Source of the DNA: Seleniivibrio woodruffii
GTDB lineage: Bacteria; Chrysiogenota; Deferribacteres; Deferribacterales; Geovibrionaceae
DNA: 64,000 nucleotides
NCBI RefSeq assembly: GCF_004339245.1
Contig: NZ_SMGG01000004.1
Span: 124,001 to 188,000 of the forward strand
Reading direction: 5' to 3'
The first letter of the stretch is position 1. Each line of letters opens with the position of its first letter. The position numbers were made by a program, and so were the translations under genes. Under the pieces are notes generated by a model. The model ran no database searches and was not told the DNA's origin. It saw nothing but the letters and a program-made list of their open reading frames with translations. Below, piece by piece: positions 1-64,000 of this stretch.

Positions 1-2
1 AG

Positions 3-209
3 AGCTATCTGGATAATAAATCACTGAATATTGCTTGGCTGGCTACATTTGCCGCACAGCTGGTAATCATATACTGGCAGCCTGCTCAGGATGTATTTTA
101 TACCAGACCATTATCAATGAACGACTGGTTTTTTATTTCCCTGGCTGGCCTTTCGATTATCCTGATGGCAGAGATTTACCGTGTTCTAAGAAATGTTCTG
201 ATTAAATAA
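3..209 (+). CDS. cation-transporting P-type ATPase, C-terminal end (partial)
   Basis: The reading frame is open from the window edge to TAA at 207-209; the N-terminal bulk is outside the window. The 68 visible residues have the look of the Cation_ATPase_C domain: a hydrophobic helix, then QPAQDVFYTRPLS, then a second hydrophobic helix ending in a basic EIYRVLRNVL tail. In this family that segment forms the last membrane helices of Ca2+/Mg2+/H+-type pumps. The ion cannot be told from this fragment. The assignment rests on pattern recognition of a short tail, so the family is likely but not certain. Confidence 0.6.
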   Translation, partial: SYLDNKSLNIAWLATFAAQLVIIYWQPAQDVFYTRPLSMNDWFFISLAGLSIILMAEIYRVLRNVLIK

Positions 210-223
210 GGTAGTATACCAAT

Positions 224-424
224 CTACAATTTATGCTGAACATGGGGAAGTTTTTCAAATGCCGGCTCTATTTGTCTGATTGCTTCCGGAGTGGTTATAG
301 ATAATGAATTGCCCTTGGATTTATAGACACTTTTGGATCGTAAAAAAGTGAGATTAGTTTCCAACTTAATTAGAAAACTGCAAAGGTTGTTTTGCCCACC
401 GCAGATGTCTCCATTGCGGTTCAA
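224..424 (-). CDS. small hypothetical protein, possibly an AbrB/MazE-like remnant
   Basis: A 66-residue frame lies on the minus strand in the 271-bp gap between the ATPase and the histidine kinase. Residues about 33-48 (VYKSKGNSLSITTPEAI) resemble the swapped-hairpin core of AbrB/MazE-type antitoxins, where a K-x-GNSLxIxxP pattern is typical. The rest is not recognisable, there is no good ribosome binding site in front of the start, and no toxin partner is visible. It could be a decayed antitoxin or a chance frame. Nothing else is evident in this gap. Confidence 0.25.
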   Translation of the reverse strand: MNRNGDICGGQNNLCSFLIKLETNLTFLRSKSVYKSKGNSLSITTPEAIRQIEPAFEKLPHVQHKL

Positions 425-481
425 TCAGACGGATATTCTTATGCAGTAGTTTTTAATTTAGATTTACTGTAATATCCAATC

Positions 482-1876
482 ATGTTTATCGAATACCTTA
501 TATATCTTTTTTATGGTCTGGCTTTCATAATTCTCGGAGTTGCCGTTTTTGCCAAAGACAAACGGTTCAGCAAACTTAAGATAGCGGGTATACTCTGGCT
601 TTTGGGCCTGTTCGGGCTGATCCATGGTGTGCACGAGTGGATGGATCTCTACAGGCTTTTCGGGTTCCATGAAGGCGATGACATAATATTCAATCCTGCT
701 TTCAGGCTTGCTGTAATGAGTGCATCCTTTCTGGTGCTCCTTGTTTACGGAATAAGGCTCAACCTCATTGTTTCCTCAAAACTGAATAAGACTTCACATG
801 CATTAAAATACATCGCTGCCGGATCGGTGGCTACTCTGCTTGTTACGTCAGCGGTTTTCTATTTTAACTGGGATACGGAGAACAGTGCTGCCATGTTTGT
901 GCGCTGTTTTCTCGGGTTTCCTTCGGCGCTTCTTTCCGGAATCGGGATGATAGGATATTCCAGAGCGGTCAGACATATGTCGGCTGAGGGAGCCGGAAGC
1001 TTTGCTGCATCCGGTGCGGCGATGATAGCCTATGCCTTTTTTACCGGTCTTTTTCCTTCCGAAACGCTTATTCCGGCACTCAATATTAAAATTGTTGCTG
1101 TCCGGGGAGTCTGCGCCATCGTTATTCTGCATTTCATGATGAAGGCTCTGACCGTTTTTGACATTGAATATATGAATATGCTTGAGACAAGACTTCAGAG
1201 GCTTGCTCAGTCTGAAAAGCTTTCGTCTATAGGCAAGCTGGCTGCCGGCATTGCCCATGAGATAAATAATCCCCTTGCGAATGCATCCCTTGGCATAGAG
1301 ATAATCAAAGATCGGATAAGCGATGATATGGTAATGGCAAAGCTGGAATCTGTGGAAAAAAGTATAGACAGAGCATCGAAGATTGCCGGAGAGCTTCTGC
1401 TTTATGCAAGGGAGAAAGAGGCCGAGTTTGTAAGCTTTAACGTTTCAGAACTTTTAGACAGCATTAAAACACTTATTTCACACAGTCCTGCGGGGCGTCT
1501 TGTTGTTTACGGGGATATTGAAGATGCAAAAATTTCCGGAATAATCTGGAAGCTCGAAGAGGTACTTATCAATCTGATAATGAACAGCTGCGAAGCCACC
1601 GAAGGTGACGGTGAAATTCTCATAAGCTCTTCATTCAGTAATGGATTTTCTTATATAACTGTTGAAGACAGGGGAACAGGGATACCTCCGGAATATCTTT
1701 CGAGGATATTTGATCCTTTTTTTACAACCAAAGATGTGGGAGAAGGAACCGGAATGGGGCTTTCCATATGTTATAATATAGTTAAGATGCACGGTGGTGA
1801 TATTTCCATAGAGAACAGGATGAGCGGCGGTGTGCGTGCCGTTGTGTCTATTCCGGCGGAGAGAGCAGATGGATGA
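482..1876 (+). CDS. membrane sensor histidine kinase
   Basis: A 464-residue kinase. Residues 1 to about 225 are a set of hydrophobic helices (about seven) with short loops, so the sensing part is probably inside the membrane. The HisKA domain follows with the phospho-acceptor in GIAHEINNP (His259). The HATPase_c domain has the N box [11 protein letters not shown], the G1 box DRGTGIP, the F box FDPFFTTK and the G2 box GTGMGLS. The stop codon overlaps the start of the response regulator, so the two are a co-translated pair. The signal is unknown; adjacency to the eight-haem cytochrome suggests a respiratory or redox input. Confidence 0.9.
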
Positions 1877-2522
1877 AAAGATTCTGATAGTTGACGATGA
1901 TGACGAACTGAGATCTAACATTGATGAAATACTGGTTGTCGCAGGATTTCAGACGCGGCAGGCATCCGGTGCGTCAGAAGCCATGAAGATGATTCAGGCT
2001 GACTGTCCGGATCTTATAATCGTTGATTATATGATGCCGGAAATAAACGGAATGGAGCTTATCTCCTCTGTTAAAAAGAGCCACCCGTCTGTGAAAATAA
2101 TAATGATAACTGCTTTCGCCGCAATTGAGAGTGCTGTTGAGGCTATGAAAAAAGGTGCGGACGACTATATTTCAAAACCTTTTAAAAAGGATGCTCTGAT
2201 ACTGTCAGTCAGAAAAAATCTTGAAGAGGTTCGTTTTGCCAGATGCATAATCAGGCTGAATATGGATGATACCCTGTCCTGTATATCAAATAATACCAGA
2301 AGGCAGATACTTATGATGCTGTTCAGGGACGGAAAAATGCGTTTTATGGATATAACAAGGGCGCTGGGGATTGAAGACCACACAAAGGTCAATTTTCATC
2401 TGAAGGCGCTGAAACAGAACGGACTTATCGAGCAGAATGAGGATAAGGAATATCTTTTAAGCGCCGGCGGGCTTAATGTTATAGACTGCCTTCAGGTAAT
2501 GTCATCAAAAGTATCATCATGA
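1869..2522 (+). CDS. response regulator with ArsR-like winged-helix output
   Basis: 217 residues starting at ATG 1869, which overlaps the kinase stop; an upstream in-frame start at 1830 would add 13 unrelated residues and is rejected. The receiver domain (1 to about 120) has the acidic cluster DDDD at 9-12, phospho-acceptor Asp53 in IIVDYMMPE and the conserved Lys in YISKPF. The C-terminal part (about 140-217) contains SNNTRRQILMML and VNFHLKALKQNGLIE, a winged helix of the ArsR/helix-turn-helix_20 type rather than the usual OmpR, NarL or NtrC output. It probably acts on the downstream cytochrome gene, but the sequence does not prove a target. Confidence 0.85.
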   Translation: MDEKILIVDDDDELRSNIDEILVVAGFQTRQASGASEAMKMIQADCPDLIIVDYMMPEINGMELISSVKKSHPSVKIIMITAFAAIESAVEAMKKGADDYISKPFKKDALILSVRKNLEEVRFARCIIRLNMDDTLSCISNNTRRQILMMLFRDGKMRFMDITRALGIEDHTKVNFHLKALKQNGLIEQNEDKEYLLSAGGLNVIDCLQVMSSKVSS

Positions 2523-2524
2523 AC

Positions 2525-2544
2525 ATGTGAATTTTAATTCACAT
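2525..2544. promoter_or_regulatory. palindromic operator candidate upstream of the eight-haem cytochrome gene
   Basis: Two perfect 9-bp arms (ATGTGAATT and AATTCACAT) flank a TT centre. The halves TGTGA and TCACA resemble CRP/FNR-superfamily half sites but are 8 rather than 6 bases apart. The site lies about 110 bp before the cytochrome start. A second inverted repeat, ATCCGGA/TCCGGAT, lies at about 2609-2629. Either may also act as an RNA hairpin after the response regulator gene. Confidence 0.45.
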
Positions 2545-2651
2545 CACCCCCGAGTATGTCAAATTCTATTATCTTGTTTATCTCCCTGATTGCGAAGAAA
2601 ATATGAACATCCGGAGACTTTTTTCCGGATTAAGCAGTCAAGGAGGAATTT

Positions 2652-4562
2652 ATGAACCGTTCAGTTTTATTGAAACCGGCTATGGGGGTTTTGGCGGCAT
2701 TTGCTGTGCTTCTGCTCGCTCCTGCTCTCCATGCCGCTGTTATCAAAGGAACAGTTAAGGACGTATCTGGACAGGTGATAGAAAAAGCATCCGTCTATCT
2801 TATCCCTGCATCCGATGTTGAAGCAATGGCGCAGACCCCCACAATTATTAAGAAGGATTCGCCCAACGACGAACCCCTTGAGGATAATCTGGCGGCAAAT
2901 AAGGATAAATACAAGTCTGCCGTAACGGATGCCAAAGGCGCATTTGTAATTAAAAATGCGGCCGATGAAAAATATTTCGTTTATGTTGTGCCTGCCGATT
3001 CCGCATATCTCCCCGGCGGCGACAAAGCGAACAAATCCTTAACCCCCGCATCTCTTAAAGGTAAACCTCTGAATATTCTGCTTTCAGGCAACACACCCGA
3101 AGGTGCTCAGTATACCGGCTCATCAAAATGCCTCACCTGCCACAAGGAATATATGTCCGTTAAAAAGACACTCCACAAACTCGGCATAAAGAAAGCCGGA
3201 CAGGTTAGCGGGCTGCAGGATATGTCCGATTTCCCCGAATACGACAAAGGTCTTAATTTCCTGAAAAAAGGGCAGAAAGTTTATTTCTACGCATACAACA
3301 AAGACAGAAACTGGGACAAATATCTTGCATCTGTAAAAGAGCCTAAAGATCCCGCCTCTGTCAGCTTCACTGCGTATTTTTACACAGCTCAGGACGGCAC
3401 TGTAAAAGTTAAGATGGAAAACATGAAAAACACCGCCGACCCCGCACGTGAATACACTGTCGAAATGACATACGGCGGCGGACTCTACAAGCAGAGATAC
3501 CTTCTGCGTATAGGCAAAAACATGTTCCCGTTCCTTCAGTTTAACCCCAACGGCGATGATGCATACGGTGACAGAACAAGGATGCAGTTCAGAGACTACC
3601 ACGGCGACTGGTTCTATGACGAAGCGAACCTTAAGCTGAAAGACGCACCCCTTGCAAAATCATTCGAAAAAGAGTGCGCATCATGCCATTACAACGGATA
3701 CGGGCTTAAAAAGCTCGAAAGCGGCGAATATATTGCAGAAGCTGCGAACGATCCCAAAGGCGAAGCGGACATTGACGGCGACGGAATACACAACGAACTT
3801 AACCTCGGCTGCGAAACATGCCACGGCCCAGGTTCCGCACATGTTAAAGCACCCAAAGCCAAAAAAGCATCCTCAATAGTCAGCCCCGCAAAGCTTTCTG
3901 CCGAGCGTGCAACCGTTATCTGCGGACAGTGCCACTCCAGACCTCAGGGCAACCTGAACAACGACCAGCCTGTTGACAAAAACAACAGAATGATGCTCCC
4001 CGGCACAAGCAGAAACAACTATCTGCTGAACAACACAACCAGAGAGGACGCTGCGAAGAACGATTTCTGGGCAGACGGGCTCCATTCGAAATCACACCAT
4101 CAGCAGTACACTGATTTCATAAAATCAGCCAAATACCGTAACGGAGATATTCTGGTGACCTGTACAAGCTGTCATGCCCCTCATGGCGGCACTAAATTCG
4201 CACATCAGCTGAAATCAGACGCTGTAACGCCTAAGGCGACACTCTGCCAGTCATGCCACAAAGATGTGAAGGATATCGAAAAGCACACAGAAAAAACAGT
4301 GGGAATGGCTCACGGTAAAGATACTGAAATAACCTGCACAAGCTGTCACTCTGTTAAAACTGCACAGACAGGCGCAGGTTTCGGAAGAGGTCAGCAGACT
4401 GCTGACGGCAAAAACTACTGGCAGAACGACATAACCACGCACCTTTTCTCAAAGCCTCCGAGAAAAGGACATGCAGGTGTGTTCGGGGTTGAGGCGGGTA
4501 AATCCATGCCTACTCCCTACACAGGTTCATGCGGAAAATGCCACGACGTAAACGCTAAATAA
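2652..4562 (+). CDS. eight-haem periplasmic c-type cytochrome
   Basis: 636 residues with a Sec signal peptide (about 1-29, ending LHA-A). After it comes a beta-rich region (about 30-140) resembling a carboxypeptidase-regulatory-like fold (VIKGTVKD, DAKGAFVIK). Eight CXXCH haem motifs follow: CLTCH (C160), CASCH, CETCH, CGQCH, CTSCH, CQSCH, CTSCH and CGKCH. Such proteins carry electrons in the periplasm of anaerobic respirers and some are terminal reductases. An AGGAGG site lies 7 bases before the ATG and a strong terminator follows. The partner and substrate are not visible; the upstream two-component pair probably controls it. Confidence 0.9.
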   Translation: MNRSVLLKPAMGVLAAFAVLLLAPALHAAVIKGTVKDVSGQVIEKASVYLIPASDVEAMAQTPTIIKKDSPNDEPLEDNLAANKDKYKSAVTDAKGAFVIKNAADEKYFVYVVPADSAYLPGGDKANKSLTPASLKGKPLNILLSGNTPEGAQYTGSSKCLTCHKEYMSVKKTLHKLGIKKAGQVSGLQDMSDFPEYDKGLNFLKKGQKVYFYAYNKDRNWDKYLASVKEPKDPASVSFTAYFYTAQDGTVKVKMENMKNTADPAREYTVEMTYGGGLYKQRYLLRIGKNMFPFLQFNPNGDDAYGDRTRMQFRDYHGDWFYDEANLKLKDAPLAKSFEKECASCHYNGYGLKKLESGEYIAEAANDPKGEADIDGDGIHNELNLGCETCHGPGSAHVKAPKAKKASSIVSPAKLSAERATVICGQCHSRPQGNLNNDQPVDKNNRMMLPGTSRNNYLLNNTTREDAAKNDFWADGLHSKSHHQQYTDFIKSAKYRNGDILVTCTSCHAPHGGTKFAHQLKSDAVTPKATLCQSCHKDVKDIEKHTEKTVGMAHGKDTEITCTSCHSVKTAQTGAGFGRGQQTADGKNYWQNDITTHLFSKPPRKGHAGVFGVEAGKSMPTPYTGSCGKCHDVNAK

Positions 4563-4579
4563 CCTCACAGGGAAATTAT

Positions 4580-5512
4580 TCATAAGCTCTGCATATCCTT
4601 ATGTGCAGAGCTTTTTTTTTGTATTATCCTCAGAACTTCCGTGATATCTATTTTCGCCATGCAACTATTTTCCCCGCAGGCGGGAACGCCGTCTCTGTCG
4701 CATGGAGCACAGGGCAGGGGCGATGTGATAACGTTGGTGATATCGGGCGGCAAGGCTTCGTTCGGGTCTGTCGGTCCGCAGATAACGGTAATCGGCGTTG
4801 CGGTACAGGCGGCAAGGTGGGTCAGTCCGCTGTCGCAGCCTATGTAATGCTCTGCATTGTCTATGATGTGGAAACAGTCCGATAGGGTTGTTTTGCCTGT
4901 GTAGTCAAATATCTTCGGATGGCTGACGTTCAGTCTGTCTTCGTCTGTTCCCAACAGAACAACGGAATATCCGGTCTCCTGAGCTATCTTTAATGCCAGT
5001 TCCGCCTGTTTGTCCCATATCCTCTGAGGCGTATGTCTGCGTGCATTTCTGCCGCCTCCGGCCGCAATGGCTATGTATGGCTTGTCCGGCAGTTCGCAGA
5101 CCATTGTTTCCGGCCGGAAAGAATAGCCGAAGGCATTATCAGCATAAACGGTTTTGAGATGCCAGAGATGTCTGCGAATGCCTTTCTCTTTAACGGAGCA
5201 TTTCGCACCTGCCAGTTTTCCCAGAAAGTGCCATTTTGGGTCGGTATGAAAGATATAGATTTTGTCAAATCCCCTCAGCATCAGAAGAATGCGGAGCGTC
5301 TCAAAAGGCATCAGGCCGCTGTAAAGTCTTTCTGAGCTGAATGTGCGGACGCCTGATATCGACGGATGGTCTTTCAGAACGTGGGCGTATTCTGCGCCGC
5401 AGATAAGGGTTATTTCGCTTCGTGGGTGTTGATGTTTCAGAGCGGAGAGGGCAGGTGTGGTCTGGATAAGGTCGCCTATGGCTCCGGTTTTAACTGCCGC
5501 AATCTTTAGCAT
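4580..5512 (-). CDS. glycosyltransferase family 9 (heptosyltransferase-like)
   Basis: 310 residues. The N-terminus AAVKTGAIGDLIQTTPALSALK is the typical start of GT9/ADP-heptose:LPS heptosyltransferases, and the C-terminal half carries the nucleotide-sugar region YIGCDSGLTHLAA followed by TPITVICGPTDP. The family adds heptose to lipid A-core sugars at the inner face of the inner membrane. It sits alone here, convergent with the cytochrome and codirectional with rpsT. The precise acceptor cannot be read from sequence. Cysteines near the C-terminus (CAPCDRDGVPACGENSC) are seen in many members. Confidence 0.85.
   Translation of the reverse strand: MLKIAAVKTGAIGDLIQTTPALSALKHQHPRSEITLICGAEYAHVLKDHPSISGVRTFSSERLYSGLMPFETLRILLMLRGFDKIYIFHTDPKWHFLGKLAGAKCSVKEKGIRRHLWHLKTVYADNAFGYSFRPETMVCELPDKPYIAIAAGGGRNARRHTPQRIWDKQAELALKIAQETGYSVVLLGTDEDRLNVSHPKIFDYTGKTTLSDCFHIIDNAEHYIGCDSGLTHLAACTATPITVICGPTDPNEALPPDITNVITSPLPCAPCDRDGVPACGENSCMAKIDITEVLRIIQKKSSAHKDMQSL
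4584..4620 (+). terminator. intrinsic terminator of the cytochrome gene
   Basis: A 10-bp perfect stem (AAGCTCTGCA / TGCAGAGCTT) with a 10-base loop is followed by a run of ten T. It overlaps the 3' end of the convergent glycosyltransferase gene, which ends at 4580. Confidence 0.9.
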
Positions 5513-5524
5513 TTGTGGTTAAAG

Positions 5525-5560
5525 CAAAAAAGCCGGAGTTCCGTAAAGACACTCCGGCTT
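5525..5560 (-). terminator. intrinsic terminator after rpsT
   Basis: On the minus strand an 11-bp stem (AAGCCGGAGTG/ACTCCGGCTT region) is followed by TTTTTTGC. It lies 25 bases after the rpsT stop and in front of the glycosyltransferase gene. Confidence 0.85.
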
Positions 5561-5584
5561 CGCAAACTGATTTAATACAGTTAA

Positions 5585-5854
5585 TTAAGCAGTTTTAAGA
5601 GCGTTGAGCTTCTTAGCAAGTCTGGACTGACGGCGAGCCACCTGATTTTTGTGGATAACGCCTTTAGATCCGATAGAAGCTATAGTGCTTGTAGCAGTTT
5701 TGAACGCTGCTTCAGCTGTCTGAGCATCGCCTGTTGTAGCGGCTGCTGTAAACTTTTTAACCATAGTTCTCATTTTAGACTTGTATGACTTGTTTCTAAG
5801 ATTTCTTTTTTCGCTCTGACGGATTCTTTTCAGTGCAGAAATTGTATGAGCCAC
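5585..5854 (-). CDS. rpsT: 30S ribosomal protein S20
   Basis: An 89-residue basic protein (MAHTISALKRIRQSEKRN) matching bS20, a primary 16S-binding protein of the small subunit. The start is placed at GTG 5854: the ribosome binding site GAGGTG ends six bases before it, whereas the alternative GTG at 5863 overlaps that site. The usual bS20 N-terminus begins with M-A-x-x-x-S-A, which agrees. It stands as a single-gene unit with its own terminator, as is common for rpsT. Confidence 0.95.
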   Translation of the reverse strand: MAHTISALKRIRQSEKRNLRNKSYKSKMRTMVKKFTAAATTGDAQTAEAAFKTATSTIASIGSKGVIHKNQVARRQSRLAKKLNALKTA

Positions 5855-5999
5855 GTCATTCACCTCTATATATTCTTATGAGCTGATAAAAGTATCAGAA
5901 AGGTTGCCCCTTGTCAATACATAAACAAGCATAAAGTTGCGCTTGCCATGCATTTTCCTCAATGATAAATTACATTATAATATATTCGGAGATATTGAT

Positions 6000-6329
6000 A
6001 TGAAAAAATACATTGCGGCTCTGATGATTTTAGCATTTGCTGCGGGCTGCGGCAATATGCAGGCGGCTTCGGTTGCTCCTGTGGATGAGGCGAGGCTTCA
6101 GGCTCTTGAGATTCAGCAGAAGAGCGATTCCGAGCGCATCGCAAAGCTGGAAAAAGAGCTGAGCGATACGAAATCGGCTCTTGAGCGAAGCCAGAAGCAG
6201 TCCAGACAGCTCGGCGAGAGCTATGACGCTCTTGTGGGCATGATGAAGGATTACAGACAGCTTATCGGAACCATGATGGAGAACGTGGGTAAGCTGATGA
6301 AGGATAAGGACGCTCCAAAGGCGAATTAA
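6000..6329 (+). CDS. small coiled-coil lipoprotein
   Basis: 109 residues from ATG 6000, with GGAG nine bases upstream; an in-frame start at 5937 is rejected because it removes the signal peptide from the N-terminus. MKKYIAALMILAFAAGC is a lipoprotein signal with lipobox FAAGC, so the mature protein should be lipidated at Cys17 or so. Residues about 35-75 are rich in heptad-spaced L/E/K (LQALEIQQKSDSERIAKLEKELS), a probable coiled coil. No named family is recognised. It may be a cell-envelope spacer. A TATAAT box lies at about 5975-5980. Confidence 0.75.
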   Translation: MKKYIAALMILAFAAGCGNMQAASVAPVDEARLQALEIQQKSDSERIAKLEKELSDTKSALERSQKQSRQLGESYDALVGMMKDYRQLIGTMMENVGKLMKDKDAPKAN

Positions 6330-6970
6330 TCGTTAAGGTATATCTCTATTCTTTCTTTGCCTTTTCCCGGGTTGACACGTTTCAGTGTCAGCCAGCCTAC
6401 TTCACTTGTGGAGCGGACGTGTGTCCCGCCGCATGGGACCTGTGCAAAGCCTTCTATACGCCAGAAACGGTGCTCTTTTTCGATATCGTCAAAATCACAT
6501 ATGATGGGATGATCCGCTTCAATGAGTCTTTTAAGCTCGTTATTCAGGAAATCGAAAGTGGAAGCTATGTTTCCCTCCCATGCAAAATCAACTCTCGCCT
6601 TGTCGTGGGTTATGTTTGCGCCTATTTTTTCGGGGTGACCGTAGTTCTGGTAAACCAGTTCGAGAACAAGCTCCGCCGCAAAGTGCAGACGCATGATCCG
6701 GTATCTTTTTGACCAGTCAATGTGCACATCAGCCTCGTCCCCTTTACAGAGGTTGTGGTCTGAGGGCAGGGTGTAGAATATTTCAAATCCGTCCCGTTCA
6801 GCCGTCAATATTTCAAATCCGCCTATTGTTCCGATGTCCGACTGCTGACCGCCCTCGAAGGCATACGCAACGGTGTGGCTCAGGGTTATTCTGTCTCCGT
6901 TAACGGAAGTTACCCTTGCTGTGCAGGCTGTCAGATATGGATCTTTCCAGAATAGTTTTTCAACAGACAT
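6326..6970 (-). CDS. AlaX-like alanyl-tRNA editing protein
   Basis: 214 residues. The C-terminal part contains FAQVPCGGTHVRSTSEVG, the CxxxH metal-binding signature of the AlaRS editing domain, and the middle has RLHFAAELVLELVYQ where HxxxH is normal. AlaX proteins are free-standing deacylases that remove Ser or Gly wrongly attached to tRNA-Ala. In this copy the first metal motif reads HxxxE, not HxxxH, so zinc binding may be altered. It converges on and overlaps the lipoprotein gene end by four bases. The family call is good; catalytic competence is uncertain. Confidence 0.8.
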   Translation of the reverse strand: MSVEKLFWKDPYLTACTARVTSVNGDRITLSHTVAYAFEGGQQSDIGTIGGFEILTAERDGFEIFYTLPSDHNLCKGDEADVHIDWSKRYRIMRLHFAAELVLELVYQNYGHPEKIGANITHDKARVDFAWEGNIASTFDFLNNELKRLIEADHPIICDFDDIEKEHRFWRIEGFAQVPCGGTHVRSTSEVGWLTLKRVNPGKGKERIEIYLND

Positions 6971-7103
6971 TTGATGACTCTAGCAGAAAACAGATTTCGT
7001 GGCAATATTATGCTCTATTTTGAATGTATATCAATCTGATGTATGTATGTTTGAAAATTTTTCAGGTGTGATAAAATTAATAGATAATGAACCGGGGTGT
7101 TTT

Positions 7104-7352
7104 ATGCGAACTGCTTTTATTGTTATCTTTGTTCTATTTGCTTTTTCTGCCTTCGCTCAGGGCAAAAAGGCAGATTGTGAGAAGCCGTTGTTTGTTTACA
7201 ATTTCTCAAAGGAAAAAGTCAGCCTGCTGAATACTAAGGATGAAGATTTCAGACGTGGCTGCTGTTCGCATCACGGCGGTGTGTGTGGTTGTTCAAACGG
7301 GCGTGCTCTATGCTGTGACGGCTCCCTTAGCCCATCCTGCGGGTGTGACTGA
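7104..7352 (+). CDS. exported cysteine-rich small protein
   Basis: 82 residues from ATG 7104; the longer frame from 6999 is rejected because MRTAFIVIFVLFAFSAFAQ is a clear Sec signal peptide that must be N-terminal. The mature part is short, and its last 31 residues hold eight cysteines (GCCSHHGGVCGCSNGRALCC, then CDGSLSPSCGCD-like tail). This CCSHHGGxCGC pattern recurs in small secreted proteins of unknown role; it may bind metal or form disulfides. No partner is evident beside mscL. Confidence 0.65.
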   Translation: MRTAFIVIFVLFAFSAFAQGKKADCEKPLFVYNFSKEKVSLLNTKDEDFRRGCCSHHGGVCGCSNGRALCCDGSLSPSCGCD

Positions 7353-7375
7353 AAAAAGGTATTTGGGCGTATGGT

Positions 7376-7405
7376 TTGATAAGATGGTTTCATATATGGT
7401 ATAGT
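7376..7405 (+). promoter_or_regulatory. sigma-70-type promoter of mscL
   Basis: TTGATA (7376-7381) and TATAGT (7400-7405) are separated by 18 bases, 32 bases before the mscL start. An AACAGGAG ribosome binding site lies at 7421-7428. Confidence 0.6.
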
Positions 7406-7436
7406 ATGTAAATATCTATCAAACAGGAGTTGCTGC

Positions 7437-7838
7437 ATGTCTATAATTCAGGAATTCAAAAAATTTGCAATGCGTGGTAACGTGGTCGATCTGGCCGTGG
7501 GTATAATCATCGGCGGTGCTTTCGGCAAAATAGTTTCCAGTCTTGTTGCGGACGTAATTATGCCGCCTATCGGACTTATCCTAGGCAACGTCAATTTTGC
7601 AGACCTTGCAATCACTCTTAAAGAGGCCTCAGGGGATAAAGCGGCGGTCACCCTTAACTATGGAAGCTTCATCCAGTCCGTTGTGGATTTTTCAATCGTG
7701 GCCTTTGCAGTGTTTATGCTCATTAAGGGTATCAACAGCATGAAGAAGAAAGAGGAGGAAGCTCCTGCCGCACCTCCCGCTCCTACCAAGGAGGAAGTGC
7801 TCCTTACCGAGATAAGAGACATATTGAAGAGTAAATAA
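7437..7838 (+). CDS. mscL: large-conductance mechanosensitive channel MscL
   Basis: 133 residues. The N-terminal amphipathic segment [30 protein letters not shown] and the MPPIGLILG stretch are diagnostic of MscL. Two membrane helices (about 15-45 and 78-100) enclose a periplasmic loop, and the tail ([14 protein letters not shown], then a C-terminal helix) is the cytoplasmic bundle. The channel opens on membrane tension to release solutes at hypo-osmotic shock. It is monocistronic here, with its own promoter and terminator. Confidence 0.97.
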
Positions 7839-7847
7839 TGAATATAG

Positions 7848-7888
7848 TCCCCTCTGCATGGCTTCGGCTGTGTACGGGGGGATTTTTA
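7848..7888 (+). terminator. intrinsic terminator of mscL
   Basis: GTCCCC and GGGGGGAT arms close an imperfect stem capped by GGC-TTCG-GCT and are followed by TTTTT. It separates mscL from the CRISPR array, which runs toward it from the other side. Confidence 0.7.
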
Positions 7889-7908
7889 TCGTAGAACATA
7901 TCTATGAG

Positions 7909-8478
7909 TTTAAACGCTGACTATGCGGCAGTGAACTACGCCTTCGGGCGCAGTTTCGCACCGACACATTTCTAAACTGCCTGTGCGGCAGTGAACATCA
8001 GCTTTGAGAAGCTGACCAGATAAACGGATTTCTAAGCTGCCTGTGCGGCAGTGAACACTCGTCCGCATGGTTCGGGAACCAGCCTTCATTTCTAAGCTGC
8101 CTGTGCGGCAGTGAACCGGCTATGCTGATAAGCGTATCAATCTGTTCATTTCTAAGCTGCCTGTGCGGCAGTGAACTGCACATATTTGGCGATGCCTTAA
8201 CTGTACATTTTCTAAGCTGCCTGTGCGGCAGTGAACCCCGACCAACCCTCCCTTAGTTAAACCCCGAATTTCTAAGCTGCCTGTGCGGCAGTGAACATTG
8301 TGCGTACTGCCCGGATCCGGATCCTTCATTTCTAAGCTGCCTGTGCGGCAGTGAACTCCCTTGCGCCCATCGGTGCTGATGAAAATGCGATTTCTAAGCT
8401 GCCTGTGCGGCAGTGAACTTTTGCTACCGCTTCCGCATATGAATAGCAGATTTCTAAGCTGCCTGTGCGGCAGTGAAC
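7909..8478 (-). CRISPR. type I-F CRISPR array, ten repeats, nine spacers, no cas genes in window
   Basis: Ten 28-bp repeats begin at 7909, 7969, 8029, 8089, 8149, 8209, 8269, 8329, 8391 and 8451. On the minus strand they read GTTCACTGCCGCACAGGCAG followed by CTTAGAAA, with the 5-bp stem CTGCC/GGCAG typical of I-F (Csy4/Cas6f) repeats. Spacers are 32 bases, except 34 at 8357-8390. The repeat at 7909 differs at five positions and the one at 7969 at one, which marks the left side as the old trailer end. The AT-rich leader is on the right, so transcription runs leftward. No cas gene occurs within the window. Confidence 0.97.
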
Positions 8479-8560
8479 TAGAAATATTCTATCAGACACT
8501 GTTGAGTAATAAAATAAATATTGTTTTTCACAATAAAAACCCTTTTTTATTGGCCTTATG
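8479..8560 (-). promoter_or_regulatory. CRISPR leader
   Basis: AT-rich sequence directly abutting the newest repeat. Positions 8498-8528 are identical to 20226-20256, beside the solo repeat. This identity shows that it is a leader and not random intergenic DNA. The remaining gap to the MarR gene at 8735 holds no recognisable gene; several short frames there lack ribosome binding sites. Confidence 0.8.
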
Positions 8561-8694
8561 AAAGTGTCTGTGAATAAAGAGAAAATAAATAGGTTTAAAA
8601 TTATGGCCAGAAATAGGGTTGTTTTTTGATGGTTTTGATCTATATGTCACATCGAAAAATATCAATATATTTTTATCATTTCGCTTGCGTGTTG

Positions 8695-8718
8695 CAATAG
8701 TTGTAATATACAATAGTT
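8695..8718. promoter_or_regulatory. putative MarR operator
   Basis: A palindrome TTGTA-ATA-TACAA at 8701-8713 is flanked by two direct copies of CAATAGTT (8695-8702, 8711-8718), 17 bases before the MarR start. MarR dimers bind palindromes of this size, and autoregulation is usual. Confidence 0.5.
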
Positions 8719-8734
8719 AATCATGGAGCTGAAT

Positions 8735-9181
8735 ATGAGTAAAAATACAAAGTCACGGGTTTTGAGGGATCTTATTATAGAGCTTGAGCGCAGGCTGGGT
8801 GTTCTGGAAGACAGGATAACAGACTGCTGCGGGCTTTCCATGGCTCAGTGTCATGCGGTGGTGGAGCTTGGCAGGAGAAATAACATTTCGCTGGGTTCAC
8901 TGGCGCAGTCGCTGAATCTGGAGAACAGCACGGTGAGCAGAACTGTGAACAATCTGGTGAACGGTTCTCTGGCTGAGCGCACAGAGGACAGCACCGACAG
9001 AAGATACGTCGCAATAACTCTTACGGAAGAGGGACAGCAAGTTTATAAAAGCATAGAGAATGGAATGGACGAGTTTTTTGACAGAATTATGAACAGGATA
9101 CCCGAAGAGAAGCAGGAGCAGGTCATGGAAAGCCTTGTGGTGCTTCTGGAGGCTATCGGTTCGGAGAGGTGCTGCAAATGA
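8735..9181 (+). CDS. MarR-family regulator, cysteine-rich
   Basis: 148 residues from ATG 8735, placed six bases after GGAG; the ATG at 8723 overlaps that site. It has the MarR winged helix: LGSLAQSLNLENSTVSRTVNNLVNGSLAER is the recognition region and EDSTDRRYVAITLTEEG the wing. Cys pairs stand in ITDCCGLSMAQCH in helix 1-2 and at the very end (SERCCK). Its stop overlaps the ATG of the ArsM-like gene (ATGA), so it is the first gene of that operon. The cysteines could sense thiol-reactive metalloid such as arsenite, which is inference. Confidence 0.9.
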   Translation: MSKNTKSRVLRDLIIELERRLGVLEDRITDCCGLSMAQCHAVVELGRRNNISLGSLAQSLNLENSTVSRTVNNLVNGSLAERTEDSTDRRYVAITLTEEGQQVYKSIENGMDEFFDRIMNRIPEEKQEQVMESLVVLLEAIGSERCCK

Positions 9182-10005
9182 AAAGAGAAACAGTCAAGTT
9201 CGGAATGAGGAACAAAGTCAGAGACTATTACGGGAAAATTGCCGTTCAGGTGCAGAAAAAAGAGAGTTTCGGCTCTCTCGCCTGCTGCGGCGGTGAGAGA
9301 AAACTTACACAGATATATGATAAGAGCAAGCTGGGTGAGCTGCCGGAAAATGCCGTAGAGGCATCTCTGGGTTGTGCCGACCCGATACGCTTTGCGGAGC
9401 TGAAAGAGGGCGAGACGGTTCTGGATCTCGGAAGCGGCGGCGGAATAAACGTTTTCATGGCCGCAAAGCATGTCGGAGAATCGGGGATGGTGTATGGGCT
9501 GGATATGACGGACGAGATGCTTGAGTTAGCTGAAAGAAACAGGAAGACCATGGGTGCCGGAAACGTCCGTTTTATCAAAGGATTTATAGAGGATATTCCT
9601 CTTGAGGATAAGACGGTGGATGTAATAATCTCCAACTGTGTGATAAATCTTTCCGATAGCAAGGAAAGAGTGGCTTCGGAGGCATACAGGGTGCTAAAAA
9701 GCGGAGGCAGACTCGCCATTGCGGATATCATCTCTTTGAAAGAGGTGTCAGCTAAGATGCGTGAGGCGGCGGCGGCATGGTGCGGTTGTCTGGGAGGCAC
9801 CATTTCGGCGGCGGAGTATTCGGATATACTGAGGTCGGCGGGCTTTGAAAACATAGAGGTTCGGACTGAGCATGTTTATACAGGAGAGATACTTGAGGAA
9901 TACTTTCTCAAAGACAGATATCTCTCTGACACAATTGACAGAAAATATCTGGATGAGGCTGGCGGAGCATTTGCCGGAGCTTTCATAAAGGCGGTGAAGC
10001 CGTGA
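9178..10005 (+). CDS. arsM: arsenite methyltransferase-like protein (ArsM family)
   Basis: 275 residues from ATG 9178, overlapping the MarR stop. A class I SAM domain is clear: VLDLGSGGGINVFMAAKHV (motif I), GLDMTDEMLE, and GRLAIADI. The cysteines expected for As(III) binding in ArsM are represented by LACCGG and LGCADP near the N-terminus, ISNCVINL after the SAM fold and WCGCLGG. ArsM transfers methyl groups from SAM to trivalent arsenic in the cytoplasm. The CC motif at residue about 36 and NCVINLS are hallmarks of this family. Selenium or other thiophilic substrates cannot be excluded. Confidence 0.85.
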   Translation: MKRETVKFGMRNKVRDYYGKIAVQVQKKESFGSLACCGGERKLTQIYDKSKLGELPENAVEASLGCADPIRFAELKEGETVLDLGSGGGINVFMAAKHVGESGMVYGLDMTDEMLELAERNRKTMGAGNVRFIKGFIEDIPLEDKTVDVIISNCVINLSDSKERVASEAYRVLKSGGRLAIADIISLKEVSAKMREAAAAWCGCLGGTISAAEYSDILRSAGFENIEVRTEHVYTGEILEEYFLKDRYLSDTIDRKYLDEAGGAFAGAFIKAVKP

Positions 10006-10646
10006 GCGGGTGCGAGGAATATTTTGATGATGTTGCCGGGCAGTGGGACAGCATGCGTACGGAGTTCTTCTCGGAAAATGTGAGAATAAAGGCCTGCGAC
10101 AGGGCGAAAGTCGGGCAGGGTGACAGTGCGGCGGATATAGGTGCCGGGACAGGGTTTCTGACTGAGGAGCTTCTGAAAAGAGGCGTATGTGTTACCGCCG
10201 TTGATTCTTCGGAGAATATGCTTGGTCAGTTAAAGGCGAAATTTGCAAATATCAAAGGGTTTGAGTGCAGAGTCGGTGATGCTGAAAATCTACCGTTGGA
10301 GGCTGAGTCTTTTGATGCCGTGCTGGCAAACATGTGCCTTCATCACGTTGAAAACCCGTCGGCTGCCATATCTGAGATGGCCGAATCCCTTAAAGCGGGA
10401 GGCAGGCTGGTGATAACCGATCTGGATGAACACAGCAGCGAGTTCCTGCTGAATGAACACCACGACAGATGGGCGGGCTTCAAACGGTCTGACATCAGTG
10501 ACTGGTTCCGGTCTGCGGGACTTGAAAATGTTGAGATAACGGATATGGATGAAATATGCAGTGCCGAGTCATGCTGCGGAAAGGGCAGATCCGAGGTCAC
10601 AATTTTTATGGCATACGGTATAAAACCTTTTCCCGCAAACGGTTAA
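10002..10646 (+). CDS. class I SAM-dependent methyltransferase
   Basis: 214 residues, GTG start overlapping the arsM stop (GTGA). Motifs: YFDDVAGQWDSMR at the N-terminus, AADIGAGTGFLTEELLKRG (motif I), AVDSSENML, FDAVLANMCLHHVENP and GGRLVITDLDEH. The tail has ESCCGKGRSEVTIFMA, where the CC may coordinate a metalloid. Methyltransferases of this type often accompany ArsM/ArsR genes, though their substrate is not established. It is the third gene of the MarR-ArsM operon. The 36-bp gap to the NtrC-type regulator may carry that gene's promoter. Confidence 0.8.
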   Translation: MSGCEEYFDDVAGQWDSMRTEFFSENVRIKACDRAKVGQGDSAADIGAGTGFLTEELLKRGVCVTAVDSSENMLGQLKAKFANIKGFECRVGDAENLPLEAESFDAVLANMCLHHVENPSAAISEMAESLKAGGRLVITDLDEHSSEFLLNEHHDRWAGFKRSDISDWFRSAGLENVEITDMDEICSAESCCGKGRSEVTIFMAYGIKPFPANG

Positions 10647-10682
10647 TATTGCATACGAGACTGTTTTCTGTAACAATACAGT

Positions 10683-12050
10683 ATGCGGAAAATACTGATA
10701 ATAGATGATGACGAGTCACTGCTTTACGGAATGAAGCGGTCGCTTTCTAAACAGTTCGATGTTGATACTGCGCAGGATTCTTTTTCTGCCGTTAAATCTG
10801 TTCGTGAGCAGAACTTCGACCTTATTTTTCTGGACTATAAGCTTGGCGAGGAGAACGGTCTGGAAGTGCTCTCCCTGCTCCGTGCACATACATCGACCCC
10901 TGTGGTGATGCTGACAGCCCACGGAACCACGGAGCTTATAATTGAAGCCATCCGTCAGGGGGCGGTGGATTTTCTCACAAAGCCTGTGGACACTGCTCAG
11001 CTTGTTGCGGCTATAGACAAGTATGCTGCAGAGGGAAAGGACGGTTACTGCTCGGACAAATATGAGGATATTTCCTCCATCAAATATGACAGATCAGCTG
11101 TGATAGCGGTTTCGGAAGGGATGAAGGATGTTCTTAAATCCGTTGCCATCATCTCCGGAACAAATTCTCCCGTGCTCATAACCGGAGAGTCAGGTACTGG
11201 AAAAGATGTCACCGCTATGCTGATTCATAACTACAGCCGCAGAAAGGATAATCCATTCGTTCAGATAAACTGTGCCGCTATTCCGGATAATCTGCTGGAG
11301 AGTGAGCTTTTCGGCTATGTTAAAGGGGCTTTCACCGGTGCTTATACCGGCAACCCGGGAAAATTTCAGATGGCGGACAAAGGTACTATTTTTCTGGACG
11401 AAATAGGCGACATGCCCATGCCTCTTCAGGGTAAACTGCTTCAGGTGCTTCAGGACGGGCGTATTCAGCGTGTGGGCGACAATACATTCAGACAGGTCGA
11501 TATCCGCATAATTTCCGCCACAAATAAAAATCTCAAAGAGCTTGTCCGCACAGGTCAGTTCCGTGAGGATCTTTACTACAGGATAAACGCTTTCAATGTT
11601 GATATCCCTCCTCTCAGAAACCGGAAAAAGGATATATGGAACTGCTGTCTTCATTTTATCCGGCTGTTCTCAGTGGATACGGGTAAGGATATCTGCTGTG
11701 TGGATAAATCCGCCAGAGATATCCTTGAGAACTACCCGTGGCAGGGTAATATAAGGGAACTGAAGAATATCATGTCCAAGGCGGTTGCCCTAAGCAACAC
11801 AGCCGCACTCAGGGCGGACACAATCCTCAACGCTCTCGGACGAGCAGATACAAAGCCTGCTGAGAGTTTTTTTGATATTTTCAGAGCAAAATATGAGGAG
11901 AACCTGCTTTCAAAAGCTCTGGAAGAGGTGGAAGAGGATATTATCAGGCGGGCTGTTGCCAGTTGCGGAGAAAACTATACTGCCGCCGCAAAAATGCTTG
12001 GAATAAGCCGTGTGACTCTTTACGATAAAATAAAAAAGTACGGACTCTGA
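10683..12050 (+). CDS. NtrC-family sigma-54-dependent response regulator
   Basis: 455 residues. Receiver domain 1 to about 120 with DDD at 8-10 and phospho-acceptor Asp51 (LIFLDYKLG). The AAA+ domain has Walker A GESGTGKD, the sigma-54 contact loop GAFTGA and Walker B GTIFLDEIGD. The Fis-type helix-turn-helix at the C-terminus is YTAAAKMLGISRVTLYDKIKKYG. It therefore activates sigma-54 promoters after phosphorylation. A near-consensus sigma-54 promoter precedes the molybdoenzyme genes, and the orphan kinase at 17063-18439 has no regulator of its own, so the two probably pair. No ribosome binding site is visible at the ATG. Confidence 0.93.
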   Translation: MRKILIIDDDESLLYGMKRSLSKQFDVDTAQDSFSAVKSVREQNFDLIFLDYKLGEENGLEVLSLLRAHTSTPVVMLTAHGTTELIIEAIRQGAVDFLTKPVDTAQLVAAIDKYAAEGKDGYCSDKYEDISSIKYDRSAVIAVSEGMKDVLKSVAIISGTNSPVLITGESGTGKDVTAMLIHNYSRRKDNPFVQINCAAIPDNLLESELFGYVKGAFTGAYTGNPGKFQMADKGTIFLDEIGDMPMPLQGKLLQVLQDGRIQRVGDNTFRQVDIRIISATNKNLKELVRTGQFREDLYYRINAFNVDIPPLRNRKKDIWNCCLHFIRLFSVDTGKDICCVDKSARDILENYPWQGNIRELKNIMSKAVALSNTAALRADTILNALGRADTKPAESFFDIFRAKYEENLLSKALEEVEEDIIRRAVASCGENYTAAAKMLGISRVTLYDKIKKYGL

Positions 12051-12072
12051 TTTTTTTTAAGGAATATAAATT

Positions 12073-12858
12073 ATGTTAAATGATCTTAAAGCTGCGGTAA
12101 GCGGTTTTCTGGTCGGTATTCTGGGGGGACTGATAGGTCTGGGCGGAGCCGAGTTCCGGCTGCCTATCCTTGTCGGGCTTTTTGCTTTTGATGCTCTGCC
12201 CGCCGTTATCATAAACAAGGCTGTAAGTCTTGTTGTTGTGACTTTTTCCCTCCCGGCCAGACTTGGAACCGTATCTTTCGAAACAATTCTTTCTCATTGG
12301 CATGTTATTGCAACCCTGCTTTCCGGCAGCCTCTTCGGGGCATGGTTCGGCGCAGGGTGGGCAACCAGACTGAGGTCTGAAACGTTGTTCAGGGTGCTTT
12401 CGGTTCTTCTGGTGATGGTGGCCTTTGTCCTTTTCTTCAGTCATCAGTATAGTTTCAGCGGTCTGAATTTTCTGTCAGGCATCTATCTGGTTTTAACTGG
12501 AGCTGTCTGCGGGTTTCTGATTGGAATTTTTGCCGCTGTGATGGGTGTTGCAGGCGGAGAGCTTCTGATCCCTGCAATAGTACTGCTTTTCGGGACCGAT
12601 ATCAAAACTGCAGGCAGTCTTTCTCTGGCGGTCAGCATCCCCACAATGCTTATGGGGTTTGCCAGATACAGCAGAGATAAAAGTTTCACAGTTATAAGTC
12701 AGCAGAAAAGATTTCTGCTGGTGATGGCGGCTGGTTCCGTTGCCGGAGTTTTTGCAGGCGGCAAACTTCTTGGAATTGTGTCCACGGGATTTCTGATACC
12801 TCTGATGTGTCTGATACTGCTTATTTCAAGTGTTAAAATCTGGAAGCACGGAAAATAA
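12073..12858 (+). CDS. TSUP (TauE/SafE) family membrane permease
   Basis: 261 residues with about eight hydrophobic helices and the repeated family motif: GFLVGILGGLIGLGGAEFRLP in the first half and GFLIGIFAAVMGVAGGELLIP in the second. TSUP proteins move sulfite, sulfoacetate, thiosulfate-type anions or other small organic/sulfur anions across the inner membrane. It starts 22 bases after the NtrC-type gene and probably shares its transcript. Its position beside a molybdoenzyme suggests export of the anionic product or import of the substrate; that is inference. Confidence 0.85.
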   Translation: MLNDLKAAVSGFLVGILGGLIGLGGAEFRLPILVGLFAFDALPAVIINKAVSLVVVTFSLPARLGTVSFETILSHWHVIATLLSGSLFGAWFGAGWATRLRSETLFRVLSVLLVMVAFVLFFSHQYSFSGLNFLSGIYLVLTGAVCGFLIGIFAAVMGVAGGELLIPAIVLLFGTDIKTAGSLSLAVSIPTMLMGFARYSRDKSFTVISQQKRFLLVMAAGSVAGVFAGGKLLGIVSTGFLIPLMCLILLISSVKIWKHGK

Positions 12859-12860
12859 AA

Positions 12861-12887
12861 AAAGCCCCGCTGTTTAAGCGGGGCTTT
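12861..12887. terminator. bidirectional terminator between TSUP gene and molybdoenzyme
   Basis: A perfect 10-bp stem AAAGCCCCGC/GCGGGGCTTT with a 7-base loop; A-rich on the left and T-rich ends allow use from both strands. It serves the convergent genes ending at 12858 and 12903. Confidence 0.85.
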
Positions 12888-12902
12888 CACCTGTTTTGGA
12901 GC

Positions 12903-15900
12903 TTATATCCTGACCAGCTTTACTTTTGTGTCATAGAACGACACGCTACCCCCCACTGTGTCAAGCATACAGGTATTACCCAAGTGAGGATCGACCCACA
13001 TTGCGGCATTGGCATGTACTCCGGCCGCTCTTCTCGGGTCGCCTTTTATAATCCTTCCGTCAACCGTAATGTCGTGTGAACCGGTTGCCCAGTGTCCATG
13101 ACCGAGAGTGAACGACATAACTCCGGGCATCATGGTTTCGCTGATGGTCACTTTGCCCACCATAGGCTTCTTCCATCCGTTCTTCAGATCATATTCGCCT
13201 GCTTTGTTAGTGACGGATGTGACCTTGACCTTATCCCCGGCCTTAAGTTTCATTTTTGCTGCGTCGGCAGGGTTCAGTATTATTGAGTTTTCGGGATAAA
13301 CCGTCAGAAGCCAGTAGTTAGTCACTGTTCTGGATTTTGTCTGAGTGATATCCCTGTGTGTGATCATGCTGAGGCTGTATTCCGCTGTTTCAAGCCCGGC
13401 TTCTTTGGGAGTCTGGCCTGTGGTTGTCACAACGGGAAGATATTTTGCATAACCGGGGTTCTGTTTTCCGGTGAATGCGTTTTTGGTTCCCGCTGTTTTT
13501 TCCTGATAAAGGTTCAGCGATTTTTTGTACTGGTTCACAGCCTTGTCGCCTTTGTAGATATCAGCGTATTCCTGGAATCTTCCGCCGCGGTTCAGAACAT
13601 AGACGACCTTGCGCCAGTTTGCACCTGCGATCTTAGCCCATCTTTCGGGGTCGAAAACAGTTTTGGGCAGGTGTTTTCTGGAGGCGAGAAACACTGCCAG
13701 CTCTTCGTCAGTTGCATCGGGCACAGGCTTGCCGTCCGTTGCGACGTTGGCAACGAAGCGGACATAAAGGTCGTCCATACATCTGAAATCCACACCCTCG
13801 CCCAGACCGTTTGCTCCGAAGCCTTTCATGTTCAGCTTTTCAGCAAGTGCCAGCAGAGTAGATTCGAAGCTGATGGGCTGCTCAACACCGTATACTGTAA
13901 CAGTGTCGGTGATGGGGGCTATTGCAGGCTGGCGCACGGGCTGAACTTTTGAAGCCATGTTGGGGTGGCTGCCCTGCATTTCCCAGCGCTCAAGGTATGT
14001 GAGATCGGGGAAGATATAGTCGGCGTAAAGTGAGTTTGAACCCACAAGAATATCCGAGCAGATATACAGCGGGAGCTTATTCACGTCTGCCAGAACGTCG
14101 ATGTTGGTGTGTCCTGCGGGAAGAGAATATGCGGATGCACCCATATAGCTGAAAAGTATTTTTACAGGATAAGGGTACTGGTGTCCGATGGAGGGGATTA
14201 TCTCTTCATAAACGTCGCTGGCAAGGGGCCACCAGTTGCGCTTTGCAGGATATCCGGCAAAGAGGGTGGAATCTTCATATTTAATGTTGTGGCGGATGTT
14301 GCTGATACCTGTGGGGGTCAGTTTTCCTTTTGCGGACTTGCCGAAATCAAAGGGCTGTCCCTCTTTTCCGCCTGAGAAGTTATAGGTTGAGGCGACTATC
14401 ATACCGCCTTTCCAGTCATAGTTTCCAAGCAGCATGTTGATGTTCATGGCTGCAGTGATGTTGTAAAATCCGTTTGTATGCTGTGCGGGACCTCTGTGAA
14501 CGTCAACAGCCGCCATCTTGCCGTAGCTTGTCAGTTCTTTGGCAACCTGCTTTATGGATGCGGCAGGCGAACCGCAGATCTTTGCCCAGTCTTCAAGGGA
14601 TTTTGACATTGCCTCTTCCTTCAGAAGCTGAAGTGAAGACTTGACCTTTATTTTGCCGCCTTTTCCGTCATCAATGACAGTATCGACAAAAAGGTCGCCT
14701 GTGACGGCAGCGGGCATGACATCGTTGTTGTAGTCAACAACGGTGGGCACACCGTTTACCATCGCAACAAGGTATTCCAGAACGTTCTCTTTGCCGTCTT
14801 TTCCGATAACTTTTGCGTTTTCGGCAAGACCTATTTCAGAAGCTCTGAGGAATTTGCCTGCGTTGCCTTTTTCATCGATCTTGACCAGAATGGGTGCGTT
14901 GCTCCATGTTGATTCGCCGGCAGCCTCTGCCGCCTTTTTGTTGGCGCAAGAAAGGTATTTTCTGTCAATTTTGTCGTTGGAGAACATCCAGTTCATGATT
15001 GCAAAACAGAGAGCGGCATCCGTTCCGGGTGTTACCGGCAGATAGTACTTTGATTTTGATGCCAGTTTTGTGAATCTGGGGTCAGCCACTGCTGTTGCCA
15101 GCTCTCCGTTTTTAAGTCTTTCTGTGATTCTGACAGTTCTGTTTGTGGGACCGTAGTTCGCTTCGAAAAGGTTTGCGCCGATGAACAGAACAAACTTCGA
15201 ATTGGCGAGGTCAGCCTGAAAATAGAATTTCTGACCGTCGGAGAATTTGTTGAAAACATACTGCTCGCTAAGTGCCTTGCAGGCGAAATAGAGCGAACCC
15301 TGACACACAGTGGTGTGTCCGTGTGTGTTTGTTGTGCCGTAATAGTCGTTGAAGAAGCGTTTGAAGAATTCTGCACGTCCGCCTTTCTTACGCCCCCACA
15401 TATAAACGACCTGATTGTTTCTGGCTCCGAGATCGGGGTGATCGGGATCTATAAGATATTGCAGAAGGTCAGGGTTTTCCGCTTTAAAATCAGCAACAGC
15501 TTTCTTTTTGTCTTTCTCTTTGTATATCTTCGCAATGGCGGCATCAAGACGCTTTGCTGTGTCGGAATCTTTTATTGCCCAAAGGTCTTTGAGTCCTTCA
15601 ACGGTTCTGTTCTCCTCGCCTGCGACGTTTGAGAACAGCTTGCCTCCGTTAACGATTTCGTTTACGGCCTGATCAAAGGGCACTGCCACCCATTTGCCTT
15701 CGCCCCTTTTGCCTGCACGTTTCAGAACTTTTTTAATACGATAGGGGTCATAGGCCACCTGAACGCCTGCCTGTCCTTTAGGGCAGACTGCCGCATCGAC
15801 TCTGGCCGCATCTTTGAGGGATGTGCTCTGAGCAATGTTCGGAACCATATTGAAAGGGTTGTAGGGGTTTCCGTCAATCTTCACCCCGTAGCCGTCCTCG

Positions 15901-16145
15901 ATCTTAACTTTTATTCCGCAACCGGTGTTGCACTGAAGGCATACGGAATAGACCATGTTCTCAGGCTTGCTGAAGTCGTATTTTCCGCCTGATTCCGCCG
16001 CATGGGCAGTGTTTGTTTTGAACGCCATGTCCATTCCGGATGTCAGCATCGCACTGCCGAGAATGGCCGAACAGCCCTGAATGAACTGTCTTCTGGTGGT
16101 TCCTGTCTCTTCGTTTTCTATTTCAATAAATTCTTTGTTATCCAT
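12903..16145 (-). CDS. Tat-exported molybdopterin oxidoreductase, catalytic subunit (tetrathionate/selenate-reductase-like)
   Basis: 1080 residues. A twin-arginine signal TTRRQFIQGCSAILGSAM lies at about 16-40, so the mature enzyme is periplasmic. The N-terminal [4Fe-4S] motif is CLQCNTGCG plus a distal Cys in AAVCPKGQAG. A Cys in HGHTTVCQGSLYFAC (about residue 280) is the probable Mo ligand. Later blocks (ADPRFTK, DVHRGPAQHTNG, GANLFEANYGP) and a C-terminal molydop_binding domain complete the DMSO-reductase fold. Length and motifs are closest to the TtrA/SrdA branch; the electron acceptor (tetrathionate, selenate, arsenate or another oxyanion) cannot be settled by eye. It follows its FeS partner by 18 bases. 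Confidence 0.88.
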   Translation of the reverse strand: MDNKEFIEIENEETGTTRRQFIQGCSAILGSAMLTSGMDMAFKTNTAHAAESGGKYDFSKPENMVYSVCLQCNTGCGIKVKIEDGYGVKIDGNPYNPFNMVPNIAQSTSLKDAARVDAAVCPKGQAGVQVAYDPYRIKKVLKRAGKRGEGKWVAVPFDQAVNEIVNGGKLFSNVAGEENRTVEGLKDLWAIKDSDTAKRLDAAIAKIYKEKDKKKAVADFKAENPDLLQYLIDPDHPDLGARNNQVVYMWGRKKGGRAEFFKRFFNDYYGTTNTHGHTTVCQGSLYFACKALSEQYVFNKFSDGQKFYFQADLANSKFVLFIGANLFEANYGPTNRTVRITERLKNGELATAVADPRFTKLASKSKYYLPVTPGTDAALCFAIMNWMFSNDKIDRKYLSCANKKAAEAAGESTWSNAPILVKIDEKGNAGKFLRASEIGLAENAKVIGKDGKENVLEYLVAMVNGVPTVVDYNNDVMPAAVTGDLFVDTVIDDGKGGKIKVKSSLQLLKEEAMSKSLEDWAKICGSPAASIKQVAKELTSYGKMAAVDVHRGPAQHTNGFYNITAAMNINMLLGNYDWKGGMIVASTYNFSGGKEGQPFDFGKSAKGKLTPTGISNIRHNIKYEDSTLFAGYPAKRNWWPLASDVYEEIIPSIGHQYPYPVKILFSYMGASAYSLPAGHTNIDVLADVNKLPLYICSDILVGSNSLYADYIFPDLTYLERWEMQGSHPNMASKVQPVRQPAIAPITDTVTVYGVEQPISFESTLLALAEKLNMKGFGANGLGEGVDFRCMDDLYVRFVANVATDGKPVPDATDEELAVFLASRKHLPKTVFDPERWAKIAGANWRKVVYVLNRGGRFQEYADIYKGDKAVNQYKKSLNLYQEKTAGTKNAFTGKQNPGYAKYLPVVTTTGQTPKEAGLETAEYSLSMITHRDITQTKSRTVTNYWLLTVYPENSIILNPADAAKMKLKAGDKVKVTSVTNKAGEYDLKNGWKKPMVGKVTISETMMPGVMSFTLGHGHWATGSHDITVDGRIIKGDPRRAAGVHANAAMWVDPHLGNTCMLDTVGGSVSFYDTKVKLVRI

Positions 16146-16163
16146 TGTTCCACCTCGTCCTGA

Positions 16164-16916
16164 TTAAAGTACGTAGAATACACGGGGTTTTGTTTTGGAA
16201 GCGCCGAACACCGCTTTGCCTGTCTTAGGTTTTGAATCCGGAACGGATTTGATGGTCTCCGTTTTGTTAGCTTTCATAACCTTGGAGATGAGGCTCTCGG
16301 GATCGTTTATATCGCCGAAGTATGTCGCACGGCCTATGCAGGTCGTTGTACACATGGGGAGCATTCCGTCCTTAACCCTGTGCAGACAGAAGGAACACTT
16401 GCGGACGTTGCCCATGGGCGATTCGCCTTTAACTCTTTGCCACTGACCGTCATATTCGCTGAATTTGCGGGTCTCATAGGGCTGAACGGCAATGTTCTCA
16501 GTGTAATAGTTGCTGCCGTCCATTGTTCTGGCTTTATAGGGGCAGGCCTCGACGCAAAGCCCGCAGCTGATGCACTCTTTTGCGTTGAGCATGACCAGTC
16601 CGTTCTCTTTGCTTTTGAATGTTGCCAGACCCTTTGTGGGGCATACGGGTACGCAGGGAGGTGCGTCACACTGCTGGCAGGGGCGGGGTATGAACGACAT
16701 TTTAACTTTAGGGAATTTTCCGCTTGTCATCTCAAATACGGGACGATAGACGACATCAGGCGGCAGAACGTTTTCCGAAATACAGCCAACTGTGCAGGCG
16801 TGGCAGCCGACGCACTTTCTGGCATCTATGAGCATGGCCCATTTTACGTCTTTGGACGGTTTTGCAAGAGCCCTTGCGAGGTCATCCTGCATAGTCAATA
16901 AAATATCTCTTTCCAT
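16164..16916 (-). CDS. four-cluster ferredoxin-like electron-transfer subunit (TtrB/PsrB type)
   Basis: 250 residues; start at ATG 16916, seven bases after GGAGG (the ATG at 16922 is too close to it). Cysteine groups CVGCHACTVGC, CQQCDAPPCVPVCP, CISCGLCVEACP and CSFCLHRVKDGMLPMCTTTC bind four [4Fe-4S] clusters as in DmsB/PsrB/TtrB. No Tat or Sec signal is present, so it should be exported as a complex with the Tat-bearing catalytic subunit downstream. The membrane anchor (NrfD/TtrC type) that normally completes this trio is absent from the operon, which leaves the electron donor open. Confidence 0.92.
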   Translation of the reverse strand: MERDILLTMQDDLARALAKPSKDVKWAMLIDARKCVGCHACTVGCISENVLPPDVVYRPVFEMTSGKFPKVKMSFIPRPCQQCDAPPCVPVCPTKGLATFKSKENGLVMLNAKECISCGLCVEACPYKARTMDGSNYYTENIAVQPYETRKFSEYDGQWQRVKGESPMGNVRKCSFCLHRVKDGMLPMCTTTCIGRATYFGDINDPESLISKVMKANKTETIKSVPDSKPKTGKAVFGASKTKPRVFYVL

Positions 16917-16950
16917 TAACATGCCTCCGATAGAATTGATACGTTATAAT

Positions 16951-16966
16951 ATCAATAGACATGCCA
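16951..16966 (-). promoter_or_regulatory. sigma-54 promoter of the molybdoenzyme operon
   Basis: On the minus strand the sequence is TGGCATGTCTATTGAT. It matches 15 of 16 positions of the sigma-54 consensus TGGCAYRNNNNTTGCW; only the C of the -12 GC is replaced. GG and the -12 G have the required spacing. Transcription would begin near 16940, just before the FeS subunit. An inverted repeat TGTAAGG-AAA-CTTTACA at 17051-17067, about 90 bp upstream, is a candidate site for the NtrC-type activator. Confidence 0.75.
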
Positions 16967-17050
16967 AAGCTGACTTTGCTGATAAATAAGGTTATTTTTA
17001 GATTGTTCGATATTTTTACGCTGTTATTTGTAAGCTGACTGTACGACGAC

Positions 17051-17067
17051 TGTAAGGAAACTTTACA
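17051..17067. promoter_or_regulatory. candidate enhancer site for the NtrC-type activator
   Basis: Inverted repeat with six of seven arm positions paired (TGTAAGG / CTTTACA, 3-base centre). It overlaps the 3' end of the kinase gene and lies at enhancer distance from the sigma-54 promoter. Assignment is inference from position. Confidence 0.4.
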
Positions 17068-18439
17068 CTTGGGGTCTTTTAGGAAGCCTTATTACAAACC
17101 TGGCTCCTCTGCTCTGCTTTTCGGCTATGTTAACCGACGCTCCCATTGCATCGGCTATGGTCGCACAGATGGCAAGTCCCAGCCCTGAGCCTGTTGGTTT
17201 GGTGGTGTAGAAGGGCAGCATAACCTTGGCTTTGTCCTCCTCTTTAAATCCGCATCCGTCATCTTCATATTCAATTTTGATGGTTTCCTCTGACTCATCA
17301 AAAGAGCAGAGTATTTTTGATGCACCGGCCTCGGCGGAGTTGTTCAGCAGGATTGTAAATATTTGAGAAACTTTATCTTTATCTGTTACAAGAAGAGGGT
17401 CGCTTTCGGCAGTGAAAACTATTTCCATGCAGCTGAACACCTTGCGGTATGTCTGACCCTTTATGAACTCTATGAGGGCAGAGAGACTGATCTCGTCATA
17501 ACGCAGGTTCACTGGTTTGGAGTAGTCCAGAAACTCGTTCAGGCGGAAGACAAGTCTGTCCGCTTCCCTGCGTATGACTGTAAAATCCTCCTGCCATTGT
17601 GAATTATCTCCTATTTCCGAAGCGACGTTATCAATGATCAGACTGATGGCCATTATGGGGTTTTTCAGTTCATGCGCGAGTCCGGCGGACATGGTTCCCA
17701 GATATGCCAGACGTTCACTGCGGTGCAGTTCCTTCTGCTGTTCGCTTATGCGGTCTATCGAGTCTTTTAGCCTGAAAGAGAGTTTTTCAATAACGTTCTG
17801 CAGGTTCCGTGTCTCTCCTGATGCATATTCGGATATGTTGAATTTATAAGGCAGTTCCAGAACATCCAGATTTGCTATCTGGCGTGAGAGGTCGTTGATC
17901 GGCTTTGTCATGCGTGCGGCGATTGCCACCCCCACAAGTGCGCCCATAATTACCACCGCTATATTTATAAAAAACAGCCCGATGACCTTTCGTGTGATCT
18001 GCCGTATGATGGATTCCCTGTTTATGTAAAAAGTGATCGTTCCCAGCCTGTTATTCCCGGCAGATATCTCCTTGGTCAGAAGGATGGGGCTTATTGTTGC
18101 CGTCAGGCTTTCCGGCCGAACCTTTGCGTCGGTTACATATTCGCCTTCATTCCCGAATACCGCTATGTTGTCAATGTGGGGGATTGCCTGCGAAACGGTC
18201 TCTATCATCGTAAAAAGTGAGTAAATGTCGTCTGTTATGATGGATTCCGCAAGATCGGATGACATTATCTTATATTGTGAGTCAATGTATTTTTCCGCTG
18301 TTGAAAATGACGAAGAGTACTCAAAATAGAAAATAATCACCATGTTGATGATAACTGTGGCGAAAGCAAGCGAGCTGATCAGCAATGCCGTTCGTCTGCT
18401 CAGGCTGTTGGGAATGAGTTTGAAGATAAGTTTTTTCAA
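17063..18439 (-). CDS. membrane sensor histidine kinase
   Basis: 458 residues. A first membrane helix (about 15-40), a periplasmic domain of about 130 residues, a second helix (about 155-180) and HAMP precede the kinase core. HisKA: AGLAHELKNPIMAIS. HATPase_c: NNSAEAG, DDGCGF, PFYTTKPTGSGLGLAI. The start overlaps the stop of the preceding gene by four bases (ATGA), so it is the third gene of the sensory operon. With the PhnD-like protein it resembles the split form of TtrS or the X-S components of AioXSR/ArrXSR systems. Its likely partner is the NtrC-type regulator at 10683. Confidence 0.92.
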   Translation of the reverse strand: MKKLIFKLIPNSLSRRTALLISSLAFATVIINMVIIFYFEYSSSFSTAEKYIDSQYKIMSSDLAESIITDDIYSLFTMIETVSQAIPHIDNIAVFGNEGEYVTDAKVRPESLTATISPILLTKEISAGNNRLGTITFYINRESIIRQITRKVIGLFFINIAVVIMGALVGVAIAARMTKPINDLSRQIANLDVLELPYKFNISEYASGETRNLQNVIEKLSFRLKDSIDRISEQQKELHRSERLAYLGTMSAGLAHELKNPIMAISLIIDNVASEIGDNSQWQEDFTVIRREADRLVFRLNEFLDYSKPVNLRYDEISLSALIEFIKGQTYRKVFSCMEIVFTAESDPLLVTDKDKVSQIFTILLNNSAEAGASKILCSFDESEETIKIEYEDDGCGFKEEDKAKVMLPFYTTKPTGSGLGLAICATIADAMGASVNIAEKQSRGARFVIRLPKRPQV

Positions 18440-19212
18440 AACTCTTCCTCAATGTATTTTTTCAGGCCGTCAATTTTAAGAGCAGAATCCGGTATATGTG
18501 TTATTTTTTTCAGAGAAGAAAATACAGCAAGAGGGCGTTTGAAATCTTCGGGATGGTCCGATCCGTGTATTTTGTCATGTCCGGCATGGTCTGATGTTAC
18601 TATTATCAGGACTGAAGGACTTTTAAGAGCTTTTTTAAAGAGTGCTCCGAGCTGTTCGTCAATGAACCGGAACTCGTCAACGTATTCCTCTGACATCCAG
18701 CCGGAAACGGGGCCTTCGGTATCCAATCCGCTTATATGAAGAAATATGAACTGCTTTTTTGATGTATCAAGGACTTCCGCAGTCTTTTCAACAGCGTCAT
18801 CCTTTGCAAATATTTCCGTATCAGTGGATGAGTTTTTAAGGTAGCCCAGCTTCTGCTTGCTGTATATAAGACAGGTTTCGTATCCCCTGCCTTTTGCTGC
18901 GGAAAGCAGGGTTGGCTTACTGACCCTGGGCTCCCCGACCTGCCAGGCGTTGTCTGTTTTTCCGTTCTCCAGAGGCTGCAGGCCTGTCAGCATCACAGTG
19001 TGGGATATAAGCGTTTTCGGAGGGTTTGAGCTTGTTGCAAAAGGGCTGTAAGCTCCGTTTTCTGCCAGATACATTATATTAGGAGAGTTTTCCTTTGAAA
19101 CTGCGTCAGGGTGCAGTGCGTCAACGGACACCAGCAGAATTGTTTTGTAGTCTGCGGCCTGGCAGAGAGGTGTCAGAAGGAGCAGAGCTGTCAGAAAAAT
19201 AAGTCCTTTCAT
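18436..19212 (-). CDS. exported alkaline-phosphatase-superfamily protein
   Basis: 258 residues with Sec signal MKGLIFLTALLLLTPLCQA. The mature part shows the alkaline phosphatase/sulfatase fold: LLVSVDALHPDAV (metal Asp), SNPPKTLISHTVMLTG (nucleophile Thr/Ser), FLHISGLDTEGP, and VTSDHAGHD with HGSDHPED (metal ligands). It overlaps the genes on both sides by four bases. Enzymes of this fold hydrolyse phosphate, sulfate or phosphonate esters in the periplasm. Placement between a PhnD-like binding protein and a kinase suggests a role in sensing, or in releasing the sensed anion; no such role is established. Confidence 0.8.
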   Translation of the reverse strand: MKGLIFLTALLLLTPLCQAADYKTILLVSVDALHPDAVSKENSPNIMYLAENGAYSPFATSSNPPKTLISHTVMLTGLQPLENGKTDNAWQVGEPRVSKPTLLSAAKGRGYETCLIYSKQKLGYLKNSSTDTEIFAKDDAVEKTAEVLDTSKKQFIFLHISGLDTEGPVSGWMSEEYVDEFRFIDEQLGALFKKALKSPSVLIIVTSDHAGHDKIHGSDHPEDFKRPLAVFSSLKKITHIPDSALKIDGLKKYIEEEF

Positions 19213-20063
19213 TGCATAATGCCTGAGTAGAAGCGGTCAATTTCAGCCTTCATATCCGATATTACTTTATAGTCGCTTACGCTGGCATTCACAAATCTGT
19301 CAACGTGCAGTTTTTTCAGAATTTCGGCACCTTTAGGGTCTTTGTGCATATTCAGCATCAGATTCTTGATGTTTTCATATGTCAAAGTGTTCATGCCGGA
19401 GGCCGCAACAAAAGGAGGAGATATCATTTCCGGAGACTTATGGATCACTCTGATATTTTTTACCGCCTGCGGATCTTTCTTTCTTATTATCTCAAAGATA
19501 AGGCTGTCAACAGCCGCCGCCTGAACCACACCTTTGTTTACCAGATAGATGGATTTATCATGGCTCTTTGTGTAGTATATTTTCTTGTAGACCTTTTCAG
19601 GAGCCTGCTTGAAAGTGCGTATTGTCAGGAATGCGGGATATAGGGTTCCGCTGTTTGAAAGTCTGTCGGTGAATGCGAATGTTTTCCCCTTGAGGTCTTT
19701 AACTTCATTGATTCCGTATGCCGTATTGGCAATTATGAATGACTGATATGAGTGTTTTCCATTCATCTCGGGAACGGCCAGAACTCTTATTTTTGCATTG
19801 TTGAGATAGGGCAGTGCGCCTGTGCAGACTGAAGCAAAATCCACCTCATTTTCTGCTATCATGCGGTTCATTTCATCGTAATCTCTCTTTATGACAGGGG
19901 TTATTGTTTTATTCAGTTTGCCCGCCAGATAGTCGTTCAGCTCTCTGTAAAGGTTGAGTGATTCCTCCGGCGAGACTATGGATGCGATGCCGAATCTGAG
20001 CTGTTCGGCGTTAACGGTCAGAGATATAAAAAGACAGATGATGAGAGCTACCGTTTTTAACAT
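19209..20063 (-). CDS. PhnD/AioX-like periplasmic binding protein
   Basis: 284 residues from ATG 20063; a start at 20129 is rejected since MLKTVALIICLFISLTVNAEQ is a Sec signal. Mature sequence starts with LRFGIASIVSPEESLNLYRELNDYLAGKL and has FASVCTGALPYL, DLKGKTFAFTDRLSNSGTLYP and SKSHDKSIYLV-type blocks, the PhnD (type 2 periplasmic binding) fold. Such proteins either feed ABC importers or act as extracellular sensors with a kinase, as in TtrS (fused), AioX and ArrX. No ABC genes are nearby and it overlaps a gene leading to a kinase, so the sensing role is favoured. Confidence 0.85.
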   Translation of the reverse strand: MLKTVALIICLFISLTVNAEQLRFGIASIVSPEESLNLYRELNDYLAGKLNKTITPVIKRDYDEMNRMIAENEVDFASVCTGALPYLNNAKIRVLAVPEMNGKHSYQSFIIANTAYGINEVKDLKGKTFAFTDRLSNSGTLYPAFLTIRTFKQAPEKVYKKIYYTKSHDKSIYLVNKGVVQAAAVDSLIFEIIRKKDPQAVKNIRVIHKSPEMISPPFVAASGMNTLTYENIKNLMLNMHKDPKGAEILKKLHVDRFVNASVSDYKVISDMKAEIDRFYSGIMQ

Positions 20064-20179
20064 GCCGCTGTTCTCCCTTCCGTTTGTGTCAGTTATTTTT
20101 GAAATAGCAGAAATACTTTCAACATACAAGTATTACATGATTTTATTCAGTGGTGTTTGCCTTTTTGGCTCTGATGTGA

Positions 20180-20207
20180 CTTTTAAGCTGCCAATGCGGC
20201 AGTGAGC
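20180..20207 (-). repeat. solo degenerate type I-F CRISPR repeat
   Basis: On the minus strand GCTCACTGCCGCATTGGCAG then CTTAAAAG: five mismatches in 28 to the array repeat, but the stem CTGCC/GGCAG cleaved by Csy4 is intact. Only one repeat exists here. It is preceded by a copy of the array leader and followed after 116 bases by the start codon of the PhnD-like gene. Confidence 0.85.
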
Positions 20208-20282
20208 TGGAAGTATCTATCAGATACTGTTGAGTAATAAAATAAATATTGTTTTTACTGCAAACCTCCTTTTTTATTGTCT
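20208..20282 (-). promoter_or_regulatory. second copy of the CRISPR leader
   Basis: Aligns end to end with 8479-8555, including 31 identical bases (20226-20256 = 8498-8528) and a shared TTTTTTATTG end. It has the same orientation as the first leader, 11,728 bp away. A promoter in it would read through the solo repeat into the sensory operon. Confidence 0.8.
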
Positions 20283-20334
20283 TTTTCCAGTGCTGGAAAG
20301 GAAAGCATAGAGTGACTAATAGATGACTTAAACG

Positions 20335-20367
20335 CAAAAAAGCCCAGCCTGAGCTGAGCTTTTTTTC
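20335..20367. terminator. original terminator of the tRNA-Leu gene, now detached
   Basis: Stem AAGCCCAGC/GCTGAGCTT (one mismatch), 4-base loop, T runs on both strands. It lies just beyond the 3' tRNA fragment, so before the insertion it would have terminated the tRNA-Leu transcript on the minus strand. Confidence 0.7.
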
Positions 20368-20371
20368 CGTA

Positions 20372-20427
20372 ATGCCGAGAGGGGGACTCGAACCCCCACA
20401 GGCTTTGACGCCCACAGGATCCTTAGT
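20372..20427 (-). repeat. attachment-site repeat (left): 3' fragment of tRNA-Leu
   Basis: 56 bases identical to 21628-21683, covering the tRNA-Leu 3' end, T arm, variable arm, 3' anticodon stem and anticodon loop. The match ends just past the anticodon loop. This is the usual footprint of site-specific integration into a tRNA gene. Confidence 0.9.
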
Positions 20428-20507
20428 TAAGAGTAATTCTTTAGGTATTAATGAGTTGCAAAAAATAGTGTAGTCACAGCTCTATATTTATCAGTTATTT
20501 AATGTAG

Positions 20508-21461
20508 TCATTTGGTATTTTTGTATAGCACAATATTTTTGAATGCCTCGACATCACTAACGTATTCGCTTCGATGTATCATAGCGTGACAATTGGGGCA
20601 TAAAACACTGAAGTCTTTTTTAGGGTCCATTAGTATTTTTGATTCTATAGATGATATAGGTCTAAGATGATGAGCTTCGATATAATTAGCGCCTATTGGT
20701 CCATATATTTCACCCATGTCCACATCGCAAGCTTGGCATTTATAGCCATGACTCTTTTTTGCAGCGTTAGATAATGCTGTGTTGCGTTCGATTCTTCTAT
20801 GTAGCCTTATTTTGGTTGGATCTTCAAAGAATTTGCTATTAACACCACTCACTTCATCTTGTGTTACAGATGCAAGTAACATGACGTCACTTGCAGATAG
20901 ATAGTTATAAATCTTAAGCATCTTTCTGAGATCATCAATTAAGATTTGTTCATCAGGGATATTATAGGCTGAGTAATAAACAGATATTATTGAGGCTGTT
21001 CCATATAAATCATTATTACTATTTTCTTTGCTGTGTTTAAGGTCGATCGGTCCTTTTTTATAGTCATTTGCTAATGAACCTAATTGCGCTAAATAATCAA
21101 TTGCTTTTGCTTTTAACGCGTCTTTAGTTTTTGCTCTATATTCTTCCTTAAAAACTGTAACACCTTGATTTAAAGATAAATAGAAACCTGAAAAATCCTC
21201 TGAAAAAAGATAGACTGGATAATAGCCACATTGAACAGTATTCGTTATTAACTTATCAAAAACTGCAATCCAAGGTGATTTTGACCAGTTTCCTTTGCCA
21301 ACGCTACCTTGTATTATGTATCTGTCGTCATTTACGATGTCCATAATAATTGCTGGAATATTATGTCTTACATAATTGCCAAAGTTGTTGTTGCTGAAAG
21401 ATGTATGACGTGACTTAGGATACTGTTTGAGAATATATTGCAAAGCTGTTTGTAAACTCAT
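20508..21461 (-). CDS. MrcB-N (DUF3578)/HNH endonuclease, putative defence nuclease
   Basis: 317 residues. Residues 1 to about 180 (YILKQYPKSRH, IQGSVGKGNWSKSPWIAVFD, GYYPVYLFSEDFSGFYLSLN) match the DUF3578 domain that recognises modified DNA at the N-terminus of McrB-type proteins. The C-terminus is an HNH nuclease: YKCQACDVDM, YIEAHHLRPIS and LCPNCHAMIH carry the zinc cysteines and catalytic His pair. This pairing is found in modification-dependent (type IV-like) restriction enzymes. GGAG stands six bases before the ATG. A/T-rich codon use differs sharply from the neighbours, fitting recent gain. Confidence 0.85.
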   Translation of the reverse strand: MSLQTALQYILKQYPKSRHTSFSNNNFGNYVRHNIPAIIMDIVNDDRYIIQGSVGKGNWSKSPWIAVFDKLITNTVQCGYYPVYLFSEDFSGFYLSLNQGVTVFKEEYRAKTKDALKAKAIDYLAQLGSLANDYKKGPIDLKHSKENSNNDLYGTASIISVYYSAYNIPDEQILIDDLRKMLKIYNYLSASDVMLLASVTQDEVSGVNSKFFEDPTKIRLHRRIERNTALSNAAKKSHGYKCQACDVDMGEIYGPIGANYIEAHHLRPISSIESKILMDPKKDFSVLCPNCHAMIHRSEYVSDVEAFKNIVLYKNTK

Positions 21462-21586
21462 ATCAACTCCGTGTATTTTATGAATTTACACACATACTAT
21501 GCTTTTTTGGGAATAAAGCAATTCTGTTGAGCAAAGTGACCACGTGATTAAAAAATGTAGTCATTTTTAATATTAATTAGTGCACG

Positions 21587-21619
21587 AAAAAAGGCTTTAG
21601 GTTTTTGACCTAAAGCCTT
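21587..21619 (-). terminator. element-borne terminator downstream of tRNA-Leu
   Basis: Perfect 12-bp stem AAGGCTTTAGGT/ACCTAAAGCCTT with a 5-base loop and a T run on the minus strand. It lies inside the inserted element, 10 bases after the tRNA 3' end, replacing the detached terminator at 20335-20367. Confidence 0.85.
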
Positions 21620-21627
21620 GATATTTC

Positions 21628-21683
21628 ATGCCGAGAGGGGGACTCGAACCCCCACAGGCTTTGACGCCCACAGGATCCTTAGT
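21628..21683 (-). repeat. attachment-site repeat (right), inside intact tRNA-Leu
   Basis: Identical 56-base partner of 20372-20427. It continues into the 5' half of the tRNA, so this end preserves the functional gene. Confidence 0.9.
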
Positions 21684-21716
21684 CCTGCGTGTCTACCAGT
21701 TCCACCACCTCGGCCT
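21629..21716 (-). tRNA. tRNA-Leu (AAG)
   Basis: The minus strand folds as a class II tRNA. Acceptor GCCGAGG pairs with TCTCGGC (one G-T), followed by discriminator A; no CCA is encoded. The D arm has GGTAGAC, the anticodon stem CAGGA/TCCTG encloses loop CTAAGGA with anticodon AAG, a long variable arm follows, and the T arm is GGGGGTTCGAGTCCCCC. It is the integration target of the 1,256-bp element and lies about 155 bases before thrS on the other strand. Confidence 0.93.
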
Positions 21717-21872
21717 TGCGAGAAACAGAAATTACATGAACGCCAAATAAATGTCAAGAAACTTTTTTCACTTTTTTTATTTTTATACTTTATTATATTC
21801 TTCGCTAATATGTTGACAAAAAAAGCGATAATAATTATACTTTATCGCTCAAATACCCATAGGGAGACCATT

Positions 21873-23786
21873 ATGAATATATTTCTTCCCGATGGCGCAA
21901 AGCTCGAACTCGAAGCCGGTGCAACCGCTTTCGATGTGGCGAACACCATCAGCAAAGGACTGGCGAAAAACGCTCTCGCCGCAGAAGTTAACGGCAAACT
22001 TGCAGATATATACGCCCCCGTCGGCGATAATGATAAAGTCAGGATCATAACGGAAAAGGACACGGAAGCTCTGGAGATTCTCCGTCACTCAACAGCGCAT
22101 CTTATGGCGCAGGCGGTTCAAAGGCTTTTCAAAGAAGCCAAAGTGACCATTGGCCCCGTTATCAAAGACGGCTTTTACTATGACTTCGATATGGGCGACA
22201 AAAAATTCACCCCCGAAGACCTTGAGGCCATCGAAAAAGAGATGGCGAAAATATCCGCCGAGGCTCTTCCCTGCCGCCGCCGTGAGGTGACAACAGCGGA
22301 AGCCAGAAAAGAGTTTGCAAACGAGAGCTACAAGCTCGAACTGCTCGACATCATCGGCGAAGACAGCGTATCGCTTTACACTCAGGGTGATTTCACCGAT
22401 CTCTGCCGTGGCCCCCATCTGGACAACACCAAGCGCATAAAGCACTATAAGCTGCTTTCTGTTGCAGGTGCGTACTGGAGAGGCGACGAGAACAACAAGA
22501 TGCTTCAGCGTATCTACGGTACTTGCTGGTTCAAAAAAGAGGAGCTTGACGCTTATCTGAACATGCTGGAAGAGGCCAAGAAGCGTGACCACCGCAAGCT
22601 GGGCAAACAGCTGAAACTCTTCACCATTGAGGACGAGGTCGGCGCAGGTTTCCCCATCTATCTTCCCCGTGGCGGCGCACTGCGTGCCACCCTTGAGGAG
22701 TTTGAGCGCAAAGAGCACCTTAAACGCGGATACGAGATCGTATACGGCCCCCAGATTCTGAAGCAGGATCTCTGGAAACTCTCCGGCCACTACGATAACT
22801 ACCGTGAGAACATGTATTTTACATCCATCGACGATGTGGCGTTCGGCGTTAAGCCCATGAACTGCCTGTCGCACATGATGGTTTTCAAATCTGAGATGAG
22901 AAGCTACCGTGATCTTCCTCAGAGATATTTTGAGCTGGGAACCGTACACCGCCATGAGAAATCCGGCGTTCTTCACGGTCTGATGCGTGTGCGTGCGTTC
23001 ACACAGGACGACGCCCACATCCTCTGCACCCCTGAGCAGCTGAACGACGAGATCATCGCCATCATCGACTTTGTCAACGATGTAATGACCATCTTCGGTT
23101 TCGAGTTCCAGATCGAGGTTTCAACCCGTCCGGAAAAATTCATCGGCTCCGAGGACAACTGGGAGAAAGCCACTGAGGCTCTCTTCAATGCTCTGAAAGT
23201 TAAAGAACTTCCCTATGAGATAAACGAGGGCGACGGCGCCTTCTACGGGCCGAAGATTGATATCAAGCTGAAAGATGCCATCGGCCGTTTCTGGCAGTGC
23301 GCGACAATTCAGGTGGATTTCAACCTGCCCGAGCGTTTCGACCTGAACTACATAGGCGAAGACGGCCATAAGCACAGACCCGTTATGCTCCACAGGGTTA
23401 TTCTGGGTTCTGTGGACAGATTCATAGGCGTTCTGACAGAACACTTTGCGGGTAATTTCCCCTTCTGGATATCACCCGTTCAGGTGAGAGTGATAAATAT
23501 TACCGATGCACATCTTGACTACTGCAAGTCACTTGTGGCAAAATTGAAGGCTGAAGGCTTCAGGGTCGATTCCGACTTCCGCAACGAGAAGGTCGGCTTC
23601 AAGATCCGTGAGGCGCAGCTCGAAAAGATACCTCACATGATAATCATCGGTCAGAAAGAGGTTGATGAGAATCTGGTTTCAGTACGACTTCGCAGTGGCG
23701 AAACTAAAAATGAGCTTGCTTTTTCTGACTACATTAGTGTATTAAAAGAGCTTGACCAAAATAAGACATTAAACCTCTGGAGGTGA
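21873..23786 (+). CDS. thrS: threonine-tRNA ligase
   Basis: 637 residues from ATG 21873 with GGGAGA eight bases upstream; a longer frame reading through the tRNA is an artefact. Domains in order: TGS ([23 protein letters not shown]), the editing domain with [11 protein letters not shown] and the zinc-type DLCRGPHL, the class II catalytic core (motif 2 [20 protein letters not shown], motif 3 near [15 protein letters not shown]) and the anticodon-binding domain ([14 protein letters not shown]). It charges tRNA-Thr and clears Ser-tRNA-Thr. It begins the thrS-infC-rpmI-rplT-pheST run. Confidence 0.98.
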
Positions 23787-23789
23787 TAT

Positions 23790-24347
23790 ATAAAGGTCGG
23801 TGGCAAATTCGGTCCCGTAGCGGACAAAGAACGGATTAACGAAGCTATTCCCCATAAAGAGGTAAGGCTTGTTTTGGATGATGGCACACAGTTTGGTGTG
23901 TGCACAATTGACGAGGCTCTCAAGCAGGCTGAAAAAGCCGGAATGGATCTCGTTGAAGTTGCCCCCACGGCAAAACCCCCTGTCTGCCGTGTCATGGACT
24001 ACGGCAAGTTCAAGTTTGAAAAAGAGAAAAAGGACAGGGAAGCCAGAAAGAAGCAACGCCAGAATCAGGTGGATACTAAGGAAGTAAAATTCCGCCCGAA
24101 AATCGAGGAACACGACTATAACGTCAAGCTGAAGGCCGTTAGAAAGTTCCTTGAAGCCGGAGACAAGGTCAAAGTTGTCCTTCGATACAGAGGACGCGAG
24201 ATGATGTTTCAGGAAGCGGGAATGGAATTACTTAATAAAGTCAAGGCAGACGTCGCAGACGTTGGTGTCGTTGACCAGAAACCAGAGATGATGGGTAAAC
24301 AGCAAATCATGATGATTTCACCTACTGCATCTCCGGCTGGAAACTAA
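23790..24347 (+). CDS. infC: translation initiation factor IF-3, AUA start
   Basis: 185 residues. Homology extends upstream of any ATG, GTG or TTG: VADKERINEAIPHKEVRLVLDDG is the conserved IF-3 N-terminus, and the first usual start in frame (TTG 23874) would delete it. The only start-like codon in place is ATA at 23790, six bases after GGAGG at 23779-23783 within the thrS stop. IF-3 genes of many bacteria use AUU, AUC or AUA, which lets IF-3 repress its own translation. The C-terminal domain has VKLKAVRKFLEAGDKVKVVLRYRGRE. IF-3 keeps 30S subunits free and proofreads the initiator tRNA. Confidence 0.93.
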   Translation: MKVGGKFGPVADKERINEAIPHKEVRLVLDDGTQFGVCTIDEALKQAEKAGMDLVEVAPTAKPPVCRVMDYGKFKFEKEKKDREARKKQRQNQVDTKEVKFRPKIEEHDYNVKLKAVRKFLEAGDKVKVVLRYRGREMMFQEAGMELLNKVKADVADVGVVDQKPEMMGKQQIMMISPTASPAGN

Positions 24348-24365
24348 TTTAAAGGAGTTTTCGAA

Positions 24366-24563
24366 ATGCCGAAAATGAAGACCCACAAGGGCGCCGCAAA
24401 AAGGTTTAAAGTTACCGGAAGCGGCAAAGTAACAGCAAAGAAGAGTGGTCTGAGACACATTCTCACTAAAAAGACCACAAAACGCAAACGCTCACTGCGC
24501 CAGACAACCGTCCTTCAAGGAAAGGATGCGCAGAACGTAAAAGTTTTGCTGCCCTATCTGTAA
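24366..24563 (+). CDS. rpmI: 50S ribosomal protein L35
   Basis: 65 residues, [20 protein letters not shown] and [16 protein letters not shown] are diagnostic of bL35. GGAG lies 9 bases before the ATG. It follows infC by 18 bases and precedes rplT, the standard infC-rpmI-rplT order, where L20 usually represses the operon. Confidence 0.97.
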
Positions 24564-24581
24564 GAGTAAAGGAGGTTAACA

Positions 24582-24929
24582 GTGCCAAGAGCGAAAGGCG
24601 GGTATAAAACCCGCAGAAGAAGAAAAGAGTGGCTGAAACGCTCCAAAGGTTTCAGAGGACAGATTAACAATGTCTACAAAAAGAGCCGTGAGGCAGTAGA
24701 GCGTGCGCTCAACTTTGCCTTCGCAGGCAGAAAGCTTAAGAAACGTGATTTCAGAAAACTGTGGATCATCCGTATCAATGCCGCAGTTCGCCAACACGGA
24801 CTCAGCTACAGTGTGTTTATGGGCGGCCTGAAAAAACTCGGTATCGAGCTGGACAGAAAAGTCCTTGCCGACATGGCGGTTAAAAGCCCCGCCGAATTCG
24901 AGCAGCTTTGCAAGCAGGTTAAAGCCTGA
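24582..24929 (+). CDS. rplT: 50S ribosomal protein L20
   Basis: 115 residues with GTG start after [27 protein letters not shown] and the [27 protein letters not shown] block define bL20, which is essential for early 50S assembly and in many bacteria represses its own operon by binding the mRNA ahead of rpmI. Length is normal. A terminator follows at once. Confidence 0.98.
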
Positions 24930-24942
24930 TTAAGCTAAACAG

Positions 24943-24967
24943 GGGGAGCCAAAAGCTCCCCTTTTTT
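24943..24967 (+). terminator. terminator after rplT
   Basis: Stem GGGGAGC/GCTCCCC with loop CAAAA and TTTTTT. A further inverted repeat TATACAGCC...GGCTGTATA spans 24967-24998. The rest of the 224-bp gap to pheS shows no leader peptide rich in Phe codons and no T-box motif. Confidence 0.85.
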
Positions 24968-25153
24968 ATACAGCCTCAAGAGGGCTTGGGGCTGTATAAA
25001 AAAGTAATCTTATTCAACTTGCGCTTCAGATACGAGCAGGACAAGGAAGAATTTAAAAAATGTTTTGAGTGTACGGTGATGTGTACATGATAAATATTTT
25101 TGAAATTCTGACGCAGTAGTGCGATGTATATGGAGTGCAATCGGAGAATATAC

Positions 25154-26167
25154 ATGCAAGTCGATTTACAGACCATCAGGCAATTCGAACAGGAGATAGC
25201 GCAGGCTTCCTCCACCCAGCAGCTTTATGAGGTAAAGGTCAAATACCTCGGCAAAAAAGGAATCATCAGCGAACTGAGCAAACAGCTTAAAGACGTTCCC
25301 AACGATCAGAAAAAAGAGTTCGGAATGATGATCGGCGAACTTCGCAGCTCTTTTGAGTCGCAGTATGAAGTTCAGGAGAAAAAACTGGCTCAGGCGGAGC
25401 TTTCCGCAAAGCTTACAGGCGAATCACTGGACATAACCATGTCCGGTCTGCCCATGAACAGCGGAAGCATTCACCCCATCATGTCCGTTTACTATGAAAT
25501 AGTTAATATATTTACTTCAATGGGTTTCGAAGTGGCAGTGGGCCCCGAAGCGGAGCTTGACCTGTTTAACTTCGAAATGCTGAACATCCCCAAAGAACAC
25601 CCCGCAAGGGACATGCAGGATACCTTCTATATATCAGAGGATATTCTGCTGCGCACACATACTTCACCTGTTCAGGCAAGAACTATGCAGTCCCAGCAGC
25701 CGCCTATTAAAATCATCGCTCCCGGCAAAGTTTACAGATGCGACTATGACCTGACACACACTCCGATGTTCCATCAGGTTGAGGGGCTTCTGGTTGATAA
25801 AGATGTGACCTTCGGCGACCTTAAAGGAACGCTGACAGAGTTCATCCAGCGCATGTTCGGAAAAGATATTCCCGTTCGTTTCCGTCCCAGCTTCTTCCCG
25901 TTCACCGAGCCCAGCGCAGAGGTTGACATGGGTTGCGTTATCTGCGGATGCAAGGGATGCCGAGTGTGTAAAGGCACAGGCTGGCTTGAGATCCTTGGCT
26001 GCGGAATGGTGAACAACGAAGTGTTCAAACACGCAGGTTACGACACCGACATATACAGAGGCTTCGCCTTCGGAATGGGCATCGAGCGTATCACCATGCT
26101 GAAATACGGCATCGGCGACCTTCGCTCATTCTTTGAAAACAACCTGAAATTCTTAAGGCAGTTTTAA
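25154..26167 (+). CDS. pheS: phenylalanine-tRNA ligase alpha subunit
   Basis: 337 residues from ATG 25154 (CGGAGA upstream); the in-frame ATG at 25124 adds ten non-conserved residues. An N-terminal coiled coil (LQTIRQFEQEIAQASSTQQLYEVKVKYLGKKG) binds tRNA. The class II core has HPIMSVYYEIVNIFTSMGFEV, motif 2 (KVYRCDYDLTHTPMFHQVEGL), FRPSFFPFTEPSAEVDM and motif 3 GFAFGMGIERITMLKYGI. It forms the alpha2beta2 enzyme with PheT, 14 bases downstream. Confidence 0.98.
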   Translation: MQVDLQTIRQFEQEIAQASSTQQLYEVKVKYLGKKGIISELSKQLKDVPNDQKKEFGMMIGELRSSFESQYEVQEKKLAQAELSAKLTGESLDITMSGLPMNSGSIHPIMSVYYEIVNIFTSMGFEVAVGPEAELDLFNFEMLNIPKEHPARDMQDTFYISEDILLRTHTSPVQARTMQSQQPPIKIIAPGKVYRCDYDLTHTPMFHQVEGLLVDKDVTFGDLKGTLTEFIQRMFGKDIPVRFRPSFFPFTEPSAEVDMGCVICGCKGCRVCKGTGWLEILGCGMVNNEVFKHAGYDTDIYRGFAFGMGIERITMLKYGIGDLRSFFENNLKFLRQF

Positions 26168-26181
26168 GGCGGAGGTACAAA

Positions 26182-28551
26182 ATGAAGATAAGCATCAATT
26201 GGATAAATGAATTTGTAGATACCACCGGAATCGACATGCAGGAGCTTGCCGCAAAACTTACCATGGCAGGTCTTGAGGTTGAATCCGTCGAAACGAAGGC
26301 TCGCCTTAACAACGTCGTAGTCGGAAAAGTTCTTAAATGCGAAAAGCATCCCGATGCGGACAAACTGTCCCTTTGTGTTGTTTCCACAGGCGCAGAGGAG
26401 CATCAGGTGGTTTGCGGCGCACCTAACGTCAGAGCAGGACAGACAGTTGTCTTTGCTATGGTGGGCGCAGAGCTTCCCAACGGCATAAAAATCAAGAAGG
26501 CAAAGATAAGAGGCACCGAGTCCTGCGGAATGATCTGCGCTGAGGACGAGATAGGTATTTCCGACAACCACGACGGAATCATGATACTCCCCGACAGCCT
26601 TGAGGCGGGTTCGGATGTGAACGACTATCTCGGACTGCCCGACACCGTAATGGAAATAGGCATCACCCCCAACAGGGCTGACTGCCTCAGCATGGTAGGC
26701 TATGCAAGAGAGATAGCGGCAATCTACGGCCTTAAGCTGAAAGAGAGAACCTTTGAACTGAAAGAGACCGACGACAAAGCTGAAAACTACGGCGGCGTTG
26801 TTCTGGAAAATAAAGAGGCATGCCCCACATACATGGCAAGGGTCATCAGGGATGTTACCATCGCTCCCTCGCCCGTGTGGATGCAGAACCGTCTGCGTGC
26901 GGTGGGCATCCGCCCCATAAACAACGTGGTTGACGTCACTAACTATGTGATGTTCGAATACGGCCAGCCTCAGCACACTTTCGACCTGCGTGAGATCGAG
27001 GGCAAGATAATCGTCCGCAACGCAAAAGCGGGCGAAAAGCTCCTTATGCTGGATGAAAAAGAGCGTACCTTCACCGATGAGATGCTCCTGATAACTGACG
27101 AGAAAAAGATTCTGGCTCTCGGCGGAGTAATGGGCGGCGAGCATTCGGGAATCCATGACGACACTAAGGACGTTTTCCTTGAGTGTGCATATTTCGAGCC
27201 GAAACAGACAAGAAAAACTGCCAGAAAACTCGGAATGAATTCCGATGCGGCATACAGATATGAAAGGGGAGCAGATCCCGCCAACCCCGTTAAAATGGTT
27301 GACTACGGCGCATACCTTCTTCAGGAGGTTGCCGGAGGTAAGGTCTGCAAGGGCAAACTGGGCGAATACACAGAGCCTGTGCCTGCTAAGGTCACAGTCA
27401 CAACCGAGTGGATAAACAGCTATCTGGGTACCTCTGTGTCCCATGAGCAGATAGTGAAAATCCTGTCCGACCTGCACCTTAACCCCGAAGTGAACGGCAC
27501 CGCAATAACTGTCACCGCACCTTCGTACAGAGTGGATATTTCTACAAATCAGGATATAGCGGAAGAAGTTGCGAGGATGTACGGCTACGACAACATCCCC
27601 ACGACACTGCCCCGCATAGATGCCGACTCAAAACCCATGAGCAGACTGCTCACGGCAAGACGTGACATCGCAAACCAGATGAAGACTCTGGGATTCAATG
27701 AGGCAGTTAACTACTCCTTCATGAAGGACGATTTTTTAAAGCTGTTTGATGATGAAGCCAAGTTTGTCAAACTTCTGAACCCTATTTCAGAGGACATGAA
27801 CACCATGAGAACCCAAGTGTTCCCCGGACTGCTTGCCACAATAAAATTTAACCTTAACAACGGTTTCAAACAGGCGAAGTTCTTTGAGTTTGCATCATCG
27901 TTTATCAAAACCGATGAAAAACTTCCCGAACAGCGCATGAAGTTTGCGGCGGCCGTTGCCGGACAGTTCTGGCCTATGAGCTGGGCAGCTCCCGCACCCG
28001 TCGAGCCTTTCTTCGCTCTTAAAGGAGTGCTTGAAAACGTGCTGAACGGATATAAGATTAAGGCGGAATATGTCAGAAGCGACAGACACTTCCTGCATCC
28101 CGGCAAAGCGGCTGAGGTTATGGTGGACGGCAAGTCCATCGGCTTCATAGGTGAGCTTCACCCCGCAGTGGCCGACGAGGCGGACGTTCGTGAGAACGTG
28201 GTGCTGTTCGAGGTCGATATGCCAGAGCTGATTGCAAACGCCACTTTCCAGTACAAGTTTGCGGAGTTCAGCAAGTTCCCCTCTGTTTACAAGGATATAT
28301 CCGTTGTCGTGGACTGCTCCACAGCATCAGTTGATATGATAAACTGCATCAAAGGCACAAGCAAACTGGCGGAAGATGCGTTCCTGTTCGATGTCTACTC
28401 GGGCAAGGGAATTGAAGAGGGCAGGGAGAGCCGCACCTATCGTGTGTATTTCACCGCCTCCGACAGAACCCTGACGGACGAGGAGACCAACGGTCAGCTT
28501 CAGAAGATGATAGATAATCTCACGAAAGAGTTTAACGCTCAGCTGAGATAA
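26182..28551 (+). CDS. pheT: phenylalanine-tRNA ligase beta subunit
   Basis: 789 residues, normal for the family. Order: N-terminal catalytic-like part, the tRNA-binding OB fold (about 40-150, VGKVLKCEKHPDADKLSLCVV), B3/B4 editing region (NVVDVTNYVMFEYGQPQHTFD), B5 helix-turn-helix domain, core, and FDX-ACB anticodon domain at the end (FSKFPSVYKDISVVVD). It edits Tyr-tRNA-Phe. The start follows GGAGG by seven bases. Confidence 0.98.
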   Translation: MKISINWINEFVDTTGIDMQELAAKLTMAGLEVESVETKARLNNVVVGKVLKCEKHPDADKLSLCVVSTGAEEHQVVCGAPNVRAGQTVVFAMVGAELPNGIKIKKAKIRGTESCGMICAEDEIGISDNHDGIMILPDSLEAGSDVNDYLGLPDTVMEIGITPNRADCLSMVGYAREIAAIYGLKLKERTFELKETDDKAENYGGVVLENKEACPTYMARVIRDVTIAPSPVWMQNRLRAVGIRPINNVVDVTNYVMFEYGQPQHTFDLREIEGKIIVRNAKAGEKLLMLDEKERTFTDEMLLITDEKKILALGGVMGGEHSGIHDDTKDVFLECAYFEPKQTRKTARKLGMNSDAAYRYERGADPANPVKMVDYGAYLLQEVAGGKVCKGKLGEYTEPVPAKVTVTTEWINSYLGTSVSHEQIVKILSDLHLNPEVNGTAITVTAPSYRVDISTNQDIAEEVARMYGYDNIPTTLPRIDADSKPMSRLLTARRDIANQMKTLGFNEAVNYSFMKDDFLKLFDDEAKFVKLLNPISEDMNTMRTQVFPGLLATIKFNLNNGFKQAKFFEFASSFIKTDEKLPEQRMKFAAAVAGQFWPMSWAAPAPVEPFFALKGVLENVLNGYKIKAEYVRSDRHFLHPGKAAEVMVDGKSIGFIGELHPAVADEADVRENVVLFEVDMPELIANATFQYKFAEFSKFPSVYKDISVVVDCSTASVDMINCIKGTSKLAEDAFLFDVYSGKGIEEGRESRTYRVYFTASDRTLTDEETNGQLQKMIDNLTKEFNAQLR

Positions 28552-28561
28552 CAGAAAATGC

Positions 28562-28590
28562 AAAGCCTCCCGAAAGGGAGGCTTTTTTTA
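28562..28590. terminator. terminator after pheT
   Basis: Ten-bp stem AAAGCCTCCC/GGGAGGCTTT with GAAA loop and a T run. It ends pheT and, from the other strand, the convergent AraC-type gene. Confidence 0.9.
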
Positions 28591-29484
28591 TGCCGTCAGT
28601 CCCGCACGCATCCTTGCCGCATCTGCCGCAGGCGGTGCGCCGAACATTCTTGAATATTCCCTGCTGAACTGCGAAGGGCTTTCATAGCCCACTCTGTATG
28701 CCGTGCTGGCGGCATCAGCAGTCTCTGCTATCATTATCCGTCTGGCCTCTGTGAGCCTCAGCTTCTTCTGAAACTGTAAAGGACTCATGGCGGTGACCTC
28801 TTTGAAGTGATGATGAAATGTGGATTGGCTCATGTTTGCCATCTGCGCCAGCTCTTCAACGGAAAATGATTTGCTCAGATTGGTTTTTAGGTTTTTGATG
28901 ACCTCGGCTATCTTCTGCATGTTCCCGCCTGCAACAGCCAGCTTGGCTATCCTGCGTCCGTTGGGACTTGTCAGAAGCCTGTAGAAAAGCTCAGCAGTGA
29001 CCAGAGGAGCCAGAAACTGCGCATCCTGAGGGCTGTCCAGAAGTTTCACCAGCCGCAGAACGCTGTCGGTTATCCCTTCGTCCATCTCCCCCACAAAAAC
29101 GCCCCTGTCGGTTGCCGTTTCCGGCACAATCTCTATTCCGCTTTTGCTGATTATGTCGCTTATCTGGATGGGGTCTATGTCCACCTGAACGCACATATAA
29201 GGTTTTTCCGGTTTCGCCGTAACAACGCACCCTGTTGCGGGGAGTTCGACGGAAACGGCCAGATAGTTCAGCTCGGAGTATTTATAAACCTCATTTTCAA
29301 GGGTCATCTCCTTGCTCCCCTGCACAATGAAGCACACACATGGGGTATAGACCGAAGCCGTCCGCACTCCGGCTGTGGTAACCTTATAAAAATGCAGGCA
29401 GTCTATCGCTGTGTTTGCGACTCCCTCTTTATCGGAGTATTTGTCAATTATATGTGATATCTGTTTCAGGGCATCAGTTTTCAT
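28588..29484 (-). CDS. AraC-family transcriptional regulator
   Basis: 298 residues. The N-terminal AraC_N/cupin-like domain reads CVCFIVQGSKEMTLENEVYKY...YLAVSVELPATG. The C-terminal double helix-turn-helix has SVEELAQMANMSQSTFHHHFKEVTAMSPLQFQKKLRLTEARRIM and VGYESPSQFSREYSRMFGAPP. This subgroup usually controls a neighbouring oxidoreductase gene in response to small aromatic or carbonyl compounds. It is divergent from the SDR gene across a 164-bp gap, its probable target. Confidence 0.92.
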   Translation of the reverse strand: MKTDALKQISHIIDKYSDKEGVANTAIDCLHFYKVTTAGVRTASVYTPCVCFIVQGSKEMTLENEVYKYSELNYLAVSVELPATGCVVTAKPEKPYMCVQVDIDPIQISDIISKSGIEIVPETATDRGVFVGEMDEGITDSVLRLVKLLDSPQDAQFLAPLVTAELFYRLLTSPNGRRIAKLAVAGGNMQKIAEVIKNLKTNLSKSFSVEELAQMANMSQSTFHHHFKEVTAMSPLQFQKKLRLTEARRIMIAETADAASTAYRVGYESPSQFSREYSRMFGAPPAADAARMRAGLTA

Positions 29485-29648
29485 ATGCTCTCCTGTGTTT
29501 GATTACAGTATATTCTTAAACGCAAATAATAAAACATAAAAATGCATGCGCCGCAGTTTTGGGCAATAATGCGGCAGGTCTGTGTATTTCCTCAAATGCG
29601 TGCAGGTATTATTGTTACAACGGACGGAATGAACCAAGGAGGAATCAG

Positions 29649-30395
29649 ATGATAACACTCATAACAGGCGGAAGCAGAGGGCTTGGAAAAAACATGGCGC
29701 TGACTCTGGCGGACAGAGGTCACGACATAATTCTGACTTATAACAGCAGAAAGGACGAGGCGGAAGCGGTTGTCGCTGAGATCCTGAATAAAGGAAGAAA
29801 GGCGGCGGCTTTGCAGCTGGACGTTTCAAAGAGCGCAACGTTTCAGGCGTTTGCGGATGATGTTAAAGATGCGCTTAAGGGGTTTGACAGTGAAACCTTC
29901 GACAATCTGGTGAACAACGCCGGAATAGGCATTAATGCACCGTTCACGGAGACCACGGAGGAGCAGTTCGACCTGCTGGTGAACATCCACCTGAAGGCAC
30001 CTGTTTTTCTTACGCAGAAACTTCTGCCGCTGATAAAGGACGGAGGCAGGATAATGAACCTTTCGTCAGGTCTGGCAAGATTCTGTATGCCCGGCTACAG
30101 CGTATACGGAAGCCTTAAAGCCGCTGTGGATACCCTGACCAGATATATGGCGAAAGAACTGGGCGCAAGGGGCATCAGCGTTGTTGCTCTGGCTCCCGGA
30201 GCAATAGAGACGGATTTCGGCGGCGGGGTGGTTCGAGACAACGAACAGGTGAACAAACTCATAGCCTCAATGACCGCACTGGGCAGGGTCGGTCTGCCGG
30301 ATGATATCGGCGGAGCGGCTGCGGCGTTGCTGTCACCGGAGGCTCGGTGGATCAACGGTATGCGGATCGAAGCATCCGGCGGCACACTGCTTTAA
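29649..30395 (+). CDS. short-chain dehydrogenase/reductase
   Basis: 248 residues from ATG 29649 with AAGGAGG eight bases upstream; the frame from 29559 lacks support. Rossmann motif TGGSRGLG, the NNAG motif (NLVNNAGIGIN), Ser in MNLSSG and the YxxxK pair in YGSLKAAVD define a classical SDR using NAD(P)H. RITGGSRGLGKNMAL-type start and the PGAIETDF region are typical of 3-oxoacyl-reductase-like members. The substrate is unknown. The AraC-type gene opposite probably regulates it. Confidence 0.9.
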   Translation: MITLITGGSRGLGKNMALTLADRGHDIILTYNSRKDEAEAVVAEILNKGRKAAALQLDVSKSATFQAFADDVKDALKGFDSETFDNLVNNAGIGINAPFTETTEEQFDLLVNIHLKAPVFLTQKLLPLIKDGGRIMNLSSGLARFCMPGYSVYGSLKAAVDTLTRYMAKELGARGISVVALAPGAIETDFGGGVVRDNEQVNKLIASMTALGRVGLPDDIGGAAAALLSPEARWINGMRIEASGGTLL

Positions 30396-30512
30396 CTTTT
30401 TATAACACATCACATTTTTGCGTTGGAAGGCAGAAAATCCTGCTCATGTACTTCTATGTACACTGCGCATATTTTCCGCCTTCCGCCTTAAACTGTTCGG
30501 TTCTAAAAAGTT
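30395..30512. repeat. near-palindromic intergenic repeat, copy 1
   Basis: About 118 bases that can fold into one long hairpin. Outer arms AACTTTTTA/TAAAAAGTT pair perfectly, and the inner loop region contains CATGTACTTCTATGTACA. It is related to 40812-40932 and 55058-55182. It lies between the convergent SDR and P-type ATPase genes. Confidence 0.8.
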
Positions 30513-30527
30513 ATATAATTAAGATGT

Positions 30528-32666
30528 TTATTTAATCTCTTTTATCAGCCTCATCCCGTTCAGCGTAACGAGAATTGAAGCTCCGGTGTCTGCAAACACT
30601 GCCAGCCAGAGGTTGGTTATCCCTGCGAATGTGCCTGCGATGAACAGAGCCTTAACGGCAACCGAGAATGTTATGTTCTGCTTTATGACCGCCACGGTCT
30701 TGCGGCTCAGTTTCATAAGATAGGGCAGTTTGCCTATGTCGTCCGACATAAGGGCTATGTCCGCTGTTTCCAGAGCGGCATCAGTTCCTGCCGCACCCAT
30801 GGCAATGCCTATATCCGCCAGTGCGAGGGCAGGGGCATCGTTCACCCCGTCACCAACCATGGCCACACGTCCGTATTTATCGGCAAGAGGTTTCAGTGCC
30901 GCTGTTTTGTCTTCCGGCAGAAGCTCGCTGAAACACTCATCCAGCTCCAGTTTGGAGGCTATCATATCCGCCGCACGCCTGTTGTCTCCGGTGAGCATGG
31001 CAACACATTCAATCCCGCTCTCTTTCAGAGCTTTCACAGCCTCATGGCTTCCGTCCCGCAGAACGTCCGCAAGGGCGATGTGTCCCAGAATACCTTCGTC
31101 AGTACCCACATAAACAACTGTCTTGCCCTGCTTTTCAAGCTCATCCATGGCAAATGCCGATTCACCGAACAGCCTTTTGTTACCCACATAGACTGTTCTG
31201 CCTTCAACTAAGGCTTTCGCTCCTTTGCCAGGTATCGCTTCAAAATTTTCAGTTGGCAGAAGTTCTGATCTTTCCACAGAGTTTGCTATGGAATGAGCCA
31301 GAGGATGCTCGGAGAATCTCTCGACCGATGCCGCCAGTGTCAGAAGTTCCTTTTCTGAAACCCTGTCTGCGTGAACGTCGGTAATGACGGGTCTGCCAGA
31401 TGTCAGCGTTCCGGTTTTATCGAAAGCTATGGCTCTGATTCTGCTCATCTGCTCAAGGAACACTCCGCCCTTGATAAGCACACCCCTTCTGGATGCGTTG
31501 CCTATGGCAGAAACAATCGACACAGGGGTGGATATCACCAGTGCACAGGGGCACGAGATCACCAGAAGCACCAGTGCCTTGTAAAACCATTCATCGAAAC
31601 TCTGACCGAATACCAGAACGGGAACTGCGGTCAGAAGTACAGCGGAGACCACCACCGCAGGGGTATACCATGCGGCGAATCTGTCCACCAGCGACTGCAT
31701 GGGTGCTTTCTGTGCCTGTGCCTCCTCAACCATACTCATGATACGGCTGATTGTGGAGTCCGATGCGGGTCTGCTGACTCTTATGGTCAGTGCGCCTGTG
31801 GTGTTGAGCGTTCCGGCGTAAACCGTGTCCCCCGTCTGTTTTTCGGTGGGTACGGACTCTCCTGTTATGGAGGCCTGATTTACAGCGGAAAACCCGTTCA
31901 CCACTTCGCCGTCCATGGCTATCTTCTCCCCGGGTTTAACGAGGATGGTATCTCCGATGGATATTTCATTTACATTGAGTATCTTTTCAGTTCCATCCCG
32001 CATGACCAGAGCCTCATTAGGTGCTTTTTCCATGAGCGAGCGGATGGATCTTCTGGTCTTGTCCATTGTGTATGCCTGAAGTGCGTTGCCCAGCGAAAAA
32101 AGGAAAACAACGGCGGCACCTTCGCTCCACTCGCCGATGGCTCCTGCGCCTATGGCCGCAATGAGCATCAGAAAATTGGTGTCCATCGTTCTCTTTTTCA
32201 GGCTGTAAAGTCCGCTGAGAGCAACATTCCAGCCGCCGGTTATCATGGCCGCCGCATAGAGTGCATTGGATGTTGCTTCGTTTCCTGCCATACCCAGCAG
32301 AAAACCCGCTGCGAGAAAAATTCCCGATGTTATGGTTCCGACAGTTTTTCTGTCTTTCAGCCACGATTGCTTCTCTTCTGTCTGAACATCGGCGGGAACT
32401 GCGGAATAGCCCGCCTGCTTAACGGCACGGATTATCTTTGCGGGGTCGGTGTTGTGGCGGACGGTGAGTGTTGCCGAGGCAAAGCTCAGACGTGCATAGA
32501 GCACACCCTCCATCTGTTTTATGATGTTCTCGACCTTTGCGGCGCAGTCGGCACAGTCAAGTCCCTGAACACGGAACACAGCCTGTTCGCCTCCGGCCGG
32601 AACGGTCTCCTGAATCTCTTCCTTCTGCGGACAACAGCAGCATCCGCATGCCTGTTTTTCGCTCAT
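30528..32666 (-). CDS. Zn/Cd/Pb-type P1B ATPase (ZntA/CadA-like)
   Basis: 712 residues. A Cys-rich N-terminus (ACGCCCCPQ) and one HMA domain with GLDCADCAAK bind soft metal ions. Then come membrane helices, the actuator motif TGESVPTEK, the ion-channel motif SCPCALVIS, the phosphorylation site DKTGT, the HP motif in SEHPLAHSI and the GDGVNDAPAL hinge. Proteins with CPC plus this HMA type export Zn2+, Cd2+ or Pb2+. An ArsR/SmtB-type repressor lies nine bases upstream in the same operon. Confidence 0.95.
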   Translation of the reverse strand: MSEKQACGCCCCPQKEEIQETVPAGGEQAVFRVQGLDCADCAAKVENIIKQMEGVLYARLSFASATLTVRHNTDPAKIIRAVKQAGYSAVPADVQTEEKQSWLKDRKTVGTITSGIFLAAGFLLGMAGNEATSNALYAAAMITGGWNVALSGLYSLKKRTMDTNFLMLIAAIGAGAIGEWSEGAAVVFLFSLGNALQAYTMDKTRRSIRSLMEKAPNEALVMRDGTEKILNVNEISIGDTILVKPGEKIAMDGEVVNGFSAVNQASITGESVPTEKQTGDTVYAGTLNTTGALTIRVSRPASDSTISRIMSMVEEAQAQKAPMQSLVDRFAAWYTPAVVVSAVLLTAVPVLVFGQSFDEWFYKALVLLVISCPCALVISTPVSIVSAIGNASRRGVLIKGGVFLEQMSRIRAIAFDKTGTLTSGRPVITDVHADRVSEKELLTLAASVERFSEHPLAHSIANSVERSELLPTENFEAIPGKGAKALVEGRTVYVGNKRLFGESAFAMDELEKQGKTVVYVGTDEGILGHIALADVLRDGSHEAVKALKESGIECVAMLTGDNRRAADMIASKLELDECFSELLPEDKTAALKPLADKYGRVAMVGDGVNDAPALALADIGIAMGAAGTDAALETADIALMSDDIGKLPYLMKLSRKTVAVIKQNITFSVAVKALFIAGTFAGITNLWLAVFADTGASILVTLNGMRLIKEIK

Positions 32667-32675
32667 CTCTCTCCC

Positions 32676-33038
32676 CTATGAATGATTTATGTGATCCAGA
32701 CCCATGCATAGAAGTCCCAGAATGTGTGCATCGTCCAGAGAATAGATTACCTCTTTTCCCTCTTTGCGGTATTTCACCAGCCTGTAGCCTTTCAGCATCC
32801 GGAGCTGATGAGATATCGCCGACTGCCCCATGCCCAGCGTCTCCGCTATGTCGCACACGCAAAGCTCCCGCCCTGTGAGCGCATGGAGGATCTTTATGCG
32901 GGTGGGGTCACCAAGTATCTTGAACATCTCCGCCAGCCGCTGGATGTCGTTTTCAGGAAGCATTGCGGACTTTGCCAGACACACTGCGGTCTCGTCGTGG
33001 CCGCAGTTTTTTTCGCAGATAAACTCTCTGTCTTCCAT
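32676..33038 (-). CDS. ArsR/SmtB-family metal-sensing repressor (CadC/SmtB-like)
   Basis: 120 residues. The N-terminus has CEKNCGH, the recognition helix is VCDIAETLGMGQSAISHQLRMLK with ELCVC in the alpha3 position, and the last helix is DDAHILGLLCMGLDHINH, the DxH...HxxH pattern of the alpha5 zinc site in SmtB. The protein therefore holds both possible metal sites (alpha3N Cd/Pb and alpha5 Zn). It should release the operator at 33054-33069 when metal rises and allow the efflux ATPase to be made. Confidence 0.93.
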   Translation of the reverse strand: MEDREFICEKNCGHDETAVCLAKSAMLPENDIQRLAEMFKILGDPTRIKILHALTGRELCVCDIAETLGMGQSAISHQLRMLKGYRLVKYRKEGKEVIYSLDDAHILGLLCMGLDHINHS

Positions 33039-33053
33039 ATTACCCTCAAACGA

Positions 33054-33069
33054 ATGAATATATATTCAT
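33054..33069. promoter_or_regulatory. ArsR/SmtB operator
   Basis: A perfect 16-bp palindrome ATGAATATATATTCAT lies 16 bases before the repressor start. AT-rich palindromes with TGAA/TTCA ends are the usual SmtB/CadC targets. Confidence 0.75.
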
Positions 33070-33108
33070 ACGTTAGTTAAAAGGGTCCTGCGTGTCAAGA
33101 ATGAAAAA

Positions 33109-34806
33109 TCAGAAATTGACGGGAGCGAAAAAGCCGTTGGTGTTGATGACCGCCCAGACGGTCTTTGAGGATGTGTCTATTCCATATGTGCCCAGAGGAT
33201 ATTCGGGTTTCCATGCACCTCTGATAAACTGGCCTACCCCGCCGGAGCTGAAATCCACAGCGTTCTGCCATTGACCTTTTTCGTTCAGTCCGGCCAGAAC
33301 AGGGCTGCCGGAATCATAGGTCATTGATAGGGTGAATATATCGGTGAAGCCGCTGCCGAGGGTGTAGTCCATCCCCGTCAGGGTCAGGATGTCTCCGGCC
33401 GTTGCACCGTCCTTCGGATAAAATCCTGTGCAGACCTCAACGTTGAATCTGCGGCCAGAAAGGTCTTTGCCTTCGTTGCCGTTTATGCCGCCGAGTATTT
33501 TTGCCGTAGTTCCGCCTGCGCTCGTAAGCTCTGTTACGGAATACTCCGCTCCGTATGGCACTAAAAAATTTCTGCCGTTCAGGCTGTATCCGAAAGTGTC
33601 CTGTCTGCTGAAATTCAGGTACGGGGTGTTGACTATGGTGTCCCCTGTGTAGCAGGGGGATGAGTAGTAGTCGAAAGTAACGTGTTCCCCGTCCACCGTG
33701 ACGATTATATAGCTGATGGCGAACAGTTCCTGACTTATCAGCTTCTGGCGTCTGCCTTCGCTGTAGGTTTCGTCGTTGGAGGGCACTCTGGGAATGTAGA
33801 ACTTTGAGCTGTCAGAACCTGCAATTATCTGAGTGACCTTTGCGGATCCTCCGTCGTGGGTATAAACATGGCTTCTGTCATACATGTGGTCGTGTCCGCA
33901 GATGAGATATCTTACTCCGTTCTGTGACAGCGAGGTTATGAACTCGTCCTGTCCGGGAGTTGTTTTTGAGGTTTCCGCCCCGAAAATGCAGTCCCTGTTG
34001 CGCTGGGTCAGAAGTCCTTTATGGGTGAGGACTATTGCGTGTTCAGTCTCTCTGGTCTTGAGCCTGTCGGTTATCCAGTCCTGCTGACTGCGGATGGTTC
34101 TTTTTGTGCCGTCGGGCAGGGTGAAGATATCCGGAATTACGAACCGAACGTTTTTGTGGTCAAAGCTGTATGAAAACCCTTTCAGGTCGTCCGAAGGGGA
34201 TGAAAAATTTGTTCCCATAGAGAAGGGTTTGCTCGTGCGTTTTATGTCCGGCAGACGCTTGGCATCCGGATTAAAAACGGCATATGCGGCTCTTTGCGCC
34301 TCTGTGCTGTTGTGTATGCCGTTCTGTGTCTGCGGAAAGAAATTTCTGAACTCAAGGGCGCATATCTCAGAGTTCTCGTGGTTTCCTCTGAGCGGGAAAA
34401 AACCTATTCCTCTGTTGTACAGCTGCTGGGTATATCGGGCGACAATGCCCATGGCGTCTGCGGGACCGTAAACGTCATATTTTTCCGTGGCTCTGTTGTA
34501 TACTGCGAAAGGATCTTTGCCGTCGTCGGTCATATCGCCCATGTGAAATGCGAACTCGACATTATGCTTTATGAACTCCGCATAGACGGCATTCAGTATC
34601 TCAACTGCGCAGGATGCGGGGTTGAAGCCGTTGTCGTCCGCCTCCCACTGGGTGTCGGCGATTATGCCGAACCGCCACGCATTCTCTGACGGGAGTTTCG
34701 ATTCCGGCAGTTTTTTTTCAGCAGGCAGTTTGCCGGAGAGGCATCCCGCTGATGCGGCGGCGAGAGCTGTGGCTGATAGTTTTAAGAATCTGCGTCTGTT
34801 GAGCAT
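33109..34806 (-). CDS. Tat-exported metallophosphoesterase lipoprotein
   Basis: 565 residues from ATG 34806. An in-frame ATG at 34821 lies in the T run of the upstream terminator and is rejected. LNRRRFLKLSATALAAASAGC is a twin-arginine signal with a lipobox Cys. The calcineurin-like core has IIADTQWEAD (DxQ in place of the usual DxH), MGDMTDDGKD (GDxxD), RGNHENSE (GNHE), LTHKG and CGHDHMYDRS (GHDH). Residues beyond about 400 form a beta-rich C-terminal domain. Substrate unknown. No clear ribosome binding site. Confidence 0.85.
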   Translation of the reverse strand: MLNRRRFLKLSATALAAASAGCLSGKLPAEKKLPESKLPSENAWRFGIIADTQWEADDNGFNPASCAVEILNAVYAEFIKHNVEFAFHMGDMTDDGKDPFAVYNRATEKYDVYGPADAMGIVARYTQQLYNRGIGFFPLRGNHENSEICALEFRNFFPQTQNGIHNSTEAQRAAYAVFNPDAKRLPDIKRTSKPFSMGTNFSSPSDDLKGFSYSFDHKNVRFVIPDIFTLPDGTKRTIRSQQDWITDRLKTRETEHAIVLTHKGLLTQRNRDCIFGAETSKTTPGQDEFITSLSQNGVRYLICGHDHMYDRSHVYTHDGGSAKVTQIIAGSDSSKFYIPRVPSNDETYSEGRRQKLISQELFAISYIIVTVDGEHVTFDYYSSPCYTGDTIVNTPYLNFSRQDTFGYSLNGRNFLVPYGAEYSVTELTSAGGTTAKILGGINGNEGKDLSGRRFNVEVCTGFYPKDGATAGDILTLTGMDYTLGSGFTDIFTLSMTYDSGSPVLAGLNEKGQWQNAVDFSSGGVGQFIRGAWKPEYPLGTYGIDTSSKTVWAVINTNGFFAPVNF

Positions 34807-34823
34807 AAAGGATGATACCATAT

Positions 34824-34845
34824 AAAAATGGCGGCCGAGGCCGCC
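34824..34845 (-). terminator. terminator after the SGNH hydrolase
   Basis: GGCGGCC/GGCCGCC stem with a 2-base loop and A-TTTTT on the minus strand, nine bases after the SGNH stop. Confidence 0.8.
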
Positions 34846-34854
34846 CTGTGGAAT

Positions 34855-35655
34855 TTACTGTGCGGGAAGGATAACTTTGTCGGGGGCAGGTGCCGCAGGT
34901 GCGGGAACAACTGCGGGAGCGGTCTGCTCAGGCACTGCCGGAACTGCGGGCTGGGTCTCAGCGGGTACTGTTTCCGCAGGAGCAGGCACAGCGGCAGCAT
35001 CGGTCATGTAGGGAGCGAGGATATCTCTCCAGAGACCGTAGCCGGTGGCTGTAAGGTGTGTGCCGTCGTAGGTGTATTCGTCTTTCAGAAAGCCGTCGGG
35101 GGAAAGAACTGGATTCAGGTCGATGAACGCATAGCCGTTCTTGTCAGCATATTCTTTCAGCATTCCGTTCAGTTCTTTTATCCTGACGTTGTAAACCTCA
35201 TATTTCGGGTTCAGCTTGCCCAGATAGATAACGGACTGAACGTGGGGCTTGATGCCTCTTGCTGTGAGATAGTCGATTATTTTCGTGTATCTGCCGAATA
35301 TCGAGGCGGGGAGCTGATATTTGGAGATATCGTTTATGCCCGCCAGAATAAATGCCTTTTCCATTTTTCCGGTGGTGACATAGTCCAGACGCTCAAGCAT
35401 CCAGAAGGTCGTGTCGCCGGGTATTCCTCTGTTGATTACATCGCTGCGCTTCATCAGCTCATTCCAGTAGGCTCCATGGGTGATGGAGTCTCCGAGCATC
35501 AGGATGCGTCCGAAATCGTTCATTCCGTATGATCTGTACATCTCCGCTGTGCGCTCATAGCCTGCGGGTTTTGTAAATTCCCTTTTGGGGGGTGTTGGTG
35601 CGGCGTAGGATATGAAAGATATTGTAAGTATAAAAATTGTTAACAGAAAACGCAT
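34855..35655 (-). CDS. exported SGNH/GDSL hydrolase with Pro/Ala-rich tail
   Basis: 266 residues, Sec signal MRFLLTIFILTISFISYA. Block I GDSITHGAYW (nucleophile Ser), a Gly in GIPGDTTFWML (block II), GINDISKYQL (block III, GxND) and DGTHLTATGY (block V with Asp and His) complete the SGNH catalytic set. The last 50 or so residues are low-complexity (PAETQPAVPAVPEQTAPAVV), perhaps a wall- or surface-spanning linker. It probably deacylates a periplasmic glycan or lipid; the substrate is not known. Confidence 0.88.
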   Translation of the reverse strand: MRFLLTIFILTISFISYAAPTPPKREFTKPAGYERTAEMYRSYGMNDFGRILMLGDSITHGAYWNELMKRSDVINRGIPGDTTFWMLERLDYVTTGKMEKAFILAGINDISKYQLPASIFGRYTKIIDYLTARGIKPHVQSVIYLGKLNPKYEVYNVRIKELNGMLKEYADKNGYAFIDLNPVLSPDGFLKDEYTYDGTHLTATGYGLWRDILAPYMTDAAAVPAPAETVPAETQPAVPAVPEQTAPAVVPAPAAPAPDKVILPAQ

Positions 35656-35772
35656 TTTGTTTCCCTCAATTGTATTTGCAGCGATTGTTCTATCCCAAAA
35701 TTGGCGATAAATCCAGTTATTTCAAGGGCTGAACTATGGTATTCCGGTAAAAAATAGGATATAATCAGGATT

Positions 35773-36501
35773 ATGAAGATAATAGCGCACAGGGGCGCAT
35801 CCTTTGCCGCCCCGGAGAACACACTTGCGGCTTTCAGACTGGCTCTGGACGAGGGCGCAGACGGCGTTGAACTGGATGTGCGGCTTACTGCTGACAAGCG
35901 CATCATCGCTCTGCACGATGTCACCACTGCCAGAACCTCGGACATGCTTATGCGTGCTGATATGTCCTTTTACGACCAGATAAGGGCATGCGATGCCGGA
36001 AGCTGGAAGTCTTCAAAATTCAAAGGCGAACACGTTCCCGTTCTGGAAGAGGTTTTTCAGATGATGCCCGCCAGCAAAGACATTTTTATAGAGGTTAAAT
36101 GCGGCAGAGAAATAATTCCTTACCTTTCAGAACTTTTACAGGAGTACCCCGGTCATGTAGAGAGTGCGGTGGTGTTCAGTTTCAGCTACGATGTCTGTGT
36201 TGAGGCCAGAAAAGCCCTTTCCGGATGCAGAGTGCTCTGGATAGGCGAGTTCGGCTACAACATCGAACTTCACCCTGAGATGTATAACCGCACTGCAAAA
36301 ATGGTGACTGATGCGAATCTGGACGGTTTTTCCACACGGGCGGAACTGCTTCATGTTTCATCCATGAGAAAAAGGCTCAAAGACCTCCATCTTAACGTCT
36401 GGACAGTGGACAGCGAGGAGGATGCGGTCTCTTTCCGTGACATGGGCGTGGACAGTCTGACCACAAACAGACCCGACAGGATAATCGAAGCTCTTTTTTG
36501 A
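35773..36501 (+). CDS. glycerophosphodiester phosphodiesterase
   Basis: 242 residues. IIAHRGASFAAPENTLAAF (HR and E metal/catalytic residues), DGVELDVRLTADKRIIALHD (ExD and catalytic His) and FIEVKCG define the GDPD family, which cleaves glycerophosphodiesters to glycerol-3-phosphate and an alcohol. No signal peptide, so cytoplasmic (UgpQ-like). It stands alone, with a 54-bp gap to the NapH-like gene. Confidence 0.93.
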   Translation: MKIIAHRGASFAAPENTLAAFRLALDEGADGVELDVRLTADKRIIALHDVTTARTSDMLMRADMSFYDQIRACDAGSWKSSKFKGEHVPVLEEVFQMMPASKDIFIEVKCGREIIPYLSELLQEYPGHVESAVVFSFSYDVCVEARKALSGCRVLWIGEFGYNIELHPEMYNRTAKMVTDANLDGFSTRAELLHVSSMRKRLKDLHLNVWTVDSEEDAVSFRDMGVDSLTTNRPDRIIEALF

Positions 36502-36555
36502 TTCAGCTCAATTACTCATCATTTTTATTCTTTTACAGTGGTTCAGGGGGAACAC

Positions 36556-37500
36556 ATGAGAAACAGACGTTTCATTCAGGCTTTTTTCCTTATATGCTCG
36601 GTTTATCTGGGTTTTGCGTTCGTAAAGTTCCTTAAAGCGGTTCAGGCCGGGGATTTCAGCGTTGTCAAGCCGGGCGGGGTCGAGGCTTTTCTGCCAATCA
36701 GCGCAATCATGGCTCTCAAAAGATTCATATTCACCGGAAACTGGGACTGGATACACCCTGCGGGCTTAAGCCTTCTGCTGATATTCATTCTGGTCAGTTT
36801 TCTTTTCCGCCGCTCCTTCTGCGGCTATATCTGCCCTGTGGGGTTCTTTTCCGAGGTTGTTTCTCTAATCGGGCGCAACAAGGGGATGAACCGTTATGCG
36901 GGCTATGCGGTATCAGTTATAAAATACGCCGGAGCGGGATTCTTCCTCTATTTTATAGTGATAAAAATGCCTGTGGAGGCAATAACCGCCTTCCTTAACG
37001 CGCCCTATAACTTCGTTGCCGATGCAAAAATGCTGGATTTCTTTGTAAGTCCCGGTCAGGGAACGATAATCTTCGTTATCGCCGCCATCGGACTTACTCT
37101 GGTGTTCAAGGGGTTCTGGTGTAAATACCTTTGCCCTTACGGAGTTTTCCTTTCAATCTTCTCTGCGGTTTCGCCCCTTATAATCAAAAGGGACAAGGAT
37201 GCATGCGTGAACTGTATGAAATGTACCAAGGCATGCCCCATGGACATTCAGGTGCACAAGGTGAACATCATGATGAACCCCGACTGCATAGGCTGTCACG
37301 ACTGCCTTGCGGTTCGCCATAACGAAAAATGTCTGCAGACCTGCAAAAAGGATATCAAGGCGAAGCATCTTTCAATGGCAGTTTTTGCTGTTGCCGTGGT
37401 GCTGATAATTGCCGCAATGGCGGCAGGTTTCTGGGAGAGCAGGGTTGCGGCATCGGACTATGCCTTCTGGCTTTCTAAGCTCAATCAGCTGAGCCATTAA
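36556..37500 (+). CDS. NapH-like membrane iron-sulfur protein
   Basis: 314 residues from ATG 36556, seven bases after AGGGGGA; GTG 36538 is less likely. About five membrane helices carry two CxxxCP motifs on the inner face (FCGYICPVGFF, CKYLCPYGVF), followed by a ferredoxin-like segment with CVNCMKCTKACP and CIGCHDC...C...C. Proteins of the NapH/NosR/RdxA class pass electrons from quinol to periplasmic or membrane enzymes. It is unlinked to any reductase here. The molybdoenzyme at 13-17 kb lacks its own quinol-linked anchor, but a link is speculation. Confidence 0.85.
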   Translation: MRNRRFIQAFFLICSVYLGFAFVKFLKAVQAGDFSVVKPGGVEAFLPISAIMALKRFIFTGNWDWIHPAGLSLLLIFILVSFLFRRSFCGYICPVGFFSEVVSLIGRNKGMNRYAGYAVSVIKYAGAGFFLYFIVIKMPVEAITAFLNAPYNFVADAKMLDFFVSPGQGTIIFVIAAIGLTLVFKGFWCKYLCPYGVFLSIFSAVSPLIIKRDKDACVNCMKCTKACPMDIQVHKVNIMMNPDCIGCHDCLAVRHNEKCLQTCKKDIKAKHLSMAVFAVAVVLIIAAMAAGFWESRVAASDYAFWLSKLNQLSH

Positions 37501-37505
37501 AACTA

Positions 37506-37534
37506 TTGAAAAATACGGATTAAGTCTGTATCTA
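37506..37534 (+). promoter_or_regulatory. promoter of rnpB
   Basis: TTGAAA (37506-37511), 17-base spacer, TATCTA (37529-37534), with transcription expected near 37542, immediately before the RNase P RNA P1 stem. Confidence 0.65.
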
Positions 37535-37544
37535 TATCAAATGA

Positions 37545-37881
37545 AAGAAGACCGGACGGTCGCCGGCACATTGTGCGGGAGGAAAGTCCGGACACCGAAG
37601 GGCGGGATGGCCGATAACGTCGGCCTGTTGCGAAACAGGGACAGTGCCACAGAGAACAGACCGCCGCACGAAAGTGCGGTAAGGGTGAAACGGCGGTGTA
37701 AGAGACCACCGCGCCTGCGGCAACGCAGGCGGCAGGGCAAACCCCATCCGGTGCAATGCCAAATAGGCAGACAGTTAAGAACGGCCCGTTCTTTGTCTGC
37801 GGGTGGGCAGCTTGACCCCGTGAGCAATTGCGGGGCTGGATAAATGACCGTTAGAACAGAATCCGGCTTACGGGTCTTCTT
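37545..37881 (+). ncRNA. rnpB: RNase P RNA (class A)
   Basis: The 5' end GAAGACCGG pairs with the 3' end GGGTCTTC (helix P1). Conserved regions are present: GGAGGAAAGTCCGGAC near 37579, GGCAAACCCCATCCGGTGCAA about 37736-37757 and ACAGAATCCGGCTTA near the 3' end. About 337 bases, a normal class A length. The RNA is the catalytic part of RNase P, which removes tRNA 5' leaders with the RnpA protein. No protein gene overlaps it; frames crossing it are not genes. Confidence 0.97.
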
Positions 37882-37893
37882 TCCTTTTTTTGT
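37865..37893 (+). terminator. 3' end and terminator region of rnpB
   Basis: The P1 strand CGGGTCTTC is followed by TTTCCTTTTTTT, so the RNA probably ends here by the P1 pairing plus T run. Confidence 0.5.
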
Positions 37894-37940
37894 CATGAAC
37901 ATTCGTTCCTGTTTTAATTTCGCATCACATCTATTAGCCG

Positions 37941-37969
37941 TTGACTGGCTCAAAAAAAACAGTTATATT
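37941..37969 (+). promoter_or_regulatory. promoter of the GntR pair
   Basis: TTGACT and TATATT with an exact 17-base spacer, close to consensus. Transcription should begin near 37976, at the edge of the repeat operator. Confidence 0.75.
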
Positions 37970-37978
37970 CGGGTAATT

Positions 37979-38020
37979 GTATACTGTATACTGTGTACTT
38001 TTTTAAAAACATAGTATACT
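37979..38020. promoter_or_regulatory. GTATACT-repeat operator of the GntR pair
   Basis: Three tandem 7-base units GTATACT, GTATACT, GTGTACT (37979-37999) are followed 14 bases later by AGTATACT (38013-38020). GTATAC is self-complementary and resembles GntR/FCD half-site patterns (xGTxxACx). It lies at and just after the transcription start, which suits autorepression. Confidence 0.65.
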
Positions 38021-38037
38021 GCTAAGGGGTTGGCTGC

Positions 38038-38706
38038 TTGAATCAGGATGTCTTTATTGAAAGCAAGCCGCTGCGGGAAAAGATTGCCGATATAATTAGA
38101 ACGGATATTATCAGAGGCGTTTACCGCAACGGTGAAAGATTGGTCGAGCCGAAGCTCGCAAAGACTCTCGGCATATCCAGAACTCCCATAAGAGAAGCTC
38201 TCAGACAGCTTGAGGGTGAAGGTTTCATAGAGATCGTACCCAGAAGAGGAGCTGTTGTTAAAGAGCTTACCATCAAAGACATAGACGACCTCTACGCAAT
38301 AAAGGCAAACCTTGAAGGCCTCGCCGCAAGACAGGCCACAGTTAACCTTACCGATGATCAGATTGAAATACTCATCAGCATTAACAAAAAATTCAGAGAC
38401 TATTCCGAAAAGAACCCCGGGGTGCCTGACGAACACCATAAAGACAATATTGACTTCCACAACGTTTTCATTGCCGCATCCGGCAACGAAAAACTGGTGG
38501 ATATCCTTGACGGCATGTCCAAAAACTTCCAGCGGCTTAAAAGCATGCTGATGTCCGATGCGGGCAGGGCGGCAAATGCCGTTAAGGAACATAAAAAGAT
38601 AATCGACGCCTTCATCTCCAGAGACCCGGATCTGGCGGAAAAAACCGTCCGTGAGCATATCAACAGCGGATGGGAATATCTGAAACAGCGGATAAACAAC
38701 CGCTGA
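38038..38706 (+). CDS. GntR-family regulator, FCD type (first of pair)
   Basis: 222 residues, TTG start eight bases after AAGGGG; no ATG is in frame nearby. The winged helix has LREKIADIIRTDIIRGVYRNGERLVEPKLAKTLGISRTPIREALRQLEGEGFIEIVPRRGAVV, the GntR signature. The FCD ligand domain has DFHNVFIAASGNEKLVDIL and EHKKIIDAFISRD (His metal ligands). FadR/VanR-type proteins sense organic acids. It shares the promoter/operator above and is followed at 18 bases by a paralogue. Confidence 0.92.
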   Translation: MNQDVFIESKPLREKIADIIRTDIIRGVYRNGERLVEPKLAKTLGISRTPIREALRQLEGEGFIEIVPRRGAVVKELTIKDIDDLYAIKANLEGLAARQATVNLTDDQIEILISINKKFRDYSEKNPGVPDEHHKDNIDFHNVFIAASGNEKLVDILDGMSKNFQRLKSMLMSDAGRAANAVKEHKKIIDAFISRDPDLAEKTVREHINSGWEYLKQRINNR

Positions 38707-38724
38707 TAACACAAAGAGGAAAAA

Positions 38725-39393
38725 GTGGCTGTTAAAGACATAAACATCGACAATACCCCGCTCAGCGAAAAGATAGCTTCCACAATAAGAAACAACATAA
38801 TCAAAGGGCAGCTTAAACCCGGCGAAAGACTTGTTGAACCGAAACTTTCAGAAATGCTCGGAATCTCCAGAACCCCCATCAGAGAGGCTCTCAGACTCCT
38901 TGAAATGGAAGGCTTCATAGAGATTATCCCCCGCAGGGGTGCGGTTGTCACAACATTGACGGCCAAGGATATCGACGATATCTTCGTTATTAAAATGAAG
39001 CTTGAGCCGCTGGCTTCCAAGCTGGCTGTGAACAATCTGGACAGTCACGATCTGGACAAGATGCGTGAGCTGGTTAAAAAAATGGACTCCGGCACTTCCC
39101 GTGCCGTTTCCCAGATGATCCACTGGAACTACGACTTCCACAGAATATTCATTTATAAATGCGGAAATGACAGGCTTATTAAGATGCTCGAAGGGCTTCA
39201 GCAACAGTTTAAACGTGCCACCGTATTCTCTTTCTCCATCGAGGGGAGAACGCAGGAGGTCAGCGATGAACACAACGACCTGCTGAAAGCTTTCGAAATG
39301 CGTGACCCGGAAAAGGTTGAGAAAGTTGTTGAAAAGCACGTCTATAACGGATGGCAGTTCATTAAGGAACAGTTCAACTCCTCTCAGAAATAA
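38725..39393 (+). CDS. GntR-family regulator, FCD type (second of pair)
   Basis: 222 residues, GTG start after AGAGGA. It has the same size and architecture as its neighbour: SEKIASTIRNNIIKGQLKPGERLVEPKLSEMLGISRTPIREALRLLEMEGFIEIIPRRGAVVTT, then an FCD domain with DFHRIFIYKCGNDRLIKML and EHNDLLKAF. The close similarity in the DNA-binding part suggests both bind the same type of site, while the ligand domains differ more. It probably arose by tandem duplication. It leads into the HD-GYP gene, 26 bases downstream. Confidence 0.92.
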   Translation: MAVKDINIDNTPLSEKIASTIRNNIIKGQLKPGERLVEPKLSEMLGISRTPIREALRLLEMEGFIEIIPRRGAVVTTLTAKDIDDIFVIKMKLEPLASKLAVNNLDSHDLDKMRELVKKMDSGTSRAVSQMIHWNYDFHRIFIYKCGNDRLIKMLEGLQQQFKRATVFSFSIEGRTQEVSDEHNDLLKAFEMRDPEKVEKVVEKHVYNGWQFIKEQFNSSQK

Positions 39394-39419
39394 TAGACAC
39401 AAGTACTTTCCGAGGTTTT

Positions 39420-40622
39420 ATGAGAAAGGTTTCCGTCGGCGACCTTAAGGTTGGCGATAAGGTTGTCAAACTGGACAGAAACTGGCTCGAAACGGATCTG
39501 TTGGTCCATAAGTTTGTCATCAAAGATAACTCCATTATAGATAAACTGAAAAAGCACGGAATCGGCCATGTTTTCATAGAAATGACCGCCGAGGAAGAGG
39601 CTATTCAGGATCTTTTCACGGACAAGGCCGAACTGGTCATTGCCGAGCACTTGTCAAGAGCACCAAACTATATCAATCTGGACGAGGTCAAAAACGGCAA
39701 GGTGATCTATTCCGAGTCGGTGAAGGTTCTCAAAACCCTTCTGGACGACGTTAAGGCCGGAAAGATGTTCAGCCACTCCGCCGCAAAGAACGTTGCATCA
39801 AATATTGCCGAGGTCACTGTCCGCAACAAGGGCGTTCTTTCAAGCATTGCAAAACTCAAACACCATGACGACTATACATTCCTGCACTCGATGAACGTAA
39901 GTATTTTTGCATCCTGCCTTGCGTCCCATCTGGGTATGAACAAAAAAGAGATTGAGCGCATCGCTCAGGCGGGGCTTATGCACGACGTGGGCAAGATGCT
40001 GGTTCCTGATGATGTTCTGAACAAGCCGGGCAGACTCACAGAACAGGAATTTTCCCTGATGAAATCCCACGTTATACGGGGATATGACTTTTTGAAAGGG
40101 CAGGGTGTGGACGAATCCATGCTCAGAATGACCATAGAGCACCACGAGCGCTTTGACGGTTCGGGGTATCCTAACGGACTTAAAGACGAACAGCTCTCAA
40201 TAGAGGGTAAAATAGGGGCTGTGGTGGACATTTATGATGCCATCACCAGCGACAGATGCTATCACAAGGGGATGGAACCTTCATCCGCCCTCAGGCTGAT
40301 GCTGAAATGGACAGACAGCCACATAAACCGCAAGATATTCGACTTCTTTGTGATGAACGTCGGAATATATCCGGTCGGCTCGCTGGTTCTGATGGACAAC
40401 AACGAGCTAGGCGTGGTCACAAAAATAAACCATTCCAGACCCACTGAACCAATCGTTATGATTTTTTGCGACAAAACAGGCAGGCAGAAACCAGTTTATC
40501 TGTGCGATATGTCCAAGGCGGGCATAAACAAACGCCGGATACTGGGGCCTGTTAATCCTCAAGGTATTGATATCCCTCAGGAAGTATACATCTTCATCGA
40601 AAAGTTGAATGAATTGAAATAA
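39420..40622 (+). CDS. HD-GYP cyclic-di-GMP phosphodiesterase
   Basis: 400 residues. The N-terminal 130 residues match the DUF3391 domain (VSVGDLKVGDKVVKLDRNWLE). The HD-GYP core has LHSMNVSIFASCLA, LMHDVGKMLVPDDVLNKPG (HD), TIEHHERFDGSGYPNGLK (HHExxDGxGYP) and DIYDAITSDRCYHKGM. Members degrade c-di-GMP to GMP and so favour motility. It follows the GntR pair closely and may be in the same operon. Confidence 0.94.
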   Translation: MRKVSVGDLKVGDKVVKLDRNWLETDLLVHKFVIKDNSIIDKLKKHGIGHVFIEMTAEEEAIQDLFTDKAELVIAEHLSRAPNYINLDEVKNGKVIYSESVKVLKTLLDDVKAGKMFSHSAAKNVASNIAEVTVRNKGVLSSIAKLKHHDDYTFLHSMNVSIFASCLASHLGMNKKEIERIAQAGLMHDVGKMLVPDDVLNKPGRLTEQEFSLMKSHVIRGYDFLKGQGVDESMLRMTIEHHERFDGSGYPNGLKDEQLSIEGKIGAVVDIYDAITSDRCYHKGMEPSSALRLMLKWTDSHINRKIFDFFVMNVGIYPVGSLVLMDNNELGVVTKINHSRPTEPIVMIFCDKTGRQKPVYLCDMSKAGINKRRILGPVNPQGIDIPQEVYIFIEKLNELK

Positions 40623-40806
40623 TTTCAACAATCTTATTGAACTATTTTTTATTCCAACTATCTTTCAAATATAAGACGAAGGTAACAAAGGTTCGATTGG
40701 GATCTTTTGTACCGTTAAATACGACTCTCTTCGAGTGAAAACTCTTTGTATATCCCCTGTAGGTTCTTAAATATAGAAAAGGCGAACTGAAAAGTTCGCC
40801 TTTTTT
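40623..40806 (+). other. untranslated stretch ending in a terminator; possible small RNA
   Basis: No protein frame is convincing in the 155 bases after the HD-GYP stop. They include ACAAAGG...CTTTTGT and ACTC-TCTTC-GAGT mini-hairpins and end in the terminator at 40777-40806. It is either a long 3' UTR or a small RNA with its own start; no known RNA family was recognised. Confidence 0.25.
40777..40806 (+). terminator. intrinsic terminator
   Basis: Perfect stem AAAGGCGAACT/AGTTCGCCTTT with GAAA loop and T run. Confidence 0.9.
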
Positions 40807-40811
40807 AATTT

Positions 40812-40932
40812 ATGGCGTTTATAAAACTTCGCATTTCTTCGTTGTTAGTCAAAAAATCCCCATCATGTACTTCTATGTACACTCAGGTGATTTTTTTCCT
40901 TCCGCCTCGAACTGCTTGGTTATAAACACCAG
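40812..40932. repeat. near-palindromic intergenic repeat, copy 2
   Basis: Outer arms TGGCGTTTATAA/TTATAAACACCA pair, and the centre holds CATGTACTTCTATGTACA as in copy 1. It stands directly after a terminator. Confidence 0.8.
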
Positions 40933-40950
40933 ATTCTTAACATAGCACAA

Positions 40951-41142
40951 GTCGTCACTGCGAACCTGCGGAGCAGGTGTGGCAGTCTCATACCTCATTT
41001 TGCATAAAAAAAGATAAAGCGTCACCCTGAGGCGAAGCCGAAGGGTCTCATTTCAGCAAACAGAGATTCTTCGTTGCACTCAGAATGACTGATGTCGTTA
41101 CTGCGAACCGGAGCAGTCTTCCACGCTCCGGTTCACAATGAC
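40951..41142. repeat. cluster of three dispersed hairpin repeats
   Basis: 40951-40991 reads GTCGTCACTGCGAACCTGCG with a mirrored AGCAGGT arm and ends GGCAGTCTCAT. 41019-41090 begins GTCACCCTGAGGCGAAGCCG and ends CACTCAGAATGAC. 41096-41142 begins GTTACTGCGAACCGGAGCAG and ends GGTTCACAATGAC. Related units occur at 46009, 49100, 49148, 55194, 55274 and 63824. No gene is seen in the rest of this 522-base gap before cysS. Confidence 0.8.
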
Positions 41143-41144
41143 AG

Positions 41145-42587
41145 TTATATATTCCGTATCTTCTTGGCTCTGTAAATTGTGCCTTCGATGGTGTCCAGAA
41201 GCTCGATGCCCTTTTCTTTCAGGGTATTGCGGATCTCGTCAGCTCTGGCGAAATCCTTCTCTTTTTTTGCTTCCGTCCTCTGGGCGATGTATGCATTCAG
41301 CTCGTCTTCGCTGATGGAGAGGTTCAGCCTGAACCACTCTGTGGGGGTATATCTGATTATGCCCAGCACTGAGGCTGTCACAGCGAAAACCTTTTCGCAG
41401 GCTTCTTTCAGCACAGCAAAACTCTCTTTTTCAGGTTTAGCGGCCATAAGTCTGTTGAACTCACGAACGGCCTCAAAGAGTGCCGCCAGAACCTCCGGTG
41501 TATTGAAATCGTCGTCCATCGCCGCTTCGAATTTTTCCATGAAGATATCCGAAACCTTCATAGCCTCTGCGGAAACGTCAGTTCCCTTTTTTCCGGCGTT
41601 GAAGCGGTTCAGTTCATCGAGCATGGTGTATATTCTGTCCAGCGACCTTTCGGCCTCCAGAAGGTGATCCTGTGAGAAATCCAGCGAGCTTCTGTAGTGC
41701 GTTGTCATAAGGAAGAAGCGCACTATCTCGGGGTTGAACTCGTCCAGAACGGTTCTTATGGTGAAGAAGTTGCCGAGGGATTTTGACATCTTCTCCTGAT
41801 TGACGTTAACAAAGCCGTTGTGTATCCAGTATTTTGAAAACTCGCATCCGCAGGCCGCTTCGGACTGGGCTATTTCGTTTTCGTGGTGGGGGAACACAAG
41901 GTCACGTCCGCCTCCGTGGATGTCGAAAGGCAGACCGAGGGTATCCTCGCTCATGACGCTGCATTCGATGTGCCATCCGGGGCGTCCGGCTCCCCATGGG
42001 CTTTCCCAGCTGGGTTCACCGGGCTTGGACGCTTTCCAGAGAACGAAGTCGAAAGGATTCTCCTTGTTGTCGTTCACCTCGATGCGTGCTCCGGCCATCA
42101 TGTCGTCCAGTTTGCGGTGGGAGAGTTTGCCGTATTCCTCAAACTTCTGCACACGGTAGTAGATGTCGCCGTTTGACTCGTATGCAAACCCTTTTTCAAT
42201 GAGGGTTTCGCACATTTTTATCATGCCGCCGATATAGTCAGTGGCCTTGGGAGTGTGGTCGGGGCGCAGGATGTTCAGTGCATCCATATCTGCATCGTGC
42301 TCTTTTATGAATTTGTCCGTAAGCTCCGTCCAGAGGATTCCCTGTTCGTTGCTCCGTTTGATTATCTTGTCGTCGATGTCGGTGAAGTTTTTGACGAAAG
42401 TGACCTCAAAACCTTTGTGCATAAGGTAGCGGCGGATAACATCGAAAACGGTTGCGCTTCTGGCATGGCCGATATGGCAATAGTCGTATACGGTCACGCC
42501 GCAGACGTATATTTTTACCCTGTTCCCGCTGATAGGTTTGAAGACTTCTTTCTGTCCGGTGAGCGTATTATAAACGTTCAGCATCAT
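41145..42587 (-). CDS. cysS: cysteine-tRNA ligase
   Basis: 480 residues. VYVCGVTVYDYCHIGHARSATVFD holds the zinc Cys and the HIGH motif, GWHIECSVM and GGGRDLVFPHHENEIAQSEA the other zinc ligands, and KMSKSLGNF the KMSKS motif. It charges tRNA-Cys. It is the last of three tightly packed minus-strand genes (chemoreceptor, ABC ATPase, cysS): its start overlaps the ABC stop by four bases, an unusual operon for a synthetase. Confidence 0.98.
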   Translation of the reverse strand: MMLNVYNTLTGQKEVFKPISGNRVKIYVCGVTVYDYCHIGHARSATVFDVIRRYLMHKGFEVTFVKNFTDIDDKIIKRSNEQGILWTELTDKFIKEHDADMDALNILRPDHTPKATDYIGGMIKMCETLIEKGFAYESNGDIYYRVQKFEEYGKLSHRKLDDMMAGARIEVNDNKENPFDFVLWKASKPGEPSWESPWGAGRPGWHIECSVMSEDTLGLPFDIHGGGRDLVFPHHENEIAQSEAACGCEFSKYWIHNGFVNVNQEKMSKSLGNFFTIRTVLDEFNPEIVRFFLMTTHYRSSLDFSQDHLLEAERSLDRIYTMLDELNRFNAGKKGTDVSAEAMKVSDIFMEKFEAAMDDDFNTPEVLAALFEAVREFNRLMAAKPEKESFAVLKEACEKVFAVTASVLGIIRYTPTEWFRLNLSISEDELNAYIAQRTEAKKEKDFARADEIRNTLKEKGIELLDTIEGTIYRAKKIRNI

Positions 42588-43363
42588 TCACCCTTGCTGG
42601 CGGCAATGAGCCGCTTAGTATATTCCTGTTTCGGATTGCCCAGAACCTCTGCGGCAGTTCCGTATTCCACAGCCTCTCCCATGTTCATTACAAGAATGTC
42701 GTCGCACAGGAAGGAGACCACGGCAAGGTCATGTGATATTAGAATAAAGGTCAGGTTGTTTTCAAGTTTTAATTTTTTCATCAGGTTGAGAATCTGTGAC
42801 TGAACGGAAACGTCCAGTGAACTGACGGGTTCGTCCGCAACGATTATCTCAGGGTTCAGCGACAGCGCACGGGCGATTGAGAGCCTTTGCCTCTGGCCGC
42901 CTGAAAACTCGTGGGGATATCTGTCCAGATGCTCGCTTTCAAGTCCTACCATTTTCAGGCATTCTTCGCAGTAGCTTCTGACGTCCTTTTTGCCTGAGTA
43001 TTTGATTATTGCGTCCTTCATGGACGAAAATACGGTGAGTTTGGGGTTCAGGCTCAGGTATGGATCCTGAAACACCATCTGAACGTTTTTACGGTAGTCC
43101 TGATAGTCTTTTCCAAGTGTGCGGATATCTCTGCCCTTGTAAAGAGCTTCGCCTGAATCCTGATGGATAATTCCTGTGATTATCTTGGCCAGAGTGGTCT
43201 TTCCGCTTCCCGATTCGCCCACTATTCCCAGTGAGCGTCCTTTTTCGATTGTCAGGCTGATGTTGTCCACGGCCTTGATGATAGTAGAAGAGCCTTTGAA
43301 GATACCCTCAAAGGCCCTGTAATGTTTTGTTAAATTGTTAAGCTGTATGATGCTTTCTTTCAA
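42584..43363 (-). CDS. orphan ABC transporter ATPase, oligopeptide (OppF/DppF) type
   Basis: 259 residues: Walker A GESGSGKTT, signature FSGGQRQRLSIARALSLNPEIIVADEP with Walker B, and the H-loop ISHDLAVVSFLCD. The start IIQLNNLTKHYR and the presence of an insertion before the first strand fit DppF/OppF. No permease, binding protein or DppD partner is adjacent. It lies two bases after the chemoreceptor stop and overlaps cysS. It may serve a transporter encoded elsewhere. Confidence 0.88.
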   Translation of the reverse strand: MKESIIQLNNLTKHYRAFEGIFKGSSTIIKAVDNISLTIEKGRSLGIVGESGSGKTTLAKIITGIIHQDSGEALYKGRDIRTLGKDYQDYRKNVQMVFQDPYLSLNPKLTVFSSMKDAIIKYSGKKDVRSYCEECLKMVGLESEHLDRYPHEFSGGQRQRLSIARALSLNPEIIVADEPVSSLDVSVQSQILNLMKKLKLENNLTFILISHDLAVVSFLCDDILVMNMGEAVEYGTAAEVLGNPKQEYTKRLIAASKGE

Positions 43364-43365
43364 AC

Positions 43366-45333
43366 CTACACCTTGAATCTGGCAGTATTGTCCTTGAGTT
43401 GGTGCGCAAGGTCACCGATACGGTTGGAGAACTCGCTCACCTCATCTACTATAACTTTATTATCCGCAGATGCAATACTAACATTGGTCACGGTGGAGGT
43501 TATGTTTGTTATGGCTTCGGACTGCTGCTCTATGATGGTGAGGATGGGTTCGACGCTGGCCGCCGCCCTCTGCATCTGGCTCACTGCCTCTGCAAATCCT
43601 TCGCCCACATAGTTTATGGAGTCCGAGCTCTGCTTAACTTCGTCAATGCCGCTGTTTATGCGGTTGACAACGTCTGTGACGTTGCTCTGTATTGTGCCCA
43701 CCATTCCGGATATCTCCTGAGTGGATGTGCTGGTCTTTTCCGCCAGTTTGCGCACCTCGTCCGCCACAACGGCAAATCCTCTGCCCGCTTCGCCGGCTCT
43801 TGCGGCCTCTATGGCGGCGTTCAGAGCCAGAAGGTTGGTCTGTTCGGCGATGTCGACAATGATACTGACGATGTTGGTTATCTGCTGGCTGGCGTTTTTG
43901 AGGTCGGTCAGGTTTGCCGAAACACCCGCCAGATTCGCCGCCACGCTGTTCACCTGTCCTATGGACTGCTGGAGTCTTGAGTTGCCTTCAACAACCATCT
44001 TCTTTGCGCTGTTTACCTCGCTTATGCCGTTTTCGACACTGTCGATGATGTTTGATGTGGAGGCTGAAAGCTCCTCTGCCGCCGATGCCACCGATGCCAT
44101 CTCAATGGACGTGCTGTTCAGGTTCTCGTGCATCTGCTTCATCATGGTGACGGTCTGGTCGCTGGTTGTGTTCAGGTAGTCAGTTCCGTTCTTTATGTTC
44201 TGAACCAGTTCATAAAGGTTGCCCTTCATGCTGTTAATTGAATCTGTCAGTTCGCCGAACTCGTCCTGTGACGTTTTCGGGATGTCAGCGCAGGTCAGAT
44301 CACCCTGCTTAATGCACTCTGAGACCTTCATAATGCTCACCAGAGGGGTTGTTATCTTGGTTGCAGAGAAGATGCCCACAATGACCGCCAGAATGAGTAT
44401 AACGCCCACCATTACAAACGTCGTGCTTGTGACTTTGCTGGAGATGCTGTTCACCTCTTTAATACCGGTGTCCATCTGTTTTGATGCGGATGCCTCCAGT
44501 TTTGTCAGCAGAGCCTCGGTTTCGGCCACTGTCTTTTCCATGTCCTTTATCTGAGTGAAAAGACTGCCTTCGAGGTTAAGCGCATTCACACGGATCTCCT
44601 TCATCTGAAGTGCCGCTTCGTCAAGCTCTTTGCAGGCCTTCAGCAGAAGCTGCATCCTTTCCTTAACAAAAGCGTTATTCGTAAGGGACATCATTGTGTT
44701 TGTCTTCTGAACCAGCGCCTTGTTGTAGTTCATCAGTGAGTAGATACCCTCTTCAACGGCGACATCATCCTCGGAATACATCAGCTCGGATATGTATATT
44801 TTGATTCCGAGGGGTTCCTCCATCATCCTTTCCAGATAGGGCAGTCCGGATCCTCCGGATTTTTTGAGTTCTGCCTGACTGACGGTGATGAATCCTTTCT
44901 GCCTGCGGAAAAATGAGTCCATGTCGTCGAACAGGATCATCATCTCTTCATGAACTTTTATGTATTCCTTTTTTGTTTTGAGGAATTTTTCGGTCTTTGA
45001 CTTGAGGTCACGGCTCATGTTCGAAATGTCTCTTGAGTCCTCAACCTTGTCCACGGCGGTGTTTATTTTTTCAAAACTCTCCGCCGTCTGCCTTTCATAC
45101 TGTTCTATCTCTTTTATTGAGTTTGAATTGACCGCACTTTTAAGAGCGATAACCACGTTCTTGAATTCATTGTTGATTATTCCCGATGCCTCTTTGTCAG
45201 TCAGGATCGAACTGAGATTTGTGTTTATGAACCCGTTCACCTTGCTGCTTGAAAATATGAAAGAGAGGGACAGGACAACAATGAAAGCCGAAACAAGAAG
45301 ATAGGACATAATTAGCTTGATCTTGATACCCAT
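43366..45333 (-). CDS. methyl-accepting chemotaxis protein
   Basis: 655 residues. A first membrane helix (about 8-30), a periplasmic all-helical sensor domain of about 270 residues, a second helix (about 305-328), HAMP ([18 protein letters not shown]) and the cytoplasmic signalling coil. The tip reads [43 protein letters not shown], diagnostic of MCPs. It signals to CheA/CheW to bias flagellar rotation. The ligand is unknown. No C-terminal NWETF-type tether is seen. Confidence 0.95.
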
Positions 45334-45482
45334 TGATACTCCGTAGTTTTTCTATATCCAATAAAACATATAAATAACTATAACGATATATTATAGCATA
45401 TTTATTACATTTGTTTTAAAAATATTGTGTTAAAATGCATTTTCCTGTAAAAACTGATACATAAAATATTTAAGGAAATGAG

Positions 45483-45953
45483 ATGGAAAAGGTAGTTATT
45501 GCAGACAGTTTCGAGCAGATACATGAGATTTACAAAAAAAGATATTCAAACCAGAGGCTGTTTCGTTCGGTAAAATTTAAGGACGGAAAGGAGCCGGTTT
45601 TTTATATTGGCGTTCCCGGGCTTTACATTGCGCTGGCGATGTCGCTGGTGACTATTATTACAGTATATCTGCTGTATCAGCCCTTTAAATGGTATATCTG
45701 GGCACCGTACCTCGTTGCGGCGTTCTTTCTGTTCCGTATATCGGTTAAGATGGACAAGGTGCGTCAGGTTCGCTTTATGCTCTGGTCGCTGTTTTCAGCA
45801 GCCAGAACGAGCATTGAAAAAGCAAACGAAACCGCAGGAGAGGACAGACAGAACCACCTTTCAAAAGCGAAGGAGCTTCTGGAAAAAGCACTCCACTGGG
45901 CAGACGAACCTGCCATCAGCGAGCAGATAGCCGAGATAGAGAAAGCATTATAG
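45483..45953 (+). CDS. hypothetical membrane protein
   Basis: 156 residues with AAGGAAATGAG before the ATG. Residues about 40-62 and 68-85 form two adjacent hydrophobic helices (YIALAMSLVTIITVYLLY; YLVAAFFLF). The N-terminal 35 residues are polar with KRYSNQRLFRSVKF, and the C-terminal part is a charged helix ending in a pattern like a TPR (KAKELLEKALHWADEPAISEQIAEIEKA). No family is recognised. It is divergent from the chemoreceptor across 149 bases; no functional link can be shown. Confidence 0.7.
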   Translation: MEKVVIADSFEQIHEIYKKRYSNQRLFRSVKFKDGKEPVFYIGVPGLYIALAMSLVTIITVYLLYQPFKWYIWAPYLVAAFFLFRISVKMDKVRQVRFMLWSLFSAARTSIEKANETAGEDRQNHLSKAKELLEKALHWADEPAISEQIAEIEKAL

Positions 45954-46008
45954 GTCTTCGTATCATTTACGGTTAAGAATAGAACTCAGCCTGTCGTAAG
46001 CTGATGTT

Positions 46009-46046
46009 ATGAGACTGCCACAGCCCTGTGAGGGCTTCGCAGTGAC
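46009..46046. repeat. dispersed hairpin repeat
   Basis: ATGAGACTGCCACAGCCCTG with the mirrored AGGGCTTCGCAGTGAC half. Same family as 40951, 49148, 55194 and 63824. Confidence 0.75.
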
Positions 46047-46062
46047 AAAAAGTATTATAAAA

Positions 46063-46092
46063 TCAAAAAAAACCCCGCACTATGGCGGGGTT
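46063..46092 (-). terminator. terminator of the triheme cytochrome gene
   Basis: On the minus strand AACCCCGC/GCGGGGTT is followed by TTTTTTTTGATT. Confidence 0.85.
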
Positions 46093-46122
46093 AATTTTTG
46101 CCCTTATGCTCAAGTAATCAGA

Positions 46123-46467
46123 TTACTTGTGGCATTTTGTGCAGGATTTACCTTGGGGTACGCTTTTAGCAGTGTGGCATTCCCAGCAGAACTCGTCGTG
46201 TGCAGGGTTTTTCATGCCTTTAATGCCAAGTTTAGCAGGCTCAAATGCTGCGCCTGTTTTCTGGTTTTTCAGAGTGCCCCCTTTCTCTGTCATGTGGCAG
46301 TCAACGCACTTCAGCTTAGCCTGGTGCTTGTCGTGAGGGAACATAACAGCCTTCTTAGTTGTAGGCGTGCTCCACTCTTTTGCCAGATCGATAGTTGCAG
46401 GACCTGCTGCGTAGGCAACAAGTGCGAATGTGAATACAACCATCATCGCAATGATTACTTTTTTCAT
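46123..46467 (-). CDS. triheme c-type cytochrome (c7-like)
   Basis: 114 residues with Sec signal MKKVIIAMMVVFTFALVAYA. Three CXXCH motifs: CVDCH, CWECH, CTKCH; the fold should need three extra His ligands, and HDKH and HDEF supply some. It resembles the small c7/PpcA-type or cytochrome c3-class III carriers that ferry electrons through the periplasm of metal- and sulfur-reducing bacteria. It is monocistronic. It could supply electrons to the molybdoenzyme or the eight-haem cytochrome, which is inference. Confidence 0.92.
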   Translation of the reverse strand: MKKVIIAMMVVFTFALVAYAAGPATIDLAKEWSTPTTKKAVMFPHDKHQAKLKCVDCHMTEKGGTLKNQKTGAAFEPAKLGIKGMKNPAHDEFCWECHTAKSVPQGKSCTKCHK

Positions 46468-46552
46468 GATGTCTCCTCTCTAAAAAAGTTGGATAATACT
46501 AATCTGCTCAAAGAAAAGTGTCAATATCGGATGTTGTGTATTTACAACATTT

Positions 46553-47149
46553 TCAGATACGGGATAAAGTCTCTATGTCGAAAACTCCCCTTATGAGGAT
46601 CGGCTTGGGATGTGTCAGATCGATTATAACGGATGAGTTTTGTCCTGTTATGTCCTGAAAAGAGTAGTAATGAACCAAGTCTTTGAAAGTATTGAGAATT
46701 GTTTTGAAGTCACCGCAGTATTCCACACCTGAAAGGTTGGCACTAGTGGCACTGATGGCGCCTGTTTTGTCAATAATCTGTCTTAAAACAGGCATAAAAG
46801 GAACCCTGAGAGCTATGTTTCCATCAAGGGTATATAGCCCTTCGACCCCTTTTCCGGCCTTAAGAATTATGGTAAAAGAACCCTTGCTCCACAAAAAATC
46901 CATAATTTTTTTTTGATGTTCGTCGAAATGAGCAAGCTCTTCCGCCTGACTGAAAGATGATATGAGCACAGGAAAAGGTTTTGTCCTGTCGCGTCCTTTT
47001 ATCTCGAATATCTTTTCGTTGGCTTTTTTGTCGGAGAGGGGAGCACCTATCCCGTAGATGGTGTCTGTGGGGAAGATAACAGGCTCCCCCTGACGGAGAG
47101 CCTGCCTGAATATTTCTGAAAGGTTGCGCAGCGGAGCTATGAGCATCAC
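46553..47149 (-). CDS. tsaC: L-threonylcarbamoyladenylate synthase
   Basis: 198 residues. GEPVIFPTDTIYGIGAPLSD, EIKGRDRTKPFPVLISS (KxR motif of the active site), GNIALRVPFMPV and ISATSANLSG match the Sua5/YrdC/YciO family. The enzyme makes threonylcarbamoyl-AMP from Thr, bicarbonate and ATP, the first step of t6A37 tRNA modification. Its start overlaps the purE stop. Single-domain length suits TsaC rather than longer Sua5. Confidence 0.9.
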   Translation of the reverse strand: MMLIAPLRNLSEIFRQALRQGEPVIFPTDTIYGIGAPLSDKKANEKIFEIKGRDRTKPFPVLISSFSQAEELAHFDEHQKKIMDFLWSKGSFTIILKAGKGVEGLYTLDGNIALRVPFMPVLRQIIDKTGAISATSANLSGVEYCGDFKTILNTFKDLVHYYSFQDITGQNSSVIIDLTHPKPILIRGVFDIETLSRI

Positions 47150-47640
47150 AGCATTTCCTGAACCGCTTCGTTGTCCTTATAGACTTTTTCTTTCATATCT
47201 TCTTTATATTTGGCGACTTTTTTTGCCACTTCCTTGTTGGAGCGGGCGATTATCTGGCCTGCGAAGATACCTGCGTTCTTTGCGCCTGCCTTGCCTATGG
47301 CCATTGTTGCAACGGGGATTCCGCCGGGCATCTGAACCATTGAGAGCAGAGCATCCAGACCGTTCAGCGAAGTCGCTGAAACGGGCACTGCGATGATGGG
47401 AAGGTTTGTTTCGCTGGCAACCACACCCGCAAGGTGTGCCGCTGCGCCTGCGAGGGCTATTATTGCGTCCAGACCTCTGTCTTCGGCTGTTTTTGCCCAC
47501 TCAAGTGTGCGTTCGGGGGTTCTGTGGGCACTGGAAACGATGACTTCGAACTCGATGCCGAATTCTTTGAGTATTTCGACCGCCTCTCTGGCTATCTCAA
47601 AATCGTTCTTGCTTCCCATTATGATTCCGACTTTACTCAC
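47146..47640 (-). CDS. purE: N5-carboxyaminoimidazole ribonucleotide mutase
   Basis: 164 residues. [39 protein letters not shown] and [12 protein letters not shown] with [32 protein letters not shown] are diagnostic of class I PurE. It converts N5-CAIR to CAIR in purine synthesis, and so implies a PurK elsewhere. It overlaps purD by eight bases and tsaC by four. Confidence 0.97.
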   Translation of the reverse strand: [164 protein letters not shown]

Positions 47641-48922
47641 CTTTAAGCCTCCTGAGAGCCTTAGCTCCGATATCTTTTCTGTAGTGTACGTCAGTCCAGT
47701 TTATTTTCTCAACAGCCTTGTAAGCCGTTTTGATGGTTTCTTCCAGAGTGTCGCCTATGGCTGTCACACCCAGAACCCTGCCGCCAGTGTTGACAGTTTT
47801 TCCGTCTTTGTCGGCTGTTCCGGCATGGAAAACCTTTACGCCTATGACTTTGTCGGCTTCAGCTATTCCGGAAATCTCATACCCCTTTTTGTAGTCTCTG
47901 GGGTAGCCGCCGGATGCCATAACCACGCACACTGTGGGGTTGTCGCTCCATTCGATCTCGACCTTGTCCAGTGTCTGATCGGTACATGCCAGAAACACGG
48001 GGATGATGTCGGATTTAAGGCGTGAGAGCACAGGCTGTGTTTCGGGGTCGCCGAAACGGGCGTTGAACTCAAGCACCTTGGGCTGGTTGTTATGTATCAT
48101 AAGCCCTGCATAGATGATGCCTTTGAAGACTATGCCGTCTTTTGCCATCGTCTTTATGAGGGGATAGGCTATCTCCTTTGTCACCCTGTCGAACAGCTCC
48201 GGGCTGACCACAGGGGCAGGGGAGTATGCGCCCATTCCGCCTGTGTTGGGGCCTTTGTCGTTGTCGTAAACAGCTTTATGATCCTGACTTGTGACCATGG
48301 GCAGAACTGTTTTTCCATCGGTGAATGCGAGGTATGAAGCCTCTTCGCCCTGAAGAAATTCTTCGATGACCACCTTGTTTCCGGCTTCGCCGAACACGCT
48401 GTCTATGAATATCTCTTCAAGGGCTTTCAGAGCCTCTTCGAATGTCATGGCAACGGTTACGCCTTTCCCTGCCGCAAGTCCGTCGGCCTTGACAACTATG
48501 GGTGCGCCGTGCTGATGGACGTAGGCCTTTGCAGATTCATAGTCGGTAAATTCTCCATAGGCCGCAGTGGGGATTCCCGCTTTGATCATGATATCCTTTG
48601 CGAAGGCTTTGCTGGCCTCAAGCTGTGCCGCAGCTTTGCAGGGGCCGAAAACTCTCAGGCCGTTATCCTGAAAAACGTCAACTATTCCTGCCGCCAGCGG
48701 ATCTTCGGGGCCGACGATTGTAAGGTCTATCTTTTCGGTGAGTGCGAAATCCAGCAGTTTTTTAATGTCGGTCGCTTCTATGGCGATGTTCACTGTCTTG
48801 TTCTCAAGGTGAGTTCCGCCGTTGCCCGGTGCGGCATAAATTTTTGCCACGAGGGGGCTTTGTGCTATCTTCCAGCAAAGGGCGTGTTCTCTGCCGCCTG
48901 AGCCGATTACAAGGACTTTCAT
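47633..48922 (-). CDS. purD: phosphoribosylamine-glycine ligase
   Basis: 429 residues from ATG 48922, six bases after AGGAG-ATGACG; the ATG at 48928 is next to the ribosome binding site. MKVLVIGSGGREHALCWKIAQSP, VVKADGLAAGKGV (ATP-grasp) and FNARFGDPETQ identify PurD, which makes GAR from phosphoribosylamine and glycine. It heads the purD-purE-tsaC operon; a hairpin with a T run lies just upstream. Confidence 0.97.
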   Translation of the reverse strand: MKVLVIGSGGREHALCWKIAQSPLVAKIYAAPGNGGTHLENKTVNIAIEATDIKKLLDFALTEKIDLTIVGPEDPLAAGIVDVFQDNGLRVFGPCKAAAQLEASKAFAKDIMIKAGIPTAAYGEFTDYESAKAYVHQHGAPIVVKADGLAAGKGVTVAMTFEEALKALEEIFIDSVFGEAGNKVVIEEFLQGEEASYLAFTDGKTVLPMVTSQDHKAVYDNDKGPNTGGMGAYSPAPVVSPELFDRVTKEIAYPLIKTMAKDGIVFKGIIYAGLMIHNNQPKVLEFNARFGDPETQPVLSRLKSDIIPVFLACTDQTLDKVEIEWSDNPTVCVVMASGGYPRDYKKGYEISGIAEADKVIGVKVFHAGTADKDGKTVNTGGRVLGVTAIGDTLEETIKTAYKAVEKINWTDVHYRKDIGAKALRRLKGE

Positions 48923-48943
48923 CGTCATCTCCTTATGCTATAC

Positions 48944-48984
48944 AAAAAATCCCCGCTATTAGGTTCGTATGCGAGGATTTTTTT
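48944..48984 (-). terminator. hairpin with T run upstream of purD
   Basis: Minus strand: AAAAATCCTCGC/GCGGGGATTTTTT with a 14-base loop, 22 bases before the purD start. It may end a transcript from purH or attenuate purD. No purine riboswitch is recognisable with it. Confidence 0.6.
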
Positions 48985-49010
48985 GAAAAATTCATTAATT
49001 CTATAAGAAA

Positions 49011-49086
49011 ATCCACCCCGACACTCCTTTGGCAAAGGAGGGAGGTTTTTATCTCCCCCTTTTACAAAGGGGGACTAATGGGGATT
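49011..49086. repeat. dispersed repeat of CTCCTTTGGCAAAGGAG type
   Basis: Two hairpins in tandem, CTCCTTT-GGC-AAAGGAG and CCCCCTTTTACAAAGGGGG, followed by ACTAATGGGGATTT. Such units recur in many unrelated bacterial genomes. Confidence 0.7.
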
Positions 49087-49099
49087 TCCATTAAATTTT

Positions 49100-49185
49100 G
49101 ATGAGATTGCCGCGTCGCTGCGCTCCTCGCAATGACGCCAAAAGTTACGTCACTGCGAAGCCCTTGAGGGCTGTGGCAGTCTCAT
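49100..49185. repeat. two adjacent dispersed hairpin repeats
   Basis: 49100-49137 (GATGAGATTGCCGCGTCGCT, ending CGCAATGACG) and 49148-49185 (CGTCACTGCGAAGCCCTTGA, ending GGCAGTCTCAT). No gene is seen in this gap between purD and purH. Confidence 0.75.
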
Positions 49186-49195
49186 TATCAAATTC

Positions 49196-50740
49196 TTAGT
49201 GCTTGAAGTGTCTCACGCCGGTGAACACCATGGCGATGCCGTGTTCGTCTGCGGCTTTGATAACTTCCTCATCCCTGATCGATCCTCCGGGAGAGATTAT
49301 CGCAGTGATGCCTCTTCCTGCCGCTTCGTCGATACTGTCTCTGAAGGGGAAGAACGCATCGGAGGACATAACAGTGCCTTTCAGCTCTGCTCTGGCCTTG
49401 CTTGCGGCTATTTTGGAGGAATCCACACGGCTCATCTGGCCTGCGCCCACGCCGATGGTGCGGTCGTCGGTAGTGTAAACGATGGCGTTGGATTTAACGT
49501 GTTTCGCCACTTTCCAGGCGAAGTCCATCGCCTTGTATTCGAAGTCTGTGGGCTTTCTTTTGGTGGGCACGGGAAGGCTTCTGATGTCTTCGATCTCGTG
49601 AAGGTCACGATCCTGAAGCAGGATGCCGCCTGTAACGTTTTTGATATCAAGCTCAAGGTCACGCTGACCGTAGATATCGCCCAGTTCGATGAGTCTGAGG
49701 TTCTTTTTGGCTTCGAAAACAGCCTTTGCCTCGTCTGAGAAAGAGGGAGCCAGAACAACTTCGAGGAAGAGTTCGCCCAGTTTCTCCGCAAGCTGTTTGT
49801 CCACCTCACGGTTGACGCCCACGATGCCGCCGAAAGCGGACACAGGGTCGCACTCAAGGGCTTTCAGGTATGCGTCATAGATGTTGTCGCCTGTTGCACA
49901 GCCGCAGGGGTTTGTGTGCTTGATGATGGCTACGGCGGGTTCTTTGAACTCTTTCACAAGTTCAAGCGTGGCGTGGATGTCCACTATGTTGTTGAAGGAG
50001 AGCTCTTTACCCTGAAGCTGTTTGCCTGTGGCAACGCTGACTTCGTTCACAAGGGGCTTAACGTAGAAGGCGGAATCCTGATGGGGGTTTTCGCCGTAGC
50101 GCATTGGCTGTTTCTTGCGTGCGGGGATAGCTATCTCTTCGGGGAATTTAACACCGAGTTTTTTATTGAAGTATGAAGCGATTATGGAGTCATAAACGCC
50201 TGTGTGCGAGTATGCTTTTCTGGCAAGGTCAACACGGGTGTCAAGCTCCGTGCCGCCGTTGTCCATTTCGGAAAGGATTCTGCCGAAGTCGTTGTTGTCC
50301 ACAACAACTGCAACAAACTTGTGGTTTTTCGCTGCGGAGCGGATCATTGAGGGGCCGCCGATGTCGATGTTTTCCACAACTTCATCGTGTTCTGCGCCTT
50401 TTGCCACTGTGGCTTCGAAAGGATAGAGGTTCACAACCACCATGTCGATGTCTTCCAGATCGTACTCTTTCATTGTCGCCTGATGGTTTGCGTTGTCACG
50501 GATGTTCAGGATACCGCCGTGAACTCTGGGGTGCAGTGTTTTCACTCTGCCGTCCAGCATTTCGGGAAATCCGGTAAATTCTGAAATCTCGATAATTTCC
50601 ACACCGCTGTCTGCGAGCAGTTTTGCGGTTCCTCCCGTGGAAATGATCTTTACGCCGTGTTTTTTGAGACCCTTTGCAAAGTCTACGATGCCGCTCTTGT
50701 CGGAAACGCTGATGAGAGCGGTTTTAGGCATTATTCTCAT
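49196..50740 (-). CDS. purH: bifunctional AICAR transformylase/IMP cyclohydrolase
   Basis: 514 residues; ATG 50740 lies five bases after GAGGAG. The N-terminal MGS-like cyclohydrolase part has [27 protein letters not shown] and [14 protein letters not shown]. The AICARFT part has [22 protein letters not shown] and the C-terminal [26 protein letters not shown]. It does the last two steps to IMP. Its start overlaps the lspA 3' end by 17 bases, so the two are co-transcribed after ileS. Confidence 0.98.
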
Positions 50741-51209
50741 TGGTGCTCCTCTTTATGAATATATAGTCCAGCAGCAGAAGTCCGATACCGGTGGATATTG
50801 CAATATCCGCGACATTGAACGCCGGCCACTGCCAGTGTTTGTAATAAAACAGCAGAAAGTCCACAACTTTGCCCACAAAGAGCCTGTCGATGAAGTTGCC
50901 CACTGCGCCCGCCAACACAAGAGTATATGAAAAAAGTCTCAGTTTCATCTCTTTTTCTTTGACCAGCAGGTAAGTGACGCATGCTATTGCCAGAATAGTC
51001 ACGGCTATGAAGAACAGCTTTCTGTAGGCCTCGTTCAGGGTTCCCAGAAAGCCGAACGCCGCACCGGGGTTCAGCACATAGGTTATGTCGAAAAAGCCGT
51101 CTATGACGGGGCGGCCTTCATGGAGCATAAAGTTTTTAACGATGTACGCTTTGGTCACCTGATCCAGAACAACTATGGCTGCGGCCATTGCCAGCATTAA
51201 TTTTTTCAT
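50724..51209 (-). CDS. lspA: lipoprotein signal peptidase
   Basis: 161 residues from ATG 51209, which overlaps the ileS stop (TAATG); the longer frame from 51299 runs inside ileS and is rejected. Four membrane helices with VVLDQVTKAYIV, LNPGAAFGFL and the catalytic Asp pair in GNFIDRL and FNVADIAI define signal peptidase II, which cleaves prolipoproteins after lipidation. The ileS-lspA order is conserved in many bacteria. Confidence 0.96.
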   Translation of the reverse strand: MKKLMLAMAAAIVVLDQVTKAYIVKNFMLHEGRPVIDGFFDITYVLNPGAAFGFLGTLNEAYRKLFFIAVTILAIACVTYLLVKEKEMKLRLFSYTLVLAGAVGNFIDRLFVGKVVDFLLFYYKHWQWPAFNVADIAISTGIGLLLLDYIFIKRSTNENNA

Positions 51210-54013
51210 TATGCCAGTGCCTCTGCACATCTTTTGCAAAGGGTGGGGTGGCTTGCGTCGTGTCCGATGGTGGACGATTTTGTCCAGCATCTTTCGCATT
51301 TGCCGTTTTCGGAAGGAATAACCTTCACTTTCACCTTTCCGTCCTCGGAAACATGGCAGTCGGTCATTGCGGCGGGGTCTGCAAAGCTGACCTCGGACAC
51401 TATGAATATTCTTTCGATGCCTTCGTCTGCAACGAGGAATTTCTTAGTGTCATCGTCCACGCCTATCACAATATCTGCGTCCAGCGGATGACCGATTATC
51501 TTGGCGGCTCTCGCCACTTCAAGTGCTTTGGTAGCCTCTTTGCGCACTTCAAGAATTTTGGTCCACTTGGCGATATTTTCCGCATCGTCATAGTCTTCCG
51601 CCGGAGCGAACAGCTCCATGAAGATGTTCTCCTTTTTGGAGGATGATGCGGGCATGTATTCGTATATCTCGTCAGCTGTGAACGACAGCACCGGAGCCAT
51701 CACCACGGACATCTCTTTAAGGATGATGTACATTGCGGTCTGAGCGGAGCGTCTTTCACGGGATGCGGGTTTGTAGGCATAGAGTCTGTCCTTCAGGATA
51801 TCAAGATAGAAGGAGGACAGGTCGTTTATGCAGAAGTTCAGGAACGAGTGGTAGAAGACGTGGAGCTGATATCTGTCGTATGCTTCGAATATACGTTTCT
51901 TCACCGACTGCCATCTGGCAAGGGCGAAGCGGTCGAGGTCGAGCATCTCTTTAAATTCCACCATGTCGGTGTCGGGGTTGAAGTCGTACAGGTTGCCCAG
52001 CAGATAGCGTGCTGTGTTGCGTATTTTTCTGTAGGATTCAACCAGACGGTTTATGATGTCGTCAGAGATTCTGATGTCTTCGGAGTAGTCCTCTGCGGAA
52101 ACCCAGAGTCTCAGAACTTCTGCGCCGTATTTGTTGATTATTTCGCTGGGGGATACAACGTTGCCCACAGACTTGGACATTTTGCGTCCTTTGCCGTCAA
52201 CAACGAATCCGTGGGTCAGCACCTCTTTATAGGGTGCGATGCCCCTTGTGCCGACACTCTCAAGGATCGAGCTGTGGAACCAGCCTCTGTGCTGGTCGGA
52301 ACCCTCAAGATACATATCCGCAGGCCATGAAAGCTCGCCCCTCTCTTCGAGAACTGCCGAGTGTGATGTGCCTGAATCGAACCATACGTCAAGGATGTCC
52401 GTCTCTTTTTTGAAGTGTGTGCCGCCGCAGCCGGGACATTTTGTTCCCTCGGGTATGAATGCCGAGTTGTCATGGTCGAACCATGCGTCAGCTCCCTCCT
52501 CACGGAATGCATCAAGTACACGCTCCTGAATCTGTTTGTTTATAACCACGCTGTCGCAGTCCTCACAGAGGAAAACGGCAATGGGCACGCCCCATGTTCT
52601 CTGGCGTGAGATACACCAGTCAGGACGATTTTCTATCATTGCTGTGATGCGGTTTTCACCCCATGCGGGTGTCCAGCGCACCTTTTTTATCTCGGAAAGG
52701 GTCTTTTTGCGGAGGTCGTTGTTTTCCATGCCGATGAACCACTGGGGTGTTGCACGGAAGATAACGGGGTGTTTGCATCTCCAGCAGTGGGGATATGAGT
52801 GGTTTATCTCACCGCTCTGAAGGAGGCTTCCCTGCTCGTCCATCATTTCAACGATTAATTTGCCCGCTTTGTATATGCTCTGCTCTGCGAATATCTCAAC
52901 GTTGCGCTTGTAGCATCCTCTGTCGTCCACGGGGTTCAGAATTTCAAGTCCGTAGCGCAGACCGACCTCGTAGTCCTCCTGACCGTGGCCGGGGGCTGTG
53001 TGTACCAGTCCCGTACCGGCATCAAGGGTGACGTGGTCGCCAAGAGTTCCAAGGGACAGTCTGTCATAGAATGCGTGCTTGAACTCAACGTATTCAAGCT
53101 CTGCACCTTTGAACACTTTATATGTTTCAAATCCGTGGATGTGGAATGTCTCGTTCAGAGAGTTCACAAGGTCGGTAGCAACTATAAGATATTCACCCGC
53201 AGAGAGGTTCTTGTTGCAGGTGTCTGTGACCTTGATTATGGAGTATTCGATATCGGCGTTGGCGCAGATTCCGAGGTTCGCAGGGAGCGTCCAGGGAGTA
53301 GTTGTCCAGATAACCGCTGATACTTTGTCGCCGTCAGCAAGACCGAACTTGCCTTTGGACTGGTTCTGCATGGGGAATTTTACGAAAACTGACGTTGACG
53401 TGTGGTTGTCGTACTCAACCTCCGCCTCGGCAAGAGCCGTTACGCAGGACGTACACCAGTAAACGGGCTTAAGACCTTTGAAGACTCCGCCGTTGTCGAA
53501 GAAACGGTAAAGCTCCTGAAGGGTTTTTGCCTCGTATTTATAGTCCATAGTAATATAAGGATTGTACCAGTCGCCGAAACCGCCCAGACGGATGAAGCCC
53601 TGTCTCTGGAGGTCGATGAACCTGTCGGCGTATTTGCGGCACTCCTTGCGTATCTCGGATTTGGACATCTCGTGCTTTTTGCTGCCCAGCTTCTTGTCCA
53701 CCTGAAGTTCGATGGGCAGGCCGTGGCAGTCCCAGCCGGGAACGTAGGGAGTATAGTATCCTTCGAAGGATTTCATTTTAACGATAATATCTTTCAGAAT
53801 CTTGTTCAGAGCGTGGCCGATGTGGATCTCACCGTTTGCATAGGGGGGGCCGTCGTGGAGTATGTAGGGGTTGTTTCTGTCCCTTGAAGCCAGCATTTTC
53901 TCATATGCCTTCTCATCCGCCCATTTTTTCAGCCTTTCAGGTTCTTTAACTGTGAGGCTGGCTTTCATGGGAAAATCGGTCTGGGGGAGATTCAGGGTAT
54001 CTTTGTAATCCAT
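51209..54013 (-). CDS. ileS: isoleucine-tRNA ligase
   Basis: 934 residues from ATG 54013, seven bases after AAGGAG; the frame from 54067 adds 18 residues without support. LHDGPPYANGEIHIGHALNKILKD has the HIGH motif, KMSKSVGN the KMSKS motif, and WTTTPWTLP the CP1 editing domain. The C-terminal zinc finger CERCWTKS...CKRC is complete, the bacterial type 1 form. It charges tRNA-Ile and edits Val. First gene of ileS-lspA-purH. Confidence 0.98.
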   Translation of the reverse strand: MDYKDTLNLPQTDFPMKASLTVKEPERLKKWADEKAYEKMLASRDRNNPYILHDGPPYANGEIHIGHALNKILKDIIVKMKSFEGYYTPYVPGWDCHGLPIELQVDKKLGSKKHEMSKSEIRKECRKYADRFIDLQRQGFIRLGGFGDWYNPYITMDYKYEAKTLQELYRFFDNGGVFKGLKPVYWCTSCVTALAEAEVEYDNHTSTSVFVKFPMQNQSKGKFGLADGDKVSAVIWTTTPWTLPANLGICANADIEYSIIKVTDTCNKNLSAGEYLIVATDLVNSLNETFHIHGFETYKVFKGAELEYVEFKHAFYDRLSLGTLGDHVTLDAGTGLVHTAPGHGQEDYEVGLRYGLEILNPVDDRGCYKRNVEIFAEQSIYKAGKLIVEMMDEQGSLLQSGEINHSYPHCWRCKHPVIFRATPQWFIGMENNDLRKKTLSEIKKVRWTPAWGENRITAMIENRPDWCISRQRTWGVPIAVFLCEDCDSVVINKQIQERVLDAFREEGADAWFDHDNSAFIPEGTKCPGCGGTHFKKETDILDVWFDSGTSHSAVLEERGELSWPADMYLEGSDQHRGWFHSSILESVGTRGIAPYKEVLTHGFVVDGKGRKMSKSVGNVVSPSEIINKYGAEVLRLWVSAEDYSEDIRISDDIINRLVESYRKIRNTARYLLGNLYDFNPDTDMVEFKEMLDLDRFALARWQSVKKRIFEAYDRYQLHVFYHSFLNFCINDLSSFYLDILKDRLYAYKPASRERRSAQTAMYIILKEMSVVMAPVLSFTADEIYEYMPASSSKKENIFMELFAPAEDYDDAENIAKWTKILEVRKEATKALEVARAAKIIGHPLDADIVIGVDDDTKKFLVADEGIERIFIVSEVSFADPAAMTDCHVSEDGKVKVKVIPSENGKCERCWTKSSTIGHDASHPTLCKRCAEALA

Positions 54014-54171
54014 CAAAAAACTCCTTGAGATTCGAAAGAAAGAATTGAAGGCAATTTTTAACACCAAATATATTATTAATCAAGCATAGATGGAACAAAT
54101 GAACTAAAAAATGTGTTGCTCTGTCTTATTCTGCGGGTGTATATTCCCTGCATTCCATTTCGGAGGAAAAA

Positions 54172-55014
54172 ATGAAAAGAATCACGGCTGTATTGACAGT
54201 CCTTTTACTGGCTCTGTCTCTGAACGCTTTCGCCGCCGATATCAAGAACGACCTTGAAAGCAATATGAAGAATTTCTTCAGAAGCCAGAAGCTCACAAAC
54301 CTTGTGCCCACGGTTACAGTTGTCAAAAAACTGAACGAACCCGCCGGCCTGTATTTCATCAAAATTTCAATCACGGACACCAAGAACAAAAGGAGTCAGG
54401 AACAGTATATGTTTACTGACGGCAAATACATAATCCCCGAGATAGTATCTTCCGCCAACAACGTAAGCATAAAAGATTCTCTGGTTTACGAGGCAACTCC
54501 CAAAACCAATATAGACCTCTCCAAGGCCACACTGTTCGATGGCAAAAAGGGTGCCAAGAACACCATCGTTGTCGTCAGCGACTTCCAGTGTCCCTACTGC
54601 CGCAAGGCTCACGAGATCCTGAAAGGCATGCTCGCTCAGTCAAAAACTGACGCCGCCGTATACATGATCTCCCTGCCTCTGGCGATCCACCCCAAAGCTG
54701 TTGTTTATGCAAAAGTTTTTGAGGCCGGACTCGCTGTAGGCAAAGATTTCTCCGATGATCTTTATGCAACGGATCAGGCGACTGATTCCAAAACAGATGC
54801 TCAGATAATCGACATGTTCGCCGCAAAATCCGGCAACCCTGCGAAATTCAAATCCGTGGCCAACTCTAAGGAAGTTGCCGCCAAGATCGATGCGCAGGCT
54901 AAATATGCCGCATCTCTCGGAATAACCGGAACTCCTCACATTTTCTTCAACGGAAAGGGTGTTGGCGGGTTTAATCCTGATATGTATGGAATGGCCATCA
55001 AGGACATGAAATAG
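54172..55014 (+). CDS. periplasmic thioredoxin-fold protein (DsbC/DsbG-like)
   Basis: 280 residues with Sec signal MKRITAVLTVLLLALSLNAFA. An N-terminal region of about 95 residues precedes a thioredoxin fold with the active site VVVSDFQCPYCRKAHEIL and the cis-Pro in ITGTPHIFFNGK. CPYC occurs in DsbC/DsbG and thioredoxin_4 families, which isomerise or oxidise disulfides in the periplasm. It could help haem attachment to the multihaem cytochromes by keeping CXXCH thiols in order; that is inference. Confidence 0.85.
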   Translation: MKRITAVLTVLLLALSLNAFAADIKNDLESNMKNFFRSQKLTNLVPTVTVVKKLNEPAGLYFIKISITDTKNKRSQEQYMFTDGKYIIPEIVSSANNVSIKDSLVYEATPKTNIDLSKATLFDGKKGAKNTIVVVSDFQCPYCRKAHEILKGMLAQSKTDAAVYMISLPLAIHPKAVVYAKVFEAGLAVGKDFSDDLYATDQATDSKTDAQIIDMFAAKSGNPAKFKSVANSKEVAAKIDAQAKYAASLGITGTPHIFFNGKGVGGFNPDMYGMAIKDMK

Positions 55015-55021
55015 TAACTTC

Positions 55022-55052
55022 GAGCCCGCCTTTTGGCGGGCTCTTTTGTTTT
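55022..55052 (+). terminator. terminator of the thioredoxin-fold gene
   Basis: GAGCCCGCC-TTTT-GGCGGGCTC followed by TTTTGTTTTT. Confidence 0.9.
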
Positions 55053-55057
55053 TACTG

Positions 55058-55182
55058 TTGGCGTTTATAACACTTCGCATTTTTTCGTTGGAATCCAAAA
55101 AATATTGCTCATGTACCTTCGTTTTCGTACACTGCGCATATTTTTTGCCTTCCGCCTTGAACTGCTCGGTTCTAAACACCAA
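55058..55182. repeat. near-palindromic intergenic repeat, copy 3
   Basis: Outer arms TTGGCGTTTATAA/TTCTAAACACCAA and a strong inner stem CAAAAAATAT/ATATTTTTTG around CATGTACCTTCGTTTTCGTA. It aligns with copies at 30395 and 40812 and again directly follows a terminator. Confidence 0.85.
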
Positions 55183-55193
55183 TTTTCTACTTC

Positions 55194-55315
55194 ACGTCAC
55201 TGCGAGGGCTGAAAGCCCGTGGCAGTCTTCCATGTTTAGCTCTCAACGAACTCAGGTTTATCGACAATCCGGAGTTGGAAGATCGCTTCACCCGTAAATG
55301 GTTCGCGATGACAGG
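55194..55315. repeat. two dispersed hairpin repeats
   Basis: 55194-55231 (CGTCACTGCGAGGGCTGAAA, ending GGCAGTCTTCC) and 55274-55315 (GTTGGAAGATCGCTTCACCC, ending GCGATGACAGG). With copy 3 of the long palindrome they fill the 406-base gap before accA, which holds no gene. Confidence 0.75.
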
Positions 55316-55420
55316 AAAGAATAGTTTTCCCCCTCTCCACTAATATCTTATATTTTATTTCTTGATATTGCCCCGCTTAAAAGTTATGATGCACAACCAA
55401 TGAAAGTCATGAGGTGAACA

Positions 55421-56374
55421 ATGGCAACCGTTCTTGATTTTGAAGCTCCCATAGTCGAGATAGAAGCACAGCTCGACGAGCTTCGCAACCTCCCCGGACT
55501 GAACGGCGATCAGATGAACAAAGAGATCGCAAGTCTTGAGGACAAACTGGCAAAAGTCAGAGCAAACATATATAAGCGTCTTACTCCACAGCAGAAGGTC
55601 ATGGTGGCTCGCCACCCCGACAGACCCTACACACTGGATTACATTCAGAACATCTTTACCGATTTCACAGAGCTTCACGGCGACAGACAGTTTCGTGACG
55701 ATCCCGCTCTCATTTGCGGAATGGCGAAGCTGAACGGCGAACCCGTGATGGTTATCGGACACCAGAAAGGACGCAACACAAAAGAGAACATTCACAGAAA
55801 CTTCGGCATGGTTAACCCCGAAGGCTACAGAAAGTCTCAGAGACTTTTTGAGATGGCCGACAGGTTCAAGCGCCCAGTGATCACCTTTGTAGACACCCCC
55901 GGAGCATATCCCGGAATCGGTGCAGAGGAGAGGGGACAGGCCGAGGCTATCGCCAAAAGCCTTATGGTCATGGCTGAAATAAAAGTACCCATGATAACCG
56001 TTATCGCAGGCGAAGGCGGTTCCGGCGGTGCGCTTGCAATTGCAATGGGCAACCGTGTGGGCATGCTTGAGCACTCTGTTTACGCTGTTATCAGCCCCGA
56101 AGGCTGCGCATCCATCCTCTGGAAGGACGCATCCTATGCAGGCCGTGCGGCGGAAGCTCTCAAGCTCACCTCCAAAGACCTGAAAGAGCTGAACATCATC
56201 GATGAGATAATCGAAGAACCCATGGGCGGTGCCCACAGAAACCATCCCGCAACAGCGGTCAAGGTTAAGGATTTCATAGTCAGAAACCTTGAGGAACTGA
56301 AAAAAATGACCCCCGAACAGCTGTTCGAGGACAGATATCAGAAGTTCCGCAACATGGGCGTTTTCGCCGAGTAG
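55421..56374 (+). CDS. accA: acetyl-CoA carboxylase carboxyltransferase alpha subunit
   Basis: 317 residues. LDFEAPIVEIEAQLDELR at the N-terminus, FTDFTELHGDRQFRDDPALICG, FVDTPGAYPGIGAEERGQAEAIA and GEGGSGGALAIA with YAVISPEGCASILWKD are the AccA hallmarks. With AccD it moves carboxyl from biotin to acetyl-CoA, the first step of fatty acid synthesis. The mutL start follows its stop by two bases. Confidence 0.98.
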   Translation: MATVLDFEAPIVEIEAQLDELRNLPGLNGDQMNKEIASLEDKLAKVRANIYKRLTPQQKVMVARHPDRPYTLDYIQNIFTDFTELHGDRQFRDDPALICGMAKLNGEPVMVIGHQKGRNTKENIHRNFGMVNPEGYRKSQRLFEMADRFKRPVITFVDTPGAYPGIGAEERGQAEAIAKSLMVMAEIKVPMITVIAGEGGSGGALAIAMGNRVGMLEHSVYAVISPEGCASILWKDASYAGRAAEALKLTSKDLKELNIIDEIIEEPMGGAHRNHPATAVKVKDFIVRNLEELKKMTPEQLFEDRYQKFRNMGVFAE

Positions 56375-56376
56375 TT

Positions 56377-58104
56377 ATGAACGAAATCAGAAGACTTTGC
56401 GAGGATGTGGCCAACAAGGTTGCCGCCGGCGAAGTCGTTGAGCGTCCATACAACGTCATAAAAGAGCTGATGGAGAACTCTGCCGATGCAGGTGCGGACA
56501 GGCTGTCCGTGGTTGTGGAGAACGGCGGGGTCGGTCTTGTTAGCGTTACAGACAACGGAAAAGGCATCATTCCCGATGACCTCCCGCTGGCTGTGGAACG
56601 CTTTGCCACCAGCAAAATATCAACGGCGGACGATGTCTACCGTGTGTCGACCTTCGGATTCCGTGGCGAGGCACTGGCGGCAATATCCTCCGTATCCGAC
56701 TTCACCATCCGCTCATTCCGCAAAGGCTACATAGGCGCAGAACTGCGCATCAGATACGGCGAAAAGTCCGACATTCTCCCTGCGCCAATGCAGGAGGGGA
56801 CGAGGGTTGAGGCGAAAGCCCTTTTTGCCAACGTTCCTGCCCGTCTGAAATTTTTCAAAAACTATCAGACCGAAGAAAAGGAGATAGCCCGTTTTGTGCG
56901 GCAGTTCTCCGTTATCAACCCCCACATTGCTGTGGAGCTTGATATCAACGGCAAGCGTGTCTACTCCGCCGACAAGACCGAAGACATGTGCAAACGTGCG
57001 AAGAAGGTCTTTCAGGAGACGGACGTTGTCACCGGAGAGAACGAATTTGAAGACATGAGCGTAAAGGCCGCCGTAACGCTGCCTTCGGTGCATAAATTTC
57101 GCAAGGATATGATAATAATCGGCATAAACGGCCGTGTGGTGAAGGATGCTTCACTCACTCAGGCGGTGGTCACAGCCTATCACAGGCTGATTCCCGAAGG
57201 AAAATTCCCCGCCGCTGCGATCTCACTGCAAATCGATCCGGAAAAGGTGGATGTGAACGTGCATCCCACGAAATCCGTTGTGAAACTGCTTGATTCCAGA
57301 GAGATTTTCAGCTTTGTCCACAACTCCGTCAAAATGATTCTGGAAGATGCGGGCAGAGAGACAGGCGAGCAGATGCGTGCCCCCGAACCGGTTTATAAGC
57401 CCGTAACCGTTTACGAATCAAAATATAACGAAAAAACATACACCAAAGATGCAGTGCGCAGTTTCGACATGGCAAAAGAGCTTGAGACCGTGCATTATAC
57501 GCCCCGTGCCGAGGATGCCGTCAGAATCCCTGATGTGCCCGAAGAGGCAAGGGTGCGTGTCGCAGGTCAGCTTTTCGACACTGTGATAGTGTGCGAAAAG
57601 GGCGAAGAGGCGTTTTTCATAGATCAGCACGTTGCCCACGAGCGGGTGCTTTATGAAAAATACCTTGAGGAAAAGACAGTCTCCGTGCCTTCCATTGTTC
57701 TGTACGAACCTATCCTGATAGACGTTACAGAGGATGAGGCGGACATAATTGAGACAGGAGCGGAAGTCCTCTCCGCCTTCGGATACGACATTGAGCCTTT
57801 CGGCGGAACAAGCCTTAAGATAAGCCGTGTGCCTTCGGACGTTCTGAACCGTGACATCGGAAAAGAGGTTCGGGAGATTCTGGCGGATATGATTGAGCAC
57901 CGCAAGGACAGCAGTGTGGACTACCGTGTTATAGTCATGAGCTGCAAGAATGCCGTCAAGGCGGGGCAGAAGCTGGAGATGCACGAGATGCGCAAGATAG
58001 TGGACGACCTTTTCCGCACATCAAATCCCTACACATGCCCCCACGGACGTCCCATAGTGTTCAAAATGGACAGGGCATGGCTGTTCAGGAAATTTGACAG
58101 ATGA
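56377..58104 (+). CDS. mutL: DNA mismatch repair protein MutL
   Basis: 575 residues. N-terminal GHKL ATPase: VANKVAAGEVVERPYNVIKELMENSADAGA, TDNGKGI, RFATSKIS and TFGFRGEAL. The S5-like domain and C-terminal dimerisation domain (VRVAGQLFDTVIVCEKGEEAFFIDQHVAHERVLYEKY) follow. The CPHGRPIVFKMD end is conserved in MutL proteins with endonuclease function, though DQHAAHERIxYE here reads DQHVAHERVLYE; the endonuclease motif DQHA(x)2E(x)4E is broadly kept. It couples MutS recognition to strand removal. Confidence 0.97.
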   Translation: MNEIRRLCEDVANKVAAGEVVERPYNVIKELMENSADAGADRLSVVVENGGVGLVSVTDNGKGIIPDDLPLAVERFATSKISTADDVYRVSTFGFRGEALAAISSVSDFTIRSFRKGYIGAELRIRYGEKSDILPAPMQEGTRVEAKALFANVPARLKFFKNYQTEEKEIARFVRQFSVINPHIAVELDINGKRVYSADKTEDMCKRAKKVFQETDVVTGENEFEDMSVKAAVTLPSVHKFRKDMIIIGINGRVVKDASLTQAVVTAYHRLIPEGKFPAAAISLQIDPEKVDVNVHPTKSVVKLLDSREIFSFVHNSVKMILEDAGRETGEQMRAPEPVYKPVTVYESKYNEKTYTKDAVRSFDMAKELETVHYTPRAEDAVRIPDVPEEARVRVAGQLFDTVIVCEKGEEAFFIDQHVAHERVLYEKYLEEKTVSVPSIVLYEPILIDVTEDEADIIETGAEVLSAFGYDIEPFGGTSLKISRVPSDVLNRDIGKEVREILADMIEHRKDSSVDYRVIVMSCKNAVKAGQKLEMHEMRKIVDDLFRTSNPYTCPHGRPIVFKMDRAWLFRKFDR

Positions 58105-59006
58105 GAATACCCGTCGTAACAGGTCCCACGGCATCCGGCAAAACAGCCGCCGTTCTGGGGCTTGCCAAAGACCACCCCATAGAGATCATCAGTGCCGATG
58201 CATATCAGGTCTACAGACACATGGACATAGGCACTGCCAAGGCCTCCCGTGAGGAGCTTGAGTCCGTACCCCACCACCTCATAGACGTCATGAACCCTGA
58301 CGAGACCTACTCGGCAGGTATCTTCTTTGAACAGGCGGAGCGGATAATCGCCGACGTGCTCTCAAGGGGCAAGATACCCGTGATAGCGGGCGGAACGGGA
58401 ATGTATATAGAATCCCTTCAGAAAGGCATTTTTGACGCTCCCGACAGGGACAAGGGCTTAAGAGCCGAGTTGGAAGCGGACGCCGAAGTCAAAGGATACG
58501 AGGCTCTGCATGGGGAACTCACCGACATTGATCCGGAGTTTGCCGCCAACGTCAAGCCTGCGGACAGAACACGCATAATCCGCGGACTGGAACTGAACCG
58601 TCAGCTTGGAATGAACGTTAAGGAAGCCCAGAAGAAATATCACCGCAATCCTGCATATAAATACAATATATTTGTGATAGGCGGTGACAGGCAGAAGATT
58701 TACGACAGGATAAATCTGCGTGTGCTTGAGATGTTCAGAACAGGCTGGCCCGCCGAAGTCAAAAAACTTCTGGATATGGGCTATGACGAATCCATGGACT
58801 CCTTCAAGGCGATAGGCTACAGGGAGATTGCCGCATGCATCAGAGAGGGGAGGGATGTGAACTCCTGCATCGAGCGGATTCAGACCGCCACACGAAACTT
58901 CGCAAAACGTCAACAGACGTGGTTTCGCCATATGGACGAGACCGTTCACATCGATATGGGTGATCCGGATATCATAAAAATACTGACTGAAAGTATTTTC
59001 ACTTGA
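58101..59006 (+). CDS. miaA: tRNA dimethylallyltransferase
   Basis: 301 residues; the start overlaps the mutL stop by four bases. P-loop VVTGPTASGKTA, SADAYQVYRHMDIGTAKAS (in place of the usual SxDSxQVYRxMDIGTAK), PHHLIDVMNPDETYSAG and AGGTGMYIESL define MiaA. It adds dimethylallyl to A37 of tRNAs reading UNN codons. The mutL-miaA-hfq order is conserved in many Gram-negatives. Confidence 0.97.
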   Translation: MRIPVVTGPTASGKTAAVLGLAKDHPIEIISADAYQVYRHMDIGTAKASREELESVPHHLIDVMNPDETYSAGIFFEQAERIIADVLSRGKIPVIAGGTGMYIESLQKGIFDAPDRDKGLRAELEADAEVKGYEALHGELTDIDPEFAANVKPADRTRIIRGLELNRQLGMNVKEAQKKYHRNPAYKYNIFVIGGDRQKIYDRINLRVLEMFRTGWPAEVKKLLDMGYDESMDSFKAIGYREIAACIREGRDVNSCIERIQTATRNFAKRQQTWFRHMDETVHIDMGDPDIIKILTESIFT

Positions 59007-59015
59007 AATAGAAAT

Positions 59016-59033
59016 GCAGTTTGGCTAAACTGC
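59016..59033. other. small hairpin between miaA and hfq
   Basis: Perfect inverted repeat GCAGTTT-GGCT-AAACTGC without a following T run, so probably an RNA processing or regulatory element rather than a terminator. Confidence 0.35.
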
Positions 59034-59084
59034 TGTATATTGTCTGTACGAATTTCTTATTATTGTGTTGTTAGGGGGCTCTTA

Positions 59085-59309
59085 ATGAGCAAAAAAATCA
59101 ATATTCAAGATGTGTTTCTGAACCACCTCAGAAAAAAGCGTATACCTATGACCGTATACCTCGTCAACGGTGTCAAAATCGAAGGCGTTATCAAGGGGTT
59201 CGACAACTTTGTGATTATTATGAAAGACGAATCTCAGAAAATGATCTACAAACACGCTATCTCCACGATAGAACCCTCTGAGGAAATCCTCGAACTTGAA
59301 ATGAACTGA
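59085..59309 (+). CDS. hfq: RNA chaperone Hfq
   Basis: 74 residues from ATG 59085 after AGGGGGC; the frame from 59040 lacks support. NIQDVFLNHLRKKRIPMTVYLVNGVKIEGVIKGFDNFVIIMKD (Sm1) and MIYKHAISTIEP (Sm2, YKHA) are diagnostic. The Hfq hexamer pairs small RNAs with mRNAs. The tail is short. Its stop overlaps the next start (TGATG). Confidence 0.98.
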   Translation: MSKKINIQDVFLNHLRKKRIPMTVYLVNGVKIEGVIKGFDNFVIIMKDESQKMIYKHAISTIEPSEEILELEMN

Positions 59310-59899
59310 TGGTCACAGGCGGCGGCTTCAGACAGACCGGAAAGGTCATATACTTCAATGCGATTCTTTACAACAAGGACTATGTGAAGAATCCTGATGA
59401 GACTGCGCTGCCAATTTTCGGTGAACCTATTGTCAAGTCGGCTGAATTCGACTTTTCTCATACGTCATACTATGAGCCAGAGATGGGCGCAAACCTTGCC
59501 AAATATTTTGCGCTGTATGAGCTTGTGGAGCATCCGGACAATCTGCCGGACTACAAGATTCATGCCGTGAATATTGAGGACAGGGCGGCTGTTAACGGAA
59601 AGCGGGTGATAAACATCGACCCAGGCTATGTTGCCATGGAAAAGGTCGTTGCCGCCAGCACAAAGAACTTTACCCACAGGATCTACCTGCGTGACAACAT
59701 ATACGGCGATCTGCAGCTTTACCGCAGAAAAGGGAAATACATACCCCTTGAGTGGACGTTTCAGGATTACCAGTTTGATTCGGTTCTGGGCTTTTTCGAA
59801 AAAGCCAGAAAAATTCTGGAAGAACGTGTGGGCATGCCTTCAACCTGTGGTATAATTCAGGAAAAGGTTCAGCCTGACAGGCGTTTCAATGAAGACTAA
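59309..59899 (+). CDS. DUF4416 family protein
   Basis: 196 residues. FDFSHTSYYEPEMGANLAKYFALYELVEHPDNLPDYKIHAVNIEDR and NIDPGYVAMEKVVAASTKNFTHRIYLRDNIYGDLQL are the family pattern; function is unknown. Its ATG overlaps the hfq stop, and its end overlaps the ftsB-like gene by 11 bases, so it is translated with cell-division and RNA genes. Charged and globular, without membrane or signal segments. Confidence 0.8.
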   Translation: MVTGGGFRQTGKVIYFNAILYNKDYVKNPDETALPIFGEPIVKSAEFDFSHTSYYEPEMGANLAKYFALYELVEHPDNLPDYKIHAVNIEDRAAVNGKRVINIDPGYVAMEKVVAASTKNFTHRIYLRDNIYGDLQLYRRKGKYIPLEWTFQDYQFDSVLGFFEKARKILEERVGMPSTCGIIQEKVQPDRRFNED

Positions 59900-60185
59900 T
59901 ATAGTTTTTATAATAATTATCGGCGTTCTTATATTTTACATGGTCTTCGGACACAACGGCATCCTGAAATACAGGGAGCTGGCGGCTATCCGTGCGTCTT
60001 ATGAAACACGGATTGCGGAGACCGAAAAAAAGGTTAAACAGCTCAATGATGAGCTGAATCTGGTGCGCAAAGACAAGGAATACCTCGAAATGCTCATCAA
60101 AAAAGACCTTAATATGAAAAAAACGGACGAAGACCTATACATAATAGAAGACAGTGCCAAAAAGAAGTCTGACAAACCCAAATGA
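59889..60185 (+). CDS. septum-formation initiator family protein (FtsB/DivIC-like)
   Basis: 98 residues. One N-terminal membrane helix (about 4-20, IVFIIIIGVLIFYMVFG) is followed by a long coiled coil (YETRIAETEKKVKQLNDELNLVRKDKEYLEMLIKKDL). This small bitopic design, ending just after a YLE(x)n(K/R) segment, fits FtsB/DivIC, which links FtsL/FtsQ at the divisome. The family call rests on architecture more than on sequence. Confidence 0.7.
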   Translation: MKTNIVFIIIIGVLIFYMVFGHNGILKYRELAAIRASYETRIAETEKKVKQLNDELNLVRKDKEYLEMLIKKDLNMKKTDEDLYIIEDSAKKKSDKPK

Positions 60186-61666
60186 ACAAGTTCACCGTCA
60201 CGGAACTTACAAGGACTGTCAAACAGCTCCTTGAGGGTACTTTCAAAGACAACATAGCCGTTAAAGGCGAGATATCCAGTTTTTCCGTTTCTCCCGCCGG
60301 ACACCTGTATTTTGTTCTGAAGGACGAAAAGTCCCAGATAAAATGCGTCATGTTCAAGGGTTCCGCCGCAACAATGCGGGACTACAATCCCAAGAACGGC
60401 GACAGTGTCGAGGCCATCGGCGAACTGACTGTGTATGAGGCGGGCGGAAACTATCAGCTTCTGGTGAAGCGGATGGACTATGACTCGGTGGGGCTTTTCT
60501 GGAAGCTGTTTGAAGAGGTTAAGCGCAAGCTGGAGGCCGAAGGGCTTTTTGACGAGGAGCGCAAAAGGCCGATCCCCATGCTGCCGAAGAGGGCGGCTGT
60601 GGTTACATCTGCCACAGGGGCGGCCATAAAGGATTTTCTGGTGACGATGAAGAATATGGGCGGGGTTTTCGCTGTGGATGTGTGGTCTGTGCCTGTGCAG
60701 GGCAAGGACGCAATCGCACCCATTGTAAAGGCTCTGAACACCGCAGGCGCAATGACCGGAAGGTATGACGTTCTGGTGCTTATGCGTGGCGGAGGTTCGC
60801 TGGAGGATCTGGCGGTTTTCAACGAAGAGGCTGTGGCCAGAGCACTTTCGGCCTGTGCCGTTCCCACTGTCAGCGCAATCGGCCACGAAAGGGATTTTTC
60901 CATATGCGACTTTGCGGCGGATCTCCGTGTGGCAACACCCACGGCGGCGGCAGCTCAGCTTTCTGCGGGTTATGTCAGCTCTGTCAGGGATATTGAGAAC
61001 CATAAAAAACGCATCAGCGAACTGGTGCTCAACAGATTCTATCAGCAGGTGCAAAGGCTTGATATGCTTCAGGCTTCGGTCATTGCTTCATCGCCTTCGC
61101 ACAGAATAAACAGAGACAGGCAGAGACTGGCGTTTCTGGAAAAATCGCTTTTTTCTGACTTCAGAGAGATTATAAGACAAAAAGGTACACATTTATCAGA
61201 AATGACTGGTATACTACAGTCATTGTCGCCATCCGCAAGGACCGAGAAAGACCGCAGGAAACTGGACGGTCTTTTGTCTGTTATGCGGGAGCAGACACTT
61301 AAGAATGTCTCACAGTCGTCGGCCAGAGCCGACAGGCTGAATGCGAGGATTTCCGTGCTCTCGCCTATGCGCAGGGCAGAAAGATACATGAACGCCGTTG
61401 AAAGGCTTAACGACCGTTTGGTCACATCGGCCGAAAAGAGAACGGCGGAAAACAAAGCAAGACTTGAACCGCTTATGGCAAAGCTGGCGGCTCTTAATCC
61501 GGACAATCTGCTGGAAAAGGGCTATGCCCGTGTGAGTCTGAACAAAAGAGCAGTTAAAAGCGTTTTTGACGTCACTCTTCAAGATGAGCTTGAAATAAGA
61601 CTCAAGGACGGGTATATTAACAGCTTCGTAACCGGTAGGAAAGTCTCGGAGGAAAAGGATGGATAG
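60182..61666 (+). CDS. xseA: exodeoxyribonuclease VII large subunit
   Basis: 494 residues; overlaps the previous stop by four bases. An N-terminal OB fold (FTVTELTRTVKQLLEGTFKDNIAVKGEISSF) and catalytic part with AAVVTSATGAAIKDFL, RGGGSLEDLAVFNEEAVARAL and ISAIGHERDFSICDFAADLRVATPTAAA are typical. A long coiled coil and GYARV at the C-terminus complete it. It degrades single-stranded DNA with XseB, whose gene is not in the window. Confidence 0.96.
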   Translation: MNKFTVTELTRTVKQLLEGTFKDNIAVKGEISSFSVSPAGHLYFVLKDEKSQIKCVMFKGSAATMRDYNPKNGDSVEAIGELTVYEAGGNYQLLVKRMDYDSVGLFWKLFEEVKRKLEAEGLFDEERKRPIPMLPKRAAVVTSATGAAIKDFLVTMKNMGGVFAVDVWSVPVQGKDAIAPIVKALNTAGAMTGRYDVLVLMRGGGSLEDLAVFNEEAVARALSACAVPTVSAIGHERDFSICDFAADLRVATPTAAAAQLSAGYVSSVRDIENHKKRISELVLNRFYQQVQRLDMLQASVIASSPSHRINRDRQRLAFLEKSLFSDFREIIRQKGTHLSEMTGILQSLSPSARTEKDRRKLDGLLSVMREQTLKNVSQSSARADRLNARISVLSPMRRAERYMNAVERLNDRLVTSAEKRTAENKARLEPLMAKLAALNPDNLLEKGYARVSLNKRAVKSVFDVTLQDELEIRLKDGYINSFVTGRKVSEEKDG

Positions 61667-62132
61667 GATCCCGATCACTACTGAAGGGTATGCAACGCTT
61701 AAAAAAGAGTTGGAGCGGCTTAAGTCTGTGGACAGGAAAGAGATCGTGCTGGCAATCGAAGAGGCCAGAAGCCATGGCGACCTCAGTGAAAATGCCGAAT
61801 ACGATGCCGCCAAAGAGCGTCAGGGTATGATAGAAGCCCGCATTGCCGAACTGGAAAGCAAGATGGGCAGATTTCAGGTCATAGATACGTCTTCACTTTC
61901 AGGCGAGAAGATCGTTTTCGGAGCAACTGTCGTAATTGAAAATGTTGAAACATCCGAAAAGAAAAAATATAAGATCGTCGGTCCAGACGAGGCGAATATC
62001 TCAAAAGGAACCGTATCGATCATGTCGCCCCTCGCCCGTGCGCTGGTGAACAAAAAGGCCGGAGATGACGTTATAGTTCAGGCTCCCGGCGGCGATATCG
62101 AATACGAAATCATCGAAGTTCATTTTAATTAA
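61659..62132 (+). CDS. greA: transcription elongation factor GreA
   Basis: 157 residues; start overlaps xseA by eight bases. N-terminal coiled coil ITTEGYATLKKELERLKSVDRKEIVLAIEEARSHGDLSENAEYDAAKERQG with the acidic tip (D and E), then the FKBP-like C-terminal domain (IVGPDEANISKGTVSIMSPLARALVNKKAGDDVIVQAPGGDIEYEIIEV). It rescues stalled RNA polymerase by transcript cleavage. Confidence 0.98.
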   Translation: MDRIPITTEGYATLKKELERLKSVDRKEIVLAIEEARSHGDLSENAEYDAAKERQGMIEARIAELESKMGRFQVIDTSSLSGEKIVFGATVVIENVETSEKKKYKIVGPDEANISKGTVSIMSPLARALVNKKAGDDVIVQAPGGDIEYEIIEVHFN

Positions 62133-62209
62133 CGGATAAATGTTACTTTTCCCTCGTATCCCGTCTCTCTAAGTTGTATTATTGAATATATAAACCAAGG
62201 GAGACGGAT

Positions 62210-63802
62210 ATGAAGGGGTTTACAGCTTTAACCATTTCACTTATTTTCACTTTTTCAGCTTACAGCGCAGACAGTTTTGAAGACTATAAAAAGTCTGTCA
62301 TGGGACAGTATAAGGCCTATGTCGATGAAATCGACAGGCAGTTCTCGGACTTTCTGAAACAGCAGTGGCAGGAATATAAAGGGCAGAAGCCTCAGAAGCC
62401 CTATGAAGACCCGAAACCTGTGAAACAGCCGGTGGCGAAACCGGAAACAAAGCCTGAACCTGTAAAGATTGTGCCTAAGCCTGCACCCGCTCCCGTTGTT
62501 GTGCCTGTTCCGAAACCCGAACCCGTTAAGGAACAGCCAAAGCCTGAACCTGTTAAGGAGCAGCCGAAGCCAGAGCCTGTGAAAGAACAGCCGAAACCCG
62601 TCACCAAACCCAAAGAGGAACCGATAGCACCCAAAGAGCCTCAGCCCTCTTTCACCGGAGAGATACCTGAGCCGAAGCCCTTCTTTGTCCCTGCGGATGA
62701 AGGAGAGGTTGTCGATCTGGCGTTCTACGGCCTTGCCCTTAAGATTCCCTATGACAAAAGACTGAAAGCCAACGTCCAGAAACCACTTTCATCGGATAAT
62801 ATCGCAAAATGGTGGGAGACCGTTGCCGCCGCAGACTATAAAAAATCAGTGGCCTATATGCAGTCAGCCGCAAAAAAGAACGATCTGGGCGACTGGGGCT
62901 ACGTTATGATGGTGGACAGATTCACCTCAAAACTCAGGTTCGATTCCACCGAGCAGAAGATGCTAGCGTGGTTCTTCCTGAATAAGAGCGGATACAGCAC
63001 CAAACTGGGCTACACCAAATCCGGTGAGACCAGAATAATGATGCCAATGGACACAAGACTCTACGGAGTTTCGTTCTACACTTTCGACAACCAGCGATAC
63101 TACGTTGTGGACACACTGGAAAAGAAAAACACCTCGTCAGAACCTGTCTATACCTACAAAGGAAACTATCCCGACGCTGTGAAATCCGTCAGTTTTATGA
63201 GGATGAAACAGCCCAAGCTCTCTTTTGCACGCTTCGACAGGGACCTGAGCTTCGAATATAACAAAGAAAAATACACGGTCAAAGCCGTGGCAAACAAATA
63301 TGACATATCCTATTACACTGCTTTCCCGCAGACCGATCTGGCGGTTTATACCTCAGCAGGTGTGCCGATGTGGGTGGATAAAACTGTTCTTCCGTCACTG
63401 GAAAAGATAGTGGACGGAAAGAGCACCGATGAAGCGGTTAACATTCTTCTTCGCTTCGTCCAGACTGCGTTTAACTATAAAACCGACGATCAGCAGTTCG
63501 GAAAAGAGAAATTCTTCTTTGCACAGGAAGTTATCTATTATCCCTACAGTGACTGCGAGGACAGAAGCGTTCTGTTTGCCTATCTGGTGGAGAAACTGCT
63601 TAAAAGGGATGTGGTCATGCTGAACTTTCCCGACCACGTCGCAACTGCTGTTGACCTCGGCGATAAGTCCACAGGAGCGGTTCTCACATACAAAGGCAAA
63701 AAATACACCGTGGCCGACCCGACCTACATCAATGCGACCGTTGGTATGGTAATGCCGCAGTATAAGAACGTCAGTCCTGAAATAGAGGAGACCGGGATAT
63801 AG
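62210..63802 (+). CDS. exported proline-rich protein with transglutaminase-like domain
   Basis: 530 residues with Sec signal MKGFTALTISLIFTFSAYSA. Residues about 60-165 are a Pro/Lys/Glu-rich linker with three tandem copies of the nine-residue unit EPVKEQPKP. The C-terminal part has YYPYSDCEDRSVLFAYLVEKLL and NFPDHVATAVDLG, the Cys and His of a transglutaminase-like cysteine protease fold, and YTVADPTYINA supplies the Asp. The long linker suggests it spans periplasm or peptidoglycan. The family often acts on cell-wall or surface proteins; the target is unknown. Confidence 0.8.
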   Translation: MKGFTALTISLIFTFSAYSADSFEDYKKSVMGQYKAYVDEIDRQFSDFLKQQWQEYKGQKPQKPYEDPKPVKQPVAKPETKPEPVKIVPKPAPAPVVVPVPKPEPVKEQPKPEPVKEQPKPEPVKEQPKPVTKPKEEPIAPKEPQPSFTGEIPEPKPFFVPADEGEVVDLAFYGLALKIPYDKRLKANVQKPLSSDNIAKWWETVAAADYKKSVAYMQSAAKKNDLGDWGYVMMVDRFTSKLRFDSTEQKMLAWFFLNKSGYSTKLGYTKSGETRIMMPMDTRLYGVSFYTFDNQRYYVVDTLEKKNTSSEPVYTYKGNYPDAVKSVSFMRMKQPKLSFARFDRDLSFEYNKEKYTVKAVANKYDISYYTAFPQTDLAVYTSAGVPMWVDKTVLPSLEKIVDGKSTDEAVNILLRFVQTAFNYKTDDQQFGKEKFFFAQEVIYYPYSDCEDRSVLFAYLVEKLLKRDVVMLNFPDHVATAVDLGDKSTGAVLTYKGKKYTVADPTYINATVGMVMPQYKNVSPEIEETGI

Positions 63803-63823
63803 GTGTGTTTGATATTTCAGAGT

Positions 63824-64000
63824 GATGAGACTGCCACGGGCTAAAGCCCTCGCAGTGACGTAAATTCGTCTTTGCGAGGAATATCATGACACTAGCCGAA
63901 GGCTGTACGAAGCAGCTTGCTGCGAGCTAAAGCAATCTTCCATATGAAGACCGGATAGAAATCTAAGTGTAGTCGTAAAGCTGATTTGAAGACTGCCACG
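63824..64000. repeat. dispersed hairpin repeats at the right edge
   Basis: 63824-63860 reads GATGAGACTGCCACGGGCTA and ends CGCAGTGACG; 63870-63945 holds a longer GTCTTTGCGAGGAATATC...GCAATCTTCC unit; the edge GAAGACTGCCACG begins a third. No gene is seen after 63802. Confidence 0.7.

Follow-up and report, generated by a model that had tools for sequence, protein, structure and literature searches.

Cis-mobilizable elements (CIMEs) are elements that keep attL and attR and from which the integration and transfer genes are absent (Pavlovic 2004 and Bellanger 2011, both via PMC5704250), and they are described as decayed ICEs or IMEs. The element that we describe here lies in a 64-kb stretch of DNA, the whole of which we call the window (G000:C4:124001-188000), and the coordinates of the element are given in window numbering. 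It is like a CIME in that attL and attR are both retained, integration and transfer genes are absent and its flanks are a repeat of the target gene; it differs in that it carries one gene, that its arm-like sites are intact at each end and that it has no known conjugative parent. In function it resembles a CIME, and we class it as CIME-like; conjugative descent belongs to the CIME definition, and our searches found no parent or intermediate.

Genomic islands without an integration module, and bounded by repeats of an RNA-gene 3′ end, are also known at the ssrA gene of Dehalococcoides (PMC3146451). These islands share with the window element the absence of an integrase, the RNA-gene 3′-end repeats and the recurrence in one lineage, but their recombinase is of the serine type and their repeat is 20 bp long, and they form tandem arrays beside integrase-bearing islands and carry dehalogenase cargo, whereas the window element has a tyrosine-type att of 56 bp, stands alone and carries a predicted nuclease. 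Phage satellites (PICI, P4-like and PLE) encode, to our knowledge, their own integrase, and usually functions for the control of replication or packaging. The window element resembles these satellites in being small, in carrying a defence-type gene and in its probable reliance on another element, but consists of one predicted nuclease gene, with no integrase of its own and no genes for replication or for packaging control. Integrase-less, att-bounded elements are already precedented; new here are the minimal form (one gene in 1,256 bp), the arm-like sites that are intact at either end, and the finding that a single putative arm-site octamer (the arm word) recurs at three tRNA-Leu isoacceptors within one family.

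An insertion in tRNA-Leu(AAG)

Our analysis demonstrated an insertion with att sites, its own terminator, one gene and no integrase, as well as the association of the arm motif, and supported the site-specific nature of this insertion. The features of the element, listed in the orientation of the tRNA, are:

21629..21714, minus strand: tRNA-Leu(AAG), the integration target (ARAGORN)
21628..21683, minus strand: attL, a copy of the 56-bp repeat (from the identity of the repeats and the empty site in G002, G003 and G004)
21591..21619, minus strand: intrinsic terminator borne by the element, directly downstream of the tRNA
21556..21563, no strand assigned: candidate arm-type site near attL, reading TGACTACA in the tRNA orientation
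20508..21461, minus strand: single cargo gene of 317 aa, MrcB_N (DUF3578) with a C-terminal HNH, predicted nuclease
20503..20510, no strand assigned: candidate arm-type site of the attR end, over the stop codon of the gene
20469..20476, no strand assigned: candidate arm-type site of the attR end, closest to attR
20372..20427, minus strand: attR, the second 56-bp copy (3′ half of the tRNA)
20336..20365, minus strand: the tRNA's native terminator, now displaced and homologous to the terminator directly behind the tRNA in relatives with an empty site

The original prediction of exact 56-bp repeats of the tRNA 3′ half at a spacing of 1,256 bp was confirmed, since the copies at 20372-20427 and 21628-21683 are identical at 56 of 56 positions. 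Each copy spans from the anticodon loop of the tRNA to one base beyond its 3′ end, and the tRNA gene itself (21629-21714, minus strand) is intact according to ARAGORN. A repeat of the tRNA 3′ end made by the insertion, as seen here, is a defining trait of islands that tyrosine integrases target to tRNA genes. Between the repeats, and read in the tRNA orientation, are a terminator (21619-21591), TGACTACA (21563-21556), the 317-aa ORF, and TGACTACA again at 20510-20503 and 20476-20469. The interior of the element has a GC content of 0.329 (0.339 for the ORF, compared with 0.48 for the window), and just 0.5% of 954-bp windows are equally low.

Using comparison genomes chosen at one per species, we found the empty site in three genomes of the same genus (G002, G003 and G004), where other sequence follows the tRNA. 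The post-tRNA terminator of G002 and G003 is homologous to the terminator located in the window just beyond attR (CTCGGCATACG...AAAGCTCAGC...GCTGGGCTTTT), and after this terminator G002 has the same left neighbours as the window. Since the native terminator is now located beyond attR, the element inserted directly behind the tRNA and ahead of this terminator, and supplied a terminator of its own; the arrangement of a terminator after the tRNA is also present in integrase-bearing tRNA islands of the family. In G004, the end of contig C1 and the start of contig C26 (L033 and L035) both break inside tRNA-Leu(AAG), with an overlap of ~123 bp, which would fit the presence of two junction versions side by side.

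Cargo gene and putative arm-type octamers

The cargo gene (20508-21461, minus strand, 317 aa) is the sole ORF in the element and is intact, with a GGAG ribosome-binding site upstream of its ATG. That the element carries a single AT-rich gene of the MrcB-N/HNH type, as originally predicted, agrees with this one ORF, its GC content and the match to MrcB_N (PF12102, E 2.3e-50), and by this profile match the MrcB_N assignment is certain. The Pfam HNH match at the C-terminus is weak (0.07, below the cut-off). The same region matches the HNH/Type IV models of PADLOC, is similar to a solved 5mC-specific HNH enzyme (6ghc, E 0.01), and has the pattern CxxC..EAHHL..CPNCHAMIH, which aligns with MrcB_N-HNH homologues and includes the HNH catalytic motif. 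Homologues from Paenibacillus and Priestia have the same MrcB_N-HNH order (29% and 26% identity, respectively, over 93%), but they are plasmid-borne, with the Priestia copy located among restriction genes, whereas here the integrated element carries no other gene; two Psychrobacter relatives have the MrcB_N part alone in common with it. The cargo gene was not found in the 99 relatives searched, which gave HNH-level matches only; our search for viral relatives of the nuclease found none, and the plasmid and phage homologues are all below 60% identity. From its families, the cargo is predicted to be a modification-dependent (Type IV) restriction nuclease, and we infer both its nuclease activity and its role in defence.

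The octamer TGTAGTCA occurs on the plus strand at 20469, 20503 and 21556, i.e., once at the attL side and twice, 34 bp apart, at the attR side, and the copy at 20503 overlaps the stop codon of the cargo gene (the TGA of TGACTACA). The 64-kb window contains six copies compared with 1.15 expected. An 8-mer with at least three G/C that occurs at least three times across both non-coding ends of the element was seen in 0 of 5,000 dinucleotide shuffles of these ends, demonstrating that the clustering of the octamer in the element is not due to chance. Islands that target tRNA genes have arm-type repeats near both ends, and the three TGTAGTCA octamers, as putative arms, are located in the same way. 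Across the order, the attR-side pattern of octamers was found in the window only.

We also scanned viral contigs for tandem TGTAGTCA, with the reversed word as a control and at least 120 loci for each. Among the matches listed, tandem TGTAGTCA occurred within 400 bp of a tyrosine integrase at 16 of 120 loci (0 of 120 for the reversed control), and, again among the matches listed, within 300 bp of the end of the locus at 29 of 120 (5 of 120 for the control). For example, a P2-like prophage in tRNA-Leu(TAA) (L209) contains tandem TGTAGTCA ~96 bp from the tRNA, with its integrase at the far end. The scan and this prophage indicate that genuine integrases make use of TGTAGTCA, in one case at a tRNA-Leu. 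Viral contigs with the exact tRNA end of the window, or with both the octamer and a tRNA that terminates in the Leu-type TNTCGGCA, were not found. A looser search for tRNA-GGCA with the octamer was uninformative (12 matches, most of them tRNA genes carried by phages, where the octamer falls within or close to a coding sequence), and the papers that we retrieved on the octamer as a possible arm site were unrelated. The proposal that three octamers flank the gene like arm sites gained support from the shuffles, the viral-contig scan and the scan of tRNA ends described below, and the TGTAGTCA octamers are very probably arm-type sites of an integrase.

Integrases and armed tRNA-Leu loci in the family

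As originally predicted, the element contains no integrase, and thus departs from the tRNA-targeting islands of tyrosine integrases, which encode their own; no tyrosine recombinase is present in the 64-kb window, and six are present elsewhere in its genome, the nearest integrases being distant from the element. The templates for our comparison were the islands in tRNA-Leu(TAA) of G000:C3 and tRNA-Phe of G000:C5, the tRNA-Leu islands of G008:C1 and G010:C7, and the tRNA-Leu prophages of G002:C3 (tRNA-Leu(CAG)) and G005:C1. The template islands have a tRNA repeat of ~40-60 bp that starts from the anticodon loop, and short repeats with a pitch of 11-12 bp near both ends, often past a terminator, and integrase-bearing islands have a common layout, in which the first att is followed by a terminator and arm repeats, then by the cargo, and finally by further arm repeats and the second att. 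The integrase-bearing tRNA islands and prophages of the family (e.g., G000:C3 and G002:C3) are like the window element in their anticodon-loop att, their own terminator and the short repeats near their ends, but they are 7.7-43 kb in length, encode a tyrosine integrase next to an arm site and differ in arm word. Each family integrase has an arm word of its own (TTACACT, TTTCTAAC, TTGTAAA, TGGCGCAA or TGACGGTA). The window's genome contains integrase-bearing islands at G000:C3:34877-50183 (tRNA-Leu(TAA)), G000:C5:163.1-170.9k (tRNA-Phe) and G000:C7:51.9-71.6k (tRNA-Arg(CCT)), and these three have a separate arm word each.

Tandem TGTAGTCA arms were not found in the flanks of ~60 recombinases from 12 family genomes. 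The resident integrases were rejected as helpers, as their islands use other arm words and no tandem TGTAGTCA, including pairs with one mismatch, is located within 1.5 kb. A relative holding a larger, integrase-bearing island at this tRNA had been named as a case that would make the element a plain deletion, and such an island exists: in the sister species G001, the orthologous tRNA-Leu(AAG) contains a 22-kb island (G001:C9:185110-207442; L065 and L068) with a tyrosine integrase adjoining the tRNA and a 2086-aa Avs3a. We rejected it as the parent, since its att core is 20 bp in the T-loop, compared with the 56-bp anticodon-loop core of the window element, and no sequence is shared; the window element is therefore not a plain deletion of the G001 island.

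The presence of the octamers at other tRNA-Leu elements had also been proposed as a check, and they are indeed present beside other tRNA-Leu genes of the family and in the P2-like tRNA-Leu prophage. Our search of 290 genomes for a tRNA T-loop followed after 60-90 bp by TGACTACA, with the reversed word as a control, identified a tRNA 3′ end and then TGACTACA at six places in 5 of the 290 genomes (control, 0). Four of the six are in the window's family, and all four are at tRNA-Leu, i.e., the window, tRNA-Leu(CAG) in G008, tRNA-Leu(CAG) in G010 and tRNA-Leu(TAA) in G010; the other two are tRNA-Ser genes in unrelated genomes. At the two tRNA-Leu(CAG) loci (G008:C1:626.6k and G010:C6:42.9k; L440 and L432), HipBST-like genes are located directly after tandem TGACTACA, and encode proteins of 74 aa (HTH), 102 aa (HipA-N) and 306 aa (HipA-C), in the order of the HipBST toxin-antitoxin family (described in, e.g., PMC6581861). 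In the G010 tRNA-Leu(TAA), the arms are followed by a Mu-like prophage. No integrase was found near any of the four armed tRNA-Leu places in the family, and the other armed loci suggest that the window element, like others of its type, relies on an integrase whose gene is located elsewhere. No attR was recognisable at the armed loci of G008 and G010, so the window element alone is complete at both ends, and these G008 and G010 loci look decayed. In G006, which belongs to the genus of G008 and G010, the orthologous tRNA has neither arms nor hip genes up to the end of the contig. The last 18 bp of tRNA-Leu(CAG) and the terminator are repeated in tandem in G006 with no insert (G006:C2:273133-273345; L441), and tRNA-terminator spacer repeats of this type are also present in other species. 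We discarded three further octamer pairs: the one other match at a spacing of 8-38 bp (G008), which is within coding sequence and at chance level, and, among the pairs 2-12 bp apart, those at G000:C3:683263 (coding sequence) and G050:C19 (a simple repeat).

Origin and mobility of the element

We consider it probable that the window element is a non-autonomous, CIME-like element that was inserted by a tyrosine integrase now absent, and that it is movable only if such an integrase is supplied. According to this explanation, a tyrosine integrase would recognise the TGTAGTCA arms and cross over at the anticodon stem-loop of tRNA-Leu, joining to the chromosome either a ~1.26-kb circle or a larger parent that was later shortened. 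Integration would have rebuilt the tRNA at attL and left the 56-bp tRNA copy at attR, the element's own terminator would let transcription of the tRNA still end, and its single cargo gene, for the predicted HNH nuclease that depends on DNA modification, would be of a defence type. As the core and arms needed for excision are kept and the integrase is absent, movement would require a matching integrase, delivered in trans by a phage infection or a newly arriving island, or in cis through tandem integration, and we infer mobility in trans. The spacing of TGTAGTCA, which differs from the usual 11-12-bp tandem, argues against this explanation, as do the result that no integrase with TGTAGTCA arms was found in the genome or in 12 family genomes and the decayed look of the armed loci of G008 and G010.

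It is a serious possibility that the element is a plain remnant, i.e., that an island or prophage of greater length, with TGTAGTCA arms and its own integrase, entered tRNA-Leu and then lost the integrase and the rest through a single internal deletion, which ran from the nuclease gene's 3′ end to the arm at attR and left a static leftover. One deletion would be enough, since the cargo is located directly inside attL, as is common for cargo, but its end would have to fall within a few bases of the stop codon and the arm site. Decay is in keeping with the other TGTAGTCA-armed tRNA-Leu loci, which look decayed and have no attR, one being followed by a Mu-like prophage, and with the definition of CIMEs as decayed elements (PMC5704250); however, the relatives, family genomes and viral sequences searched yielded neither a parent nor an intermediate that shares this gene or these arms, and the sole integrase-bearing island seen in tRNA-Leu(AAG), that of G001, is unrelated. 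If it is a remnant, the element is an example of single defence genes stranded at tRNA genes.

The original prediction of a minimal satellite stands in part: the element is site-specific, integrase-less and has arm-like octamers, but a cognate integrase was not found in the genome or the family. We are doubtful that the element never had an integrase and is an att-arm cassette that uses the integrases of TGTAGTCA-arm phages or islands and pays with a defence or addiction gene. A helper was found neither in its genome nor in the 12 family genomes, both att copies are present at the window locus only, and our search for armed loci started from the motif and not from integrases, so their comparison with integrase-bearing islands is biased. 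Set against this, the family's TGTAGTCA-armed tRNA-Leu loci, which represent at least three insertion events, all have no integrase, the cargo is small and of a defence or addiction type in two of them (the nuclease in the window and the HipBST-like genes in G008 and G010), the window keeps both att copies with arms on both sides, and integrases with TGTAGTCA arms are common in phages. The broader proposal, that the tRNA-Leu genes of this family contain a class of integrase-borrowing mini-satellites, i.e., ~1-2-kb att-arm cassettes with a single defence or addiction module that never encoded an integrase and are moved by TGTAGTCA-arm phage integrases, we think rather unlikely. If cassettes do move in trans, one defence gene with ~250 bp of att and arm DNA would be a sufficient mobile unit, and one that integrase-based searches would miss; the arm word is a handle for finding both cassettes and helpers, and the expected helper would be a TGTAGTCA-armed phage or island crossing over at the tRNA-Leu anticodon loop.

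Duplication of the tRNA 3′ half with no integrase, through homologous or illegitimate recombination of incoming DNA, is highly improbable: an 848-bp insertion in G005, with a 119-bp, 95% repeat that extends past the tRNA into the terminator and with no arm repeats, indicates that other routes may exist, but the window repeat ends at the anticodon loop, like the integrase-made att sites (42-53 bp) in the same genome, and the window element has its own terminator and arm-like octamers at both ends. This G005 insertion (G005:C1:1452955-1453803; L101) is located in tRNA-Leu(CAG) and contains one gene and no integrase; the gene encodes 188 aa with no confident Pfam or PADLOC match, and a 19-bp perfect inverted repeat is present upstream of it.
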